From contig CP136065.1 of NCBI GenBank assembly GCA_032622095.1, positions 247,565,474 through 247,629,473 of the forward strand: 64,000 nt of DNA, written 5' to 3'. Position 1 is the first letter of the stretch, and every line of letters begins with the position of its first letter. Source of the stretch: Siphonodentalium dalli. Its lineage: Eukaryota; Mollusca; Scaphopoda; Gadilida; Siphonodentaliidae. The notes under the pieces were generated by a model, which made no database searches, had not been told where the DNA came from, and saw only the letters and a program-made list of their open reading frames with translations. This document shows positions 1 to 64,000 of the stretch, one piece after another. The position numbers and the translations under genes were made by a program.

Positions 1-48
1 ATCAGGTTTATTTGATTCTTCTGGTTGCTTTGGAGCGGTCTCTTGGGC
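1..48 (-). CDS. PCM1: PCM1 coding exon 16 (partial, cut by window edge)
   Basis: The acceptor is TTATTTTCAAACAG followed by GCC CAA GAG ACC. It reads 16 codons (AQETAPKQPEES...) in phase 0, matching the phase-0 donor of exon 15. The sequence is hydrophilic and low in conservation; placement rests on the acceptor and phase. Confidence 0.65.
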
Positions 49-3000
49 CTGTTTGAAAATAACAAATTGTATAGAAATATGTATCCTGAAGTGAAAACCT
101 GGTAAACATTCTAAGAAACATAATACTGTGAATGGCTTTAAATTCGTTGGTATTAATGTTCGTGGTCCAGCCATTTATGACTTTAACGTGGGTTCGTAAA
201 TATGTGGGTCCGCCGGTACTTGGGTCCGCCGGTACTAACTATTGCTTCCAAACCCCCAAATAATTACAATCAAGTCCAACGAATAGAAGTGCAGACACAT
301 AACCTAGGTGAAATTCACTCTCTTTTCATAACATAACTCCCTAGGCGATGAATGTACATCGAGTCAATAGTTACATGTACCTCCCGCTTGACATTCTCAA
401 AATGGCGCCCGCGATAGTTTTGAAGATAACATTTTTTCGTGGGGTTTTTAATTTGGTTGTCATCAACAACCAAGAAAACCATGAAAATTGAACCACCACG
501 AATAAATGTACTTTTACAGTAGAATAAAAATCGGGCATGACAGATTTTTTAACTTATGAGTGACAAAGTCTGCCATTTGCAATAACAATTTATTTTATGC
601 AGGAAATTATTTATGCTATCAGAATAAGCTCCCACAGGATGTGTACAGAGGCAAGGCTTGGTGTTTTGTCTATGATAGCATATATCATGGCCAATGTTGA
701 CGATGTTGATTATCGTCAGTAACAACAGTTAGTTACAAATGGACAAAGTGTTCTTGGTATATTAATCAAATTTGTTGAAAAATCAAAATGAATATAATGG
801 CTGATTATGACAAGATGCGGCCGTATTTATATTTTATCTCATTCTAAATAAATTCCGAAAGCGAAACCAGCTGAACGCGCATGCACACAGGTAATGTACC
901 TTCGTACTATTGAATAAGCGTACCAATTTAATTAGCGGTCTGTTGTCTTGGTGAAATTGATTGAACAATGGCGACTTCACAGATAATTAGAGCAATGACA
1001 CGTTGTTTTTACAGCAGTTATTGTGTTGGTGTGGGCTCTTTGTTTTCACAAAAAATGTCAAAACTAAACACTAATTCGCTAAAAGTTCACGGTGGTGGTT
1101 TATTGTCACCACCAGTTTAAATCAACTTATCACACATAATGAGCCGTCGGGAAAATGACAACTCAGAGTTGAATATAGACCAGAATATTAAACATAAAAT
1201 ATCCCCAGTCTACAGCAAAGCCGACAAGAGCTCAGCGTCAAGTATGTCAAATCTACTGTCAACAACATTTTAAAAAACCGTTAATCACCATAAAATTTAT
1301 CGTTTCCGTGTTTCCTGGTTTATATATACATATATGTATGTCTTATTGTAACATGTTTTATCTATTGCAATTTATGTTTTATTTGGTAGTTTATTAAATA
1401 AAGTTTAATTAATCAAGGAGGTGTTCGGCTCGCAATAACTCTTACTGACGGTGGCAATATATTCCAATGGTTGTGCGATTTTCTGTAAACCGAACACCTC
1501 TCTAAACCGAACAGAAGGACCGCTGCGAAGGTTGTTCGGTTTAGAGAGGTTTTACTGTATACTGCTTACAAGAAGAGCATTTTCTAGTTCTCTTTTGTTA
1601 AGAGTCATGCTGACAGGAAAAACTTACCGGATGGACATTTAGTTTTCTTTTTACTTAACATACCACTCGGAAATTGAAAGTAATCTTACCGAGGGAGAAT
1701 TTTCTAGTTCTCTCTTCAGTTCCATTAGTCTATGTCTTTCCATCTGCAGACCTGACAGTTGCTTCATGTGTTCCCGCAATTTTGCCTCAAACTGTTCCCT
1801 GAAAACGTAATTTTTTAAATTAATCTATAGTGTTACTATAACTACAACTCCAATTTTGTCTTGATTTTCATTTCAATACAAACTGTGATAGTCAATGAAT
1901 ATCATTTTATGTAATGCATTAAATTCTGTTCCAGTTCAGAATACAATAGTACTTTTTATTTTAGCTCATCCCATGCAGCATATCTGCAATTCTGAAAATG
2001 TGATTGATCAAAATATTAACAGGCAGGAATATTTTTCAACGGTGGCAAATGTTAGTTTCTGACCCCAAAGTTCAACAAATAATTGTGTAATTTTGAGCAG
2101 AGTGCTATTGAACAAATAAAATGAGGCCATCCCAAATGTTCTCTCGGTGAAAAATCATATAAAGAATGCAGTTGTTGACAATGGGGCTAGAACCTGGAAT
2201 ATGTCTTTAACGTCAAAAGAGCAAAGTATTAAATGAATTAAGGCCAAACTTTTTTATTTTACTGCTTTACGGATCCGCCGACCCTGTTTTCTGTGGCCGG
2301 ACAAGGAAATAAAAATAAAATATAATTTTTATATTTATTTTCACAGCCGACCTTAGCTGTTTCTGCTTATCAGTAACAAATTATCTAACCACATTTCACT
2401 GGTGATTAAAGATGCCTAGGACACCACCAACTATAGATATCTCTGGCTATAATTACTTTTAACTACATCAAAGCTGAAAACTGACAAGTCATCTTGAGTT
2501 TATAACTGCCACCAATATACCTGTATGCTTTCTATAAATCTTGACATCTCTTTAAAACTTTAAATGGCCTTTAGAATACATGTTGTATTCCTGGGAATTT
2601 ATGGTGATCTTTATGACTGAAGACCAATAACAGTCCACAAGGTTCTTAGATAGGAATGACAAGCTAATGAGTATGTTCAGTGTGGGTTTGCTCAAGTTAC
2701 ACTTTCGCTATTTATCACTACCACTAATCTCACCATTCCCATGTGTTTATTAACCCTCTCTATACTAAATACTCATTGACCAGACAAGTAGATTTCTTAG
2801 GAAATGTTCAGATAATAAGTTCAACAAGTTCTAAACTTATTATCTGAACATTTCCCACCAACTAATAGGAATCCTTCTGCACATATATTATCTGTCGGCT
2901 ACTTATTTTTCCATGACATCCATCCAGATGAATAATGGACTTTTTTAATGTATACATTATAACTGAATGGGGGAGTCCATTTATTCAATAATTAAAATGT

Positions 3001-6000
3001 TGAATAAAAACAAACTCTTTATTTCTGGATTTTTTCAATATTATTCAATAAGCTGAGTTATGTTTGAAATAATAGTACTGGATTTGAAATTTGTGATATA
3101 CATCCGAAAACTGTTCTCTGTAACATGTAAGTGACTGACAGAGAAATATAAAGACACAATTACCACCTTAGCGAATGTCCAAAAAAAAAAATGGTTCAAG
3201 CATTTTTATTTTTTTTCCGACAAGGTTAAAGTTAAAAAAATCCGTAAAGCATACAAATAAAAAAGTTTGGCCTAAAATTAAACTTGGTATACTTTTCTTC
3301 TAATTGCTGTGGTGGGATTTCTCCTTCACTGAATGATGAGTTGACGCCTGCCACTGCAGCATTTTGCTTGTTCTGTTCTTGTTGCATGCTAGACATATCG
3401 CTGGGAATCTGTGGTCGTTGTTGTTGCAGAGTTAAGATTTCTGCGATTTCAGCTGGAATCGAGGAGGATCGCTGTTGCATGCTACTCAATGAATTCTGTA
3501 GATCCTTTAACATCTTCTTAGCTTCATTCAACTTCCTGTTAGGAATATGAAAACAATGTATTATTTCACCTAAATCTATTGTATAATTGTTTAATTGCTG
3601 ATCAGACCATAATCCTTGGGCCTGGGCTTTTGTATGTTAACATAGGCCAAATGAGTGGGTGTAATCCTAAGGTAATGCATTTTAATCTTAAACCAGACCT
3701 TCGACAGACCTTTTTTGTAGATTTTGTAGATTTTGACAAAAAATTATTTTGCAATTTTGGCCTTCCATCTACACAAGCCTGGAAATAATGTGTCTGACAT
3801 ATGCAGAATGAGGTCCCCAGAGGGTGAATTTGGTGATGCTATCACACACAGTGGCGTACATTGGGCTAGCATCACCAAATTCACCCTCTGGGGACCTCAT
3901 TCTGCTTGTATCTATTGTCAAATTAACATTGTTTTTAGGAACTTTTTCCATTCTGATCAGTTTCTATATCACCTAATTTGCAGAAGATAAAATGCACTAG
4001 AGGTGTGACTGTCCCAATGGGACTAAGGGACTAAGGACATCACCTACTTCAACTGGGGAACTTCAATCTGATCCTAGGTCTCCCTTAGCAGTTGAGGCCT
4101 AAGCAGAATGAGGTTCCCATAGGGTGAATTTGGTGATGCTAGCCCACTGTGGGATAGTCACTAAATTCACCCATTGTGGACCTCATTCTGCAAATGTCAG
4201 AGTAAATTCAGGCTTGGTGTGATAATATCAAGCCTTGAAATAGGGTGTCTGTCATTTGCAGAATGAGGTCTCCAGAGGGTGAATTTAGTGATGCTACCCC
4301 GCATAGGGGGACCTCATTCTGCTGAGGTGTAAGCTGAATGAGGTCCCCAGAGGGTGAATTTAGTGATGCTAGCCCACTATGCGGGGTAGCATCACTAAAT
4401 TCACCCTCTGGGGACCTCATTCTGCAAATGACAGACACCCTATTTCAAGGCTTGATTATCTCACCTGACTTTATCTTGAACGCCGGGATCTTCCATACCA
4501 AGTGAGGGACTAGACTCCTCCGATTGTCGTCAGTGTGATAATATAAACCCACCTGACTTTATCTTGAACGCCGGGATCTTCCATACCAAGCGAGGTCACT
4601 AGACTCCTCCGATTGTCGTCAGTGTGATAATATAAACTCACCTGACTTTATCTTGATCGCCGGGATCTTCCATACCAAGCGAGGGACTAGACTCCTCCGA
4701 TTGTCGTCAGTGTGATAATATAAACCCACCTGACTTTATCTTGAACGCTGGGATCTTCCATACCAAGCGAGGGACTAGACTCCTCCGATTGTCGTCAGTG
4801 TGATAATATAAACTCACCTGACTTTATCTTGATCGCTGGGATCTTCCATACCAAGCGAGGGACTAGACTCCTCCGATTGTCGTCAGTGTGATAATATAAA
4901 CCCACCTGACTTTATCTTGAACGCTGGGATCTTCTTCCATACCCATCGAGGGACTCGACTCTTCTGACTTTGTTTCCTCACTACTGAGAACTGAGGCATT
5001 TTCTTCCTCAGACTCCTGGACTGGTATATTCTGTGTCTTAGCAGTGGTTACCACGGGAACTGATGGCCTGGAACAATTAAATATTGTTAGGTAATCAGTA
5101 ATCACCAAAAATTTATACAAATCAGTCATCAACTCATAAATTGCATAATCAAGGTGACTAATGGGTGAACATCACCAATTTCAACTGGGGAACTTCAATC
5201 TGATCCAAGGTCTCCCAGAGCAGATGAGGCCAAAGCAGAATGAGGTTCCCAGGACCTCATTCAGCAAATCACACACTAAATCATGGCTTGTTTGGTGCGA
5301 CAAATATTTCACTTACCGTTGTAACTGTTACTATCTACGATGTGATTATAATAATTTGAACATTACCTTGGGTTAGGCATTAGAGTGTCTAGATTTTTCT
5401 CCGGCCATGGATCCCTGCCGCCGTTAACCTGAGCAGAGTCTATATTATCAGCTTGGTAGTATCTCACGAGAGACTTCAGTTCATCGAGCCTCGACTTCAC
5501 TTCATGTAATTTCTTCAGCTTCTCTCTCGCATCCAGAACATTTAGCACGTCCTCCGCGACTCCCTCGGTCTCATTAACGTTATCGAGCAAGTCAGTCGTA
5601 TCAATAACGGTGTCAACAGGTTCGCTGGAGACTGGATCTAAAAACATGACGGTTTGGTTTATAGGGGTTGATTTTCATTTAATTCGCTGAGCCATATCAC
5701 ATTGTTGTAAGTGTTGTAGATTGAAAAAAATTAATTTAGGGATGGGAGATGCAACTGGTGTACCGGTGAATCGAGATACAAAATGCTGAGATACATGTAT
5801 CGTATCGGTCATATAATATCGCGTATCTCGATATGCCCAAATGCAGTTTGAACTGTGACCATTTGCAGCTTCTAATGTGTACTCTTAGGTGCCTAATAAT
5901 AATAATTGGCAAATATTTTGGTTGATATATATAATATTTACTTCACTTCATCTCACTTCATCTCAGTGTGCATATGATTTCATGACTGGTTTTATTGATC

Positions 6001-9000
6001 ATTACAGTGACAACTGTCAAGTTAGAAAAAAATATGACGAAATTTCCCTACGAACCATTACCTACTATAACTGAATGCTCCATAGCAGAAGCAGAGAATG
6101 TTTTAATCTAGGCCTCAGCATATTCACCTGAGATATCTAGATATGTATTGCCAGATAATCAAAGAAATGATAACTCTAGAATGGAAAATGGGAACGTCAT
6201 TTGCCCTTCTTTTGAAAGCAGTCATGATGGTGAACATCCATACCAAAAGTCATTCGGATCTGATAAACAATGGCTAAGATATATGTTAGGACGAACAAAG
6301 TGAATCCAAAACAGATATCAAGTCTGCGTGGATCACAATCAAATCGAGAATTGAGGCAGGTATTTCCATATTTGAATTTTTTACCAACTTTTGATCCCTC
6401 GGTCAGCTAGTCCTACTGAGGAGGAACATAACATATTTTGATCAAACCATAGCAGTGCTTATACAAAGGCTGCAGCTAATGATTGGGATAATAGTGTGAT
6501 GTCAAAACACATACTGCAGGCATATGTCTGTATAAATAGTGTAAAGTTTAAACACATACTGTAGGCGTATGTCAGTGTAAATAGTGTTATATCTAAACAC
6601 ATACTGTAGATGTATGTAATAGCGTTAACGTTTAAACACATACTATATGCGTATGTCAGTGTAATAGTGTAACATTTAAATGTATACTGTAGGTGTATAT
6701 GTAACAGTATAAGGTTTAAATGGATCTTAGAGCAAGTAATTAATAGTTAAGTGCATATTAAACTGAAGTAGAAAATCCATGCTTACCATTGTTGAGCTGG
6801 CGATCGAATCGATCTGATCTCAGACCATCGAGTTCCGTGAGCAGCTCGTCCATGCGCTGTTTCTTCTCCTGTAGATCATACAGTTTGTTTTGGAGATGGT
6901 ATTTCTCCTGAGTAACAGACGAAGCTTCAGATTCAGTGTTGTTCTGTCGCTCCTCTAATTTCTGAAAGAAAAACATATACACATTTATTAAATGAGTCGC
7001 TCGCAAAACTACAAAGTAATAATAAATACAACTTATTCTCAAAATGGCTTGATAACATGTGTCTTTACTTATGCATGTCGCTGTGTTTTCAAATATGAAA
7101 TAAAATAACATTGCGTCGGCAATTTGTCAAAATGCCCAATGAACATAACAGATCGCATATACTTAGTAAAAAATTTCAATGTCTGGTACATTTTTGACAG
7201 GTACCAAAATTTTAGTTATTTCCAGGTAGTGTGCAATTGTTGAGCTAAGTAAGGATAGTGTGTGTTTTTTAAGACAATGTAAATTTTAATTTTTTTCGGT
7301 GGCCGTGTGTTATTGAGGTCGGACTTTAAATTTGCACTGTCTCAAAAACACACAATTCTAAAAATTGGCGCCTTGTTCGTTATATAGTCCCAGTCATGTT
7401 CAAAGGGCAACATTCGGCATGTCTCGAAGATGTATATATAACATGCTACTGTGCCATATATCTACTATATATAAGAAAGGATATGTTTACCTGCTGTAGC
7501 CCCATCTCGACCTGTAGATTGTTGAGCCGCTGACGAATCTCCACCAGATCCCGGGGAACATTATCTAACTCTCCGTCCGACTCGGGCTGGTTCCAATTAC
7601 TTTGAGCAGGTTCCGGCTGGTTCCAGTTGCTTTGAGGAGCTTCTGGCTGGTTCCAGTTACTTGGAGACTTCTTTCTCTCACCCTGCTGAGCCACAAACAA
7701 CTTCTTTTGTTCTGCTAAGAAATAAAACACAATAAGTGATGGAAATCATTGATAGATATGCCAAATCTGTTCATATTTAAAAATCGCCATTTTGTTTTTG
7801 ATTCTTTTTTGATTTTTTATTATTATTTTTTGTAAAAGTGAAATCTTCTGCAAATGTGTTTGATGAACTTATTAACAAAACATAAATGTTTTGGAATTCA
7901 AAGAGACTCTCTGTCTGTTTCTCCATTATATACATATAAAGAATTTTCAGTATACTTTTTTTAAGATGACTGAGAGAAGGAATTCAGTAATCAGCGAGTT
8001 GATCAACTAACATTTATGAGTGTGACTGACCTCGAATGACATTGCATGACTAATATTCAAAAAATACATACCTAATGTTCATACAACATCAAAATTTATA
8101 TCCCAAAAATTTTGCAACTTGAAATAAAAAAAAAACAGGAGCACGCCATCGGGGCGTGGCATAATACGCCCGTTTCTGGAGTAGAGTGGGGCATGTAGAC
8201 AGAACCCATATTTGAACTTGATCTGTATACCAAATTTGGTTCAGTTCACTCAATTCAATCTAAAGTTATCATCCAGAAACCGCAAATCAGGTAAATTCTA
8301 AGTCGAAAAGGGGACATAAATCAGTCAAAATCATGCGGACGAAACCCATATTCGAACTTGATCTGTATTTTGGGATGGTAAACTAACATACCAAATTTGG
8401 TTCAGTTCACTTGATTCAATCTAAATTTATCATCCGGAAACCGCAAATCAGGTAAAATCTAAGTTGAAAAAGGGGCATAACTCAATCAAAATCATGCAGA
8501 CGAAACCCATATTCGAACTTGATCTGTATTTTGGTGTGGTACACTAACATACCAAATTTGGTTCAGTTCACTTGATTCAATCTAAAGTTATCATCCGGAA
8601 ACCAAAATCGGACGGACGACGGACAACCCATTTACATAATACGACCGTTTTTTCAAACGGCCGTATAAAAAAGGGCAAAACAGCAACATAAACCATGCAT
8701 ACCAAAATAAAGAAAGTTTGTGGAACAATAGAATGCACATAGAGCTATACTTTTCACACTGAGAAGGATTACATACCTTCAATGGCGTTTCTTGATCTTT
8801 CATCAGCCAATCTGTTCTCAGCTTCCTTCTGGAGAGCTAACAGACTCGCCTGTTTACCCTGCAATGCTCTTAACTGTAATGTAAATGAAAGTTTACCCTG
8901 CAATGCTCTTAACTGTAATGTAAATGAAAGTTTACCCTGCAATGCTCTTAACTGTAATGTAAATGAAAGTTTACCCTGCAATGCTCTTAACTGTAATGTA

Positions 9001-12000
9001 AATGAAAGTTTACCCTGCAATGCTCTTAACTGTAATGTAAATGAAAGTTTACCCTGCTCTTAACTGTAATGTAAATGAAAGTTTCAATGCTCTTAACTGT
9101 AATGTAAATGAAAGTTTCAATGCTCTTAACTGTAATGTAAATGAAAGTTTCAATGTTCTTAACTGTAATGTAAATGAAAGTTTCAATGCTCTTAACTGTA
9201 ATGTAAATGAAAGTTTCAATGCTCTTAACTGTAATGTAAATGAAAGTTTCAATGCTCTTAACTGTAATGTAAATCAAAGTTTCAATGCTCTTAACTGTAA
9301 TGTAAATGCAAGTTTCAATGCTCTTAACTGTAATGTAAATGAAAGTTTCAATGCTCTTAACTGTAATGTAAATGAAAGTTTCAATGCTCTTAACTGTAAT
9401 GTAAATGAAAGTTTCAATGCTCTTAACTGTAATGTAAATCAAAGTTTCAATGCTCTTAACTGTAATGTAAATCAAAGTTTCAATGCTCTTAACTGTAATG
9501 TAAATGAAAGTTTCAATGCTCTTAACTGTAATGTAAATCAAAGTTTCAATGCTCTTAACTGTAATGTAAATCAAAGTTTCAATGCTCTTAACTGTAATGT
9601 AAATGCAAGTTTCAATGCTCTTAACTGTAATGTAAATGAAAGTTTCAATGCTCTTAACTGTAATGTAAATGAAAGTTTCAATGCTCTTAACTGTAATGTA
9701 AATGAAAGTTTCAATGCTCTTAACTGTAATGTAAATCAAAGTTTCAATGCTCTTAACTGTAATGTAAATCAAAGTTTCAATGCTCTTAACTGTAATGTAA
9801 ATCAAAGTTTCAATGCTCTTAACTGTAATGTAAATCAAAGTTTCAATGCTCTTAACTGTAATGTAAATCAAAGTTTCAATGCTCTTAACTGTAATGTAAA
9901 TCAAAGTTTCAATGCTCTTAACTGTAATGTAAATCAAAGTTTCAATGACACTATAGCACAACCTTGATCACTAGCAGAGATACACTTTTAGTAGCACAAG
10001 TTTGATAAATAACAAATATGATTAGAGGGTGTTCACAAGATGAAACAGTTCAGGCTTTTTCAGATCGAAAAAGAACCCTCTTTATTGAATATTAGTGACG
10101 TGATATGCATGAGTACATAGAAGTAAACATTTATTATTAAAAAATTTAATTATGATGCTCTAGATTGCTTAAGTCTGAAATTTGCAGGAGTACTGATTCC
10201 AGATCTACTAATATTGGAAATTTAGAAGAGTAGAAAACTTGAGATGGAACACAGGGATTATCAATATATGTACATTTACTGGTGATTCAAGATCGAAAGG
10301 AGGATATATTAAAACTATAATAGCAATTTTTACCATTAAAGACATTGAAATGAGACAACCCCGTCTTCCTACCTGTTCTTGCTGTCTGACTAGTTTCTTT
10401 AACAGTTCTTCTTGTTGTTTTAATGCTGCTAACTCTGAACCAGGGTCCATACCAGTGGCTCCCTCCAGCTGTCAATGAAAATAGTTTATTACTGGTATGG
10501 TATACTTTAATATGTCTTGCAACCCTTCGATGATGGGAGATGTGCTGGTGCATCATTAAAGATCCTGTGCCAGGGCATTCTCTTATACGCAAGTCTCCCA
10601 TAAGAAGCCTCGCATATATAAAAGAATGCACTGGCTTACAAGGTCAAGGTAAATATTGTTAGACCAATACGTGTATTCTCTTAAATATTCTCTTATGGAA
10701 GACTCCCATATATAAGAGTATGCACTGACACAGGGTTTTTGCTAAATTTCAGGAAGCTCCCGTCCTCAAACGGTTAACAGCATTCAGCAGAATAAGACAA
10801 ATAATGCATTTGGAAGTAAATTTGTACTCAGAAATAAAATGACCACCTTAGCAGACAACTGAATATCACAACAGTCAGACATGCAAAACAAATGTAAATA
10901 TATAATTAAGTGAGAGTATATAATGAACAACAGAAATGTTCATGCAACATATATAGGTATCATCCTAAATAGACACAACAAGAAACTCGACTTACATACC
11001 AAAAGATAAAAAATACCCAACAAAATATGCTCGAGGATTTTAACTTAAACTGACACGGCGCGTTCGAACCACAAAATCATGTATACATAACCTGGTAAGA
11101 GGCATCTCAAATTATACCTATGTGGAGATTTCAAGCAAATTTGTCCATATAGTTTCGATAAATTTAAGATTGTTTCATTCGTGCTGGTTCAACTATAGAA
11201 CATGGGAAAAAAATCTAGGGCTGTATTCGCTCTGAAACATTTGTGGTACTTCATAATTTTGATGATTAAAACTAAGAGAAAGCAGTGTGTGAAGTTTTTT
11301 TTTAATCGTTTCATGTTAAGATAACACAAAAAACCTTTTCCATTTCCGATTCCAGAATTTTGGCACCATTTTTGTACGTGGGCCCATACATTATGTTCGA
11401 ATTTGTATTTTTTCTGATATCAATTTCATCTTTCTGGGAAATATAATGCTTAGAAAGGTAGTTCAGGCATTTATCAACCTATTTTGATAGTGGGAAAATT
11501 CAAAAGTGAAAATTATTAGATGCAAATCTGTAGCGCAAACCACCATGTGGCTTTAACACCAAATGAATTTATTCATAAATAACTTTATCTTACATGCATT
11601 GTCAAGAAAATACCAAAAGGGAAAACAAAATTGCCTGAGAATTTTAATTTGAGACTAAATGGATTTGCTTTATAAGAAGTTTGATTTTACAAATCATGAA
11701 AATGTCTGGAAAAAATAACTTGGTAATTTTAACAACACACCAAATGGGTGAACTTCGATTATATGTCATGAGATACAAAAAAAAAACTTTGATAGTGCCT
11801 TAGGATTTGTAATCCATGTATCTTCGGAATTTGATGTGATCCTTCTGTGTTCAATAAACTATTTTCCCATTGCAGTAACTAAACAATGTGTATGAGCATT
11901 GAGCAATGAAATTACAGCCCTGTTAATTAGCAAGAATTTGCCTAGACTAAAAAATTGCCTAGGACAGAAGTTTTACCTTGGCGAAAAAGCCTAGGATCTA

Positions 12001-15000
12001 CATCGAGGAATATTCACATATATGTTGTATAAAATTTATTCATAATTTTGGAGCTTGGAAACAATATCACATACTTTGTTTGGATCTAGTTTAAAATAGT
12101 CGATTTCCAATTCACAATAGTCTCTGTTAATAGTCTCTTAATTTCATGTTGTTATCAGACTTGCCACAATGCAAAACCAATGCAACACCAACAGCAATTT
12201 GAATAAATTTAGCACAAAATATAAAAGGCCGCTCGGCCACAGTGTCCCCCGAACCGGTGGCTTCATTTGGAGCGTTGTTTGCGCATAAAAATTGGCATGG
12301 CAGAACACGAAATCGAATTTGATCTGTCTTTTGTGCTAGTAAACCAAATTTAATTTCATTCAGTACACATTTACTAAAGTTATCATCCGGAAACCTCAAA
12401 TTGGCAAACATTCTTAGTCAAAAAGGGACATAACTCTGGTGAAAATTGGCGGGCGGAACCCGAATTCGAACTTGACTTGTGTTTTGCTGGGAGAAAGACA
12501 CATACCAAATTTGGTTTAAATCTGATTAACTCTACTAAAGTTATCATCCGGACAGCAACTTTCGGGGTTTTATATGTCGGGTCGGCGGACAAAAAAGGGC
12601 CATAACTCTCGCAAAAATTATCGGATTAAACCGAAATTCGAACTTGAGCTGTATTCTGATATAAGTAATTCACTAAAAAACGTGTTTTGCATATAAACAA
12701 TCCAAAATCAAGTTATCATCCGGAAACAAAAAAACAGAAGAAAAGGTGAATTTTCTATGTCGAAAAATGGCATAACTCTGCCAAAAATGGTCGGGCAGAA
12801 CCCAAGTTCGAACTTGACCTGTGTTTTGCTGGGAGAAAGTAATATACCAAATTTGGTTTGAATCCGATTAACTCTACTAAAGTTATCATCCGGAAACCAA
12901 CTTTCAGGGGTTTTCTAAGTCAAAAAAGGGCCATAACTCTCGCAAAAATGGGCGGAGCAAACCCATATTCGAACTTGACCTTTATTTTGGTCTGATAAAC
13001 TCACATATGAAATTTGCATTTGATCTAATAACCGAAACTAAAGTTATCATCCGGAAACCATTTCCGGACACACGGACGCATGGACGGACACCGGCTATTT
13101 TAATAGTCCCCCGAATTTTTTTTTTTTTCGGGGGACAATAAGCGGCTTCTGACATTTGCCTCAGCTCTGCTGATAACCAACACTAATTAGCAGGGCTGAA
13201 ATTACGACTTCAAATTGTTATACCTGATTGAGTCCGAACTCCCACTCGGGCGACCTGACATCGGTTCGATCCACAACCGTGTCATCCATGTTGTTGTTGG
13301 AATCATTGTTGCTGTCAGATCTATCAAGCACGCCTAATTTATCTTCGATAATCGGCCGTGATGACGAGCTCTGTGTACCCTCCTACGCCGGCAGCAGAAA
13401 TGGAGGAATATGTTATCATATCAACCAAAACGAGTTTATTCTGTGATGGGAACAAACCAGGGGAGAGATGTATGAAGCTTGTGTATTATACACGTTCTTT
13501 TTCAATGATAAAACATTGCCTGTGTATCCTCATGCCGCGTTTTTGGGCGATTCGTTGTATGTATCAGTTGATAAAACAACATTTGTCTTATAGGCCTGCA
13601 CATCGTGAACATGTGATTCAGGGTTGTTTTGATTGACTGTATATAAAGTCTATGTGTAACAAAACCAGAAATCAAAACTCCGAAAGCAAAAAATAACGTG
13701 CAATTTCCAATGAGAAGAGCATCTATTGTTGCAATTTTCATGAAATATTAGATTATGTCACACAACTGTAACATCAACTCAGCGATACAAACTGTTAATC
13801 TCAATGCCAGTCAAACACCTACGGTTTATAGCAAATGATGATCCTATCAAACAATCATGCCATAATTTCACCCATACAGAGCCCCAGACAAACATGAGCA
13901 GACGACACTCTTCTATATGCTTCTATATATGTGTGGGGCTCCCTGCAGGGTAATGTTTTTTATTTTATGTCCTAAAAATTTTAAGAAACATTTATTTAAA
14001 AAAAATGATAAAAAATTGTTAGGCCAATGCATTCTCTTATATATGCGAGGCGACCTATGGTCGACTCGCATATATAAGAGAATGCATTGGCACAGGGTAA
14101 AAAATCCCGACTTACGACTGGATTTGATATGCAGAATGAAGTCCCCAGAGGGTGAATTTAGGGACGCAATCCCGCATAGCAGGCTAGCAATACCAAATTC
14201 ACCCTCTACGGAACCTCATTCTGCTTGGGGCTCATCTTCTCTGGAAAGATTCTTTATTATAAAATTTCTAAAGAAACTTAGATTCAAATTCATTTTTAGT
14301 TTAGTTTCTCGATATCCCCAAATTGGCAGACGACACATTGCATATTCGAGGTTCCCCAATGGGTGTACATCATAATATTCACCTTTTGGGAACTTCAATC
14401 TGAGTCTATGTCTCCCATAGCAGATAAGGCTTTGCAGAACGAGGTCCCCAGAGGGTGAATTGCGGGATAGCATCACTAAATTTACCTTGTGGGGACCCCA
14501 TTCTGGAAATGACAGGCACACAAAACTCAGGCTTGATGCCAATGTATGCAATGGAGTCCACAGATACAGGCACAATACACAAACACTATTTTGCGTGTGC
14601 ATTGCTTGAGTATATGCCGAGGATACCAAGGCTCAAAATAAGAGGCCGGTCACGGCCATTGTCCGACGTACTATAGCTTATGTCCAGTGCACTTCTGTAT
14701 CTGTCGGACATTTTGTCCAATGCAATTCTTTAAACAATCTATATCTGTCCAAGGAGCCACTTCTGGCCAAATAGGACATTGAAAGTAAAAAATACTTTTT
14801 TTTAAATTTCAGATCAATTCATAGTGAATATAATTATATCGAATTGCATGTGTATCTATTAATCGATGTAAAGTTTTTGAACTAGGGTTTTTCCTAGGTG
14901 GCAATTGGATGCTCACTAAAATGTGTGCATCATTGACGAATAATAAGTTGATTGGAAATTTAAATACTGTCTCATACAGTACATCTGAAAATTTGACAGG

Positions 15001-18000
15001 CACATTTTGAAATGACCAACACCATCCAGTTGGTGCCTGTCATTTTGACAGTCAGTAAAAAAAATATATTATTTTGAGCCTTGGCGGATACATGCGTGAG
15101 TATAATACACAAGCTTCATACATATCGTTGCTGGTTTCTATTGCCAGTTGTGTGGACAAAGGAAACCTGGTAGAATCGATTGTCAAAGTACCAACAATAA
15201 TAAATATGAAAGATAATTATTCATATTGTTTGAAGAAATTAACAGAATTATTCATGTGATAATGATTCAGTGCTGCGCTTTCAGATTCTATCTATCGGTC
15301 GCAAAATACAAAATGACAATATCAATATAGATTTAACAATAATGACAAAACAGAATGTTAAATATTGACAACAACTGAATAGACAATGAATACAGATACT
15401 TCAAACTTTGTGTCAGAGGTCAAAATAACTGTGGGAAATAAATATGAGACAGCTAGTATAACAGAACTCACACAGATAGCGAAGATCCATATAAAGTTCA
15501 CATGTGAAATCCAAGATGGCTACTGGCAGCCATGTTTTTTAACGAATTTAGGAAAAATATGATAGTTCCCATTTAGATGTCACCCCAAAGAATCATACAA
15601 AGGTTGGTGACGATCTGATGAGGGATGTGGTCTAAAGGATGTGCCATAGGATTTAGTTGAGCTAAAAATGTACCGCAATTATTTCGAACCAATGAAAACT
15701 TTCCCCGAAAGATTGAACACAAACAAAAAATTGCATTCGCGAGGTTTCAGGACCATGCGCGCAGGCCTGAGTAACAGGAAATTGCCTTTGCATGGCCTTA
15801 CTGGTACTCATTGCTATTATAATAAAATTAAAAGTAAGTTTGTGCTCTCAGGAATTGCTCAAACATACAAAAATATAGCACCAGTATTGTTGTCTTTAAA
15901 GCGGTGATTTATATAACTTCAATAAGTCTTTCTGAGGCATATAATTATCATATAAAATATGAATAAATACATATTTTTATATATTGTCCGAATATTGTGG
16001 AAAATAAAATTTATAAATCATCCTGTTACTCGGCTTCACAATCAATGTCCACAATCTCTGTCCATGCTGGCCATAAGTCTAGCTAGACATATTTCAAATT
16101 GCATTTGGTATTTCGCTTTGTAATTTCTGATAAAAAATTAAGTTTTCTTTTTGGTTTGTTGTGCACTTGGGTTATACAGCCGACTGTTACATTGAAATTG
16201 TGTTAATTTTTCACATCTAAAAATGTTCATAATAATTTGTGAGAAACACATTACCTGCCTGCTGGGTAAGTTTGTTGGTTAAAAATAAAATAAAAACCTG
16301 CCTGCCCATTTTGAGATAAAAGTGTCAGAGAAACAGATATTAGCCCTTTCTATACTAAGACATCCTTGGTGAATAGTTATCACATAGGAAATGTTGAGAT
16401 AATAAGTAGGTTGTTTGTTGAACTTAATATCTAAACATGTCCCTCAATAGATAGGACTCCTTCTGTACTTCAATTTAGCTGTCGTCTGCTTTTATCAATG
16501 TATCATCCCTCCAAATCAATAGACCATTTTGATTGTACACTTTTTAACTGACTGGGGAATCCATTTAGTATAGAAATGGTTAGACTTTGTGTGGCCTAAG
16601 TTTAATTTGTGGTGTCATGGTCTTTAACCCTTTACCCAACAAACCGGCCAAAACCGGCCAAATAAAGCTTCAACGCCTAAAATATCTTCGGTCTGTCTCA
16701 ATAAAACCATACAAATATGGATATCATTGGAACCGGCTCCTTGACCACATTGTGATAGTTACAGTTATGCCCTGTGCCAATGCATTCTCTTATATATGCG
16801 AGTCGACCATAGGTCGCCTCGCATATATAAGAGAATGCATTGGCCTAAAAAAAAAAAAATTAACACTTTTTACCATTTTTTCTTACATTCTTTAACAATT
16901 TTATAATTTTTAATGTGTTAAGCCAATGCATTCTCTTATATATGCGAGGCGACCTATGGTCGACTCGCATATATAAGAGAATGCATTGGCACAGGGCCCT
17001 CCTGTTGGGTAAAGGGTTAACGAATTTAGGAAAAATATGATATTTCCCATTTAGATGTCACCCCGAAGAATCATACAAAGGTTGGTGACGATCTGATGAG
17101 GGATGTGGTCTAAAGGATGTGCCATAGGATTTAGTTGAGCTAAAAATGTACCGCAATTATTTCGAACCAATGAAAACTTTCCCCGAAAGATTGAACGCAA
17201 ACAAAAAATTGCATTTGCGAGGTTTCGAGACCATGTGCGCAGGCCTGAGTAACAGGAAATTGCCTTTGCATGGCCTTACTGGTACTCATTGCTGTTATAA
17301 TAAATTTAAAAGTAAGTTTTGGCTCTCAGAAATTGCTCAAACAAACAAAAATATAGCATGGAGTATTGTTGTCTTTAAAGCGGTGATTTATATAACTTCA
17401 ATAATTCTTTCCGAGGCATATAAAATATGAATAAATACATATTTTTATATATTGTCAGAATATTGTGGAAAATAAAATTTATAAATCATCCTGTTACTCG
17501 GCTTCACAAGCGATGTCCACATTCTCTGTCCATAAGTCTAGCTAGACATATTTCAACTTGCATTTGGTATTTCGCTTTGTAATTTCTGATAAAAAATAAA
17601 ATAAAAAAATTGGTTTGTTGTGCACTTGGGTTATACAACAGACTGTTACATTGAAATTGTGTTAATTTTTCACATCTAAAAATGTTCATAATAATTCGTG
17701 AGAAACACATAACCTGCCTGCTGGATAATTTTGTTGGTAAAAAAAAAAAAATTAAAAACATGCCTGCCCATTTTGAGATAAAAGTGTCAGAGAAACAGAT
17801 ATTAGCCCTTTTTATACTAAGACATCCTTGGTGAATAGTTATCACATAGGAAATGTACAGATAATAAGTAGGTTCTTTGTTGAACTTAACCCTTTACCCA
17901 ACAGAACGGCCCTGTGCCAATGCATTCTCTTATATATGCGAGTCGACCATAGGTCGCCTCGCATATATAAGAGAATGCATTGGCTTAACACATTAAAAAT

Positions 18001-21000
18001 TATAAAATTGTTAAAGAATGTAAGAAAAAATGGTAAAAAGTGTTAAAAAAAGTTTTTTTTTAGGCCAATGCATTCTCTTATATATGCGAGGCGACCTATG
18101 GTCGACTCGCATATATAAGAGAATGCATTGGCACAGGGCATAACTGTACCTATCACAATGTGGTCAAGGAGCCGGTTCCAATGATATCCATATTTGTATG
18201 GTTCTATTGAGTCAGACCGAAGATATTTTAGGCTGTTGAAGCTTTATTTGGCCGGTTTTGGCCGGTTTGTTGGGTAAAGGGTTAATATCTAAACATGTCC
18301 CTCCTTCTGTACTTCAATTTAGCTGTCGTCTGCTTTTATCAATGTCTCATCCCTCCAAATCAATAATAGACCATTTTGATTGTACACTTTTTAACTGACT
18401 GGGGAATCCATTTAGTATAGAAATGGTTAAACTTTGAGTGGCCTAAGTTTAATTTGTGGTGTCATGGTCTTTAACCCTTTACCCAACAAACCGGCCAAAA
18501 CCGGCCAAATAAAGCTTCAACAGCCTAAAATATCTTCGGTCTGTCTCAATAGAACCATACAAATATGGATATCATTGGAACCGGCTCCTTGACCACATTG
18601 TGATAGTTACAGTTAGCCCTGTGCCAATGCATTCTCTTATATATGCGAGTCGACCATAGGTCGCCTCGCATATATAAGAGAATGCATTGGCCTAAAAAAA
18701 ATCTTTTTTTAACACTTTTTACCATTTTTTCTTACATTCTTTAACAATTTTATAATTTTTAATTTGTTAAGCCAATGCATTCTCTTATATATGCGAGGCG
18801 ACCTATGGTCGACTCGCATATATAAGAGAATGCATTGGCACAGGGCCGTTCTGTTGGGTAAAGGGTCAAGCATCACTGCAGAACTTCACACATATGTCTG
18901 TATGTTTACAGTAACAAGGGAACATTAGATCTGTATAAAATATACATACAGTGTTAACCTCTGAGGTCTCCGAAGCTGCTTCAAAATCAAGGGATATAGC
19001 GTCATCAGGCAGATCTCTGCGAATGCCGTTAGTTAAACCGGCTAGCTCCTCATTTAGTGACAATACTTCTTTAGATGCCTGAAACATTATTATTATTCAA
19101 GTTTATTATGGTACAACTTTGTCAAACTCTCTAATTTTTAGTGCCAGTTAATTTCAAAACTGATTACATTCAGTTTAATGAAATTAAGTTTTTGTTTGGA
19201 AACAAAATAACAGCCTCATTTCTCAGGAACAAACAGACCTTACTCCAATGATAATCAATAGATGATAACCACAATTTTATGATAGTTTACCTGCAATATC
19301 CAGTCTATGGAGTGTTCAATAAGAAATAACCCCTCAGCTTGAATTGAACACTGGTGTTGGTATATCAGACGACTCCATTATAAAAATACATCTACAGTAA
19401 TTCCCTAATTAATTGACTCCTTTAACCACAGCAGAATTATGGGTAACTTTCGGGGAGAGCTTTCCGATGAATGGCAACAAGCCATATTTCCGACTAAATC
19501 CTGAAAAGTTACCCATAATTCTGCTGTGGTTAAAGGAGTCGATTAATTAGGGCATTACTGTACATCGGCTGTGCGGAACACAGACTAGATACTTACTAGT
19601 ATTCTCTGGAGTAAAGCCAAGTACCCTCGCTCCTGCTCTCTCAGATTATCAGTAAGCGTCTTCAGCTTGTCGATTTCATGTTTGTCATCTCTCTGGATTT
19701 ATAGAAAAATATTTGAATTTCGTCAGCCTCAACCAGATATGCAAAAGTTTTCTCTGATCCGTGGTCAATGCTGGTGAATTGAAACCTAAAGTTAGCCGTT
19801 CTTGACAAATCAAAATGCGTGTTTCAGTGACAATTATTCAACTTGAATTATATAGCAGAATAAAGTTTGGGAATGATCCATTTGTGACCCTCCAAAACAA
19901 ACCTTATAATTTTCGCGGTATCAAAATAGGTTGATAAATACCTGAATTACCTTTCTATGTCCCAGAAAGATGCATTGAAGTCATTAAAAAATACAACTTC
20001 AAACATAATGTAAGGGCAGTGTACCAAAACGAAGCCATTTGTATTCATAGAAATTCTGGAATCAGGAAATGTTTTTTTGCATTATCTTAAAATGAAACTA
20101 TTAAAAAAGACTGCACGCACTGCTTTCTGTTTTAATCATCAAAATATTGTAGTACATGTACCATAAATGTTTCAGATATTTTGTGGTTCGAGCAAGCCAT
20201 GTCTGTTTAAATAAAAACTAAATTTGGCCATTTCAGGTACAGCACTGCTCAAATTAAGCGACCTGTTTTAACGAGGTGTACATGCGTTAATACCGCGGTG
20301 CAATACCGCGACATACCGCCGATTCGCGGTTGCACTACCACGCGCGTACCGCGGTACCACCGCGACATTCACGGTACCACCGCACTACCAGCGGTAACGA
20401 ATGTTGGTAGCGCGGTGGCACGCGGTAATGCACCGCACAAACGCGGTGACATTACCGCTACGCGGTAGCATTTTTGTAACAAGGTTAATGACGGGATTCG
20501 ATAGCTGACCGTCAATCTTCCAAAATAGGACGGCCGTTTTCACGATCTCCGTCCATGTTTGTGTACCGTGAAGTGTATTATTATGCCCCCGATCTCCGAT
20601 GGAGATTTGGGGGTATATAGTGGAGCCCTCCGTCCGTCCGTCCTTACGAATGTTTCAACTCATAACTTTGGTTTCGCTAACTCAATTCAGTTGATCTTTG
20701 GTATGCTAATAGACCAGCCGGGGGGACAAGATTTCCCCATAACTGCGGTTTTGTCCGCCTATTTATTCCAGAGTTACGCCCCTTTTTGGACTTAGAAAAT
20801 TCACTTTTCTGTGGCATACGAACGTTTCAACTCATAACTTTGGTTTCGCTAATTCAATTCAGTTGATATTTGGTATGCCAATAGACCAGCCGGGGGGACA
20901 AGATTTCCCCATAGCCGTGGTTTCGTCCGCCCATTTTTTCCAGAGTTACACACCTTTTTGGACTTAGAAAATTCAGGTTTTCTGCTACTTTTTTTGGTTT

Positions 21001-24000
21001 CCAGATGATAACTTGATTTTGGATTGTTTACTCATGAATAACATAACTTTACAAAGTGCCATTTAATAAGCATTTGCACAAAAATAAGAAAAATCCTCTC
21101 TGATTGTACAGTCGGGGGCGTTACCTCCGCCCAGCGGTGCACTTGTTAAAATATTGAAATAGATGAAAGCCGAGTATCGGGAAATATGCCCATTATAACG
21201 GGATTCCAGATTAAGTAAAGGTAAGTATAAGTTACATTGAGAAAGTCATTTTTCAATTAATGTGAATATTAAAATATTACAATAACATTTCTAGTCTCGT
21301 TTTATTGCCTAAAATTCCCATAAATGACACTATTTGTAATCAGTGTTGGTTATCGGGAAGGGAACAAATGATTTCGGCCATTTTAGACAGCTCGATAAAT
21401 CCCGTATCTATACAGTTTATATCAATGTTCAGATGTACGTGATCCCTAAATTGAATGATAACGACCACTATTTAAATAGTCCCCAGAATAAATATCGTTT
21501 TTAACTTTATTGACATTCATTAACTGCAAATCACAAACACCATTTGTTCGTATAACGGGAATTATTGTCTTAGCAATAAAAGACACAACGTGGAACTCCC
21601 GTATATCCAGGAAAAAAACCACATTCTGGCAAAAGCACGTGTCGTCACTGATTATGTCATACTGCAGCTGGCAGACTTTGTTAATATAGGTCACGGGGCA
21701 CTTAAATTAAGATGTCGTCATGTCTTTTTATAACTGGCCTCAATGGGTGAAATAAATATTTGTGTTTTGTTGATGGTGCTATTATCTAGTAAAACTACAC
21801 ACGTGGCGCACGCGCGAATGGCTGTTTTGTGTTTTGGACACTTGTATTTACATTACTTCAATGCGTCCGTTTGGCTCGCAGAAGGTAGTTCAGATATTTA
21901 TGGATCTATTTTGGTAATGCGAATAATATTATGTGCGAACGACCACGTGGCTTCAAACAGACAAATCTCATTCGATCTTTAAAATGTTGTGCACGTAATA
22001 GCTATTTATAAATATTTGTCGCACAAAAGTGAGATAAACGCTCTTTATTGCTACCGTATCGGGAATACTAACAAGGACTAAAACACACCGAATTCGATCA
22101 CTTGAAATAATTATGTTACAATGTTAACCTCTGTATATAACCAAACAAACATATTTTATCTTTCCAACACCATTGCGACCTACCGAGAACTACAAGTGCA
22201 CGCCCTCGCCAAAAGTTGCAATTTCACATCAAACGATGCCGCCCGACACGCACTCGTGAGCACATGAATGTTCACGTAACAAAATCAAAGACTGATTTGA
22301 CAACTTTGTGTCTTTCAATGTTTGGTGTTTTGCGTGTGTCTTTTGTCGCGCACATTGGTGATGATAACAACTTTACTTTGCTGCATGACATGTGCCACGC
22401 TTTCTTAGTTATACATTTTATTCCCACCGACAAGAAATCTTCAGGCGCAAATGTTTGTAAATTGCTTTACTATTTCACGCATGCGTACAATCATACGTCT
22501 TGGCGATAATATACTATTTACGCGCCGATTATGTTTGGCATATGAACACAACTATAGATTTGAACGAATATGAATATTTCTGCAATGATCGCCGCCCTGG
22601 CCTCCAAGACTAAACTCGGACTCAGTGTTACTAATGCACCGCCCCCGTTGGTTTCGACCAAATTCAGATAAATGGAGGATTTACTTTTCCCATTTTATAA
22701 GAAATTTAGATTTCGGAAACACAAAACAAACAAAAAAATCCGCATGAGTGGAAACCGATATAGGAATCGGGTGCGTAAATCATTTGACGATATGTAAGAT
22801 AGATGCTAACAACAAAACTATTACTCCACGGTGTTTTGCGTAATCCAGTCGCCGTAAGCAAATATAGCTGAGTTCAAAAACCGCTGACGTGATTAAACGT
22901 GATGTACGTGTACATTTGTAATACCGTATGTTACATGTAAACCAGACATGTTCATATGTAATCCAATTGCATTATTATTCATTTATATTCATTACGTATA
23001 CATAATTACGTGCAGCTTACAGGTATTCATTCAATACAAAAGTTATTCATAATCATTTACCTACCGTGTGACGCCTTGTTTCTGTCGTGTTCTCTCCGCG
23101 GTGGAGGGCCGTTAGCGGTAATTTGAACGCGGTATATTGCACCATTTCAATCAAATAGTGTAACGTCATTAAACACAGTGCTGATAATGAGAAGCTCTGT
23201 TCATTATTGCCTTGCTGGCCCGGCACGAGACGAAGTCAGTGATGATCATGGTAATAACATGACTTAGTCAGGCGTTATGTTTTATTAACGGCCCTCTCGC
23301 AATGATTAACAGCCCTTGGGCATATTAGGACCCTCCGTTTTGTCTCAAGCCACTTGTAGGCTCTCGGGCTGTTAATAATTCCTGTCTGCCATTAATAAAC
23401 CATAACACCCTTGAACAATCATGTGATTGTTATATTATACACATACATGGTTTCCAGATTTCTTCATCGTCTCCGTCATGTTATGAGCTTGTTTGATATA
23501 TTCTCTTATCTGCATCAGTCTCCCAACAATATGGCTGCCATCTATCTGCTGAAACGATCAAACATCGACATTGAAATTCACATCTGGAGCCTCACACATG
23601 TCGTCTGCTCCTGTCATCTTTGTACATATGATCATATGGAGAAGGATATTAACAATAGTATTCATATTGAGGGGGAGGGGTCATTTTTTATTATAATCGT
23701 CAATTCCTTGCTCGATCATACATCAATATGGTTTAATAACTCCAAACCTAGGTCTATATATAAGCACGTTTTCATGTCACATACATTTTCAAAATGAGGG
23801 CTGCCCGATCTGAGATTATCACCATACATAGCCTTTCCTACCTAGTTATCTGAATGATCACCATGGTGACATAGATCATCACATAATACCCTATACTGCC
23901 TAGTTATCTGAGTGATCACCATGGTGACATAAATCACTAATAAATACACTATACTACCTAGTTACCTGCATGATCACCATGGTGACATAATGATCACCAT

Positions 24001-27000
24001 GATGACATAATACTGCCTAGTTACATGAAGGATTACCATGACATAAATCACCACATATTACCCTAAACATAATTAGCCTCTCCGACTGAGTTGTCTGAAT
24101 AATAACCACCATGGCAATAAAAATCTCATAGGAGTCCTCCTATGATAACCTCTCCTGCCAGTGTTTTCTGGGTATAATCACCATGACACGGACTAATAAT
24201 GGTACATACCCTATCCTGCCTAGTGTGACTATCATACTAATAACGGTACGTACCCTCTCCTGCCTAGTGTGACTGGGGATATCACCATGACAACAGACTA
24301 ATAACGGTACATACCCTGTCCTGCCTAGTGTTACTGGGGATATCACCATGACAACACAGACTAATAACGGTACGTACCCTGTCCTGCCTAGTGTGACCGG
24401 GGATAATCACCATGACAACACAGACTAATAACTGTACATACCCTGTCCTGCCTAGTGTGACTGGGGATAATCGCCATGACAACACCGACTAATAACGGTA
24501 CATACCCTGTCCTGCCTAGTGTGACTATCATCGCAGTTATTACTTCTGTTAGCAAAGAAATCGTCGGTGAATAACGATGATAACGTCTGATTAGTCATAT
24601 AATCTGTCCCACTAGATTTATCCTGCTGCGCGTAATTTGACGTAAATTCATGTTTTCGTGGTTTAAGTCGTTCATTGTTACGGTCTTCTTCTGTATTAAT
24701 CTGAAAAGATATCTGAGGGGTTGAATTGGGTACCCCTCTCTAAGGGCTGGATATGTTTTATATTCAGTCTATCGTTAATTCATTGCAGATGGTGCAGTGA
24801 GAAAATTATAGTCAGCAATCCCAGCTCTTGAAATAAACATTTTCATCTACAGTAATGCTCTAATTAATCGACCTCTTAACCACAGCAGAATTATGGGTAA
24901 CTTTTCAGGATTTAGTCGGAAATATGTCGATGATTTAGTCGCCGAGAGCTTTCCAATGAATGGCAACAAGCCATATTTCCGACTAAATCCTGAAAAGTTA
25001 CCCATAATTCTGCTGTGGTTAAGAGGTCGATTAATTAGAGCATTACTGTACATGATTGCCTTAGAATGGCATGAAATTCTCTATTGGCTTCTGCAACTTT
25101 TTCTACAACATTACCTTTTGCCGTAGCTAATTTTGAGTGTTGCAATCCCTTGAATGAAGACCCTTTAGCCACGCCACTGCTCACAAGGCTTCCAGTTGGG
25201 AAACCTTTGTACCATATAAGGGGAGTTTGGTTGAAAGTTATGCTCAAGGTAAACATGAATTCATTTGAAAATCAAAGTTAGACAAAAAAATCTATACTTT
25301 CAACAAATTTGTTTCAAACATGGTGGTTTCTGATAGGTAGCTATAGTTGTCTAACACACTTCCTTTGGAGACAATAATCAACACTATAACAACACTTATG
25401 ACGAAAGATTGGCACCAGTTGAAGTTTAGTAGAATCAGTACAAATAGCAGATTTTATATTCTTCTTTAGTATTTGAATATTTCTGGGGTTGTTTCCCGAC
25501 CATTAATATGTTTGCAAATGAGCAACAGTATGAGAACAATCAATGATGGAAAGCAGAAAGGCGAATCAATAGCATAAAATATCTTTTTTAAAAGCAACCT
25601 TATACATTGCATTATACAAATAGGCTGTCCTATTTAGGGATACTATATTTGATTTACAGTGCATTGTAGGGCTTCATGTTTTTTTGGTATTTAGTCATAC
25701 CGCGGTTTTATTTTTAATACCGTGTAGTCAGTATTGGATTTCTTGAATAGTCGTTATACCGCTGCACACTATATTTTCTTCTTTTAGTCGGTTTTACGAC
25801 AGCAAATGTCAATAAAATACATATTCTGAGGCACTAAAGCGGGCATGTAAGTAACGAACGAGAACGAGCAAGACGAAATGAGAACCAGCAAGATGAAACA
25901 AGAACCAGCGAGACGAGACGATAACCAGCCAGTCGCTAACTGCAACAAAGTGCGAAAATAAATTATCACAAAGGCAGTGCCAACACGTTGTACGCTGATG
26001 GATATGTGTTTATAGTCGTCTCATATGCAGCTCAAATTAGTGTACACAAAGCAATAATTAGACCATGCTCATCCATAAAATTACAAAATGTAAACTATAC
26101 TCTCACCATTGTTTCCTTGCTAATGTTTATCCACCATCGAGACACCACGGATAAATACGTATTGCTTGGGGTCAGTGGGGACCTTTTTAGTATATTCTGG
26201 ACTTAAATCCCCTCATTGTATATACTTCTTTGTTTTTTTCATAAGAGACGTCAGTAGTACCCAACACATTGTTAAGATCACAAGCGACATGCATTGCGTT
26301 GTCCTCTTTTCGCGTGACACTGCATTCACACGTGAATATTGAATTTCGTACTGCATGTTCCAAAGGATCTTAACTAGCGAAATGTTTGGACATTATTCTT
26401 GACGGTATTTAGTCATACCGCTGTATTGAAATTAATACCGTAGTCTGTATTGTGAAGGTGGATACCGTGAAGCTCTAGTGCATTGGAACTAATTCACTGT
26501 ATATGCGGTATACAAATGGATTGATTTATATTATTAATTTATTATTATTATTACTGGAACAAGAGGTCAGGATTTCATAGCTTGTGCAGTAGAAAATAGC
26601 TGAAAACAATTTCTCATTCAATTGTAATAGCCAGTTTTAATAGGGCAGCTATAAACGTTATATCATTTGACTGTCTGAAGCACAAATGTGTGGAACACGA
26701 CTTTTAAGTGTTGTATGACATAAGAGAACAACATACGTGTTACATTCCGGTCACTTTAATTGCACTTCGCATGACGTACTATAATCGGAAGCATGATGTT
26801 TGCTCTGACAATAAGGTGAACAAATATTTGAATACGAGTTTGATAATCGATCACTGCAGCATATTTGAATATATAATGTAGTTTCAGAACTAAATACAGT
26901 GCTTCTATATCATAACCATTAGTGTTTTAAAAAAGGTTATATAACTTCGGTCTTATTTCCTTATTATTTTATGTTTAATATCAGTACAAAACTCCATGCA

Positions 27001-29372
27001 TGAACAGTAAATCAAAATATCTGAAACTGAAGCAAAACTATGTTGAAGAGTGATATTAGAAGCAGTCGATTAGAAAGCACAGCCCTTGAAATTTTCTTTA
27101 GTACATAGTACATTTTAAATGAGCTTGTTAAAATGCAGCATTACTACTATAAGAATTCAATAAGGAATACTATGCATAATTACAGCCTTCATAATTGGCT
27201 ACGGCAATCAGCATTGCCAAAGCAATTTGCTGAAGCAAACTGGGCCACAGCATAGTGTTGCCGTAGCGGATTGCCGAAGCCAAACAATCTGAATTAAGAG
27301 GGCTGATAATTATCTGAAATGGGATATTGGCTAGTGATAGCATTGCCATAACCAACTCAATTTTCCAGGAATAGTAATATAAAATGTCTCATTTTGAAAT
27401 AGGGTGTCTGTCATTTGCAGAATGAGGTCCCCACCCTCTGGGAACCTCATTCTGCTGAGGTGTAAGCAGAATGAGGTCCCCAGAGGGTGAATTTGGTGAT
27501 GCTAGCCCGCTATGCGGGGTAGCATCACTAAATTCACCGTCTGGGGACCTCATTCTGCAAATGACAGACACCCTATTTCAAGGCTTGTCAACAAACGGTA
27601 TGGTTGTTTATTGAACTTATTATCTGAACATATCCTAAGGGAACCACTGTTACTACTACTCCTTGATGAATATTGAGTAAAGAAGTGGTTAATTTCAAGG
27701 GCTGGAGGAGAAGTGAGCTGAGATTTATTTATACAGAAAAGTGTTAAATCCTAAATTAGGAGAAGCTACAGTATGTGTAATATAATTAGTACAGTGCGAT
27801 AACTCAGATCAGGCATCCCTCTGACTCACAAAAACCTGTGAATTACAAGGCCATTAACCCTTTACCCAACAGAAGGGCCCTGTGCCAATGCATTCTCTTA
27901 TATATGCGAGTCGACCATAGGTCGCCTCGCATATATAAGAGAATGCATTGGCTTAACACATTAAAAATTATAAAATTAAAATTAAAGAATGTAAGAAAAA
28001 ATGGTAAAAAGTGTTAAAAAAAAGATTTTTTTTAGGCCAATGCATTCTCTTATATATGCGAGGCGACCTATGGTCGACTCGCATATATAAGAGAATGCAT
28101 TGGCACAGGGCATAACTGTAACTATCACAATGTGGTCAAGGAGCCGGTTCCAATGATATCCATATTTGTATGGTTCTATTGAGACAGACCGAAGATATTT
28201 TAGGCTGTTGAAGCTTTATTTGGCCGGTTTGTTGGGTAAAGGGTTAAAAATAAATACCTGTGTTCTAATATGAAAAATTATTTGACCTAATTAAAGTTAG
28301 ATAGTTCCGATGAGGCAGAACCTCTCACTCACTAAATCCTGCAACTAATAATTTCAAAGCTGAAAATCTGTCATTCAAATATTGTCTTTAATGATTCGGC
28401 TGTCACATAAACAGTCATCCAAATATTGTCTTTAATGATTTGGTGGTCACATAAACTGTCATCCAACAATTTTACATGACTTTTCCAGGAGAGTTGTCTT
28501 AAAATACAAAAACATTCTAGGGTTGCGATGTATGAACTGTGTGGTTTGAGTTTGGCCAAAGTAAATTAAATGTCTGGATCGGGTTACAAGCCAAAAAAAA
28601 TAGGATCAGTATTAACATGTACACTGCCGACTACGAGTTATCTCATACTTTTTGCATGTAATTGAATGGGTTTCGGCAGTGAATAGAATATGTTAAAGTA
28701 GATTTAAAAAAATATATATATTTATTTTGATGTAATTGTTTAATATAGTTTTTCATGTACACTTCAAATTATGCCAAGAATAAATGTTATTTTCTTGGTA
28801 GAAACTGCAATAAACACAAGAAAATAATAACCCATCTGAGACAATGAAATATGCTTTCTTATTTAATGAGAAAATTTTCAAAACAAATTTCTTGAAAACT
28901 ATGAAAAAAAACTTTAGGAGTATGGGTGGGGGTTCAAAATAGAGTAGGTAGGGAAACCCGATCCACACATATATGTTTTCTTTGGTCTTATGAGTGAAGT
29001 ATCAAATTCAGTATTAAACCATAAGCAATACAAGCTCGGACAATAGTATGCATGTTGCAATATATTTCTCAATCGAAAAATGTGGATAACTACATGTACA
29101 CTAAAACAAGTTCATAATCACATGTGCACAAGTTCGCATAGGGTTAATATCTCTATAAAGTTTTAAAAAATTTACCAGAAAATGTAGGAACACCGGTACA
29201 AGCTCGGACAAAATTATGCATGTTGCAAAATATTTCTAAGCCGAAAAAGGGTGATAAATATCTGGAACTAAATATCTGCTCAAAGTTTTAAAAAAATTGA
29301 CTGAAAAATGTATGTGAATACAAGCTTGGAGAATGTTGCGCACACGGACGGACAAGCTGAATCCTTATTTGA

Positions 29373-29406
<34 letters not shown>

Positions 29407-32400
29407 CGTATAAGGGAATAAAGTAACTACCCATCAGCGTGTATCCAATTATCAAAGTGTTAACTTCAGTGTTCTAATTATTATCTTTGAAGTAAAAATG
29501 GAGAAGAAATCAACATGCAGAACACATGCAACACATACATCATCGATATCACTGAAGGTCATGTGCTGTTTGAGATTTTCGATAGCTTGTGCCTCTTTCT
29601 GAGCCTTTGGCGTGCTCGGTGCTAATCGTGTTCGAGGGAAAGTTGAAGGGGTTCTCTTTTTATCTGCATGAGTCGGCGTTTGCTCATGACCCATAGATTG
29701 TTCTCGTTCACGTTCAGGGTTTCCTTTCTTCTTTCGTTTAGTCCCATCGAATGAAGCATTGGCCCTTCTTTGGGAAAAGTCCTATATAAATAAGAACATT
29801 GAATGAAAATTAGTAAAGAAGAGATCACATAACAGCACAACAAAGGACTTCCAATCATGGGTTTTGTCCATAAGAAAATTTACTAAACTTTACTACATTT
29901 TTCTCAATGATCCCAACTGACAACTCGGCATTGTGATGCACATTACATTATTACAAAAAATAATACAGTTTCATCACATCGTGAAGTTCTGAATTATTAC
30001 AGCCCTAACTCTAAACTCTGAATAAATTTTTTGGAATGAATGTTCTATTTTTAATTTTCTGGGGTGATCCGACAATATAATGAGATTATTATGAGGCACA
30101 GCAACACAAATTGCTGCTGATTTTTTTTTTAAATATGTGTTCAGCGATAACTGATCAGCATCTAAAAATTCAGGAATTTTGTTTACAAAATTAGATGCCC
30201 TGTCCAATTTAACCTCCCAAATTACTATTTCATCGGCTTCAGGGTAAAAAATATTTTATTTTAGTTCAAGAACCCACCCGTCCAAGCTTATAGCTACTAG
30301 ATTTAGATTTTTGAAATCTAATTATTTTGTACACCTCAAATTCCATATTAGTATATGGTGATGCATGGCTCGAACTGACATTCAGCATTTGTCATTACAA
30401 ATGTAAACAGAGATCTTCTTTCATGTGGTTTTATAACTTGTCTATCTTTACACATAAAACATTGTTACTGAAATGGGAATAAGTATACCTATATGTATGT
30501 ATCTGCCTGTCAACTATCACAAGAAACAGTAAATTTTGTTTCTGGCAATAATTTCGTCCTCTTATATTTCGAAAATCATTTTCAATCACTGCTAAACACG
30601 ACATCCCAACACTTATTACGGCATCCGCGCATATCTGTATATATTTCCGGTGAAATTTTTGCTGGGCTGTCAACAATTTGAGGTGTAGAAAATAAATAGA
30701 TTAAAAAAATTGAGATCTAAAAGATCTGAGTAATGAAGGGTGGGTTCCTAGACTAAAATTATATATTTTTCACTCCTGAAGCAGATGAAATAGTAATTTA
30801 GTGGTGTTATATCGGACAGGGTATCGATAATGTTTAGGCCTATAACTTTGACATAACTTTAATAGAAGGTTCCTATTTATTTCTATTCACAGCGCATTAT
30901 GTTTGTTTAAGCCAAGGAAGAGGTTAAGTATGTTTAACAGTGAGAATGGTCATCTGAAACTAGATATGGTAGCATTAATGCAATGAACAGAAGCCATGCA
31001 GAATGAGGTTCCCAGAGGGTGAATTTAGTGATTCTAGCCTGCTATGCGGGATAGCGTCACTAAATTCACCCTCTGGGAACCTCATTCTGTGAATGACACA
31101 CACTCTAAACTCAGGATTGCCCTTCACACAGCTGAAACAGTAAAGTAGGGCACAGAAAGGTGTGCATGCCTCACTATTTGGTTAAGTTTACACAATACTT
31201 GGTACAGTATAGCATTGGCAGGTTTAATGATGATCAACCGTTCCATCGCAGCATCAAAGGTTGTATACCATTTATATGAATCTATCAATCAAGGAGTTCA
31301 CTGCCCACTACATTGCATCTCAGACAAATCATTACAATCAAAGAGTTCACTGCCGACTACATTGCATCTCAGACAAATCATTACAATCAAAGAGTTCACT
31401 GCCGACTACATTGCATCTCAGACAAATCATTACAATCAAGGAGTTCACTGCCCACTACATTGCATCTCAGACAAATCATTACAATCAAGGAGTTCACTGC
31501 CCACTACATTGCATCTCAGACAAATCATTACAATCAAGGAGTTCACTGCCCACTACATTGCATCTCAGACAAATCATTACAATCAAGGAGTTCACTGCCC
31601 ACTACATTGCAACTCAGACAAATCATTACAATCAAGGAGTTCACTGCCCACTACATTGCATCTCAGACAAATCATTACAATCAAGGAGTTCACTGCCCAC
31701 TACATTGCATCTCAGACAAATCATTACAATCAAGGAGTTCACTGCCCACTACATTGCATCTCAGACAAATCATTACAATCAAGGAGTTCACTGCCCACTA
31801 CATTGCATCTCAGACAAATCATTACAATCAAGGAGTTCACTGCCCACTACATTGCATCTCAGACAAATCATTACAATCAAGGAGTTCACTGCCGACTACA
31901 TTGCATCTCAGACAAATCATTACAATCAAGGAGTTCACTGCCCACTACATTGCATCTCAGACAAATCATTACAATCAAGGAGTTCACTGCCCACTACATT
32001 GCATCTCAGACAAATCATTACAATCAAGGAGTTCACTGCCCACTACATTGCATCTCAGACAAATCATTACAATCAAGGAGTTCACTGCCCACTACATTGC
32101 ATCTCAGACAAATCATTACAATCAAGGAGTTCACTGCCCACTACATTGCATCTCAGACAAATCATTACAATCAAGGAGTTCACTGCCCACTACATTGCAT
32201 CTCAGACAAATCATTACAATCAAGGAGTTCACTGCCCACTACATTGCATCTCAGACAAATCATTACAATCAAAAGAGTTCAAATTCAAAGCGACGTCATC
32301 AAAACAATATTTTATATTGCGACGTCTGACAGCTTGATGCAAATAGGCCACACCATTTGATGTAATTTTTGTGTTCAATGCTGCATTTGGTATTTCTATT

Positions 32401-32914
32401 AATAGCTAACTGGGGTTTGTTCTGATTGCCAATGCCTGCATTGTCTCATGGATGATATTAGTCAAAATGAAATGATTTATTAAAATGTAAGATAAGACTA
32501 CCGGTATACAGAGTCTGACCCGATGTGCGAAAGAGAAACTAGTACTAGTTAGAATTAGCTCAAATTAGTACTTTTTGAACATTATTTCCCTGTTTCCCTG
32601 TATGTGCAGTTAGTGCACCAAAGAAAAATAGTGTGCCTGGGTCAAAATCAGACCCAAAATTTACTGTGCACCTACCTTTCCAAAATAAAAGGACTGGAAT
32701 GAGCAGATAAAATAGGAGGAATGTGAGTGAGTGAGATACCAGTATATATGAGCAGCAACTACTTGTAAATACGGTAGATATAGTAGACGGACTTGAAAAT
32801 ATAACTCACCCAATTGTTAGGTCGAAGGTCGTTGGTAAGAATATCATCACGGTCTGACAAACTTGTAGTTCGTTGCCAGTTTCTGTTCTGTTGAGATTCT
32901 GAGGCGCTGGCCAT
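1..32914 (-). CDS. PCM1: PCM1 (pericentriolar material 1) orthologue, N-terminal 818 residues, partial
   Basis: Centriolar-satellite scaffold protein; in known animals it is a cytoplasmic coiled-coil protein of about 2000 residues that gathers centrosome and cilium proteins around the pericentriolar material. I joined 16 coding exons (minus strand, 5' to 3'): 32914-32810, 29781-29539, 24700-24506, 23548-23447, 19692-19597, 19078-18950, 13382-13224, 10468-10373, 8873-8777, 7714-7491, 6961-6787, 5637-5367, 5067-4906, 3535-3293, 1798-1690, 48-1. Every junction has AG/GT borders and the phases agree throughout, giving 818 codons with no stop. Family hallmarks appear in the known order: an early NLKQHMTFSDIDD-like segment (vertebrate: LKQRINFSDLDQ), QIREYIKQA, QEQLRALQG, LQEKKQRMDELL and KLKKLHEVKSRLDELK. 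Most of the visible protein is predicted coiled coil. The C-terminal half lies beyond the left edge. The gene is head to head with RPSA. Confidence 0.93.
49..1689. other. PCM1 intron 15
   Basis: AT-rich intron with no other gene. It holds a Tc/mariner-like end at 1418-1557 and, at 1565-1597, a stretch resembling the end of exon 15 with its donor. Nothing else is recognised in 100-1400. Confidence 0.6.
1418..1557. mobile_element. pogo/Tc1-mariner-like MITE fragment
   Basis: The motif TCTAAACCGAAC and its inverse GTTCGGTTTAGA face each other, and the right end reads GAGAGGTTTTACTG followed by TA. This is the usual style of Tc1/mariner-pogo ends with a TA target. The left end is degenerate and has no clear CAGT terminus, so the element is incomplete. 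The short open frame across it (1451-1642) is not a gene. Confidence 0.5.
1690..1798 (-). CDS. PCM1: PCM1 coding exon 15
   Basis: The acceptor GTTTTCAG is followed by G and then GAA CAG TTT GAG; the first base completes a lysine codon begun in exon 14. It encodes EQFEAKLREHMKQL...ELKRELENSPS, a charged heptad-rich coiled-coil segment, and ends in phase 0 at the donor GTAAGATTA. Confidence 0.85.
1799..3292. other. PCM1 intron 14
   Basis: Intron without a gene. At about 2752-2999 there is a MITE-like segment with ends resembling TATACTAA / TTAGTATA-type palindromes; it contains a perfect hairpin (GAAATGTTCAGATAATAAGT and inverse, 2810-2858). Related sequence recurs at about 16345-16585, 17810-18430 and 27585-27690. 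Confidence 0.5.
2752..2999. mobile_element. MITE-like element with internal hairpin
   Basis: Shares the order 'CTATACTAA ... GAAATGTT(C/G)AGATAATAAGT ... TAGGA(A/C)TCCTTCTG ... TGGGG(A/G)A(G/T)TCCATTTA' with the copies inside the 15.5-18.4 kb duplication. The hairpin centre is at about 2833. No coding capacity. Confidence 0.5.
3293..3535 (-). CDS. PCM1: PCM1 coding exon 14
   Basis: Acceptor CATATTCCTAACAG, donor GTATACC. It encodes (R)KLNEAKKMLKDLQNSLSSM... then glutamine- and serine-rich sequence, ending EGEIPPQQLEEK. The KLNEAKKMLKDL start continues the heptads of exon 13. Phase 2 at both ends agrees with its neighbours. Confidence 0.88.
3785..3906. mobile_element. palindromic MITE, family B (GAATGAGGTCCCCAGAGGG), copy 1
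   Basis: Two arms of about 45 bp (GCAGAATGAGGTCCCCAGAG... and its exact inverse) flank a loop of about 30 bp. The same arms recur at 4098-4195, 4255-4430, 14120-14225, 14433-14515, 27415-27562 and 30996-31092. It has no coding capacity, so it must be mobilised in trans if at all. Confidence 0.75.
4098..4438. mobile_element. family B palindromic MITEs, clustered copies 2-4
   Basis: Three more arm pairs of the same family lie back to back: a decayed pair at 4098-4195, a pair truncated to the two outer arms at 4255-4325, and a full pair at 4330-4430. The flanking ATAGGGTGTCTGTCATTTGC and its inverse extend the palindrome to about 4244-4447. An apparent nested insertion of one copy into another explains the layout. 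Confidence 0.65.
4462..4990 (-). repeat. 88-bp minisatellite carrying PCM1 exon 13 end and splice donor
   Basis: Five intronic copies plus the exon itself. The motif complementary to AAAGTCAG|GTGAGT/GTGGGT recurs at starts 4462, 4550, 4639, 4727, 4815 and 4903, i.e. every 88-89 bp. Each unit holds the last roughly 15 codons of exon 13 (SSPSxGMEDPxVQDKV) and about 30 bp of the following intron. Alternate units share variants (GAACG versus GATCG; AAACC versus AAACT), giving a 176-bp higher-order period. Confidence 0.92.
4906..5067 (-). CDS. PCM1: PCM1 coding exon 13
   Basis: Acceptor TTAATTGTTCCAG, donor AAAGTCAG|GTGGGT. It encodes (R)PSVPVVTTAKTQNI... then an acidic, serine-rich stretch ending SMGMEEDPSVQDKV(R). 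Phase 2 on both sides. Its last 50 bp or so are the template of the 88-bp array directly downstream, so several further donors compete with the one used here; this donor was chosen because it alone needs no extra repeat. Confidence 0.85.
5367..5637 (-). CDS. PCM1: PCM1 coding exon 12
   Basis: Acceptor CATGTTTTTAG, donor CCCAAG|GTAATG. It encodes (D)PVSSEPVDTVIDTTDLLDN... followed by the conserved coiled coil KLKKLHEVKSRLDELKSL and VRYYQ (vertebrate PCM1: KLNEVRKRLNELRELVHYYE). Starts in phase 1 and ends in phase 2. Confidence 0.93.
5638..6786. other. PCM1 intron 11 with about 57-bp tandem repeat
   Basis: No gene. A decayed tandem repeat of the core AAACACATACTGTAGG(C)GTATG lies at about 6500-6720. 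The rest shows nothing I recognise. Confidence 0.5.
6500..6720. repeat. minisatellite, unit about 50-60 bp, about 4-5 copies
   Basis: The core AAACACATACTG(C/T)AGGC followed by GTATGTC(A/T)GTGTAAATAGTGT repeats at 6503, 6551, 6595, 6634 and 6675 with point and length changes. Confidence 0.75.
6787..6961 (-). CDS. PCM1: PCM1 coding exon 11
   Basis: Acceptor TTTTTCTTTCAG, donor AACAATG|GTAAGC. It encodes KLEERQNNTESEASS... then LQNKLYDLQEKKQRMDELLT and ELDGLR, close to vertebrate PCM1 (LQEKKQKMDKLLGELHTLR). One of the strongest diagnostic segments. Phase 0 start, phase 1 end. Confidence 0.95.
6962..7490. other. PCM1 intron 10
   Basis: No gene or recognisable element. A short inverted match (TGTGTGTTTTTTAAGAC near 7259 and GTCTCAAAAACACACA near 7337) suggests remnants of TIRs about 90 bp apart. 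Confidence 0.4.
7491..7714 (-). CDS. PCM1: PCM1 coding exon 10 (contains coding tandem repeat)
   Basis: Acceptor TTTTATTTCTTAG, donor CTACAGCAG|GTAAAC. It encodes (A)EQKKLFVAQQGERKKS, then three copies of a 10-residue repeat with core SNWNQPE, then DLVEIRQRLNNLQVEMGLQQ. The 30-bp coding repeat is not a family feature that I know of and fits the tendency of this gene to form tandem duplications. Confidence 0.9.
7715..8776. other. PCM1 intron 9
   Basis: Contains the tandem-unit repeat element at about 8145-8668; otherwise AT-rich sequence without recognisable features. Confidence 0.5.
8145..8668. mobile_element. tandem-unit interspersed element (AAATTTGGTTCAGTTCA units)
   Basis: Three units of about 125-160 bp, each with CATATTCGAACTTGATCTGT ... 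ACCAAATTTGGTTCAG ... TTATCATCCGGAAACC, followed by CGGACGGACGACGGAC and a terminal hairpin (ACGACCGTTTTTTCAAACGGCCGT). The left end is also GC-rich and hairpin-prone. It is a relative of the elements at 12243-13137, 20585-21119 and, more weakly, about 29030-29405. Non-coding. Confidence 0.6.
8777..8873 (-). CDS. PCM1: PCM1 coding exon 9
   Basis: It encodes LRALQGKQASLLALQ, then KEAENRLADERSRNAIE and one base of the next codon. With the end of exon 8 it gives QEQLRALQGKQASLLALQ, nearly identical to vertebrate PCM1 (QEQLRALQGRQAALLALQ). Donor GAAG|GTATGT. The acceptor TTTACATTACAG is the nearest of about 32 near-identical acceptors in the upstream array; I chose the proximal one because it yields exactly the family sequence with no inserted residues. 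Confidence 0.93.
8845..9949 (-). repeat. 39/33-bp minisatellite carrying PCM1 exon 9 acceptor
   Basis: Five 39-bp units next to the exon, a shorter transition unit near 9050, then about 27 units of 33 bp. Seen on the minus strand, each unit is CTTTCATTTACATTACAG| plus TTAAGAGCATTG, i.e. the real branch-proximal tract, acceptor AG and first codons (LRAL). The 39-bp units also include CAGGGTAAA (QGK). A single-base variant (GAAAG, GCAAG or CAAAG on the plus strand) marks subfamilies. Long open frames on both strands across the array are by-products of a period divisible by three. Confidence 0.95.
9962..10372. other. remainder of PCM1 intron 8
   Basis: Ordinary AT-rich intron sequence between the array and exon 8; nothing recognised. 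Confidence 0.4.
10373..10468 (-). CDS. PCM1: PCM1 coding exon 8
   Basis: Acceptor ATTTTCATTGACAG, donor GAACAG|GTAGGA. Thirty-two codons, phase 0 at both ends: LEGATGMDPGSE then LAALKQQEELLKKLVRQQEQ, matching the vertebrate ENLKKQHDLLKRMLQQQEQ coiled coil. Confidence 0.94.
10560..10735. mobile_element. decayed hairpin fragments of family A MITE
   Basis: Two degenerate copies of the module CATTCTCTTATA...GCGAG / inverse ... AAGAGAATGCA(T/C)TGGC that occurs twice in each intact family A element (16628-17016 and others). Confidence 0.6.
11040..11900. repeat. dispersed repeat, inverted copy near 19890-20220
   Basis: Shares in inverse orientation the blocks ATTTATCAACCTATTTTGAT, TCTTTCTGGGA, GATTCCAGAATTT and TTTTGATGATTAAAAC-like sequence with 19890-20220. 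No open frame. Type unknown. Confidence 0.5.
12243..13137. mobile_element. TIR element TGTCCCCCGAA with tandem internal units
   Basis: Ends are TGTCCCCCGAA and its inverse TTCGGGGGACA. The inside has about four diverged units (CATAACTCT...AATTCGAACTTGACCTGT...ACCAAATTTGGTTT...AAGTTATCATCCGGAAACC), then CACACGGACGCATGGACGGACACCGG and a terminal hairpin around a T-run. Non-coding. No clear target duplication. Confidence 0.6.
13224..13382 (-). CDS. PCM1: PCM1 coding exon 7
   Basis: Acceptor CTGCTGCCGGCGTAG, donor AATCAG|GTATAAC. Fifty-three codons in phase 0: EGTQSSSSRPIIEDKLGVLD, then an asparagine/aspartate-rich linker and VRSPEWEFGLNQ. Low complexity; weakly conserved region between coiled coils in the family. 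Supported by splice sites and phase. Confidence 0.82.
14024..14097. mobile_element. solitary hairpin module of family A MITE
   Basis: Nearly perfect palindrome AGGCCAATGCATTCTCTTAT...GTCGACT...AAGAGAATGCATTGGC followed by ACAGGG, identical to the module in intact family A elements. Confidence 0.75.
14120..14515. mobile_element. family B MITEs, copies 5 and 6
   Basis: Arms GCAGAATGAAGTCCCCAGAG and inverse at 14120-14225; a second, degraded pair at 14433-14515. Confidence 0.65.
14636..15084. mobile_element. 449-bp TIR element CCAAGGCTCAAAATAA
   Basis: Ends CCAAGGCTCAAAATAA and the inverse TTATTTTGAGCCTTGG. It contains an inner hairpin near 14990-15050 (TTTGACAGGCAC... / ...GTGCCTGTCATTTTGACAG). 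Non-coding. A GGATA motif flanks both sides but is offset by one base on the right, so the target duplication is uncertain. Confidence 0.6.
16628..17016 (+). mobile_element. family A TTAA MITE, copy 1 (389 bp)
   Basis: Flanked by TTAA on both sides; TIR CCCTTTACCCAACA and inverse (right end slightly diverged). Inside are two long hairpin modules (CCAATGCATTCTCTTATAT... and inverse, each about 70 bp) separated by an AT-rich spacer. TTAA targets are typical of piggyBac-like elements. Non-coding. Confidence 0.85.
17890..18281 (-). mobile_element. family A TTAA MITE, copy 2 (392 bp), with empty-site paralogue
   Basis: Same ends and two hairpin modules as copy 1 but in the opposite orientation, with TTAA on both sides. 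The paralogous block (about 16427-16445) reads TTGAACTTAATATCTAAAC without the element, showing precise insertion into one TTAA. Confidence 0.93.
18475..18865 (+). mobile_element. family A TTAA MITE, copy 3 (391 bp)
   Basis: Same orientation and relative site as copy 1, so it is probably the copy duplicated with the block rather than a new insertion. The right target is TCAA, a one-base decay. Confidence 0.85.
18950..19078 (-). CDS. PCM1: PCM1 coding exon 6
   Basis: Acceptor ATAATGTTTCAG, donor AACACT|GTATGTAT. Forty-three codons, phase 0: ASKEVLSLNEELAGLTNGIR then RDLPDDAISLDFEAASETSE and VNT; an acidic linker following the first coiled coils. Confidence 0.88.
19079..19596. other. PCM1 intron 5
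   Basis: Short intron carrying a palindromic Tc/mariner-like MITE (19395-19560); nothing else seen. Confidence 0.55.
19395..19560. mobile_element. Tc1/mariner-like palindromic MITE, family C copy 1
   Basis: CAGTAATTCCCTAATTAATT...AACCACAGCAGAATTATGGG and the inverse arm ending AGGGCATTACTG, with TA on both sides. Same family as 24850-25048 but missing part of the left arm (CAGGATTTAGTCGG). Confidence 0.8.
19597..19692 (-). CDS. PCM1: PCM1 coding exon 5
   Basis: Acceptor CTATAAATCCAG, donor ATACTA|GTAAGT. Thirty-two codons: RDDKHEIDKLKTLTDNLREQ then ERGYLALLQRIL, matching vertebrate RSANVERLTHLIDHLKEQEK and its KFLKKIL end. Phase 0 on both sides. Confidence 0.93.
20297..23143. mobile_element. 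possible 2.85-kb TIR element with CGCGGTA subterminal repeats
   Basis: The left edge reads GGTGCAATACCGCG and the right edge CGCGGTATATTGCACC, an imperfect inverted pair. The first 190 bp are filled with TACCGCGGTA-like and ACCGC variants; a few recur at the right end. No open frame with recognisable domains, and no clear target duplication. The element at 20585-21119 would be nested inside it. Confidence 0.4.
20585..21119. mobile_element. TIR element GCCCCCGA, tandem-unit type
   Basis: Begins GCCCCCGATCTCCGATGGAG (itself a hairpin) and ends TCGGGGGC. After CCGTCCGTCCGTCC it has two units of about 190 bp sharing TTTCAACTCATAACTTTGG and AGACCAGCCGGGGGGACAAG. Non-coding; same general architecture as 12243-13137. 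Confidence 0.6.
23447..23548 (-). CDS. PCM1: PCM1 coding exon 4 (NAGNAG acceptor)
   Basis: It encodes (Q)IDGSHIVGRLMQIREYIK, then QAHNMTETMKKSGNH, aligning with vertebrate SSQIVSRLVQIRDYITKASS. Donor AACCAT|GTATGT. The acceptor is the tandem TTTCAGCAG, so splicing can include or skip one glutamine without frame change (start 23548 or 23545). Phase 0 at both ends. Confidence 0.92.
23820..24520 (-). repeat. 60-64-bp minisatellite carrying PCM1 exon 3 end and splice donor
   Basis: The proximal part (24160-24520) has six copies of CACTAGGCAGGACAGG|GTA(T/C)GTAC, at donor positions 24208, 24252, 24313, 24376, 24440 and 24504 (spacing 44, then 61-64 bp); the last one is the exon 3 donor itself. The distal part (23820-24060) is an older, diverged tier of the same units (core TGCCTAGTTA-CTGA-TGATCACCATGGTGACATA). 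The repeated exonic segment is the last roughly 8 codons (SHTRQDR). Confidence 0.9.
24506..24700 (-). CDS. PCM1: PCM1 coding exon 3
   Basis: Acceptor GATATCTTTTCAG, donor GACAGG|GTATGT. Sixty-five codons, phase 0: INTEEDRNNERLKPRKHEFT, then a serine/asparagine-rich stretch, ending NNCDDSHTRQDR. Weakly conserved region of the family. The most upstream donor was chosen because use of the repeated downstream donors runs into an in-frame TAG within the first repeat. Confidence 0.85.
24850..25048. mobile_element. Tc1/mariner-like palindromic MITE, family C copy 2 (199 bp)
   Basis: CAGTAATGCTCTAATTAATC...ATTATGGGTAACTTTTCAGG, then its near-perfect inverse; TA duplicated on each side. The arms are about 75 bp, so a transcript would fold into a long hairpin. 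Open frames read across it are symmetry artefacts. Confidence 0.88.
25655..26490. mobile_element. possible non-autonomous element with repeated GGTATTTAGTCATACCGC
   Basis: GGTATTTAGTCATACCGC and an AATACCGTGTAGTC-like block occur at 25686-25735 and again, in the same direction, at 26404-26455; the outer edges AGTGCATTG...GGCTTCA and GAAGCTCTAGTGCATTGG also match in part. Boundaries and type unsure. Confidence 0.3.
27400..27585. mobile_element. family B MITE, copy 7 (plus truncated partner)
   Basis: Full arm pair at 27466-27562 plus a truncated pair at 27415-27462, flanked by AATAGGGTGTCTGTCATTTG and its inverse; near-identical in layout to the cluster at 4244-4447, suggesting that the compound form moves or is copied as one unit. 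Confidence 0.75.
27858..28243 (-). mobile_element. family A TTAA MITE, copy 4 (386 bp)
   Basis: TTAA on both sides, TIR CCCTTTACCCAACA and inverse, two hairpin modules, same orientation as copy 2. Confidence 0.9.
29030..29406. repeat. tandem-unit element ending in CACACGGACGGAC and poly-G
   Basis: Units with (T)ACAAGCTCGGACAA..TATGCATGTTGCAA..ATTTCT at 29030 and 29190, then CACACGGACGGACAAGC and an uninterrupted run of roughly 37 G (29369-29406). Related to the tandem-unit families elsewhere in the window. The G-run length may be unreliable in assembly. Confidence 0.5.
29539..29781 (-). CDS. PCM1: PCM1 coding exon 2
   Basis: Acceptor TTATTTATATAG, donor GATGAT|GTATGTG. Eighty-one codons, phase 0: DFSQRRANASFDGTKRKKKG, then RTPSTFPRTRLAP and IENLKQHMTFSDIDD. 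It matches the vertebrate N-terminal block (KANRSSEKNKKKFG, TPHTFPHSRYMS, LEKLKQRINFSDLDQ). A basic cluster (KRKKK) is visible. Confidence 0.93.
30996..31092. mobile_element. family B MITE, copy 8
   Basis: GCAGAATGAGGTTCCCAGAG...TGCTATGCGGG...CTCTGGGAACCTCATTCTG; a clean single palindrome, useful for defining the family consensus. Confidence 0.8.
31286..32282. repeat. 50-bp minisatellite, about 20 copies
   Basis: Unit begins AATCAAGGAGTTCACTGCCC and ends CATCTCAGACAAATCATTAC; nearly identical copies, with variants only at a few bases (AAAGAG versus AAGGAG, GCCGACT versus GCCCACT, CAACTCAG once). Because 50 is not a multiple of three and the unit has no stop in any plus-strand frame, all three forward frames stay open for about 1 kb (338-381 codons). 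It lies in PCM1 intron 1; no evidence that it is translated. Confidence 0.95.
32810..32914 (-). CDS. PCM1: PCM1 coding exon 1 (start codon)
   Basis: ATG at 32914 begins MASASESQQNRNWQRTTSLS, ending RPNNW at donor GTGAGT; 35 codons, phase 0. NNW joins exon 2 DFSQRRAN in the way the vertebrate start reads NNMDWGAQQKKAN. An in-frame upstream ATG at 32977 is also open, and a second ATG in another frame at 32984 heads a partial copy of the same segment. CTTCATCTTTCAG just upstream (ending 32923) could be an acceptor, leaving a short 5' UTR. Confidence 0.85.
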
Positions 32915-32921
32915 TATTTCA

Positions 32922-34497
32922 CCTGAAAGATGAAGGCCAAAGTTCGTTAAACAGTTGTTGTTGAGATTCTGGGGCACTGGTCATATACAGGTTTTCTGCT
33001 AGGGTTGGGGGAATGTGACCCCTCCAGCTACTCTTCACCCAGGGGGAAATCTCAGTCTATGCAACTACCGTAACTGTGAATATCTACTCTTGGGCTCCAA
33101 AAAAGCATACAAAGCAGTATTGAGAGTATGGGGTGGAAAATTCTGCTGAAGTCAATAAGAGTACAGGGAAGAATAACATTACATGTTCCAACAAGTCTAT
33201 CTGAAATGCTACCGGTATAACATAAATCATATATTACTCTAATTATGCACTCTTTTTGTCATATAATTACTAAACAGACTACAGCAACATGTTTTCTCTA
33301 TCTTTTCCTAACCTGAGTGAAGACTCCACTGATAACTATTTAGTATAGCCATTATAACTATCACAATTTTAAAATAATTATATGGACCCAATTAAGCAAA
33401 AAAAAAAAGTTACTTAATTATCAGTGCAATCATAGGGTGTCATTAATTAGATTGTGCAATCGGAATTGGATTCCGCGAATAACAGCCCATGATAAAATAA
33501 CAGGACTTCGCACCGGCCCTTTTGTTTGCAGTTTGCTGATTGTCCAAAAAAATCTGTTCAAATTTCTAAGCACAAAATACATATGCTACTGCTAGTTTTA
33601 ACTTTTAATAAATGCATGCCCTTCAGTCGGCATACTGGATGCAGAACAATAGTTGCAGCTGTGTAAAAAGAAAGTTCATATTGGTATTGCTCAAATAGTC
33701 TGATATAGTAGTTGATATAGTTATAGTCTTTATGAGCATGCCAATGAACATACATGTATGCTGTCGAAAATGAAGTTATTGGTTGAATAATGTGGAAACG
33801 AAAGAGACTCCAAGAAAGCTTTAAACAGCTGATCTCATAACTTAATTTCATATTGAGATCATGCCATAAGACGTCACATACTGTGTCAAGGCTTTGATAA
33901 ATACTTGTACACAATGAATTAGTATAAAGTTAGCAAGACTATACCATGGGAGTGATGATGCATTGACGTTACCGTAGATAGAACTAGATGCTTTGTAAAC
34001 CATATGCATGTCTTGATGTCGGTTCTGTCCGTAGTGGGAAGAAGAAAAATGCGTGTTACAGGTAATTGTTATGTAGTTTCGTAATGCAGGATACAAAGTT
34101 ATGTTACTAGTTAGTTCGTTGACAATATGAAGTGGCCAGGTCCTGAGGCTGAACCCAAATCACTGCAATTATGTGGCCTATGAAAACTACAGAAAACTGT
34201 TGGGATTCACTCCCATTGTAGATGGTTTGGTTTATATCTGTTCTGGCGCTTCAATACATCTACATGTATCTCACACGCCGGCTCACACACATTATGGAGA
34301 GCCTGGAATCGAGTAGATCCAGATTTTGAATTTGTCCAGGAATTTTTTCAGAACTTGTGACATCTTCGCCACGGGAGGGATCTTTAAGGTTTTCAAATTG
34401 TTGAACATGAGAAAGGCACAGCCATTGGTGTCGGCTCCCAATCAGAAAGTGTGCCCAACACAGTAGGCCTATAATCCTAGGACATGACACTGGCTAA
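32922..34497. other. upstream region of PCM1, no gene recognised
   Basis: It should hold the PCM1 promoter or a non-coding first exon, but no distinct signal could be placed. A minus-strand open stretch at 34260-34440 (contains QQFENLKDPSRGEDVTSSEK) has coding-like composition but no recognised family. Confidence 0.35.
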
Positions 34498-35366
34498 GGC
34501 CTAAAAAAAAAAGACGTTTGTTTCCGCTAACGAGCTGGAAAAAAATAGGGACGGTAGCGCGGCAAAACTTTTTTTTCATTAATATTTTTATTTTTCTATA
34601 TTTTTAAAAATACATGTATAATAGTTGATATGAGCCAACATTATAGACTTCTTAGTCTCAAGGTGGTCAACCCATGGGATATAGAAACAAGAAACTCAGA
34701 TTCAAAGTTACAGATGATATATATTTCTTTCTTCATAAGATTATCAAATGTATTCCGCTGTGTGGTGATTTACATAGTATCATGTTCGATCTGTTGTTCC
34801 ATGATCTCTCTATCACCGCAAACAAACTCGATATGGTTTATGTTGAATGCTGACAACTCCTTAACTTTCATTTCAACATTTATGTGAACGGCGCTGACTC
34901 AGCCGATGTACAGCACCTCACTTTAACCTTACTGAAGTCAGTCCTATCCAGGTGGATTAAAAAGGAGAGTTCTTCAATTTTGGCTTCATTGTCTATCAAT
35001 CTGATCTCTTTTTTGCTTCTGCACGAATGTGTCCACTGCGTGCAGCGGACACATTCGTCCAGATATATAGCCACAACAACGTGCTGGCCTACGGAGGTAG
35101 CCATTGTTGCAGTTGTTGTGGTGTAAATTCTGTTTACTTTCCAAAGCACCGGCTGTTTTCAATGGGAGATACGTATCTATTTATAGTATGTGGGTATTTC
35201 CACCGGAAGCGACCGCCGTGCTTTTATCTCTATTAAATGCGTGAAACATTCAGATACCATTATTTTTTTTAAGTCAGTTTATCGATCGCAATAAAAAGTT
35301 TAGACTCGGCACTTTTATATAGGGTCGGTCGGGGTTAGCGGAAACAAACGTCTTTTTTTTTAGGCC
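34498..35366. mobile_element. 869-bp TIR element of the GGCCTAAAA...GTTTCC family
   Basis: Left end GGCCTAAAAAAAAAAGACGT then TTGTTTCCGCTAAC; right end is the inverse. Flanks are TAA (left) and TAG (right). Related ends bound the elements at 43689-48773 and 50347-60145/60178, both with TTA on each side, and a lone end lies at 61347-61371. A TWA-type 3-bp target would fit PIF/Harbinger, but no transposase is present to confirm it. Confidence 0.7.
34620..35115 (-). pseudogene. decayed coding fragment inside TIR element, family unknown
   Basis: Minus-strand reading from about 35101 gives MATSVGQHVVVAIYLDECVR, then CRSKKEIRLIDNEAKIEELS and FLIHLDRTDFSKVKV; after a frame change near 34910 it goes on as INVEMKVKELSAFNINHIEF and VCGDREIMEQQIEHD; one TAA (34776-34778) later the same frame continues ITTQRNTFDNLMKKEIYIIC. 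The composition looks like real protein (balanced, charged, no low complexity), about 180 residues with one frameshift and one stop. I do not recognise it. It may be a host gene fragment captured between the TIRs, or an element-encoded accessory protein. Confidence 0.45.
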
Positions 35367-35368
35367 TA

Positions 35369-35730
35369 GGGGTCGTTGTCGTAATGTTTTATACATAAAT
35401 GCACACCGTGTGCATTTATGTATACGTATTAAAATGCACACCAGTCTCAGTCGGCACAAGATTGAAATGTTACTGTAAATATTGCCATCTGCTTCAATTC
35501 ATAACTATTTTTCTTCCGAAGTTCTGCAATAAAATTTGTCACGATCGCATAATTGTTCTTAGTATTAAACAGAACTGTATGGTTGTTTGATCGATGAACG
35601 GAAGAAAATGAACTTTAAAAAAATATCAACACGTGTGCATTCATGTAGAAAACATTACAATGACCCCTGTCAGATGACACTACACGAGACTGGTGTGCAT
35701 TTATGTATAAAACATTATGACAACGACCCC
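35369..35730. mobile_element. MITE with GGGGTCGTTGTC ends
   Basis: Left GGGGTCGTTGTCGTAATGTT then TTATACATAAATGCACACC; right the inverse, ending ACAACGACCCC. A further TACATAAATGCACACCGTGTGCATTTATGTA palindrome sits just inside the left end. It abuts the right end of the 34498-35366 element. Target duplication unclear. Confidence 0.65.
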
Positions 35731-35899
35731 ATTAGCGACACTGTGAGTCTGTGACTGTCAGTGAAACGGAGGTACGAAATTCACACAGTACATTTTTCAA
35801 CTTGTCTCGGAGATTCTTTTTCTATCATTTTCAGAGCACTGATCATGGCACCGATGGTCAGCTAGATGGTGAAACTAAGTCTGACCGATACCATGTCAG

Positions 35900-35985
35900 G
35901 GAAGTCAGTAGCCGAGAGGTAGCATACTGGTCTCTCGTCAGTCTCGTGCTAGCAGACCGGGGATTGATACCTGTTCAGGTTATTC
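35900..35985 (+). mobile_element. tRNA-derived SINE remnant
   Basis: A-box-like TAGCCGAGAGG at 35909-35919 and B-box-like GGATTGATACC at 35961-35971, 41 bases between them, within a tRNA-like segment (GTCAGTAGCCGAGAGGTAGC). The spacing fits RNA polymerase III internal promoters. There is no intact tRNA fold or CCA, so this reads as a SINE head rather than a tRNA gene. Confidence 0.45.
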
Positions 35986-36009
35986 TGACAAAAATCAGAA
36001 CTCGGTCAG

Positions 36010-36918
36010 TTGGGCCCGACGAAGCTTCGAGATTCGATTCTATTTCGAATCTTACGTTCCGATTCGAAAGCGGTCGGGTGATTCGAGATATTTCGAATCG
36101 TTATATACAAGTCCTTATCACCAGGAATAGACTGCATTATCTATAAAAATTATGACACTCTTACCAGAAAAGCTTATATTGCGTTACTCATGCAGCTCAA
36201 TAAAATAATATATATTTTAAAATATTTAAAACGATATAAATATATTAAATAAACATTTTGGGCTCCATCATGTCGTCTCCAAATCCGACCAACATCTTTA
36301 AACAGCATACCGGGTACATGTGTATATGTTATCCGGGAAATGGAATATTGTTGATCATTCAACTTTCCGATGGACAGGCCCAAGTTGGGATACTAATAGT
36401 TCCTGTGGGAACGGGAAGATTCGGTCGCAGGAAGATTCACAGACCCGTTCCTGTAATCCTGTTTGCGTATGCGCTATTCCCAAGTCACGATGCGCAATTT
36501 TTATATCGCACGTGCCTGCTGTGGACGACAGGGTGAAGCGCAGAAGAGTTTCCGTTTGCAATGACTTGAATCAGACTCCATTGACTCCAAAGTTCCAAAC
36601 TGCTTACTTTTCACGAACTTCACACATAGTGGCACAAAATATGAAATGATGTCGTGCCATTCTCATATATTAAACTGTTTTAAACTGTGTTAAAAATTGT
36701 TCATATCATGTGATAGAAATCTGAGTTATCTCACCGACGTTCTAAAATAATCGGACATTTGCAACCATTTTTGCTCGTACCTCCCACTGATCGGTACCGC
36801 AAATCTAAGTGTTTGAAAAAGATTCGATTCGAGATTCGACGCGATTTTGAATCATCATCATGTCAGATTCGATTCGAGATTCGATTCGATGTTGAAATTG
36901 CCGATTCGTCCGGCCCTA
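36010..36918. mobile_element. hAT-type non-autonomous element (909 bp), TSD TCGGTCAG
   Basis: Perfect 8-bp target duplication TCGGTCAG at 36002-36009 and 36919-36926. Ends TTGGGCCCGACGAA and TTCGTCCGGCCCTA. Subterminal regions at both ends are rich in GATTCGA/TTCGAATC motifs. No transposase; short open frames inside are chance. Confidence 0.85.
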
Positions 36919-36995
36919 TCGGTCAGATACCAAGTTTGTCAGGCTGAAAAGTCTCATTCGAAATCATTGAATAAAGATCTGAATGCAAAATGCTG

Positions 36996-38610
36996 ACACC
37001 CCCCCCCCCCCCCCCCCCCCATTTGTCGAGGTATGTTTTCATGGGTGCAGTACGCTGTCCCGACATAATTTCATAAATGACTTACCCGCGTAAACGCCTC
37101 GGTGTGTGCTTATTAAAGAACACTATTGGAGTCACCACAGGTTGAGGGTTATAAAGTTACTAGACCGTGGTAGCTACCTGGACCTCTGCATAATCTTCGG
37201 TAAATTGAAGGCATCGGAGTAATATGTAGATGTCAGATTCAAACCATCTCCCACCCCCCCCCCCCCCATGTCGAAGGAGCAGCTACTGAGCTAGTCTTGG
37301 AAGTTGGCCCACTAACTTGACTAAGTCAGTAAGTGACTAATCACCTGAATTATACACTCCTTTACTTTAGGCTTTATTAAAGTTAACAAGTGCAGATCGC
37401 GTCTGTCACTCTGTGTTGTCTCGACTCTTATTGAAAAGTTAACATGACAAGAATGAGGAGAGGATACCACAAATCACTGAATGAATATAATATATATAAT
37501 ATTGCATTGATAATTTGATCAGATCTTGAATTTGAATCAAAATTTTGATTCTTTTTTTGCCTACATTTTTGGCCAATTGTGGTGTAAATAAAGAAATACG
37601 TGAGTGTCATTAGTTTAGCAATAAAATTAATTCAATTTAAAATATACAGGCCATCATGGCGATGCACATATCGCCGATATATAAGTTTCTCGTACAATTG
37701 TTACAAGTTTATCTTCATTAACGGCGTCTGATTCAAGTTCAACAAGAACCTGCAAGTCTCATGTTGACAAAATTATTCCGCGAAAACATGAAAATAGTTC
37801 GCTATAAATGACAAACGTTAGACAGTCAATATAATTGACAATTGTAAACATATAAACGAGGGAAATTGTTTCATATTTAATATTTCTAAAAGAACGGTTT
37901 ATTAATCTCAAATTCTCTGAAACAATCTATCTATATTTACAAACTATATTTCATCGCGCATAACCACATTCATTATATCTACGTTGTGTGCCGGATATAA
38001 TGTTTACACTTCTTCTCATTCCGCTCACTCACGTCAAACAACCGCAACTAATAAGCGAGATCACTGCGTCGCGGCCATATTCATCCACCCTGGGCACCGT
38101 GACCCGTTCCGCGGTTTTAAGTGTTACAGGTCAAAATTCTGGAGATGTATTCCATATAAATTATAGGGGTACTTTTGAATATCCAAAAGCTCCATATATG
38201 GAATCATGAAATCAAAAGTTTCATATAGCAAAATGGCTGCGACTCAGTTATCTCGCTTATAAAAAGCAGTCGGTTTTTTATCCGGGTTTGTGGCCGGGGG
38301 GGGGGGGGGGGGGGTTCGAACAAAAAAACCAGACACGTAGGGTCTATGTGGGACAGAAAGGGCCCTGAAGGTTACTACGTTTTCAACTTTTCGGGTGAAC
38401 AATGACAAGGACAAGTCTATCGCGCGAAATTCCACAACAACTGCCTGTAGCCGCAGGGCTCGCGTTACCAAAATCGTTAATTTCTGAGAAAAGTCACTGA
38501 TATGATACTAAAACATATTAAAAGTGTTCCCGTTTGACGTTATATAGTATAGGCCTAAACCTAGCATGGCCCATATACGACGATTTGATGGCTTAAAACA
38601 TTGTCAAGTT
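36996..38610. other. intergenic, homopolymer tracts, no gene seen
   Basis: C-run at 36999-37020, another C-run near 37254-37267, G-run at 38296-38314. No exon or element recognised between them. Confidence 0.5.
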
Positions 38611-38614
38611 ATAG

Positions 38615-39621
38615 GGTAATGTGGGGCATAATGCGACGCGGGGTACAATGCGACAAACGGTCGTCATCAGGCCATATGATTTTTCCATGACTGAAGTTGA
38701 ATCGCACATTTATTATTTTAGTAAGACCAATCATAGAAGTGGACATCCCAATTGGACCGACATTATTATGACTGTTTAATCTCACATGCGAAACGCCGGA
38801 GTAGGGGTACCCTCATTTGGTGACCCCCTTTTTGAATGGTTTATAACTTACGATAGGTCTTGTACATGTTAAGACGAGAACATGATGAACATCTTACCAC
38901 TACCACCAAAGCTACATGCGTATTTTGGTAAAGTAAGACGAGTTATATAGTAAGTTGATCAGTTCTATGTACATCGGTTATTCACATTCACTCATATTTG
39001 GGGGAGAGACAGGTTGTCTGGTTGTGGGGCATAATGCGACACTCGGGTATAACCAGTACGAGAAAAAAATATGATTAGGCATATCGCAAATCAAACCTGG
39101 AAAAATAAATCTTATCGTAACCTTAGTTCAAAAGAAAAGAAATAAAAAAACCTATTCGATCATTCCCAAACATTAAAACATGATATAGATAGATAATTAT
39201 TGTTAACCCTGCCCCGGCCATTTTCCTGAAATCAAAACTTTATGGTGCTATTTTACCCGCCATATAAATCAATAAAAATGTCTCCTTGGTCTGCTCCTAT
39301 GACTTTAAATAACGCTTATACATTCTTTCAATCCACAAAGAAAAAGAAACTGCAGACCGTCTTGCATTTATTAGGTTCGGTATATGCTGATGTTGTAATG
39401 TCAAATGTGTCGCATTGTACCCCGTGTATGGGGCATAATGCGACGGATTGGGTACGTCGACGGGGAGTAATGCTGTTCAGAAATTGGTGCTTCCCAGGCG
39501 AGTATTAATTATAGTGGAAATATTTATCTAACTTTTAGTTTAATGATGTGTGCCCTTCCATCGTTTTAGTGGCATGATGGGGTCTAATGTGCTTATGTGT
39601 CGCATTATGCTCCACATTACC
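38615..39621. mobile_element. 1007-bp TIR element GGTAATGTGGGGCATAATGC
   Basis: TIR GGTAATGTGGGGCATAATGC plus GAC, inverted at the right end (GTCGCATTATGCTCCACATTACC); flanked by ATAG on both sides (38611-38614, 39622-39625). The motif GGGGCATAATGCGAC or its inverse recurs inside (about 39026, 39430), with looser forms near 38640 and 39410. Non-coding. Confidence 0.8.
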
Positions 39622-39819
39622 ATAGGCACTCATCGTGCTGTGACAACAATGTGACCATAAAACAAAACGTTTGATTAAAATTGCAGTTGTTGCAAACAAT
39701 CACATTATGCATCATTATAACGCAATTATATAGTTACTTTCGGGCACGCAGCAATCGATTTTATAACTGAGTAAACTTATATGGGAGCAGTTTTCACATT
39801 TATTAAATAATTGAATTCA

Positions 39820-40935
39820 AGCGAAATCAATTGCACTTAATTAGTTATATATATACACATATAAACGTAATTTAATTGCGCTCAGGATCAATTCTGCATT
39901 TATAAGCGCAATTCATTTAATATTATGTGGGATGCAGCAAATAGCTTGTTACTGTTACACAAGAGGTCAAGGGACAATTAAGCGCTCCAATGAATTACAA
40001 AATAAGGTGAAACAAATTTAAACTTGACATAAGGCAAATATAGGGATTGGTCGTTACTCCGGGAAGATTAATTCTTTTAATATATTTTGCAAACATAATA
40101 AAAGTTACCAATTTCAACTCTGATTTTTCGTTTAAAAGGAATAATTTCAGTTAAGAGTAATCACTTTCTTTTAACAAGAACTTAATTATCATAACAGGAT
40201 TTTTAACGCAAGTTTACAAATTTTATTAAAATAATATACTCGTTCAAAAGATATCGGTATATATAGAATAGAATAGAATATAATTTATTCGAATCTTCGA
40301 CCCATCACGGGATATCAGATCATATATGAATTGCAATTCCTTAAAGGTGCACAATCCCTTTTCGATTGTCCCCGTATCATCAGATTCCAACAACAACAAA
40401 ATATCAAAGTTGCGCTTTAGCACAATCAGATATTCCTTATTGCACCTTTGAAGCGCAATTAAACTCAGTTAGATTGATCCTATTACAGTTAGTGCTGTTA
40501 GAGACTCCTTAAGTGCAATTACATTCTTATTGTGCTTAAACGTAATTAATATGAGATCACCCCTCTGCAAATAGTAGAATCCGTTTTGGCCTACATGTGG
40601 ACAGTCACCAGATCACCTCACCAATAAACTCCACCCATCAAAATATGGACAATACCATTTGAATAGCACTGTTATAGCAGGGAGTTTATGTAATGTGGCA
40701 TATCGCAATAAGGAACTATCTAATTGCGCTTAAGTCCAATAAGGAATCTCTAATTGGGCTTAATCGCAATAAGAGCTAATTGCGCTTAAGCACGATAAGA
40801 ATATTCCTTATTGCGCTTAAGTGAAATAAGAATATTCATTATTGCGCTTAAGCCCAATTAGAGATTCCTTATTTGCCTTAAGCACAATAAGATATTCCTT
40901 ATTGCACTTAAGCGCAATTATATATTTATTAAATG
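39820..40935. repeat. field of TTGCGCTTAAG / TAAGGAATATC inverted motifs
   Basis: Variants of TAATTGCGCTTAAG(C)CCAATAAGGAAT and the inverse recur at least ten times, densest at 40690-40920, in both orientations. It looks like a decayed array or a stack of nested palindromic elements. No coding frame. Confidence 0.6.
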
Positions 40936-41842
40936 TCAATTTGGTTTCCCACAGAAGCCAAAGAAATAGTCATTTAGGAGCGTTAATTCGGATTGTGTAT
41001 CTTTAACAACAAATGATATGCGGTAAAATAAAATAAAAAACAATCTGTTTAAATCAACCGATGTTGGATGATGAACACATCACTTAGCACATGTTTTGTT
41101 TTTGATCCAGCTCCGATTCCGCCAACCCGTGTTATTAAAAACATAAACCCCCACATATTTGAACCACGTGCTTCCTTTTTCCGTCTAGCTCCAAGTGGCA
41201 TTGAAAGCTAACATGTACGCTCCGTAAAATATTTGAATGTTCACTATCTGAGCAAAGTCTTATTGACCAATAATCCTTAGAAAGAGACGTATATGAATAT
41301 TTAATAGTATTTTACCGAATAATCTTGAAATAAAGTGTATAACATTGCACACAAATGGTGTAATAAACATAAAATGTGTGTAAACATGCGCGAACTAAGG
41401 ATACTTGTTTCGCGTTTGCTCAGGTTCGTTGACGATGATCTGTATCTAGAAAAGTCTATCCCTGATCCGCTAGCACAAGAGACCAGTATGCAACCTCGGC
41501 TACCGACACTGCATTTCTGTATACATAAATTCACATTGGTCTTGGAAGTTGGATATTGACTATTATTGTCATGTGACTGGTCATTGTGTTATTAACAGTT
41601 ATGTGCATTGTTTCTACATAACCATAAAATGCACATTTGTTGATAATTATACCCCCGTAAGTTGCATAATGTGTATTTCAATCGGCTTGTCTGTCCATAG
41701 ATGCAAATTGTCCGCAAGCGTCGACTCCTACATTTTTCTGTCGTGATTGCATTACTAAATGACGTCAAAACAAATGTGAACTTTATAGAGATTTTAAATT
41801 ATTTTTTTGGAACCCAAATCCAACAAACACAAAGTCCATATC

Positions 41843-42426
41843 TAAAAAAAAATATGGGAATGTGTACAGAACAATAAACAATGATCAGTGAACAATAAAA
41901 ATATATTTACCGTATATTTACCAAGAGTTCTTTGAAAAATATACTCAACCAGTAACCAGTTGTTTTAAACAAATGGTAGATTTACTTGCTCAGCAATGCT
42001 GTCTGGAAGCTGACACTTGATGGGTGGGTTAGGGGTCTCTGTATCTGTAGTCAAGTGTAGTGGGTTCAGTGCAGTAACCAATTCTGCAAGGGTCACCTTG
42101 TGTCCAGTGTAGCTGGGATGATTGTCGACTTGTGTGGCCACTGGCCCATGAGGGATTAGGCCATGAGTGGTGCCTATTTAGTGGTTACAGGGTGGTGGGC
42201 TAAATTTAAGCTGAAGAAATTATTGTATCAACTCAACACTGTCCACAAATAACCCATAGCTGCCAGCTCCCAGTCGGCCATGTTGGGGGGAAGTAAATCT
42301 TATCAATTGTAAACTGGTTCTCGACTTCTGAGTAAATTTTTCAAAGAACGCTTGGTAAATATGAATATATTTTTATTTTTCATCATTCTTCGCAGTGTTC
42401 AGTACACATTTCCATATTTTTTTCTT
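41843..42426. mobile_element. 584-bp element with about 115-bp terminal inverted repeats
   Basis: Left arm 41843-41960 (AAAAAATATGGGAATGTGTA... TTTACCAAGAGTTCTTTGAA) is inverted at 42310-42426. The inside is non-coding. It ends only about 135 bp before the RPSA start codon, so it lies in the 5' flank or in a 5'-UTR intron of that gene. Confidence 0.75.
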
Positions 42427-42515
42427 GGCCGACGGGTGGCCAGATAAAAAAATCATACAGGCCAATTGGAGGCTGAGTATTGGCTTGATTAATATGTGCT
42501 TTAATAGTAATAAGT

Positions 42516-42529
42516 CGCTTGTGTTGTAG
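42516..42529 (+). promoter_or_regulatory. possible 5'-UTR splice acceptor of RPSA
   Basis: CGCTTGTGTTGTAG is a plausible 3' splice site 32 bp before the ATG. In many animals RPSA has a short non-coding first exon; no upstream exon could be placed here. Confidence 0.35.
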
Positions 42530-42561
42530 ATTGATCGCCGTAACTCTTGATCAATTGCAAG

Positions 42562-42694
42562 ATGTCTGGAGGTTTAGATGCTTTGACCCTCAAAGAGGAA
42601 GATGTGACCAAGTTCCTGTCCTGCAGTACCCACCTTGGCTCGACTAATGTCGACTTTCAAATGGAACAGTATATCTACAAGAGGAAACCCGATG
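42562..42694 (+). CDS. RPSA: RPSA coding exon 1
   Basis: [20 protein letters not shown] then [20 protein letters not shown] and PD; 44 codons plus one base, donor GATG|GTAAGC. The ATG context is GCAAGATGTC. Vertebrate RPSA starts [20 protein letters not shown], which fixes the start. Confidence 0.97.
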
Positions 42695-45600
42695 GTAAGC
42701 ATAATAGGGCCGAAGAAAAAAATGTGTTTTATAATAAATGTGACGGTGCTACATATACTACATATGTATACTAACTCAGTTATAAAATCTAACTCACTAA
42801 TATACATATTATAGCCAGTAGCCACATCGTAATCATTTCCTTTCGCGTGATTGTTTCCGTTTCTATATGCGCTGTCCCGCCTATCTCCAATCCCGTTCCC
42901 ACTTTTAACAACTGTCATAAATTGCTGCCCACTCATTTCTAACTTCGCCCAATATCTCATTAGCTATTTCTATCTTCTATCTGTTATGTAGCGCCCAATC
43001 TGAGATCTTGACCAGATTTTACCCTAAAATTGCGTTCACTCAATTTTCAATGAAATGCTTTCATTAAAAAAAATTCAAGCTCTTAAAGTTGTTTATTTAT
43101 ACAGTTTATACAAAATAAATCTAAATTAATCTTGGCTCCATCTTGCAGATTAAGGAGATCAAGTGACCAATTTTGAATGGGCTTTTCCATGCTAACCTCC
43201 GCAGCAACAGTTAGATTTGAAAATATTTCTGGGTGTGACTTTAAAGTTTATGCGGTACGGTATTGAAAACAATGCATATTTATCAGGCGGGTCGGCTTGG
43301 AATTTGTTCAGAAAGTTGATATATTTATTTTCTAGTTATATTGAGTTTTCAAAACTAGGTCTGACAAGTGTTGCAATTCCAGAAAAAAAAATCCACCAGT
43401 TAATAGGGGTGTAACGATACATCGATGTATCGATGCGACCGCGATACAGCACTGACGATACGGTCATCGATACGGGCGTTCAAACGATACGTATCTCGAT
43501 ACACAAATTGCATCAGGTCAACGCTGAATCAGTATCTAACACAAAATTGAGGTAATCCCCCACAATAAGTAATAAAAGTGAAAAGCATTCCCTATTTATC
43601 ACAGATAACCGTGAGGCCAACAGACCGCATTGTATCAATTTGCATGTGTGGACAATATGATGCCATCTTCTTGAAACACATTGTATTAGGCCAAAACAAA
43701 AATGATGCGTGTTTCCCGTAACCCGACCGACCGTCTTCAAAACCCCCCCGACCCAAGTTCATTTTATTGGTTTTAAATAAAAAAAATCAATCTATAAACC
43801 GACCGACCGCACTGATAACCAAACTATGTACGCGTGGTTCCATTTTATCTGATTCACCTCGCGAGATAAATAATATCTTTGATATATTTATATATTTTTC
43901 GCAAAACCACACTGTCACTCTATTAACGGAGTCAACTTTAATACGATCTAATGCAATACCGGAAGATCACGAGTTATCGTTCCTCTTCGCTGACCGGGAA
44001 GCACGTGTTTTTGTTGATATTTACATTAAACATGGATGTTTTCCGCGGTTGATTCGAATCGATTCGAACAAGTTCATCTCAACGATGGCGGTCGCACATG
44101 GGTCGATTCGAAGTCTCTGGGTGAAAATTGGGACGTGTTCTCTTTAATATTTACAAGCTGTATAACCACAGACTACAATCGATGCAATGAGGTTCCTCTT
44201 TCGGTGTCCGGTTCTGAGTTATTATTATACAGTCATTCAGGCAGTAACGGGTCAGTTGCTGTTTATCGTCGTGGCAAAAGCCAGATGCACTTGATCTCCC
44301 AAAATCCTGTTGATTCTTGAGAATGAATATGTGTTGGAGATCATGTGCAATTTGTGGCGAGTTCTGACGGTAATTTCCGATTTAATTCAATTTTTCTGAC
44401 GGACAGTGGAAACGCATCGGAGGAAAGTAGGTCAACAAAATATGTCAAGTTGCAGATCGGCGGCTGCCAATAAAAAACAGAATAAAATACACCCAAACTA
44501 TCGTCCGGTTTGATAGCACAAAATACACTGTTTTCGAATGTCGTTCTCTTTCTCAAGAATTGACAGTTACTGAATCCGATTTTTGGTGCATCAATTAGAA
44601 TGGTTTTTCGTCACAAGAACACAACATTGATCGGATTGCCAGATCACAATTTTACTGGGTGCATACAAAATTCAGGATGTGAAAATCATGTGTTGATAAA
44701 AATCTTATAAATGTTGTCTCACATTCAATTATGTGATTTTATCGCTCGTTTCATATATATAAAACCCAGAAATATCATTTACATCTAAATATTAACTCAA
44801 ATAATAGTTATCTAACTTATCTTCCCCATAAACATGCAAGATTTGCGATCGAAAACTCGGAAAGTTTGTGCTGATTGTTAGCAAGTGCAGGGCTTTGTAT
44901 TTTTTTCGCATGCATGTTAACTCTTTCGCTGCCAAACGCGCATAAATGCGAACTTCGGAGACGCTGCCAATCGCGCATTTTTGCGAATTTGGTATGTAGT
45001 CTAATGTATGGGATATAAATCTATTCTTTCTGGCATGTTTGACAGTGTACAATGTATTTATCTGTAGTACTGTTTGCGAACAATTTAAAGCGAAAATGTC
45101 CTCAAGGTCATGCTATTTCTGACGTTATGGGAGTAGTCAGAGCCGGAATATTGCGTCATTGTTGTTAGCACGTGGTTATCAGTCGAAAATGGCTGCTCGC
45201 AAAAGACTCAGGACTGAAGAAGTTATTGTTATTACCTCTATACTCTAATGATCGAGGGGCGCCTGCGGCGCATTAGATACTTATACCTATTATTTATGTG
45301 GGCAGTAGCCTCTATAGGGTCGCCTGCGGCGCATAAGATACTATGGGTGGCGGGATGGGGTGGTTGGTGGGTAACTAACCTCTATACTCTAATGATCGAG
45401 GGTGCTTGTGGTGCATAAGAAACTTATACCTATTATTTATGTGGGCAGTAGCCTCTATAGGAGCGCCTGCGGCGCATAATATACTATAGGTGGCGGAATG
45501 GGGTTGTTGGTTGCTTAACTAACCTCTATACTCTAATGGTCGTGGGGCGCCTGCGGCGCATAAGATACTTATACCTTATAGTATGCGGTACATAAGATAC

Positions 45601-48600
45601 TATGGATGGGGAGGTGGGTGTAGGGCTGGACGATATTAACGAAAATAAAAACCGCGATTTTTTATAATTAAAACCGCGGTTAACGATATAACCGCGGTTT
45701 TTTAAAACATCAGATACTAGTAACTTAAAACAGTTTCTCACTGTTCGCTAGAATTACATCATTGTCATTAATTTTGACAAGTTGACGTCAATAATAAACA
45801 TACACAACCACCCAACCAGTGACAACCTCATGCTCGATCGATATTCGGAATGAAAAGTAAATTCACCGGTTAAATTCCGCTATTCGGACAATTTCGTTCC
45901 GGTGACTTGACAAATTCTGGTATATACCGATAATTAATAAAACCATTATCTAGTCTATGCCAAAACTAAAAGTGTTCTATACTATAGTATCCTTTTCTAA
46001 CTCGGTATATTCAACCATGTTGAGTAAATACATGTTGTTCCCGATGACACTTGCGTCGCTTGACAAATGGAAATGTGGTTTACCGTCAAGACAAATTTTA
46101 GCGAAGTCCACACACACGTAGTACATAACTGTTGGAATTCTGCCAAGCAAGGACACCATGTATTTTTGGGCGGGTTTGAAGCCCTAATTCTATAATTTTG
46201 GTTTTAACCAATCGCCGTGAGTGGTTTCTTCTAGACGAGAAGGGGGCGGTATCTTCGCTCATTTACTATTTTGATTGACGGTGCATGTGCATCATTGTAC
46301 TGAAGGAAGAGGCGTGGCAAAACTGACATTCATATTGATCTATCACCTGATCAGTCGTCAATTCATTTGGTGAATTCTCTTGTAATAAAAAGTACGCAGG
46401 GAAGTCGGAGGATTTGTGTAATATTGTGAGCGAAAGGGGGACGTATTCGGGGTTTTCATATCCCCCTAATTTCGTTAGTCGTCCTAAACGTTGTTTACTA
46501 TGATTATTGAATATTGAAAAAGTCAGGACACAGGGATTTAGTTGGAATTTAAACTTAAATAACTCGATTTGTTTGTATACGCTTATGATGGTCTGGCACC
46601 CTCTAATTGCCGACGATATTACGATTATTTTAGTTTAGACGATATTACTGACGATATTGAAATATTAACCGGGTATTGACGATTAATCGGGAAACCGCCC
46701 AGCACTAGGTGGGTGGGTAACTAACCTTTACACTCTAATGATCGAGGGGCGCCCGCGGTGCATAAGATACTTTTACCTATTATTGATGTGGCAGTAGCCT
46801 CTATAGGGGCGCCTGCGGCGCATAAGATACTATGTTGGCGGGATGGGGAGGTCGGTGGGTAACTAACCTCTATACTATAATGATCGAGGGGCGCATGCGG
46901 CGCATAAGATACTGATACCTATTATTTATATGGGCAGTAGCCTCTATAGGGGCGCCTGCGGCGCATAACATACTATGGGTGGCGGGATAGGGTGGCGGTG
47001 GGTAACTAACCTCTATACTCTAATGATCGAGGGCGCTTGCGGCGCATAACATACTTATACCTATTATTTATAATACACCTTTACTGGTTTTGAACAACCC
47101 TTGTCTATTGTATCGTTTTAGTGGTGATAACAGGCAACTAAATTAATTATGCTGGTGAGTTGACCATGCGTACGCCCGCGTGACCCATATAATTCACATA
47201 AATCATCGTAAAACCCAATTTTCCTGAAATTCAAGATGGCCGTCAAGATCACGTGACTTATAAGGGGCGGAGCAGGGTCATATGTCCCCTGCAGGTATAT
47301 ATACATATGGGTGTGGTTATATATATATATATATATATATATATTTGGAATTGTACCTATCAGGGAATATTCAAGAAACAAAAGCACGAACTCAACAAAG
47401 TGCGCCATTGTATCCCATTTTGCTACAAATAGGTGGCAACTTGCATAAATCCAAGATGGACGCCAAGGTCACGTGACCTATGTTATGTCCAAAGTGGCTT
47501 CATATATGTTACTCCCGTGTACCTTACTGTTGGACATCGTATAATTGGGTTGAAAATTAAAAAACAAACAACACACTCATTCATACCTACACAAATTGTA
47601 CATATACCGACAAATATCCACTAATCCAAGATGGCCGCCAATGTCACGTGTCATTGGTGGGCGTGTCCACGGCGGCATTCGACAGGGTATACCTATGTCT
47701 ATATACATGTGAAGTTTCAACTAATTATATTAGAAACTGCTCGAGATATAATGTATTACCCATATATACCTAAAATACATGGATATATGTACAGGATGCG
47801 TGGCACTGGGGGGTCCGTCTGTGGTGGCGGGTGGCAGCGAAAGAGTTAATCGCAATTTACAACAGATATAAAACACAAAATGAAGCCCATGGAATGACTT
47901 TGCATGAACAGGATGTTGTATTGTGGTATGGTAAGATATATATATTACATATAGAATACCTTTACTTTGTCCATAGTATGCACAATTTGAATTCCACATG
48001 CCATGCATGATTAACTAACTGATAAGCTACATACTATGATATACATGTAGATACCAACACTAACTAGTAATCAACAGAAAACCAACTTGCCACTTCAAAT
48101 TTTCTGGTTACAAAACGTCCAACAGGACATAGAAAGTGGGCCTGTATTAACAACAAATTTCCATTCATGGGGTGTAAGGTCCACTCATGGGGTGTTAGGT
48201 CCATTCATGGGGTGTAAGGTCCACTCATGGGGTGTTAGGTCCATTCATGGGGTGTTAGGTCCATCCATGGGGTGTAAGGTCCACTCATGGGGTGTTAGGT
48301 CCATTCATGGGGTGTTAGGTCCACTCATGAATATTCCCAGCTCAAAATTTTGCTTGGTTCAGGGGGTGTGAACTTCAGTTTGAAATAGGGGGTGCTGACA
48401 TTTCCCAACAAAGACCCTGAAGCCAACTAATAAATTACTCATCTCTCCCCCGTGCCCCCTAAAATGTTAACTGTCAACTAATAAATTACTCATCTCTCCA
48501 CTGCGCCCCCTACAACAACTCATCTCTCCCCCGCGCCCCTACAACATTAATTCATCTCTCCCCCGTGCCATGCGGACATGTAAACTGTCTATACTGTTAT

Positions 48601-51600
48601 CTGTTTTATATGTTTCCCCTCAATATATCAGTTTTATCACCAATTTGTCGGTTGTTCTGGGTCATTGTATGGCATTTGATCGTGGTTAACAAAAAATAAA
48701 ATGAAAAGCCTACCGCCCGCCCCTATTTTTTTTGGGCTCGTTACGGGAAACACGCATTCATTTTGTTTTGGCCTTAATAGATCAGTCGCTAGTGGTCCAC
48801 TGATGATGTGATTAGACCTGACCTGATCGAGTGACCTCAATTTTAATGACCTATTTCAATAGTACACGTCATGCAGCAAGTGACCTACTTTGTCAATGAC
48901 ATGTCGTTTACAACCGTCGGCAAACCTTTGATGCCTGTCTTACTGATATTGCTGCAATTTTATTTCACTGTTAACCAGAGTGAAACAACTGCTGTAGTCT
49001 CAACTTATATCATATCAATCTACATGTATGTCTTTCCCCATGTCACGTCAACACTGGACACTGCACTCAGTGCACTGGCCCGTGTGGGTTGCTGAGCAAT
49101 TGTTAAACTTCCCGGAATAAACTTGTCAACAGCCAATGAATCCCCCCAATTCCCGTTATAAAGTTGACAACTTGACATGAGTTATTAATATAAAGCCCCT
49201 CCCATTTAACTGTCAATCTCGTGACATTGACTGAGAGATTTTCGGAGAGGACGTTCCTCATTGGTCAACAGGTAGTGTTTGTAATCTCTAATTAATTTTG
49301 TTCAGATAACGCAGTGCAACAATGGGTTCAATGTCGGCATCTTTATGCTTCCGGGCCGATAGGATATCAATGATATTCGATACATTGACCAGGTTTTAAT
49401 TATTTTATTTTTTCTTCTTAGACAATACAATTCAAGTTGCAACAACAAACATTTTAGACGAACATCTTGTACACATATTTTAGCGAGTTCATGTAGGCCT
49501 ACCTATAGCCATGCAAGCACATACCCACTCGTCGTTATCGCTATATATCAGTGTATATACAGTCCGTACGAAGACTCGGCAATATCACTATAATATTAGG
49601 TAAGTAAAATCGCGATACGTATGGTATCGTGACCTCTGTATCGCGATAAACATCGATACACCCCATACCCCGTATCATTACACCCCTACCAGTTAAATGT
49701 TAAGTTTGTTCTATGATATGGCTGCTTTAGTTTCCAGACATCTGTTTCATAGATGACTTTTGCTGCGGAGATTTACATGGAAATCCCCATTCAAAATTGG
49801 TAACTTGACCTGCTTGATAGTACATAAGATATATCATATGACTTGATAAAACATCTGCCAATCATGATAGGCCTCTAGTCGTTTATGCAAATCAATGCAT
49901 TGTGCAGAATTCTGGATGGTGTATTTTTGCGATTTGGAACCAAAGGTCAGTATAAATTCTGATTCTCCTCTGATTTCCCCATGGATTTTATTTAACTCCT
50001 GCAAGAGTTGTCCAACTCTTTTAACTCAAATGAATTTCAATCCAATTTTTCTATTTCAGGTGTTTTCATCATCAACCTAAGGAAGACGTGGGAGAAACTT
50101 TTACTGGCCGCCAGAGCCATCGCTGCTGTGGAGAACCCGGCTGATGTCTGCGTCATTTCTGCTCGTCCCTACGGCCAGAGAGCTGTGTTGAAGTTCGCCT
50201 CGGCTACAGGAGCCACACCCATTGCTGGCAGATTCACTCCTGGAACATTCACCAATCAGATCCAGGTAATCTTAGAAATTTGAGTCAATAACTGCAATCA
50301 AGATGAGAAGATGGTACTATAAGCTATTGCTTGATATCCACCATTAGGCCTAAAAAAATACCTTTGTTTTATTTTTTTTCCTATAAAATAGCTGCCGACG
50401 CTGTTTGTCTCAGTTCGTCGCTTTATAATAGGCCCCGTTTCTAATGACTCGACGTCCGGACGCCTTTAGTAAAATGGCGGCGCCCACGGAAAATAAAAAA
50501 TACATCGTTTTCGTTTAAATCTTCTAGTGATGAGCCGACAATCGGTACTTGGCTTTCAACATCGGCATTTCCGATTTGTCTAAATAGAAATCAGGTGCTT
50601 GTTTTTCTTAATAAACTGTTTTAAATATGACGATGTTTTGTTGAATAAATAATGACCAGTAAACATGGGGAAAGTGATTTACCAAACACAAACTTGATAT
50701 ACAGCAGGGTTTCCGCGAGGGGAAAATTGATGAGTCCGTATTGGGGAAACACATAACGCGACGGGACGACCATGGTTCGTCCCGTCGGGCGAAACTTTTG
50801 TTATTTGACACTGAAAAGTAGCAATTTCCTTGCACATAAGAGTGTCACAAAGCAACCAAAGCTACGTATATATTACGCAAGTCAATCATTTCCGTGGGTG
50901 CATTAATTCTGTTGATGGTATCCAGATAATCAATCAACTAATTACGCACATAAGACTGCCGTCTGATTGAAGATTATATATAAATGAACAAGCTACTAGT
51001 TATTGTTTACAAATTTATACAATAAGATTCCGATGAATCTAAACACTACAAAACATCTATGCATTGACCAATAATAGATAGCAAGGAGAATTGAATAAAG
51101 TATTTCCTAGAATTGCAAGCAGCTTCTGTGAAAATGAAACTGACATGATATACGCTGTCAATCGTAAAACTATTTGTGCGCTGTGACGTCATACTGCAGG
51201 AGCTATTTATAGCGGCAAAATACGAATGGTAGCGACACAGGTATTTGGCACCAAAAAAAATTAATAAAAAGAGATTTTTATTAAATTTAAAAACAAAATT
51301 GTGCCTAATACCTGTGGGTAGGGACATCTTTCACTCGGAACGCGTAGCTTGTTCACTAGTCTCTATATATTAGTCCATAAACTGACGACCGCAATTGCTT
51401 ATTATGCGCATAGTCAAAAAAATCCCAACGTGATTTATTTCACAGTAAAACGGAACCTGTCCCGAAATCAGTCTTTATAGTGGGAATTCATAGTGACAAG
51501 TTAACAACACCATTCATTTGAACCATATTACATACATGGGTGATAAAGACAAACACATACCCCCTCCCCAATATGGAGATAATGTCAAAGGACGGTAAAT

Positions 51601-54600
51601 AATAGTTGCGTTGTCCCCAAGCACAATCAACGACGCACGTGTTCACATCTCCCGCCAAATTATATTTTATAACACGTTGGCTAAAACTCCGTTCTATACC
51701 TCATGGACTCTGCAGGGGGACCCATTTATTATGTACCACCGTACGATAGCACGGGATCTCGGAGAGGAGCAGTTTCATTCATGAAAATCCCGTGCATAAA
51801 AATGTCCCGACTAAGAAATTCGGCGTTCTTTGATCAAATTATGTAATCCTACGATATCACGGGATTTTCGAGCATGAGCATGCATATTCAGCAGTCCGAC
51901 ATTTTTTGATGTTACCGCGACATGCATTACGCTGTATCTAACGTCGCTATTTGACCCGCTTTTTCACCAGTATTCTATTTAACACCCGAACTCCCGTTGT
52001 AACCGGATTTGTTTACGACATTGCGACTGACATTTGGTATATGTATGAACCAAACAGATAATATGCGAGGGGAATGAGGCCGTCCTACGGACGCTGAGCC
52101 GTACTAACGGAAACCCTGTATACAGCCATCTCCTCTTCAATACACCGGCTGTACCTGGGTCAATGTTTGAACAATATATTACAGTGGGGATCGCCGGGAA
52201 GCACGTGACACTACCTACCTATATACTTACCCAAACGTATACTTATGTATATATACTGTGTACTGGCATATTACTACGGTTGTTGCTTGCTTCTAATTCT
52301 AAGTATTATATAACATATTCTGGTATAATTGTTACAATAATCGGAATCGGCCGATTGTGATCTCAAATAATCGGCGCATAGCTCTATTTGACAATCGGCT
52401 CATCACTAAAATCTTCCATCAAAACAGGAATATTCACCTATGTCATGGCGTCACAAACCATGGTTAGCAGCAGTGTGTTAGGGCTAAAGTTTCTAAAATG
52501 TTCAGGTGCCGATTCCGATTATTGTATTACTTATACCAGAATATGTTATATGTGTTATATAATACTTAGAATTAGAAGCAAGCAACAACAGTAGTAATAT
52601 GCCAGTACACAGTATATATACATAAGTATACATTTGGGTAAGTATATAGGTAGGTATGGGCGGACTTGTGATCAAATACAGGCACATGTCCTGCAGATGC
52701 TGTGGTACGGGGCCTCGGTGTATTTATTGTAATGTATTGTATCGACGATGCAATGCATTAACGTACCCATGTATTCTAGGCTATTCCATCGAATACAGGC
52801 ACATGTCCTGCAGAGGCTGTGGTACGGGGCCTCGGTGTATTTATTCAGGGATTAATCCGGGGCCTTTTTGGGGCCGAATTTCGGCCCCATTCCCAATGCC
52901 AGATACCCAGTAAAATTCCCAATATGGTGCGTGATAGATTCCCAAAACGGCGTGTGATATAAAGACATTGATCATCGGCATGGATGTTCGCGGTACGATG
53001 TTTCGCGGTACGGAATTTCAGAAGAATTGAGTGAGCGCTAAAGTACGCGGCACCTGATTGGTCGGAAATGTATATTACAGCCAATGCGAGTTCTTCTTTA
53101 ATAATGTAATAAGAATTGCAGAAGATGTCGCACAACAGCAAATATTATAGGAAAAAAATACAACCGGATAAGCGGCCGAGTTCAACAACAAATATAATAA
53201 CGTTCTTTAAAAAGAAGAAGGTCGACGATGCGGATTCAGCGCAGCCTCTTGACACTAATGACAGTGTTGTCAAAAGCAAAAATAGTGAAACCGCATCTCA
53301 CACTCAGTCCTCTGAATCGTCCGATTCCGATGATCATGATATTGATATTGTTTCCGAGGAGGAGTCAGAGTTTGTTTACCTACCGGTACCGGGGATTAAA
53401 CCAGACGAGAGACTATTCTCGTCAGGAAAATACGAAGAAAAATACAAGTGGCTGTACTTTAGTGTCAGAAAAGAAGGATACATGTGTAAAAATTGTGAAT
53501 TTTTTAGTGACAAATTTCAAGCCGCAGATAAAGGTGCATTCCATACAAAAGGAGTAAAGTTGGGAACCCATCCTACAAGAAAACTGACAAAACATGAACA
53601 GAGTAGAAGACACACTACGTCAATGTTGTCATCTCAGACCCTTACTCAAGTTGATACGAAAGATAAAAAAAGTGTTTTAAGCCAACTATGCGATAGCAGT
53701 ATTAAAATTGAAGCTAAAAACCGATCAGGTATGACAATATTACTGAAAACAGTTTATTTCATGATCAAGAAAAGCTGGGCACATACTACAAATTTTGAAA
53801 ACGTCATTGAATTTTGTGCAAAAACTGGAAACACGGAACTTCAAGAATTTTTGAATAGGATGTCTGACGAAAAAAGTAAACTTTCATATACATCTCCGTT
53901 TTCTGTTAAACAATATATACAATGCATGTCAGACTACATGGAGGAGGACATCCTATGTTCACTGAGGAGAAATAAATTTTTCACATTGTTATGCGACGAA
54001 AGTGCGGACGAATCTAATGTGACTCAACTGTGCATCATGGGACGATTTCTTAAGGATGGAGAAGTATGCGACCATTTTCTGGGAATTATCCCAATGCAAA
54101 AAACTGATGCAGCAACACTCATGGACTGTTTGCAAAAATTCTTAATGCAAAAGGGGATTAATATTGAGAACACTCGTTTTATAGCCCTTGATGGCACCAA
54201 TACTATGTCGGGAGAACGGACCGGACTACAGAAACGTTATAGACATTTCTCACCCTTTGCTCAGTATATAAATTGTCGAAATCATCGGTTGGCTCTTGCA
54301 TTCTCCCATGTGTTGAAAAAGTATAAAAAGCTTCAAGAAGCTGACAATTTGCTTGTAGGCCTGGCAAAGTTTTTCGGTTCAAGTCCCCAGAGAACAGCTG
54401 CATTCAATACTGCTCAGGACGTATATTTGTTGAAGGAGCTCAAACTTGTTTGGCCATCTACAACTAGGTGGCTGAGCCATGGAAAGTCCTGTGAAAGAAT
54501 CATAACACGGTTCCAATGCATTCTTGACACATTGGATGGTATTTATAATGACAAAAAAAGACCCAGAAATTTTAGGACTGAGATGCCAGTTAATAGATCC

Positions 54601-57600
54601 TGAAAATGTTGCTCTGATATGTATCTTAGCTGATATTCTATCTGAAACGAACAAGCTATCTACAATTCTTCAAGCTGACTGGGCAAACTTTACGCAGCTT
54701 CCGGCTTACGTGAAAGCAACCACAATATCACTGACTTCCCTGGCAAACGATCTAAGTCTCGGCACCAATTACAAAAACATTAACAAGCTTCTGCAAGATG
54801 TCAATCAATCACATTCTATCTTCGAGATTAGGACACGGACACATCAGATCTTTGACCTTAAAACATTTGAGACAGATGTCGTGAAACCAATGATAAAAGA
54901 ACTCATTTCTGAAATAGAAATGATGACGTCGTCGTCCTCTCTACTGTCATCTTTTGGAATTTTTGATCCAAGAAACCTGCCTAGAAATGAGAAGGAGTTG
55001 CCTTTATATGGTTCCACGGAAATTGTGACATTAGCTACATTTTATGGTAAACCATGCACAGACACATTCTTGGGCCATGTGACGGAAGTGTTACCAGAGT
55101 TTGAAACGGAAGACATTATTTCTAAGTTTGAATCCTTCAAACCTCACATGTTCTCTTTGAGGGATATTCATGAGCGAAATATATCCGAGAAAATCAAGTC
55201 TGTTGAAAATAAAATACTATTCACTGTATTGTCTAAATCTAAAAAGGAGGAAGAGCAAAATCTAGCGGATCTGAAAATCAACTTGCCATACAATATCAGG
55301 TTCTTGCTCAAAGCTTTTCACAAGGACGAATCTTTTAGATCTTTATTTCCGCAAATGTATTACATTGTTTATCTTGCAAATTTAATACCAACTGGAACTG
55401 TCAATGTTGAAAGAGCTTTCAGTTTGATGAGTTTGATTAAAACACCTTTGCGCAATAAAATGGGACAGTGCACATTGGACAGCTTGATGCGTGTATGCAG
55501 GGACTCCTCAAACATTGACGACATTGATTGGGAAAAAATTATTGATGCCTATAATTCTATGGGACCTACCCGGAAGATAGCTCTCTGATAAGTGGGTCAT
55601 TGATATCATAATTATATGTATCATTGTATGATTGTATGTAGTAATATGTGTGGTATTATAGACAATGAATTAAATATTTCAATTATCTCATCAAGCTCAT
55701 GTAAAAATATAATCCGTGCCTAGCCTGAGTTTCCTCTAGTCATCCATGTTATACTGTCTGGGTGAGGGCTATGGGACAAAGCCCACAGAAAAGGGGTATA
55801 TTAATTATATGTGGAATTTGGAAATATACATTGAATTTAATTCTATAAATATTATACTTTTAAAAATGTAATAAATCTTTGGCAGAAACTTACAAGTATA
55901 GTGGGCTTTCTGAAGCCTTTCATCTACTGTATGCACAACATGTGACAAGAATTTTTGCCATACATTGTCATTGCAAGAAGGCTTCTGAAGCTAGTACTAA
56001 TGGAAAAATCAGCTTCCCAAATTTGGGCGGCGAAATATACCCACCCCTTTTCTGAAGGCTTCCTCTGTCTCTCAACCAGACGGTATAGCATGCAGGGCCA
56101 GCAGAAACTCAGGCTAATCAGATATTTCTGTTTATCTTCTCCCACCCACATTTTTGTCATTGGGTAGGACCATAGTTATAATGATTAATGTACCGTAGAT
56201 GGAAGTACCGGTACTAACTTTGAGAAGAATTGTATACCCAGTAGTGAGTACATGTTGGTATAAAAGATGAAAAATTCATATACAAACAGTTATCTTGTAT
56301 CAATCAGACTTTAAAAACACAGTTCACTATAAGCAGTCTGCATATTTCAAGTGTTCATGTTCTTGTCCACTTGAAATTCAGACTGCTTAACTTAAGGCTT
56401 CTTATTATAGGTGTGTTGTTAAGTTATTAACAGTTGAGTTATAATTATATAATATCAATCAGACTTTAAAAACACAGTTCACTATAACTTAAGGCTTAAC
56501 TTAAGCCTTAAGTTATAGTGAACTGTGTTTTTAAAGTCTGATTGGTATTATATAATTATAACTCAACTATTAATAACTTAACAACACACCTATAATAAGG
56601 CTATATATACATGTATACAATATTTTTTAAATCGACTTGAGTTCAAGTTTTGTCAATCATGACATGAAATATTTGGAAGTTCAATGATCTGAAAGTGAAT
56701 CTGTGCTATACTGGAGCTCTCATACACCTTCTACATATAGGAGATCCACAGAATGGCCCAGATTCACTCCCTGGTCATTGAAATTTCACCAAAACAATTA
56801 TAGTGATGCTGGTTTCTGATGGTTAAAATTATTTCATGAATTTGAAAAGTTTCTGTTAAAAATAACACTGTATGTTCCCTATACAAGTGTGCTGATTTTG
56901 TGCTCAGATAAGCCTCAGAATCACTCTCAGGGCCTCCCTATTTCCAAAAAAATTCCGGGGGTGTTCACCCGTACCCCCCCAACGGGAAGGGGGCGACCCC
57001 CTCCCGTACCCTCCCCCACTCGGGCCTACGGCCCTCAGGAGATGCCTGCGGCATCTCATGCTATGTCCCAAAATATTGGAAAAGGCACCTTCCCAATTGC
57101 TGTGGATTAATCCCTGATTTATTGTAATGTATTGTATCGACGATGCAATGCATTAACTTACCAGTCCTTCGATTTTGAGGCGCGCCTTGGCGCGCGCGGA
57201 TCTAAAAACCAGCGAGTTATTAAATGCGCACGCCGAAAATTTTAAATGCGCGCGTCGGAATTTGCAGCCAGTGAATGAGATTTTAACAAACAGCACATCA
57301 ATGGTTAAACGCCGACAAGACTATTCACCGTGTATCTTTCTCAGCAGCGATGACGTTGATTACGAACATGATAACAAAGATCAAAGCGGCCGCCGGCGTC
57401 TTTCTCACTCAATGATTGGGGTGACACCTCGTCACAACTGCTGCACGTGCAAGTTCCCGCAAAAAAACTGTCAATTCTTTGGCGGTCTCGTTTGATGTTT
57501 CGGCATGCGGGATTCGCCGATTCATTTGAATACTATTGCCATAGATTAGGGTTTAAGTTTAAAGGGGTACTGTACGCCAAATGTTGTTGTTGGTTTCTAT

Positions 57601-60600
57601 AGTCTCCGAGTCGGAGAATAAGGCAACAATTTTTTCATTATTTGAAAGTCTGTTGAGTACGAAGTAGTGTTACGGATGACAAATGTACCGGAATGCAAAA
57701 ATACAAATTGTCGTTGTCGAGTAATTTTTGTACAGTTTTCAACCAAATGAATCAAATAAAAGTTATATTATAGGCATACTAGTCCCATATAATCATTTAA
57801 GTTATTGTATCGTCGCTAGTCAGTGAGTGGCTTGAGTGTTCTCCCCGTATCATCATAATATTTTAAGCGATCGTGTGTGCGATCGGTTTTACAATCCAGT
57901 ATCCCTCATTTACTTTGTTTGATTACCGAAATTCGTAATTTAATTGACGCCATTTTATGGCTCCAGTCATAAATTCAATTTATATCAAATTATTAAATTT
58001 TAAATTATTAAATTTTAAGATAGCCTATTAACCTGAGCGTTTACAGAATACATCTTCGACTCAAATTACTTATGTTTCTATATATTATCGATATTAGATC
58101 GTTGTTGTCACCGGAAATTTAATGAAAATGGCGTACAGTACCCCTTTAACTGTACTTCGAAGCTAACGAATTACAAATTCATGTCGGATAGTGACGACAC
58201 TGCCCAAAAGGTGTCACAAGTGTAGATTCCACCACGTCGGATTCTGATATAAAATTAACAATGACGGGACCTGGAGCACAAAGTGCTGTATCAATCGAAG
58301 TGTCGATGCCGAAAGCTGGAACAATGTCGCGTAAAAAGGTCAATAGAGAGTTTGTAAAACAACGTTATGATGGCTTGCAAGGATGCCGCAAAACAGAAAC
58401 ATCCGCCGCTATACTTACGCAAGTTACAGATTTGGCCAACAGAACGGTCGACAATATAAAATTACCGTAACGATTCCACTTCCGAGTTTGAAGTTTTAAG
58501 CGACTGCGAGTCTGATGAGCATGCGCTCTCAGACGCGGAAGTGGACTCGTTACCGTGATTGGATTCACCTGGATTGCGGATTATTGTGGACTAGATATTG
58601 TACTACAATCTAAACATATGTTTTTATTTCTATTTTTCACTTTATGTTGCCACATGCACACTTGGAATTATACGTGTGTATCATTATACTTGTGTTTGTC
58701 TTTATTCAGTAATCATTTCATCCATGTTAATTTGAATTGTGCTCCCTCAAAAAAGGCGCGCGCAAATTCCAAAAGCTCCGAGCGATATATCGCGCGCCTA
58801 CGTTTTCCAAATTCGAAGGACTGACTTACCCATGTATTCTAGGCCACAACAAATAGTTTGAAAGTTTGATGTAGCCACGTGCATGACGACATATCCACGG
58901 CCCGTTTTTGATAACAATTCATCAAACGGCATTTTTCTTTGACACCAATTCAAAGACATCACATCAAAGGAAATGAGCCGATTGAACTAGTTGCAAGTTA
59001 CACCATGTTCATGTCAATTTCGCAGACACGATTTGATTGTCGATTTCGGCATGGTCATCAAAATAATCATTGGTGGTGACCTATACGTGACGTCACACGA
59101 GGCTGACTGGATGGAATGACATTGTCTTCGACTATTTAATCATTAATGGAAAGTTGTGTTGGGTGAAAGACTTTGAAAAGATTAATTACAGATAGTAAAA
59201 TAAATAAATAAATTTCTTTAATATCTGACTATTAATGCTTGTACAATTTTTATTCCTGCGTCCTGACAACTGATACACATGTTATAATATGCTCAATTTA
59301 ATTGAACAAACAGTGAAGTCAGCTGCGCAATTAAATGTCACGTGACATGCACTTTCGGTTTCTACAGTTTATACCTGTTTTATGCTGTGTGTACTATATA
59401 GATAGATTCGTTGTGCTGCGTATGCATACATTTTGATTTCTGACATACATAAATCAAAATGTCTACATGCTGACGAACAATAAAGTTACGTATCAGTGTA
59501 CATGAGTCCCATGAGAAGTAATTTGTGTACATCATCATACATGTATAATTTATTATTACGCGCAATCACGGCGTCATCATCGTAGCCTGGCTCTGACCCA
59601 AAGTGTCACGTGCTTCCTGGCGATCCCCACTGTAATATATTGTTCAAACATAGACCCAGGTACGGCCGGTGTATTGAATAGGAGATGGCTGTATATCAAG
59701 TTTGTGTTTGGTAAATCACTTCCCCCATGTTTACTGGTCATTTATTCAACAAAACATCGTCATATTTAAAACCGTTTATTGAAGAAAAACAAGCACCTGA
59801 TTTCTATTTAGACAATCGGAAATGCCGATGTTGAAACCCGAGTACCGATTGTCATCCGATGTGCCACAATCGGCCGTTCCCGATTATCGGCTCATCACTA
59901 GAAGATTTAAACGAAAACGATGTATTTTTTATTTTCCGTGGGCGCCGCCATTTTACGAAATGCGTCCGGACGTCGAGTCATTAGAAACGGGGCCTATTAT
60001 AAAGCGACGAACTGAGACAAACGGCGTCGGCAGCTATTTTCTTTTATTTTCGAAAAAAAAAAAATTATATATATATTTTTTGGTTCGGAAGGTTTTAATA
60101 GGTGCGGGCGGGTTAGGGGAAACAAACGTATTTTTATTTTAGGCCTTAGGGGAAACAAAGGTATATTTTTTTTAAGCCTTATAACAAGTGGAGTAGGATG
60201 AAAAGAGTAGGATGGTATTTGCATATAAAAATACTGCAGTAATTCTAAAATCACACCGCGGGATATCTTATTACTCAATTATTTCCACATGTATATTCAG
60301 TAACTAAAGGCAGATTTAAAAAAGGAACCCAGATCAAATCTCACACTATCGTGATGGGTCCAATTGTATTAAATCTGGAAATGAAGTTGATTTAAGTCGC
60401 TAAGCCAATATCTGTCATTCTCAATGTCAAATTCCCCACAAAATTTACTGCGATGTTTGGGAATTATCTTCATGCAATTGCGGATATGGTCATAATAATC
60501 TGGGATTTATTATTATTAAGCTGCAATTGTTAGTAGTCATGGCAGCGCAAAGCGAGCATCCTGTTGACGTAGCAAGTATTCATACAAGCTACTCGTGGTT

Positions 60601-63600
60601 GCAGCAACAAATCAATCCAGTCCTCTGACTACAGTACATGCTTTTCCCATCGTTATTACGCTCACTGCCTCTCCTCCCGATCTTATTGCGCTCTTACTGC
60701 ACTGTCACGAGGCGTTATGGACTGGTTCCCGCTCATAGTACGTCCACACAGTGCTGCCACTGCGACTATGCTCTCGTTATACATCCAAGCATGACAAATG
60801 GCTTTCTTCAGACGTTTGCAGCAGGTTTACAGTACGATCCCACTTTGAAATGCGAAACACAAATGGAGCATACAGCAGGCTCTATTTATACTGTCCGCAC
60901 CCATTTAGATAACGTTGTATTGAGAATGTACTAGCAACACAATGACTGTGACTTGGATGCACTAAGAACATTTACAGCATAGGGGAAGCGCATGAGACTT
61001 GACAAAGTCGGAACGCAATGGGTCGTACTAACAGCGCAATGAAAATGTGATAAGCGGGATAGAAACATTCCTCTTTTTTTAAGTTTGACAATTATGAAAA
61101 GTTTTCTGGCTCCTCCCAGCTCCTCCTGCTTGTTACTCATATTTTGATACTTTTTCAAAATTTCAACGCAATGCAAGCGCCGACCTGATCGCAGCGGAGT
61201 GTAGCGGAGTTTTAACTGAGACCATTAAAATTCTTTACCAATTATAATTGGTATTCTAAAATGCCCCCCAGCACTTTGGGGGGGGGGGGGGAGAGGATAA
61301 CTCGTTTTTCGGTCCTCAAGTGACCACTGTCTCAAATACAATAAGGCCTAAAAAAAGACCATTGTTTCCACAAATATATTGAAATAAATTAGTGTTGGAA
61401 TATGTCAGTCTGCCCATTCTGACAGATAAATAGGTTGCTGTGACCTTGTGTACCATTTGGAAAATATCCTCCATTTTCATGTTTTTCTATTCGTTTTGAT
61501 TTTGTCACCGTGAACATATTTGCAGGCATAAATCTAGAGGCCACATAAGGCGATGTCTCTGGAGGTCATCATTTTAGAGAGAGACTACTTGCGTTTAGTA
61601 TTTATGATCGCCTCCCTTTACAAAGTGGAAATATTCTCTCAGTTAAATGAAGGCATGCAACATGGAATGCGATACAAGAAAACAAATTGTGGATTTCGGT
61701 CGATAATTTTATTATGTGCAGAGGTCTGGACTAGGGGCGGGTGGGTTACTGGGAATCTCACTATTATATCTTGTTGTGCAGGATTATAGATTTTTACAGG
61801 AACATGCCAGATATACGACATCCCATTAACTTTGTTTTACTATCACGATATACAACATCCTGAGAAGTTGAGAACATTGTTTTACTTTCATGATTATACT
61901 TGTACAGGAACATGCCAGATATTAGTGTTGAAACGATTAGTGGTTTTGAGGAATCGACTAGTCGCCAGAGGGAATCGACTACTAGTCGACTAGTCGGACC
62001 CCTTCCGAAACTTACCGTTTTGTGCTCATTTACGTATATAATTTGCCGTTTGTTTTGAGTACCAGTAACTAACTTTGCATTTTCGAACGCAAAGCAAGAC
62101 GTGATTAAACACTATTTGCCGTGATTATTTGGCTTAATATCACTGAAGGTTAATAGGTAATTAATTTGTCCCAGGTATATGATGTTTTATGACAATCAAA
62201 TTACCATCCAGTTGATGTGTGTATCTAAACGGTGGTGACAACACCTGATCGATCGCGGAAACGTTACGGATTACGGAGTGGAAGCGCGTGCAACAATCCG
62301 AAACCGGTGCATTATTCTATATGTTTTGTGTAAAAATGTTCCTTTAAAATTGATATGGTATCATTGGTATGGTATACCGGGCCGTACCGGTTCTTACATA
62401 CAATCGAACATCGTTGTTTTCGAACTTGCCCAGTGTGCTTGTCACCGATTGACTTCACAAACGTGTACATGAAGAAATGCAAGATATTTTGAGAAACGAA
62501 CTTCATCTCCGACAGAGTCAAACAAAAGTTACAATATAAATGTTATAACAGCTGTAGTGCGTACAAGCCGTTTATGCTCGCAGATGTCATGTACATATAT
62601 CGGACATGGAATGTGGTAAAGTTCCCTGTAAATATATAGTCCGCATATATTAAAATATGGGCCATGCATTGCGTACATAATGTTGTTCCTTGTATTCATT
62701 GCAAGGTCACGATATGACATACATGTAGTTTAATCACGGACAGTCATTTTCCCGCCAAAACACGCGTGTTTTCACTGTTTGATTTGATCGCGTACATAAT
62801 TGTCTCTCGTGCATGGTACATTGTAAATATATATATACAATTTTACTCGCGAGTCCCCGAATACACAATCGATCGTGTCAGTTTCAGAAATAAAACTGCG
62901 CAGACCGGCGATGTTAATAGTACATTTCAATGCGATGTCGTAAGTTCTATATTTAGCCCGATTCCAGGAATTTGCGTCATCCAGATTACTTTTCTGGGAA
63001 CAGCTTTGTCACCGCCCAATTCCACGAAGGATTTAAGTTTGAGGTGCTAAAATACATTGTAAGTTTTCACAAACACAGCCCATAAACGATGTGGGATTTC
63101 CGAAGTGACTCGCCAGTTTAGTTCGAAATACGCGACGCTAATCGATGCATAGCATGGCCGACCGCGGGTTGGCTTTATATTTATATCTATAATACAATAT
63201 ATCTAGAACGTGCGATCGTATACGCTCACCCATGCGTCAGTTGATGCATGTGGTGGTTGTAAAAAATATCACACAATTTTACAAATAAACTTTAAAGGTA
63301 TACTGACATAGTGCTTCAATAAACTATAATATATTGGATTTGTTATTAAACTTAAAACTTAATAATGTCACCTCGCAACTAACTTGATTGAAGTTGAGTC
63401 CTGCACACCTGCAAGCACGTTGACCAGATATCACTCAGATCAATTCCGTCACGCCGAAATAGACACGGTTGCGATAGGCGCTGATTCTTTGAAGTTGATT
63501 ATCAAAGCCGGTCGTCTCAACTTCAAAGAATAAGCCGGCGCGGCGCCGACAAATACATTGAGTTGAGGTCATTGGGTTTCGCGCTCGTGCATGACCACCA

Positions 63601-64000
63601 AATACTGAAAGCAGTTATCGCATCAAAGGGACAACAAAGAAGGCTTTAGCAAGCTAATTGTGATTGTGTATTTCGATAGCCTGATTGTTTAAATTGTCCA
63701 GTAATTCGGCAACGGCACTGCTTTCGCGATGGCATAATGGTGGTGGGTGTGTTCCGACTAGTCGACTAGCCGATTTCGGAATCGACTAATTTAATAATCG
63801 CGTCTATTTCGATTAGTCGATTAATCGTTTCAACACTACCAGATATATACGACATTGTGAGAACATTGTTTTACTATTTTGATTATAAGACATCCTGAGA
63901 ACATTGTTTTACTATCATTATTATACTTTTTTGACAGGCTGCATTCAGAGAACCACGACTGTTGGTGGTAACCGATCCCCGCACGGACCATCAGCCCGTT
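42562..64000 (+). CDS. RPSA: RPSA, 40S ribosomal protein SA (uS2, laminin-receptor family), partial
   Basis: Small-subunit ribosomal protein uS2; in the cytoplasm it sits on the 40S body/head border near the mRNA exit and is needed for subunit maturation. Three coding exons (42562-42694, 50060-50265, 63938-64000) join in phase to 134 residues of a family usually close to 300. Diagnostic blocks, near-identical to vertebrate [55 protein letters not shown] and [16 protein letters not shown]. The C-terminal part lies past the right edge. The two introns are unusually long for a ribosomal protein gene and consist mostly of nested transposons. Confidence 0.97.
45232..47075. repeat. long-period minisatellite GGGGCGCCTGCGGCGCATAA, split by an insertion
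   Basis: Two alternating half-units: CCTCTATACTCTAATGATCG + GGCGCCTGCGGCGCATAAGA + TACTTATACCTATTATTTAT, and GCAGTAGCCTCTATAGG + GGCGCCTGCGGCGCATAAGA + TACTATGGGTGGCGGGATGG. The combined period is about 145-150 bp, roughly 5 copies, at 45232-45612 and 46708-47075, separated by the element at 45621-46707. Confidence 0.88.
45621..46707. mobile_element. innermost hAT-type element (1087 bp), TSD GGTGGGTG
   Basis: Ends TAGGGCTGGACGATAT and CGCCCAGCACTA; perfect 8-bp duplication GGTGGGTG at 45613-45620 and 46708-46715, taken from the host minisatellite. Subterminal ACCGCGGTT motifs and GACGATATT repeats. Non-coding. Confidence 0.88.
47180..47700. repeat. three spaced copies of CCAAGATGGCCGCC...TCACGTGAC
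   Basis: At 47228, 47449 and 47626: (T)CAAGATGG(C/A)CG(T/C)CAA(G/T)(A/G)TCACGTG(A/T). The copies are 177-221 bp apart in otherwise diverged sequence that also shares (TA)n and CACTTTG-like parts, so this looks like an old tandem array of about 200 bp with one conserved core. A (TA)n run lies at 47317-47345. Confidence 0.6.
48160..48332. repeat. 20-bp minisatellite TCATGGGGTGTTAGGTCCAT
   Basis: About 8.5 copies with CATTC/CACTC and TTAGG/TAAGG variants. It lies inside the 43689-48773 element. Confidence 0.92.
48425..48575. repeat. short tandem repeat ACTCATCTCTCCCCCG(T/C)GCCCC
   Basis: Four diverged copies, two of them with a leading AACTAATAAATT. No other feature. Confidence 0.7.
50060..50265 (+). 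CDS. RPSA: RPSA coding exon 2
   Basis: Acceptor TTTTTCTATTTCAG, donor ATCCAG|GTAATC. 206 nt: the rest of a split glycine codon, then [20 protein letters not shown] and on to GTFTNQIQ. Ends in phase 0, matching exon 3. Confidence 0.97.
50706..52118. mobile_element. hAT-type MITE/non-autonomous element (1413 bp), TSD TATACAGC
   Basis: Ends AGGGTTTCCG and CGGAAACCCTG; 8-bp duplication TATACAGC at 50698-50705 and 52119-52126. The inverted arm at 59689-59702 carries the uninterrupted site (GATGGCTGTATATCAAG), proving the borders. A hairpin GACGGGACGACCATGGTTCG and inverse lies near 50760. No transposase. Confidence 0.92.
52214..52655. mobile_element. foldback element ACCTACCTATATACTTACCC
   Basis: Left arm 52214-52350 (ACCTACCTATATACTTACCC ... 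TCTGGTATAA ... AATCGGAATCGGC) is inverted at 52506-52655. It sits where the outer element's arms stop pairing, so it is a further insertion or the arm tips of another nested unit. Confidence 0.65.
52679..52845. repeat. direct repeat pair CAGGCACATGTCCTGCAG
   Basis: A 50-bp segment (ACAGGCACATGTCCTGCAG...GGCCTCGGTGTATTTATT) occurs at 52678-52729 and 52795-52845. The intervening piece (TTGTAATGTATTGTATCGAC...GTATTCTAGG) reappears split at 57118-57160 and 58829-58842, showing this was one continuous stretch before two insertions. Confidence 0.85.
53116..54603 (+). CDS. hAT-superfamily transposase, N-terminal and catalytic part (495 aa before frameshift)
   Basis: DNA transposase, nuclear, cut-and-paste. 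Residues 1-45 are basic; about 45-85 are serine/aspartate-rich. A zinc-finger-like module follows (CKNCEFF at about residue 121, then HEQSRRH near 159), as in ZNF862/ZMYM-like hAT proteins. The RNase-H-fold motifs are present: LLCDESAD (first Asp, about 293), [12 protein letters not shown] (second Asp, about 359), [10 protein letters not shown] (C-x2-H, about 386) and TRWLSHG (about 453). The frame ends soon after an A7 run at 54553-54559; the other frame carries the true continuation. Confidence 0.93.
   Translation: MQKMSHNSKYYRKKIQPDKRPSSTTNIITFFKKKKVDDADSAQPLDTNDSVVKSKNSETASHTQSSESSDSDDHDIDIVSEEESEFVYLPVPGIKPDERLFSSGKYEEKYKWLYFSVRKEGYMCKNCEFFSDKFQAADKGAFHTKGVKLGTHPTRKLTKHEQSRRHTTSMLSSQTLTQVDTKDKKSVLSQLCDSSIKIEAKNRSGMTILLKTVYFMIKKSWAHTTNFENVIEFCAKTGNTELQEFLNRMSDEKSKLSYTSPFSVKQYIQCMSDYMEEDILCSLRRNKFFTLLCDESADESNVTQLCIMGRFLKDGEVCDHFLGIIPMQKTDAATLMDCLQKFLMQKGINIENTRFIALDGTNTMSGERTGLQKRYRHFSPFAQYINCRNHRLALAFSHVLKKYKKLQEADNLLVGLAKFFGSSPQRTAAFNTAQDVYLLKELKLVWPSTTRWLSHGKSCERIITRFQCILDTLDGIYNDKKRPRNFRTEMPVNRS
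54524..55588 (+). CDS. hAT transposase, C-terminal part in shifted frame (hATC dimerisation domain)
   Basis: From the A7 run the second frame continues without a stop to TGA at 55588 (about 345 useful residues). It ends with the hAT C-terminal dimerisation signature [36 protein letters not shown] and the charged segment before hATC are also typical. One surplus A in A7 would account for the shift, so this is either a recent inactivation, an assembly error at a homopolymer, or recoding. No intron borders at the site. Confidence 0.92.
   Translation: MTHWMVFIMTKKDPEILGLRCQLIDPENVALICILADILSETNKLSTILQADWANFTQLPAYVKATTISLTSLANDLSLGTNYKNINKLLQDVNQSHSIFEIRTRTHQIFDLKTFETDVVKPMIKELISEIEMMTSSSSLLSSFGIFDPRNLPRNEKELPLYGSTEIVTLATFYGKPCTDTFLGHVTEVLPEFETEDIISKFESFKPHMFSLRDIHERNISEKIKSVENKILFTVLSKSKKEEEQNLADLKINLPYNIRFLLKAFHKDESFRSLFPQMYYIVYLANLIPTGTVNVERAFSLMSLIKTPLRNKMGQCTLDSLMRVCRDSSNIDDIDWEKIIDAYNSMGPTRKIAL
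56333..56599. repeat. long perfect-type palindrome in hAT 3' region
   Basis: 56402-56599 is a near-perfect inverted repeat (TTATTATAGGTGTGTTGTTA ... CACTATAACTTAAGGCT / inverse) of about 2 x 98 bp. Just before it is a smaller hairpin at 56333-56391 (AAGCAGTCTG...TTTCAAGTG / inverse) preceded by a second copy of ATCAATCAGACTTTAAAAAC. No coding frame. Confidence 0.9.
57161..58824. mobile_element. TIR element CAGTCCTTCGA (1664 bp), TSD ACTTAC
   Basis: Ends CAGTCCTTCGATTTTG and CAAATTCGAAGGACTG; ACTTAC on both sides, while the uninserted copy at 52765-52775 reads ACGTAC. Subterminal GCGCGCG-rich blocks at both ends. Two short frames (within 57300-57495 and 58261-58470) have acidic, protein-like composition but no recognised domain; they could be remnants of an element-encoded protein interrupted by the next insertion. 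Confidence 0.8.
57565..58147. mobile_element. TTAA MITE nested in the CAGTCC element
   Basis: Ends AGGGGTACTGTACGCCA and TGGCGTACAGTACCCCT with TTAA at each side. Non-coding, AT-rich inside. A different family from the TTAA MITEs at 16628 and 44921. Confidence 0.85.
58843..59604. other. interior of the outer element, nothing recognised
   Basis: Sequence between the nested insertions and the right inverted arm; no domain, tandem repeat or hairpin of note. Confidence 0.4.
60182..61922. other. RPSA intron 2, between insertion nests
   Basis: No exon. A G-run at 61278-61291. A solitary end GGCCTAAAAAAAGACCATTG (61347) of the GGCC...GTTTCC family lies without a partner. 61795-61915 starts a short tandem repeat (core AACAT/TTGTTTTACT). 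Confidence 0.5.
61795..63930. repeat. short tandem repeat split by hAT-type insertion
   Basis: Units with TTGTTTTACTAT-CA-GATTATA and GACATCCTGAGAA occur at 61800-61915 and continue at 63847-63930; the 1.9-kb element in between interrupts them. Confidence 0.6.
61923..63838. mobile_element. hAT-type non-autonomous element (1916 bp), TSD CCAGATAT
   Basis: Ends TAGTGTTGAAACGATTAG and TAATCGTTTCAACACTA; perfect 8-bp duplication CCAGATAT at 61915-61922 and 63839-63846. Subterminal GACTAGTCG/CGACTAGTC motifs at both ends. No transposase domain in the short frames inside. Confidence 0.92.
63938..64000 (+). CDS. RPSA: RPSA coding exon 3 (partial, cut by window edge)
   Basis: Acceptor TACTTTTTTGACAG followed by [20 protein letters not shown] and V, 21 codons in phase 0. 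Vertebrate RPSA has [20 protein letters not shown]. Confidence 0.97.

Follow-up and report, generated by a model that had tools for sequence, protein, structure and literature searches.

The window analyzed here, a stretch of 64,000 nucleotides from Siphonodentalium dalli (C5:247565474-247629473), carries on its minus strand part of a gene for PCM1 in which splice sites are multiplied in tandem at two exon borders. The gene is identified by the Pfam domain PCM1_C (PF15717), encoded downstream on the same strand at C5:247531444-247549646; the search with PF15717 returned six matches from six candidates (E 3.5e-28 to 4.3e-14). These represent two PCM1 copies with three exon stretches apiece. The peptide of the 97-nt exon beside the acceptor array had no Pfam match above the cut-off. 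The features are as follows, in window positions.

10373-10468, minus strand: upstream PCM1 exon, LEGATGMDPGSELAALKQQEELLKKLVRQQEQ, 3′ end in phase 0 (borders placed by eye)
9922-9949, minus strand: outermost acceptor and intron edge (GTCATTGAAACTTTGATTTACATTACAG)
9064-9921, minus strand: 26 units of 33 bp, of types AAAAAABBBCAABAABBBCABBBDBB
9030-9063, minus strand: one 34-bp unit (TTAAGAGCAGGGTAAAC...), frame-shifting, giving LRAG-stop
8874-9029, minus strand: four units of 39 bp that keep the exon frame, each containing a complete acceptor
8777-8873, minus strand: PCM1 exon (exon 9 of the preliminary description), LRALQGKQASLLALQKEAENRLADERSRNAIE, 97 nt, donor GTATGT
4906-5067, minus strand: PCM1 exon that provides, with its 3′ end and donor, the seed of the donor array
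4462-4961, minus strand: donor-side minisatellite of 88-bp units, donors mostly GTGAGT or GTGGGT

About 32 acceptors had been claimed in front of the 97-nt exon, and 32 exact matches to ACATTACAG|T do lie there on the minus strand in register, the intronic G falling at 9922, 9889 ... 8913, 8874 and the exon bases starting at 9921 ... 8873. Reading inward, the spacing is 33 bp in the outermost 26 units, 34 bp in the next and 39 bp in the last four before the true exon; the unit lengths of 39 or 33 bp given earlier hold for 4 and 26 units, the one odd spacing being that of 34 bp (9063-9030). TRF on the window reported 8862-9947 with period 33, 32.2 copies and 97%. Head-to-tail units within the range of about 10-100 bp and of high identity make this a minisatellite and a candidate VNTR, and with the AG intact and in register in 32 of 32 units it is, by sequence, a splice-site-bearing one of the IFI6 kind. 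A 24-mer, TTTACATTACAGTTAAGAGCATTG, occurred 35 times in the 2.23-Gb assembly (gap stretches and withheld ones read as N), 30 times in the window copy and five times in the second PCM1 copy, as opposed to no matches in that assembly for the reversed control pattern, so that chance does not come into question as the origin of the array; because the 24-mer was found in the two PCM1 copies only, there is no support for deriving the unit from a transposon or other dispersed repeat. With regard to intron gain by tandem duplication, a weak donor-like CAGG|GTAAAC lies inside the 39-bp units, with the next AG just 23 nt on (by eye).

The true exon's acceptor was not found to be stronger than those of the array units. 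Across the array the last 20 intronic bases vary solely at a TTTC/TTTG/TTGC position, and they are identical in acceptors 10, 31 and 32. Pyrimidines occupied 10-11 of the 16 positions from -20 to -5 in five scored array sites and 6-12 of 16 in seven other scored PCM1 acceptors (one of these, for the 10468 exon, scored one base off), and a crude tract rule was passed by 405 of the 3329 minus-strand AGs of the window, so that acceptor strength in the array is ordinary. Special RNA structure was also rejected, as shuffled versions of the 355-nt stretch 8777-9131 fold better than the stretch itself (z +2.34; at least as well in 99 of 100), and no branch points stood out when looked over by eye.

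Absent from the preliminary description is the donor-side minisatellite, whose 88-bp unit runs from the tail of the exon through the donor into the head of the intron. The window copy has six donors (4905, 4817, 4729, 4641, 4552 and 4464), the one next to the exon being GTGGGT and the second GTGAGT, and the second PCM1 copy has 30; the GT is kept in all of the 6 and 30, one of them reading CAT|GT rather than CAG|GT.

The second copy lies 282 kb from the window copy in the same genome. The two are colinear, with 93-98.5% identity in the main blocks, and within this one assembly their arrays differ in opposite directions, at 32 versus 7 acceptors and 6 versus 30 donors. The second copy's acceptor array has 39-bp units only and is interrupted by a multicopy transposon. 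Eight exons compared between the copies differ at 9 of 1385 nt without gaps, with four synonymous and five nonsynonymous codon changes, a ratio that taken alone would indicate only mild constraint, and the translations of the three PCM1_C exon stretches are alike across the matched part. Divergence in the three largest blocks, these exons included, is about 1.5-3%; coding sequence is less diverged than the blocks, and normal protein is therefore presumably still made from both copies. The idea that the window copy is dead and tolerates its array for that reason found no support, since the eight exons and three PCM1_C stretches, which represent part of the gene, are open in both copies.

The second copy is either a paralog or a retained haplotype. 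Two of seven flank probes were searched: for the probe at C5:247450000 the partner, 438 bp long and 94% identical, lies at 247152529, and that at C5:247660000, about 30 kb past the window, has an inverted partner of 92-94% at 248010390-248013869. These two partners do not settle the choice; a further probe, from window positions 61600-64000, landed in a multicopy element. It could be that the array length or the separate second locus is an assembly artefact, the copies being two haplotypes set side by side. Kinesin and myosin genes also show repeated matches to one and the same range of a profile, either at a distance of about 300 kb or farther away in inverted orientation (matched by profile, not DNA identity), and these pairs, together with the inverted partner at 248.01 Mb, fit unpurged haplotigs. 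Nevertheless, the internal order of unit variants, the transposon in one copy and the differing flanks would not be products of collapse or stutter, and even in the case of alleles the arrays would remain real and polymorphic. We regard an assembly effect as quite improbable.

The preliminary description derived the acceptor array from the exon border itself, and this is borne out by the exact recovery of both unit lengths: an AAAC/AAAC join between intron position -21 of the second copy and exon position +19 reproduces the 39-bp unit, and a CATTG/CATTG join in the window copy reproduces the 33-bp type A unit. A shared 4-bp word at the border was reached in 444 of 500 shuffles, no better than chance, and the microhomology is therefore a fit and not a test, and no proof of mechanism. 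From these junctions we infer that slippage or end-joining at AAAC/AAAC would have duplicated 39 bp (tract, AG and the first 18 exonic bases) across a single-copy intron-exon border, presumably like TTGAAACTTTCATTTACATTACAG|TTAAGAGCATTGCAGGGTAAACAGG, and that a second event or exchange at CATTG/CATTG would have given the 33-bp unit. As the two-copy comparison shows, the array lengths have since diverged, to 32 acceptors with 6 donors in the window copy and 7 acceptors with 30 donors in the second.

Translation of the 32 predicted exon forms, starting in phase 0, shows how use of each acceptor would be read. Acceptor 32 gives the normal exon of 97 nt. As had been proposed, the four nearest extra acceptors (28-31) are open and in frame, adding 52, 39, 26 and 13 residues in blocks of LRALQGKLSFTLQ, and their predicted exons, at 136-253 nt, are of ordinary size. 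All 27 outer acceptors run into a stop. The in-frame TGA expected in distal units is present in TTTGATTT units, type A units having it in frame with their own acceptor, and near 9050, where an indel had been noted, lies the 34-bp unit, which gives TAA (LRAG*) where there is no TGA and would by itself close the frame for every outer acceptor.

Taken together, the two splice-border minisatellites of PCM1 probably arose by ordinary tandem duplication and were not selected as a splicing device. By this account the spliceosome would pair sites across the 97-nt exon, favouring the exon-proximal acceptor and yielding normal PCM1, and on the best reading normal protein would require that acceptor; acceptors 28-31 would probably account for minor isoforms longer by 13-52 residues, whereas transcripts spliced to the outer 27, carrying early stops, would be cleared by nonsense-mediated decay. 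The donor array would be tolerated because the first donor of the transcript is favoured, and array length would then be, if anything, a passive drag on productive splicing. In a designed-library study (PMC6783452), the first of two consensus tandem donors was predominantly used, order preference was absent among equal tandem acceptors 2-59 nt apart, and with unequal strengths the stronger site dominated. An acceptor array should accordingly be costlier than a donor array and a win of the exon-proximal acceptor is not guaranteed; nor, given GTGGGT at donor 1 and GTGAGT at donor 2, is the first donor clearly the best.

Alternatively, choice could be spread over the 32 near-equal acceptors, so that productive PCM1 mRNA would fall with array length as under a brake. 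Such damping would be consistent with acceptors differing at one position in their last 20 intronic bases, with the orderless competition in PMC6783452, and with stops after 27 of 32 acceptors, but coding conservation between the copies suggests no strong loss and the outer sites could be hidden by exon definition; we think it unlikely. The wider form of the idea, also somewhat unlikely, is that copy number would act as a rheostat, each added unit costing productive splicing because equal acceptors compete without order and adding isoforms with 13-residue blocks, the donor array staying nearly silent because its first donor is favoured. In a genome where splice borders go on being duplicated, this asymmetry would filter which of them could grow into minisatellites. 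The preliminary description offered either a reservoir of variable-length PCM1 or a decoy field, and both fit the sequence; the reservoir is the weaker, with frame kept by only 4 of 31 extra acceptors of the window copy. For it, the 39-bp units would be alternative exon starts and a variable block of LRALQGKLSFTLQ repeats would be under selection, in keeping with open, in-frame units in four of four cases in the window and, in the second copy, five of five on the downstream side of its transposon. Few mutations are present in any unit, however, so that openness has little power, and a young homogenised array would show open units in any case; moreover one second-copy 39-bp unit has a Q-to-P change and the 33-bp portion is closed. 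Thirteen residues are not a multiple of the heptad, which the block thus misfits. Selection for such a reservoir seems very doubtful. Ordinary duplication with passive tolerance is the reading we retain.

The earlier statement that no case is described with this many tandem acceptors stands insofar as no acceptor-side minisatellite was found among the publications listed in the literature search, and has to be qualified for the IFI6 donor minisatellite and the potato RdRp border duplication, both published. In IFI6 (6-16), Turri, Cuin and Porter reportedly described in 1995 a minisatellite supplying multiple splice donor sites, with a unit said to be about 12 bp in about 26 copies. It resembles the PCM1 arrays as an exon-edge minisatellite with many splice-site copies, the donor array at 4462-4961 being of this kind as judged here from sequence alone, but it is human and on the donor side only, whereas PCM1 combines 88-bp donor units with 32 acceptors in 33-39-bp units. 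Downstream repeat units of IFI6 serve as donors and give variant mRNAs, according to PMC4526556. In potato RdRp a tandem duplication over an intron-exon border reportedly copied the start of the exon along with the AG, the tract and a putative branch site, and this single duplication together with a cryptic GTAAG donor of the upstream exon gave a new intron supported by RNA-seq; the duplication likewise spans an acceptor border, but in PCM1 it takes in only 12-18 nt of exon, repeated up to 31 times, as read from DNA. NAGNAG and other tandem acceptors (PMC2878309, PMC3095350) are two adjacent 3′ splice sites competing 2-12 nt apart, unlike the 32 full units spaced 33-39 nt here. How cells choose between equal splice sites is mostly examined in designed two-site reporters, and PCM1 is a natural test, with 32 versus 7 near-identical acceptors and 6 versus 30 donors beside conserved coding sequence; it could pit exon definition against order-free competition and bears on how much border multiplication a gene survives.

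The share of sequence in tandem arrays is 9.9% for the window (TRF score 50) and 6.9% for 55 myosin and kinesin exon loci (score 40), so that border duplications would have an ample supply. Enrichment at borders was not shown, as 3 of 110 borders in the 55 loci, borders being taken as match ends, were covered compared with about 7-8 under random placement at 6.9%; the survey is small and paralog-rich, and many of its 30 myosin loci are paralogs and therefore not independent. At three of the 55 loci (L027, L029 and L060) a donor border stands twice in tandem, through two independent events. These cases suggest that early steps of border duplication may be surveyed genome-wide; splicing from the outer donor is predicted to run into a stop in L029 and L060, and in L027 to shift the frame (67 nt).

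The minus strand of the window carries one array with 32 exact, in-register copies of the acceptor ACATTACAG|T (numbered here from 1, outermost, to 32, the real exon), which bears out the preliminary description of a many-acceptor array upstream of a PCM1 exon. The array extends over 8862-9947 (TRF) and its parts, from the per-unit listing, are as follows.

33-bp units of the acceptor array, 26 copies, minus strand
9063-9030, minus strand, the single 34-bp unit
9029-8874, minus strand, the four 39-bp units
8873-8777, minus strand, real PCM1 exon downstream of the array, encoding LRALQGKQASLLALQ...NAIE
10468-10373, minus strand, exon encoding LEGATG...RQQEQ

The 33-bp part contains four types of unit (A 11, B 12, C 2, D 1) in the order AAAAAABBBCAABAABBBCABBBDBB. 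In the 2.23-Gb assembly the 24-mer TTTACATTACAGTTAAGAGCATTG is found 35 times, 30 of them in this array and five in the second PCM1 copy, and its reversed control 0 times. All 32 exon forms, one per acceptor, were translated. The nearest four alternatives (28-31) keep the frame and add 13, 26, 39 and 52 residues, as had been proposed, giving exons of 136-253 nt, a size that is no ground for setting these forms aside. Every form from acceptors 1-27 meets a stop, either the TGA of the A units, already noted for the distal units, or else a TAA created by the 34-bp unit; the frame change reported near 9050 can thus be refined, in that the 34-bp unit by itself would close the reading frame of every outer acceptor.

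Further exons of the gene reach down, on the minus strand, to 3.3 kb of the window. A profile search with Pfam PCM1_C (6 matches from 6 candidates) located three exon stretches at C5:247531444-247549646, on the strand of the window exons (C5 being the contig of the window), and three more at C5:247245652-247262065, and because the matches fall in two such sets the assembly contains two PCM1 loci. The case for assigning the window exons to PCM1 is their linkage to these stretches together with an apparent likeness to human PCM1; three window peptides gave no Pfam match above cut-off, and the first of them no PDB match below E 0.19. The second copy (C5:247286500-247296499) is colinear with the window with many insertions, at 97.2-98.5% identity in the three largest blocks and down to 93% in smaller ones. 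Its acceptor array has seven acceptors and no 33-bp units, and runs from an outermost acceptor ...TTGAAACTTTCATTTACATTACAG|ATAAGAG through a transposon and five 39-bp units to the exon. The transposon, about 1.37 kb and placed by eye at TTTA with a TA duplication, has at least 133 matches, home site included (40 scored of 380 candidates). Translation stays open and in frame from each of the six acceptors downstream of it, but not from the outermost. Because this array lacks 33-bp units, the 33-bp field appears to have grown in the window copy, or been lost from the other, after the copies separated, expansion being the simpler reading.

Across eight exons the copies differ at 9 of 1385 nt (as scored, taking in two intronic bases of one exon), with no gaps and with four synonymous and five nonsynonymous codons, against roughly 1.5-3% divergence in the three largest blocks, a figure that counts the exons too, so that both look constrained; taken alone, the nonsynonymous to synonymous ratio would point to no more than mild constraint. 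The translations of the three PCM1_C exon stretches agree between the copies across the part that was matched. Kinesin and myosin matches show a comparable spacing, in sets separated by about 300 kb or inverted at a greater distance, and sequence probed about 30 kb outside the window has an inverted partner at 248.01 Mb; both observations fit unpurged haplotigs and also local duplication. More broadly, PCM1 and the stretches around it within C5:247150000-248014000 are paired with sequence about 280-300 kb distant, and one stretch has an inverted partner farther off, either paralogs or retained haplotigs.

Each copy has in addition a donor-side array.

4462-4961, 88-bp minisatellite of the window copy, behind exon 5067-4906
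C5:247284756-247287288, 88-bp minisatellite of the second copy

The exon ends ...GATAAAGTCAG|GTGGGT and the unit consists of exon tail, donor and intron head. The window copy has six such donors and the second copy has 30 (29 GTCAG|GT and one GTCAT|GT, with a few units measuring 76-89 bp). Read-through beyond the first donor meets a TAG within the first unit. Two codons of this exon differ between the copies (ATG/CTG and AGC/GGC), and both changes also occur among the array variants, which suggests that the array and the coding exon have exchanged sequence.

The 39-bp unit is exactly the stretch from AAAC in the intron edge of the second copy to AAAC in the exon, and the A-type 33-bp unit exactly that from CATTG in the window copy's intron edge to the exon CATTG. 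Flanks this short are expected to share a 4-bp word by chance (444 of 500 shuffles), so these junctions fit slippage or microhomology-guided duplication without proving either. We surveyed 55 loci around exon matches (30 of 85 myosin-head and 25 of 123 kinesin matches) for tandem repeats that overlapped the match or lay no more than 40 bp from it, and four loci had one.

L027 and L029, two related myosin genes, 67-bp duplication in two copies with exon tail and GAAAAG|GTAGG donor
L060, kinesin, perfect 31-bp duplication in two copies with AAGG|GTAATA
L030, 10-bp repeat inside an exon

Border duplications thus number three loci and two independent events, all on the donor side; use of the outer donor would introduce a stop in L029 and L060, and in L027 it would shift the frame. 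Arrays cover 6.9% of the survey loci (9.9% of the window, scored slightly more strictly), so border matches are not commoner than random placement predicts. The PCM1 arrays look like advanced cases of this common class of duplication.

In a designed library with contexts selected from human K562 data and acceptors 2-59 nt apart, the first of two equal tandem donors on the transcript was favoured, equal acceptors had no such order preference, and with unequal strengths the stronger site dominated (PMC6783452). By this rule the donor array would do almost no harm, its exon-proximal donor being the first on the transcript, and the acceptor array, in which the correct site has 31 similar rivals upstream, would be costlier; exon definition across the 97-nt exon would be the likeliest reason that PCM1 could still be made. 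The donor-only survey outcome, from two events, agrees with this asymmetry. Ordinary duplications across splice borders that arose by slippage and grew into minisatellites, with exon-proximal choice, decay of outer products and neutrality rather than selection as a splicing device, are together a reasonably probable explanation, slightly weakened because use of the outer donor in L027 would shift the frame instead of introducing a stop, and because the window copy's first donor (GTGGGT, followed by GTGAGT) is not the stronger one.

The donor array is of the same kind as the IFI6 (6-16) minisatellite, which reportedly provides multiple donor sites. Two downstream repeat units of IFI6 act as donors (PMC4526556), and in potato RdRp a new intron arose from one tandem duplication spanning an intron-exon border (PMC4974935), as against the many-unit arrays of PCM1. 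With these known, and no acceptor-side minisatellite found in the literature searched for such cases, the acceptor array appears new at the level of a variant.

Other repeats were also seen in the window. A coding PCM1 exon that shows no difference between the two copies contains a 30-bp tandem repeat at 7585-7666 (SNWNQPEAPQ / SNWNQPEPAQ / SNWNQPESDG). At 31286-32281 a 49-bp array of 20 copies (98%), open in all three plus-strand frames, has an acceptor-like CATTGCATCTCAG in its unit. Long plus-strand open frames at 53113-55588 may encode a hAT or zinc-finger-862-type transposon protein, and a 1.9-kb multicopy element at 61922-63840 matches many places at full length with 92-98% identity.
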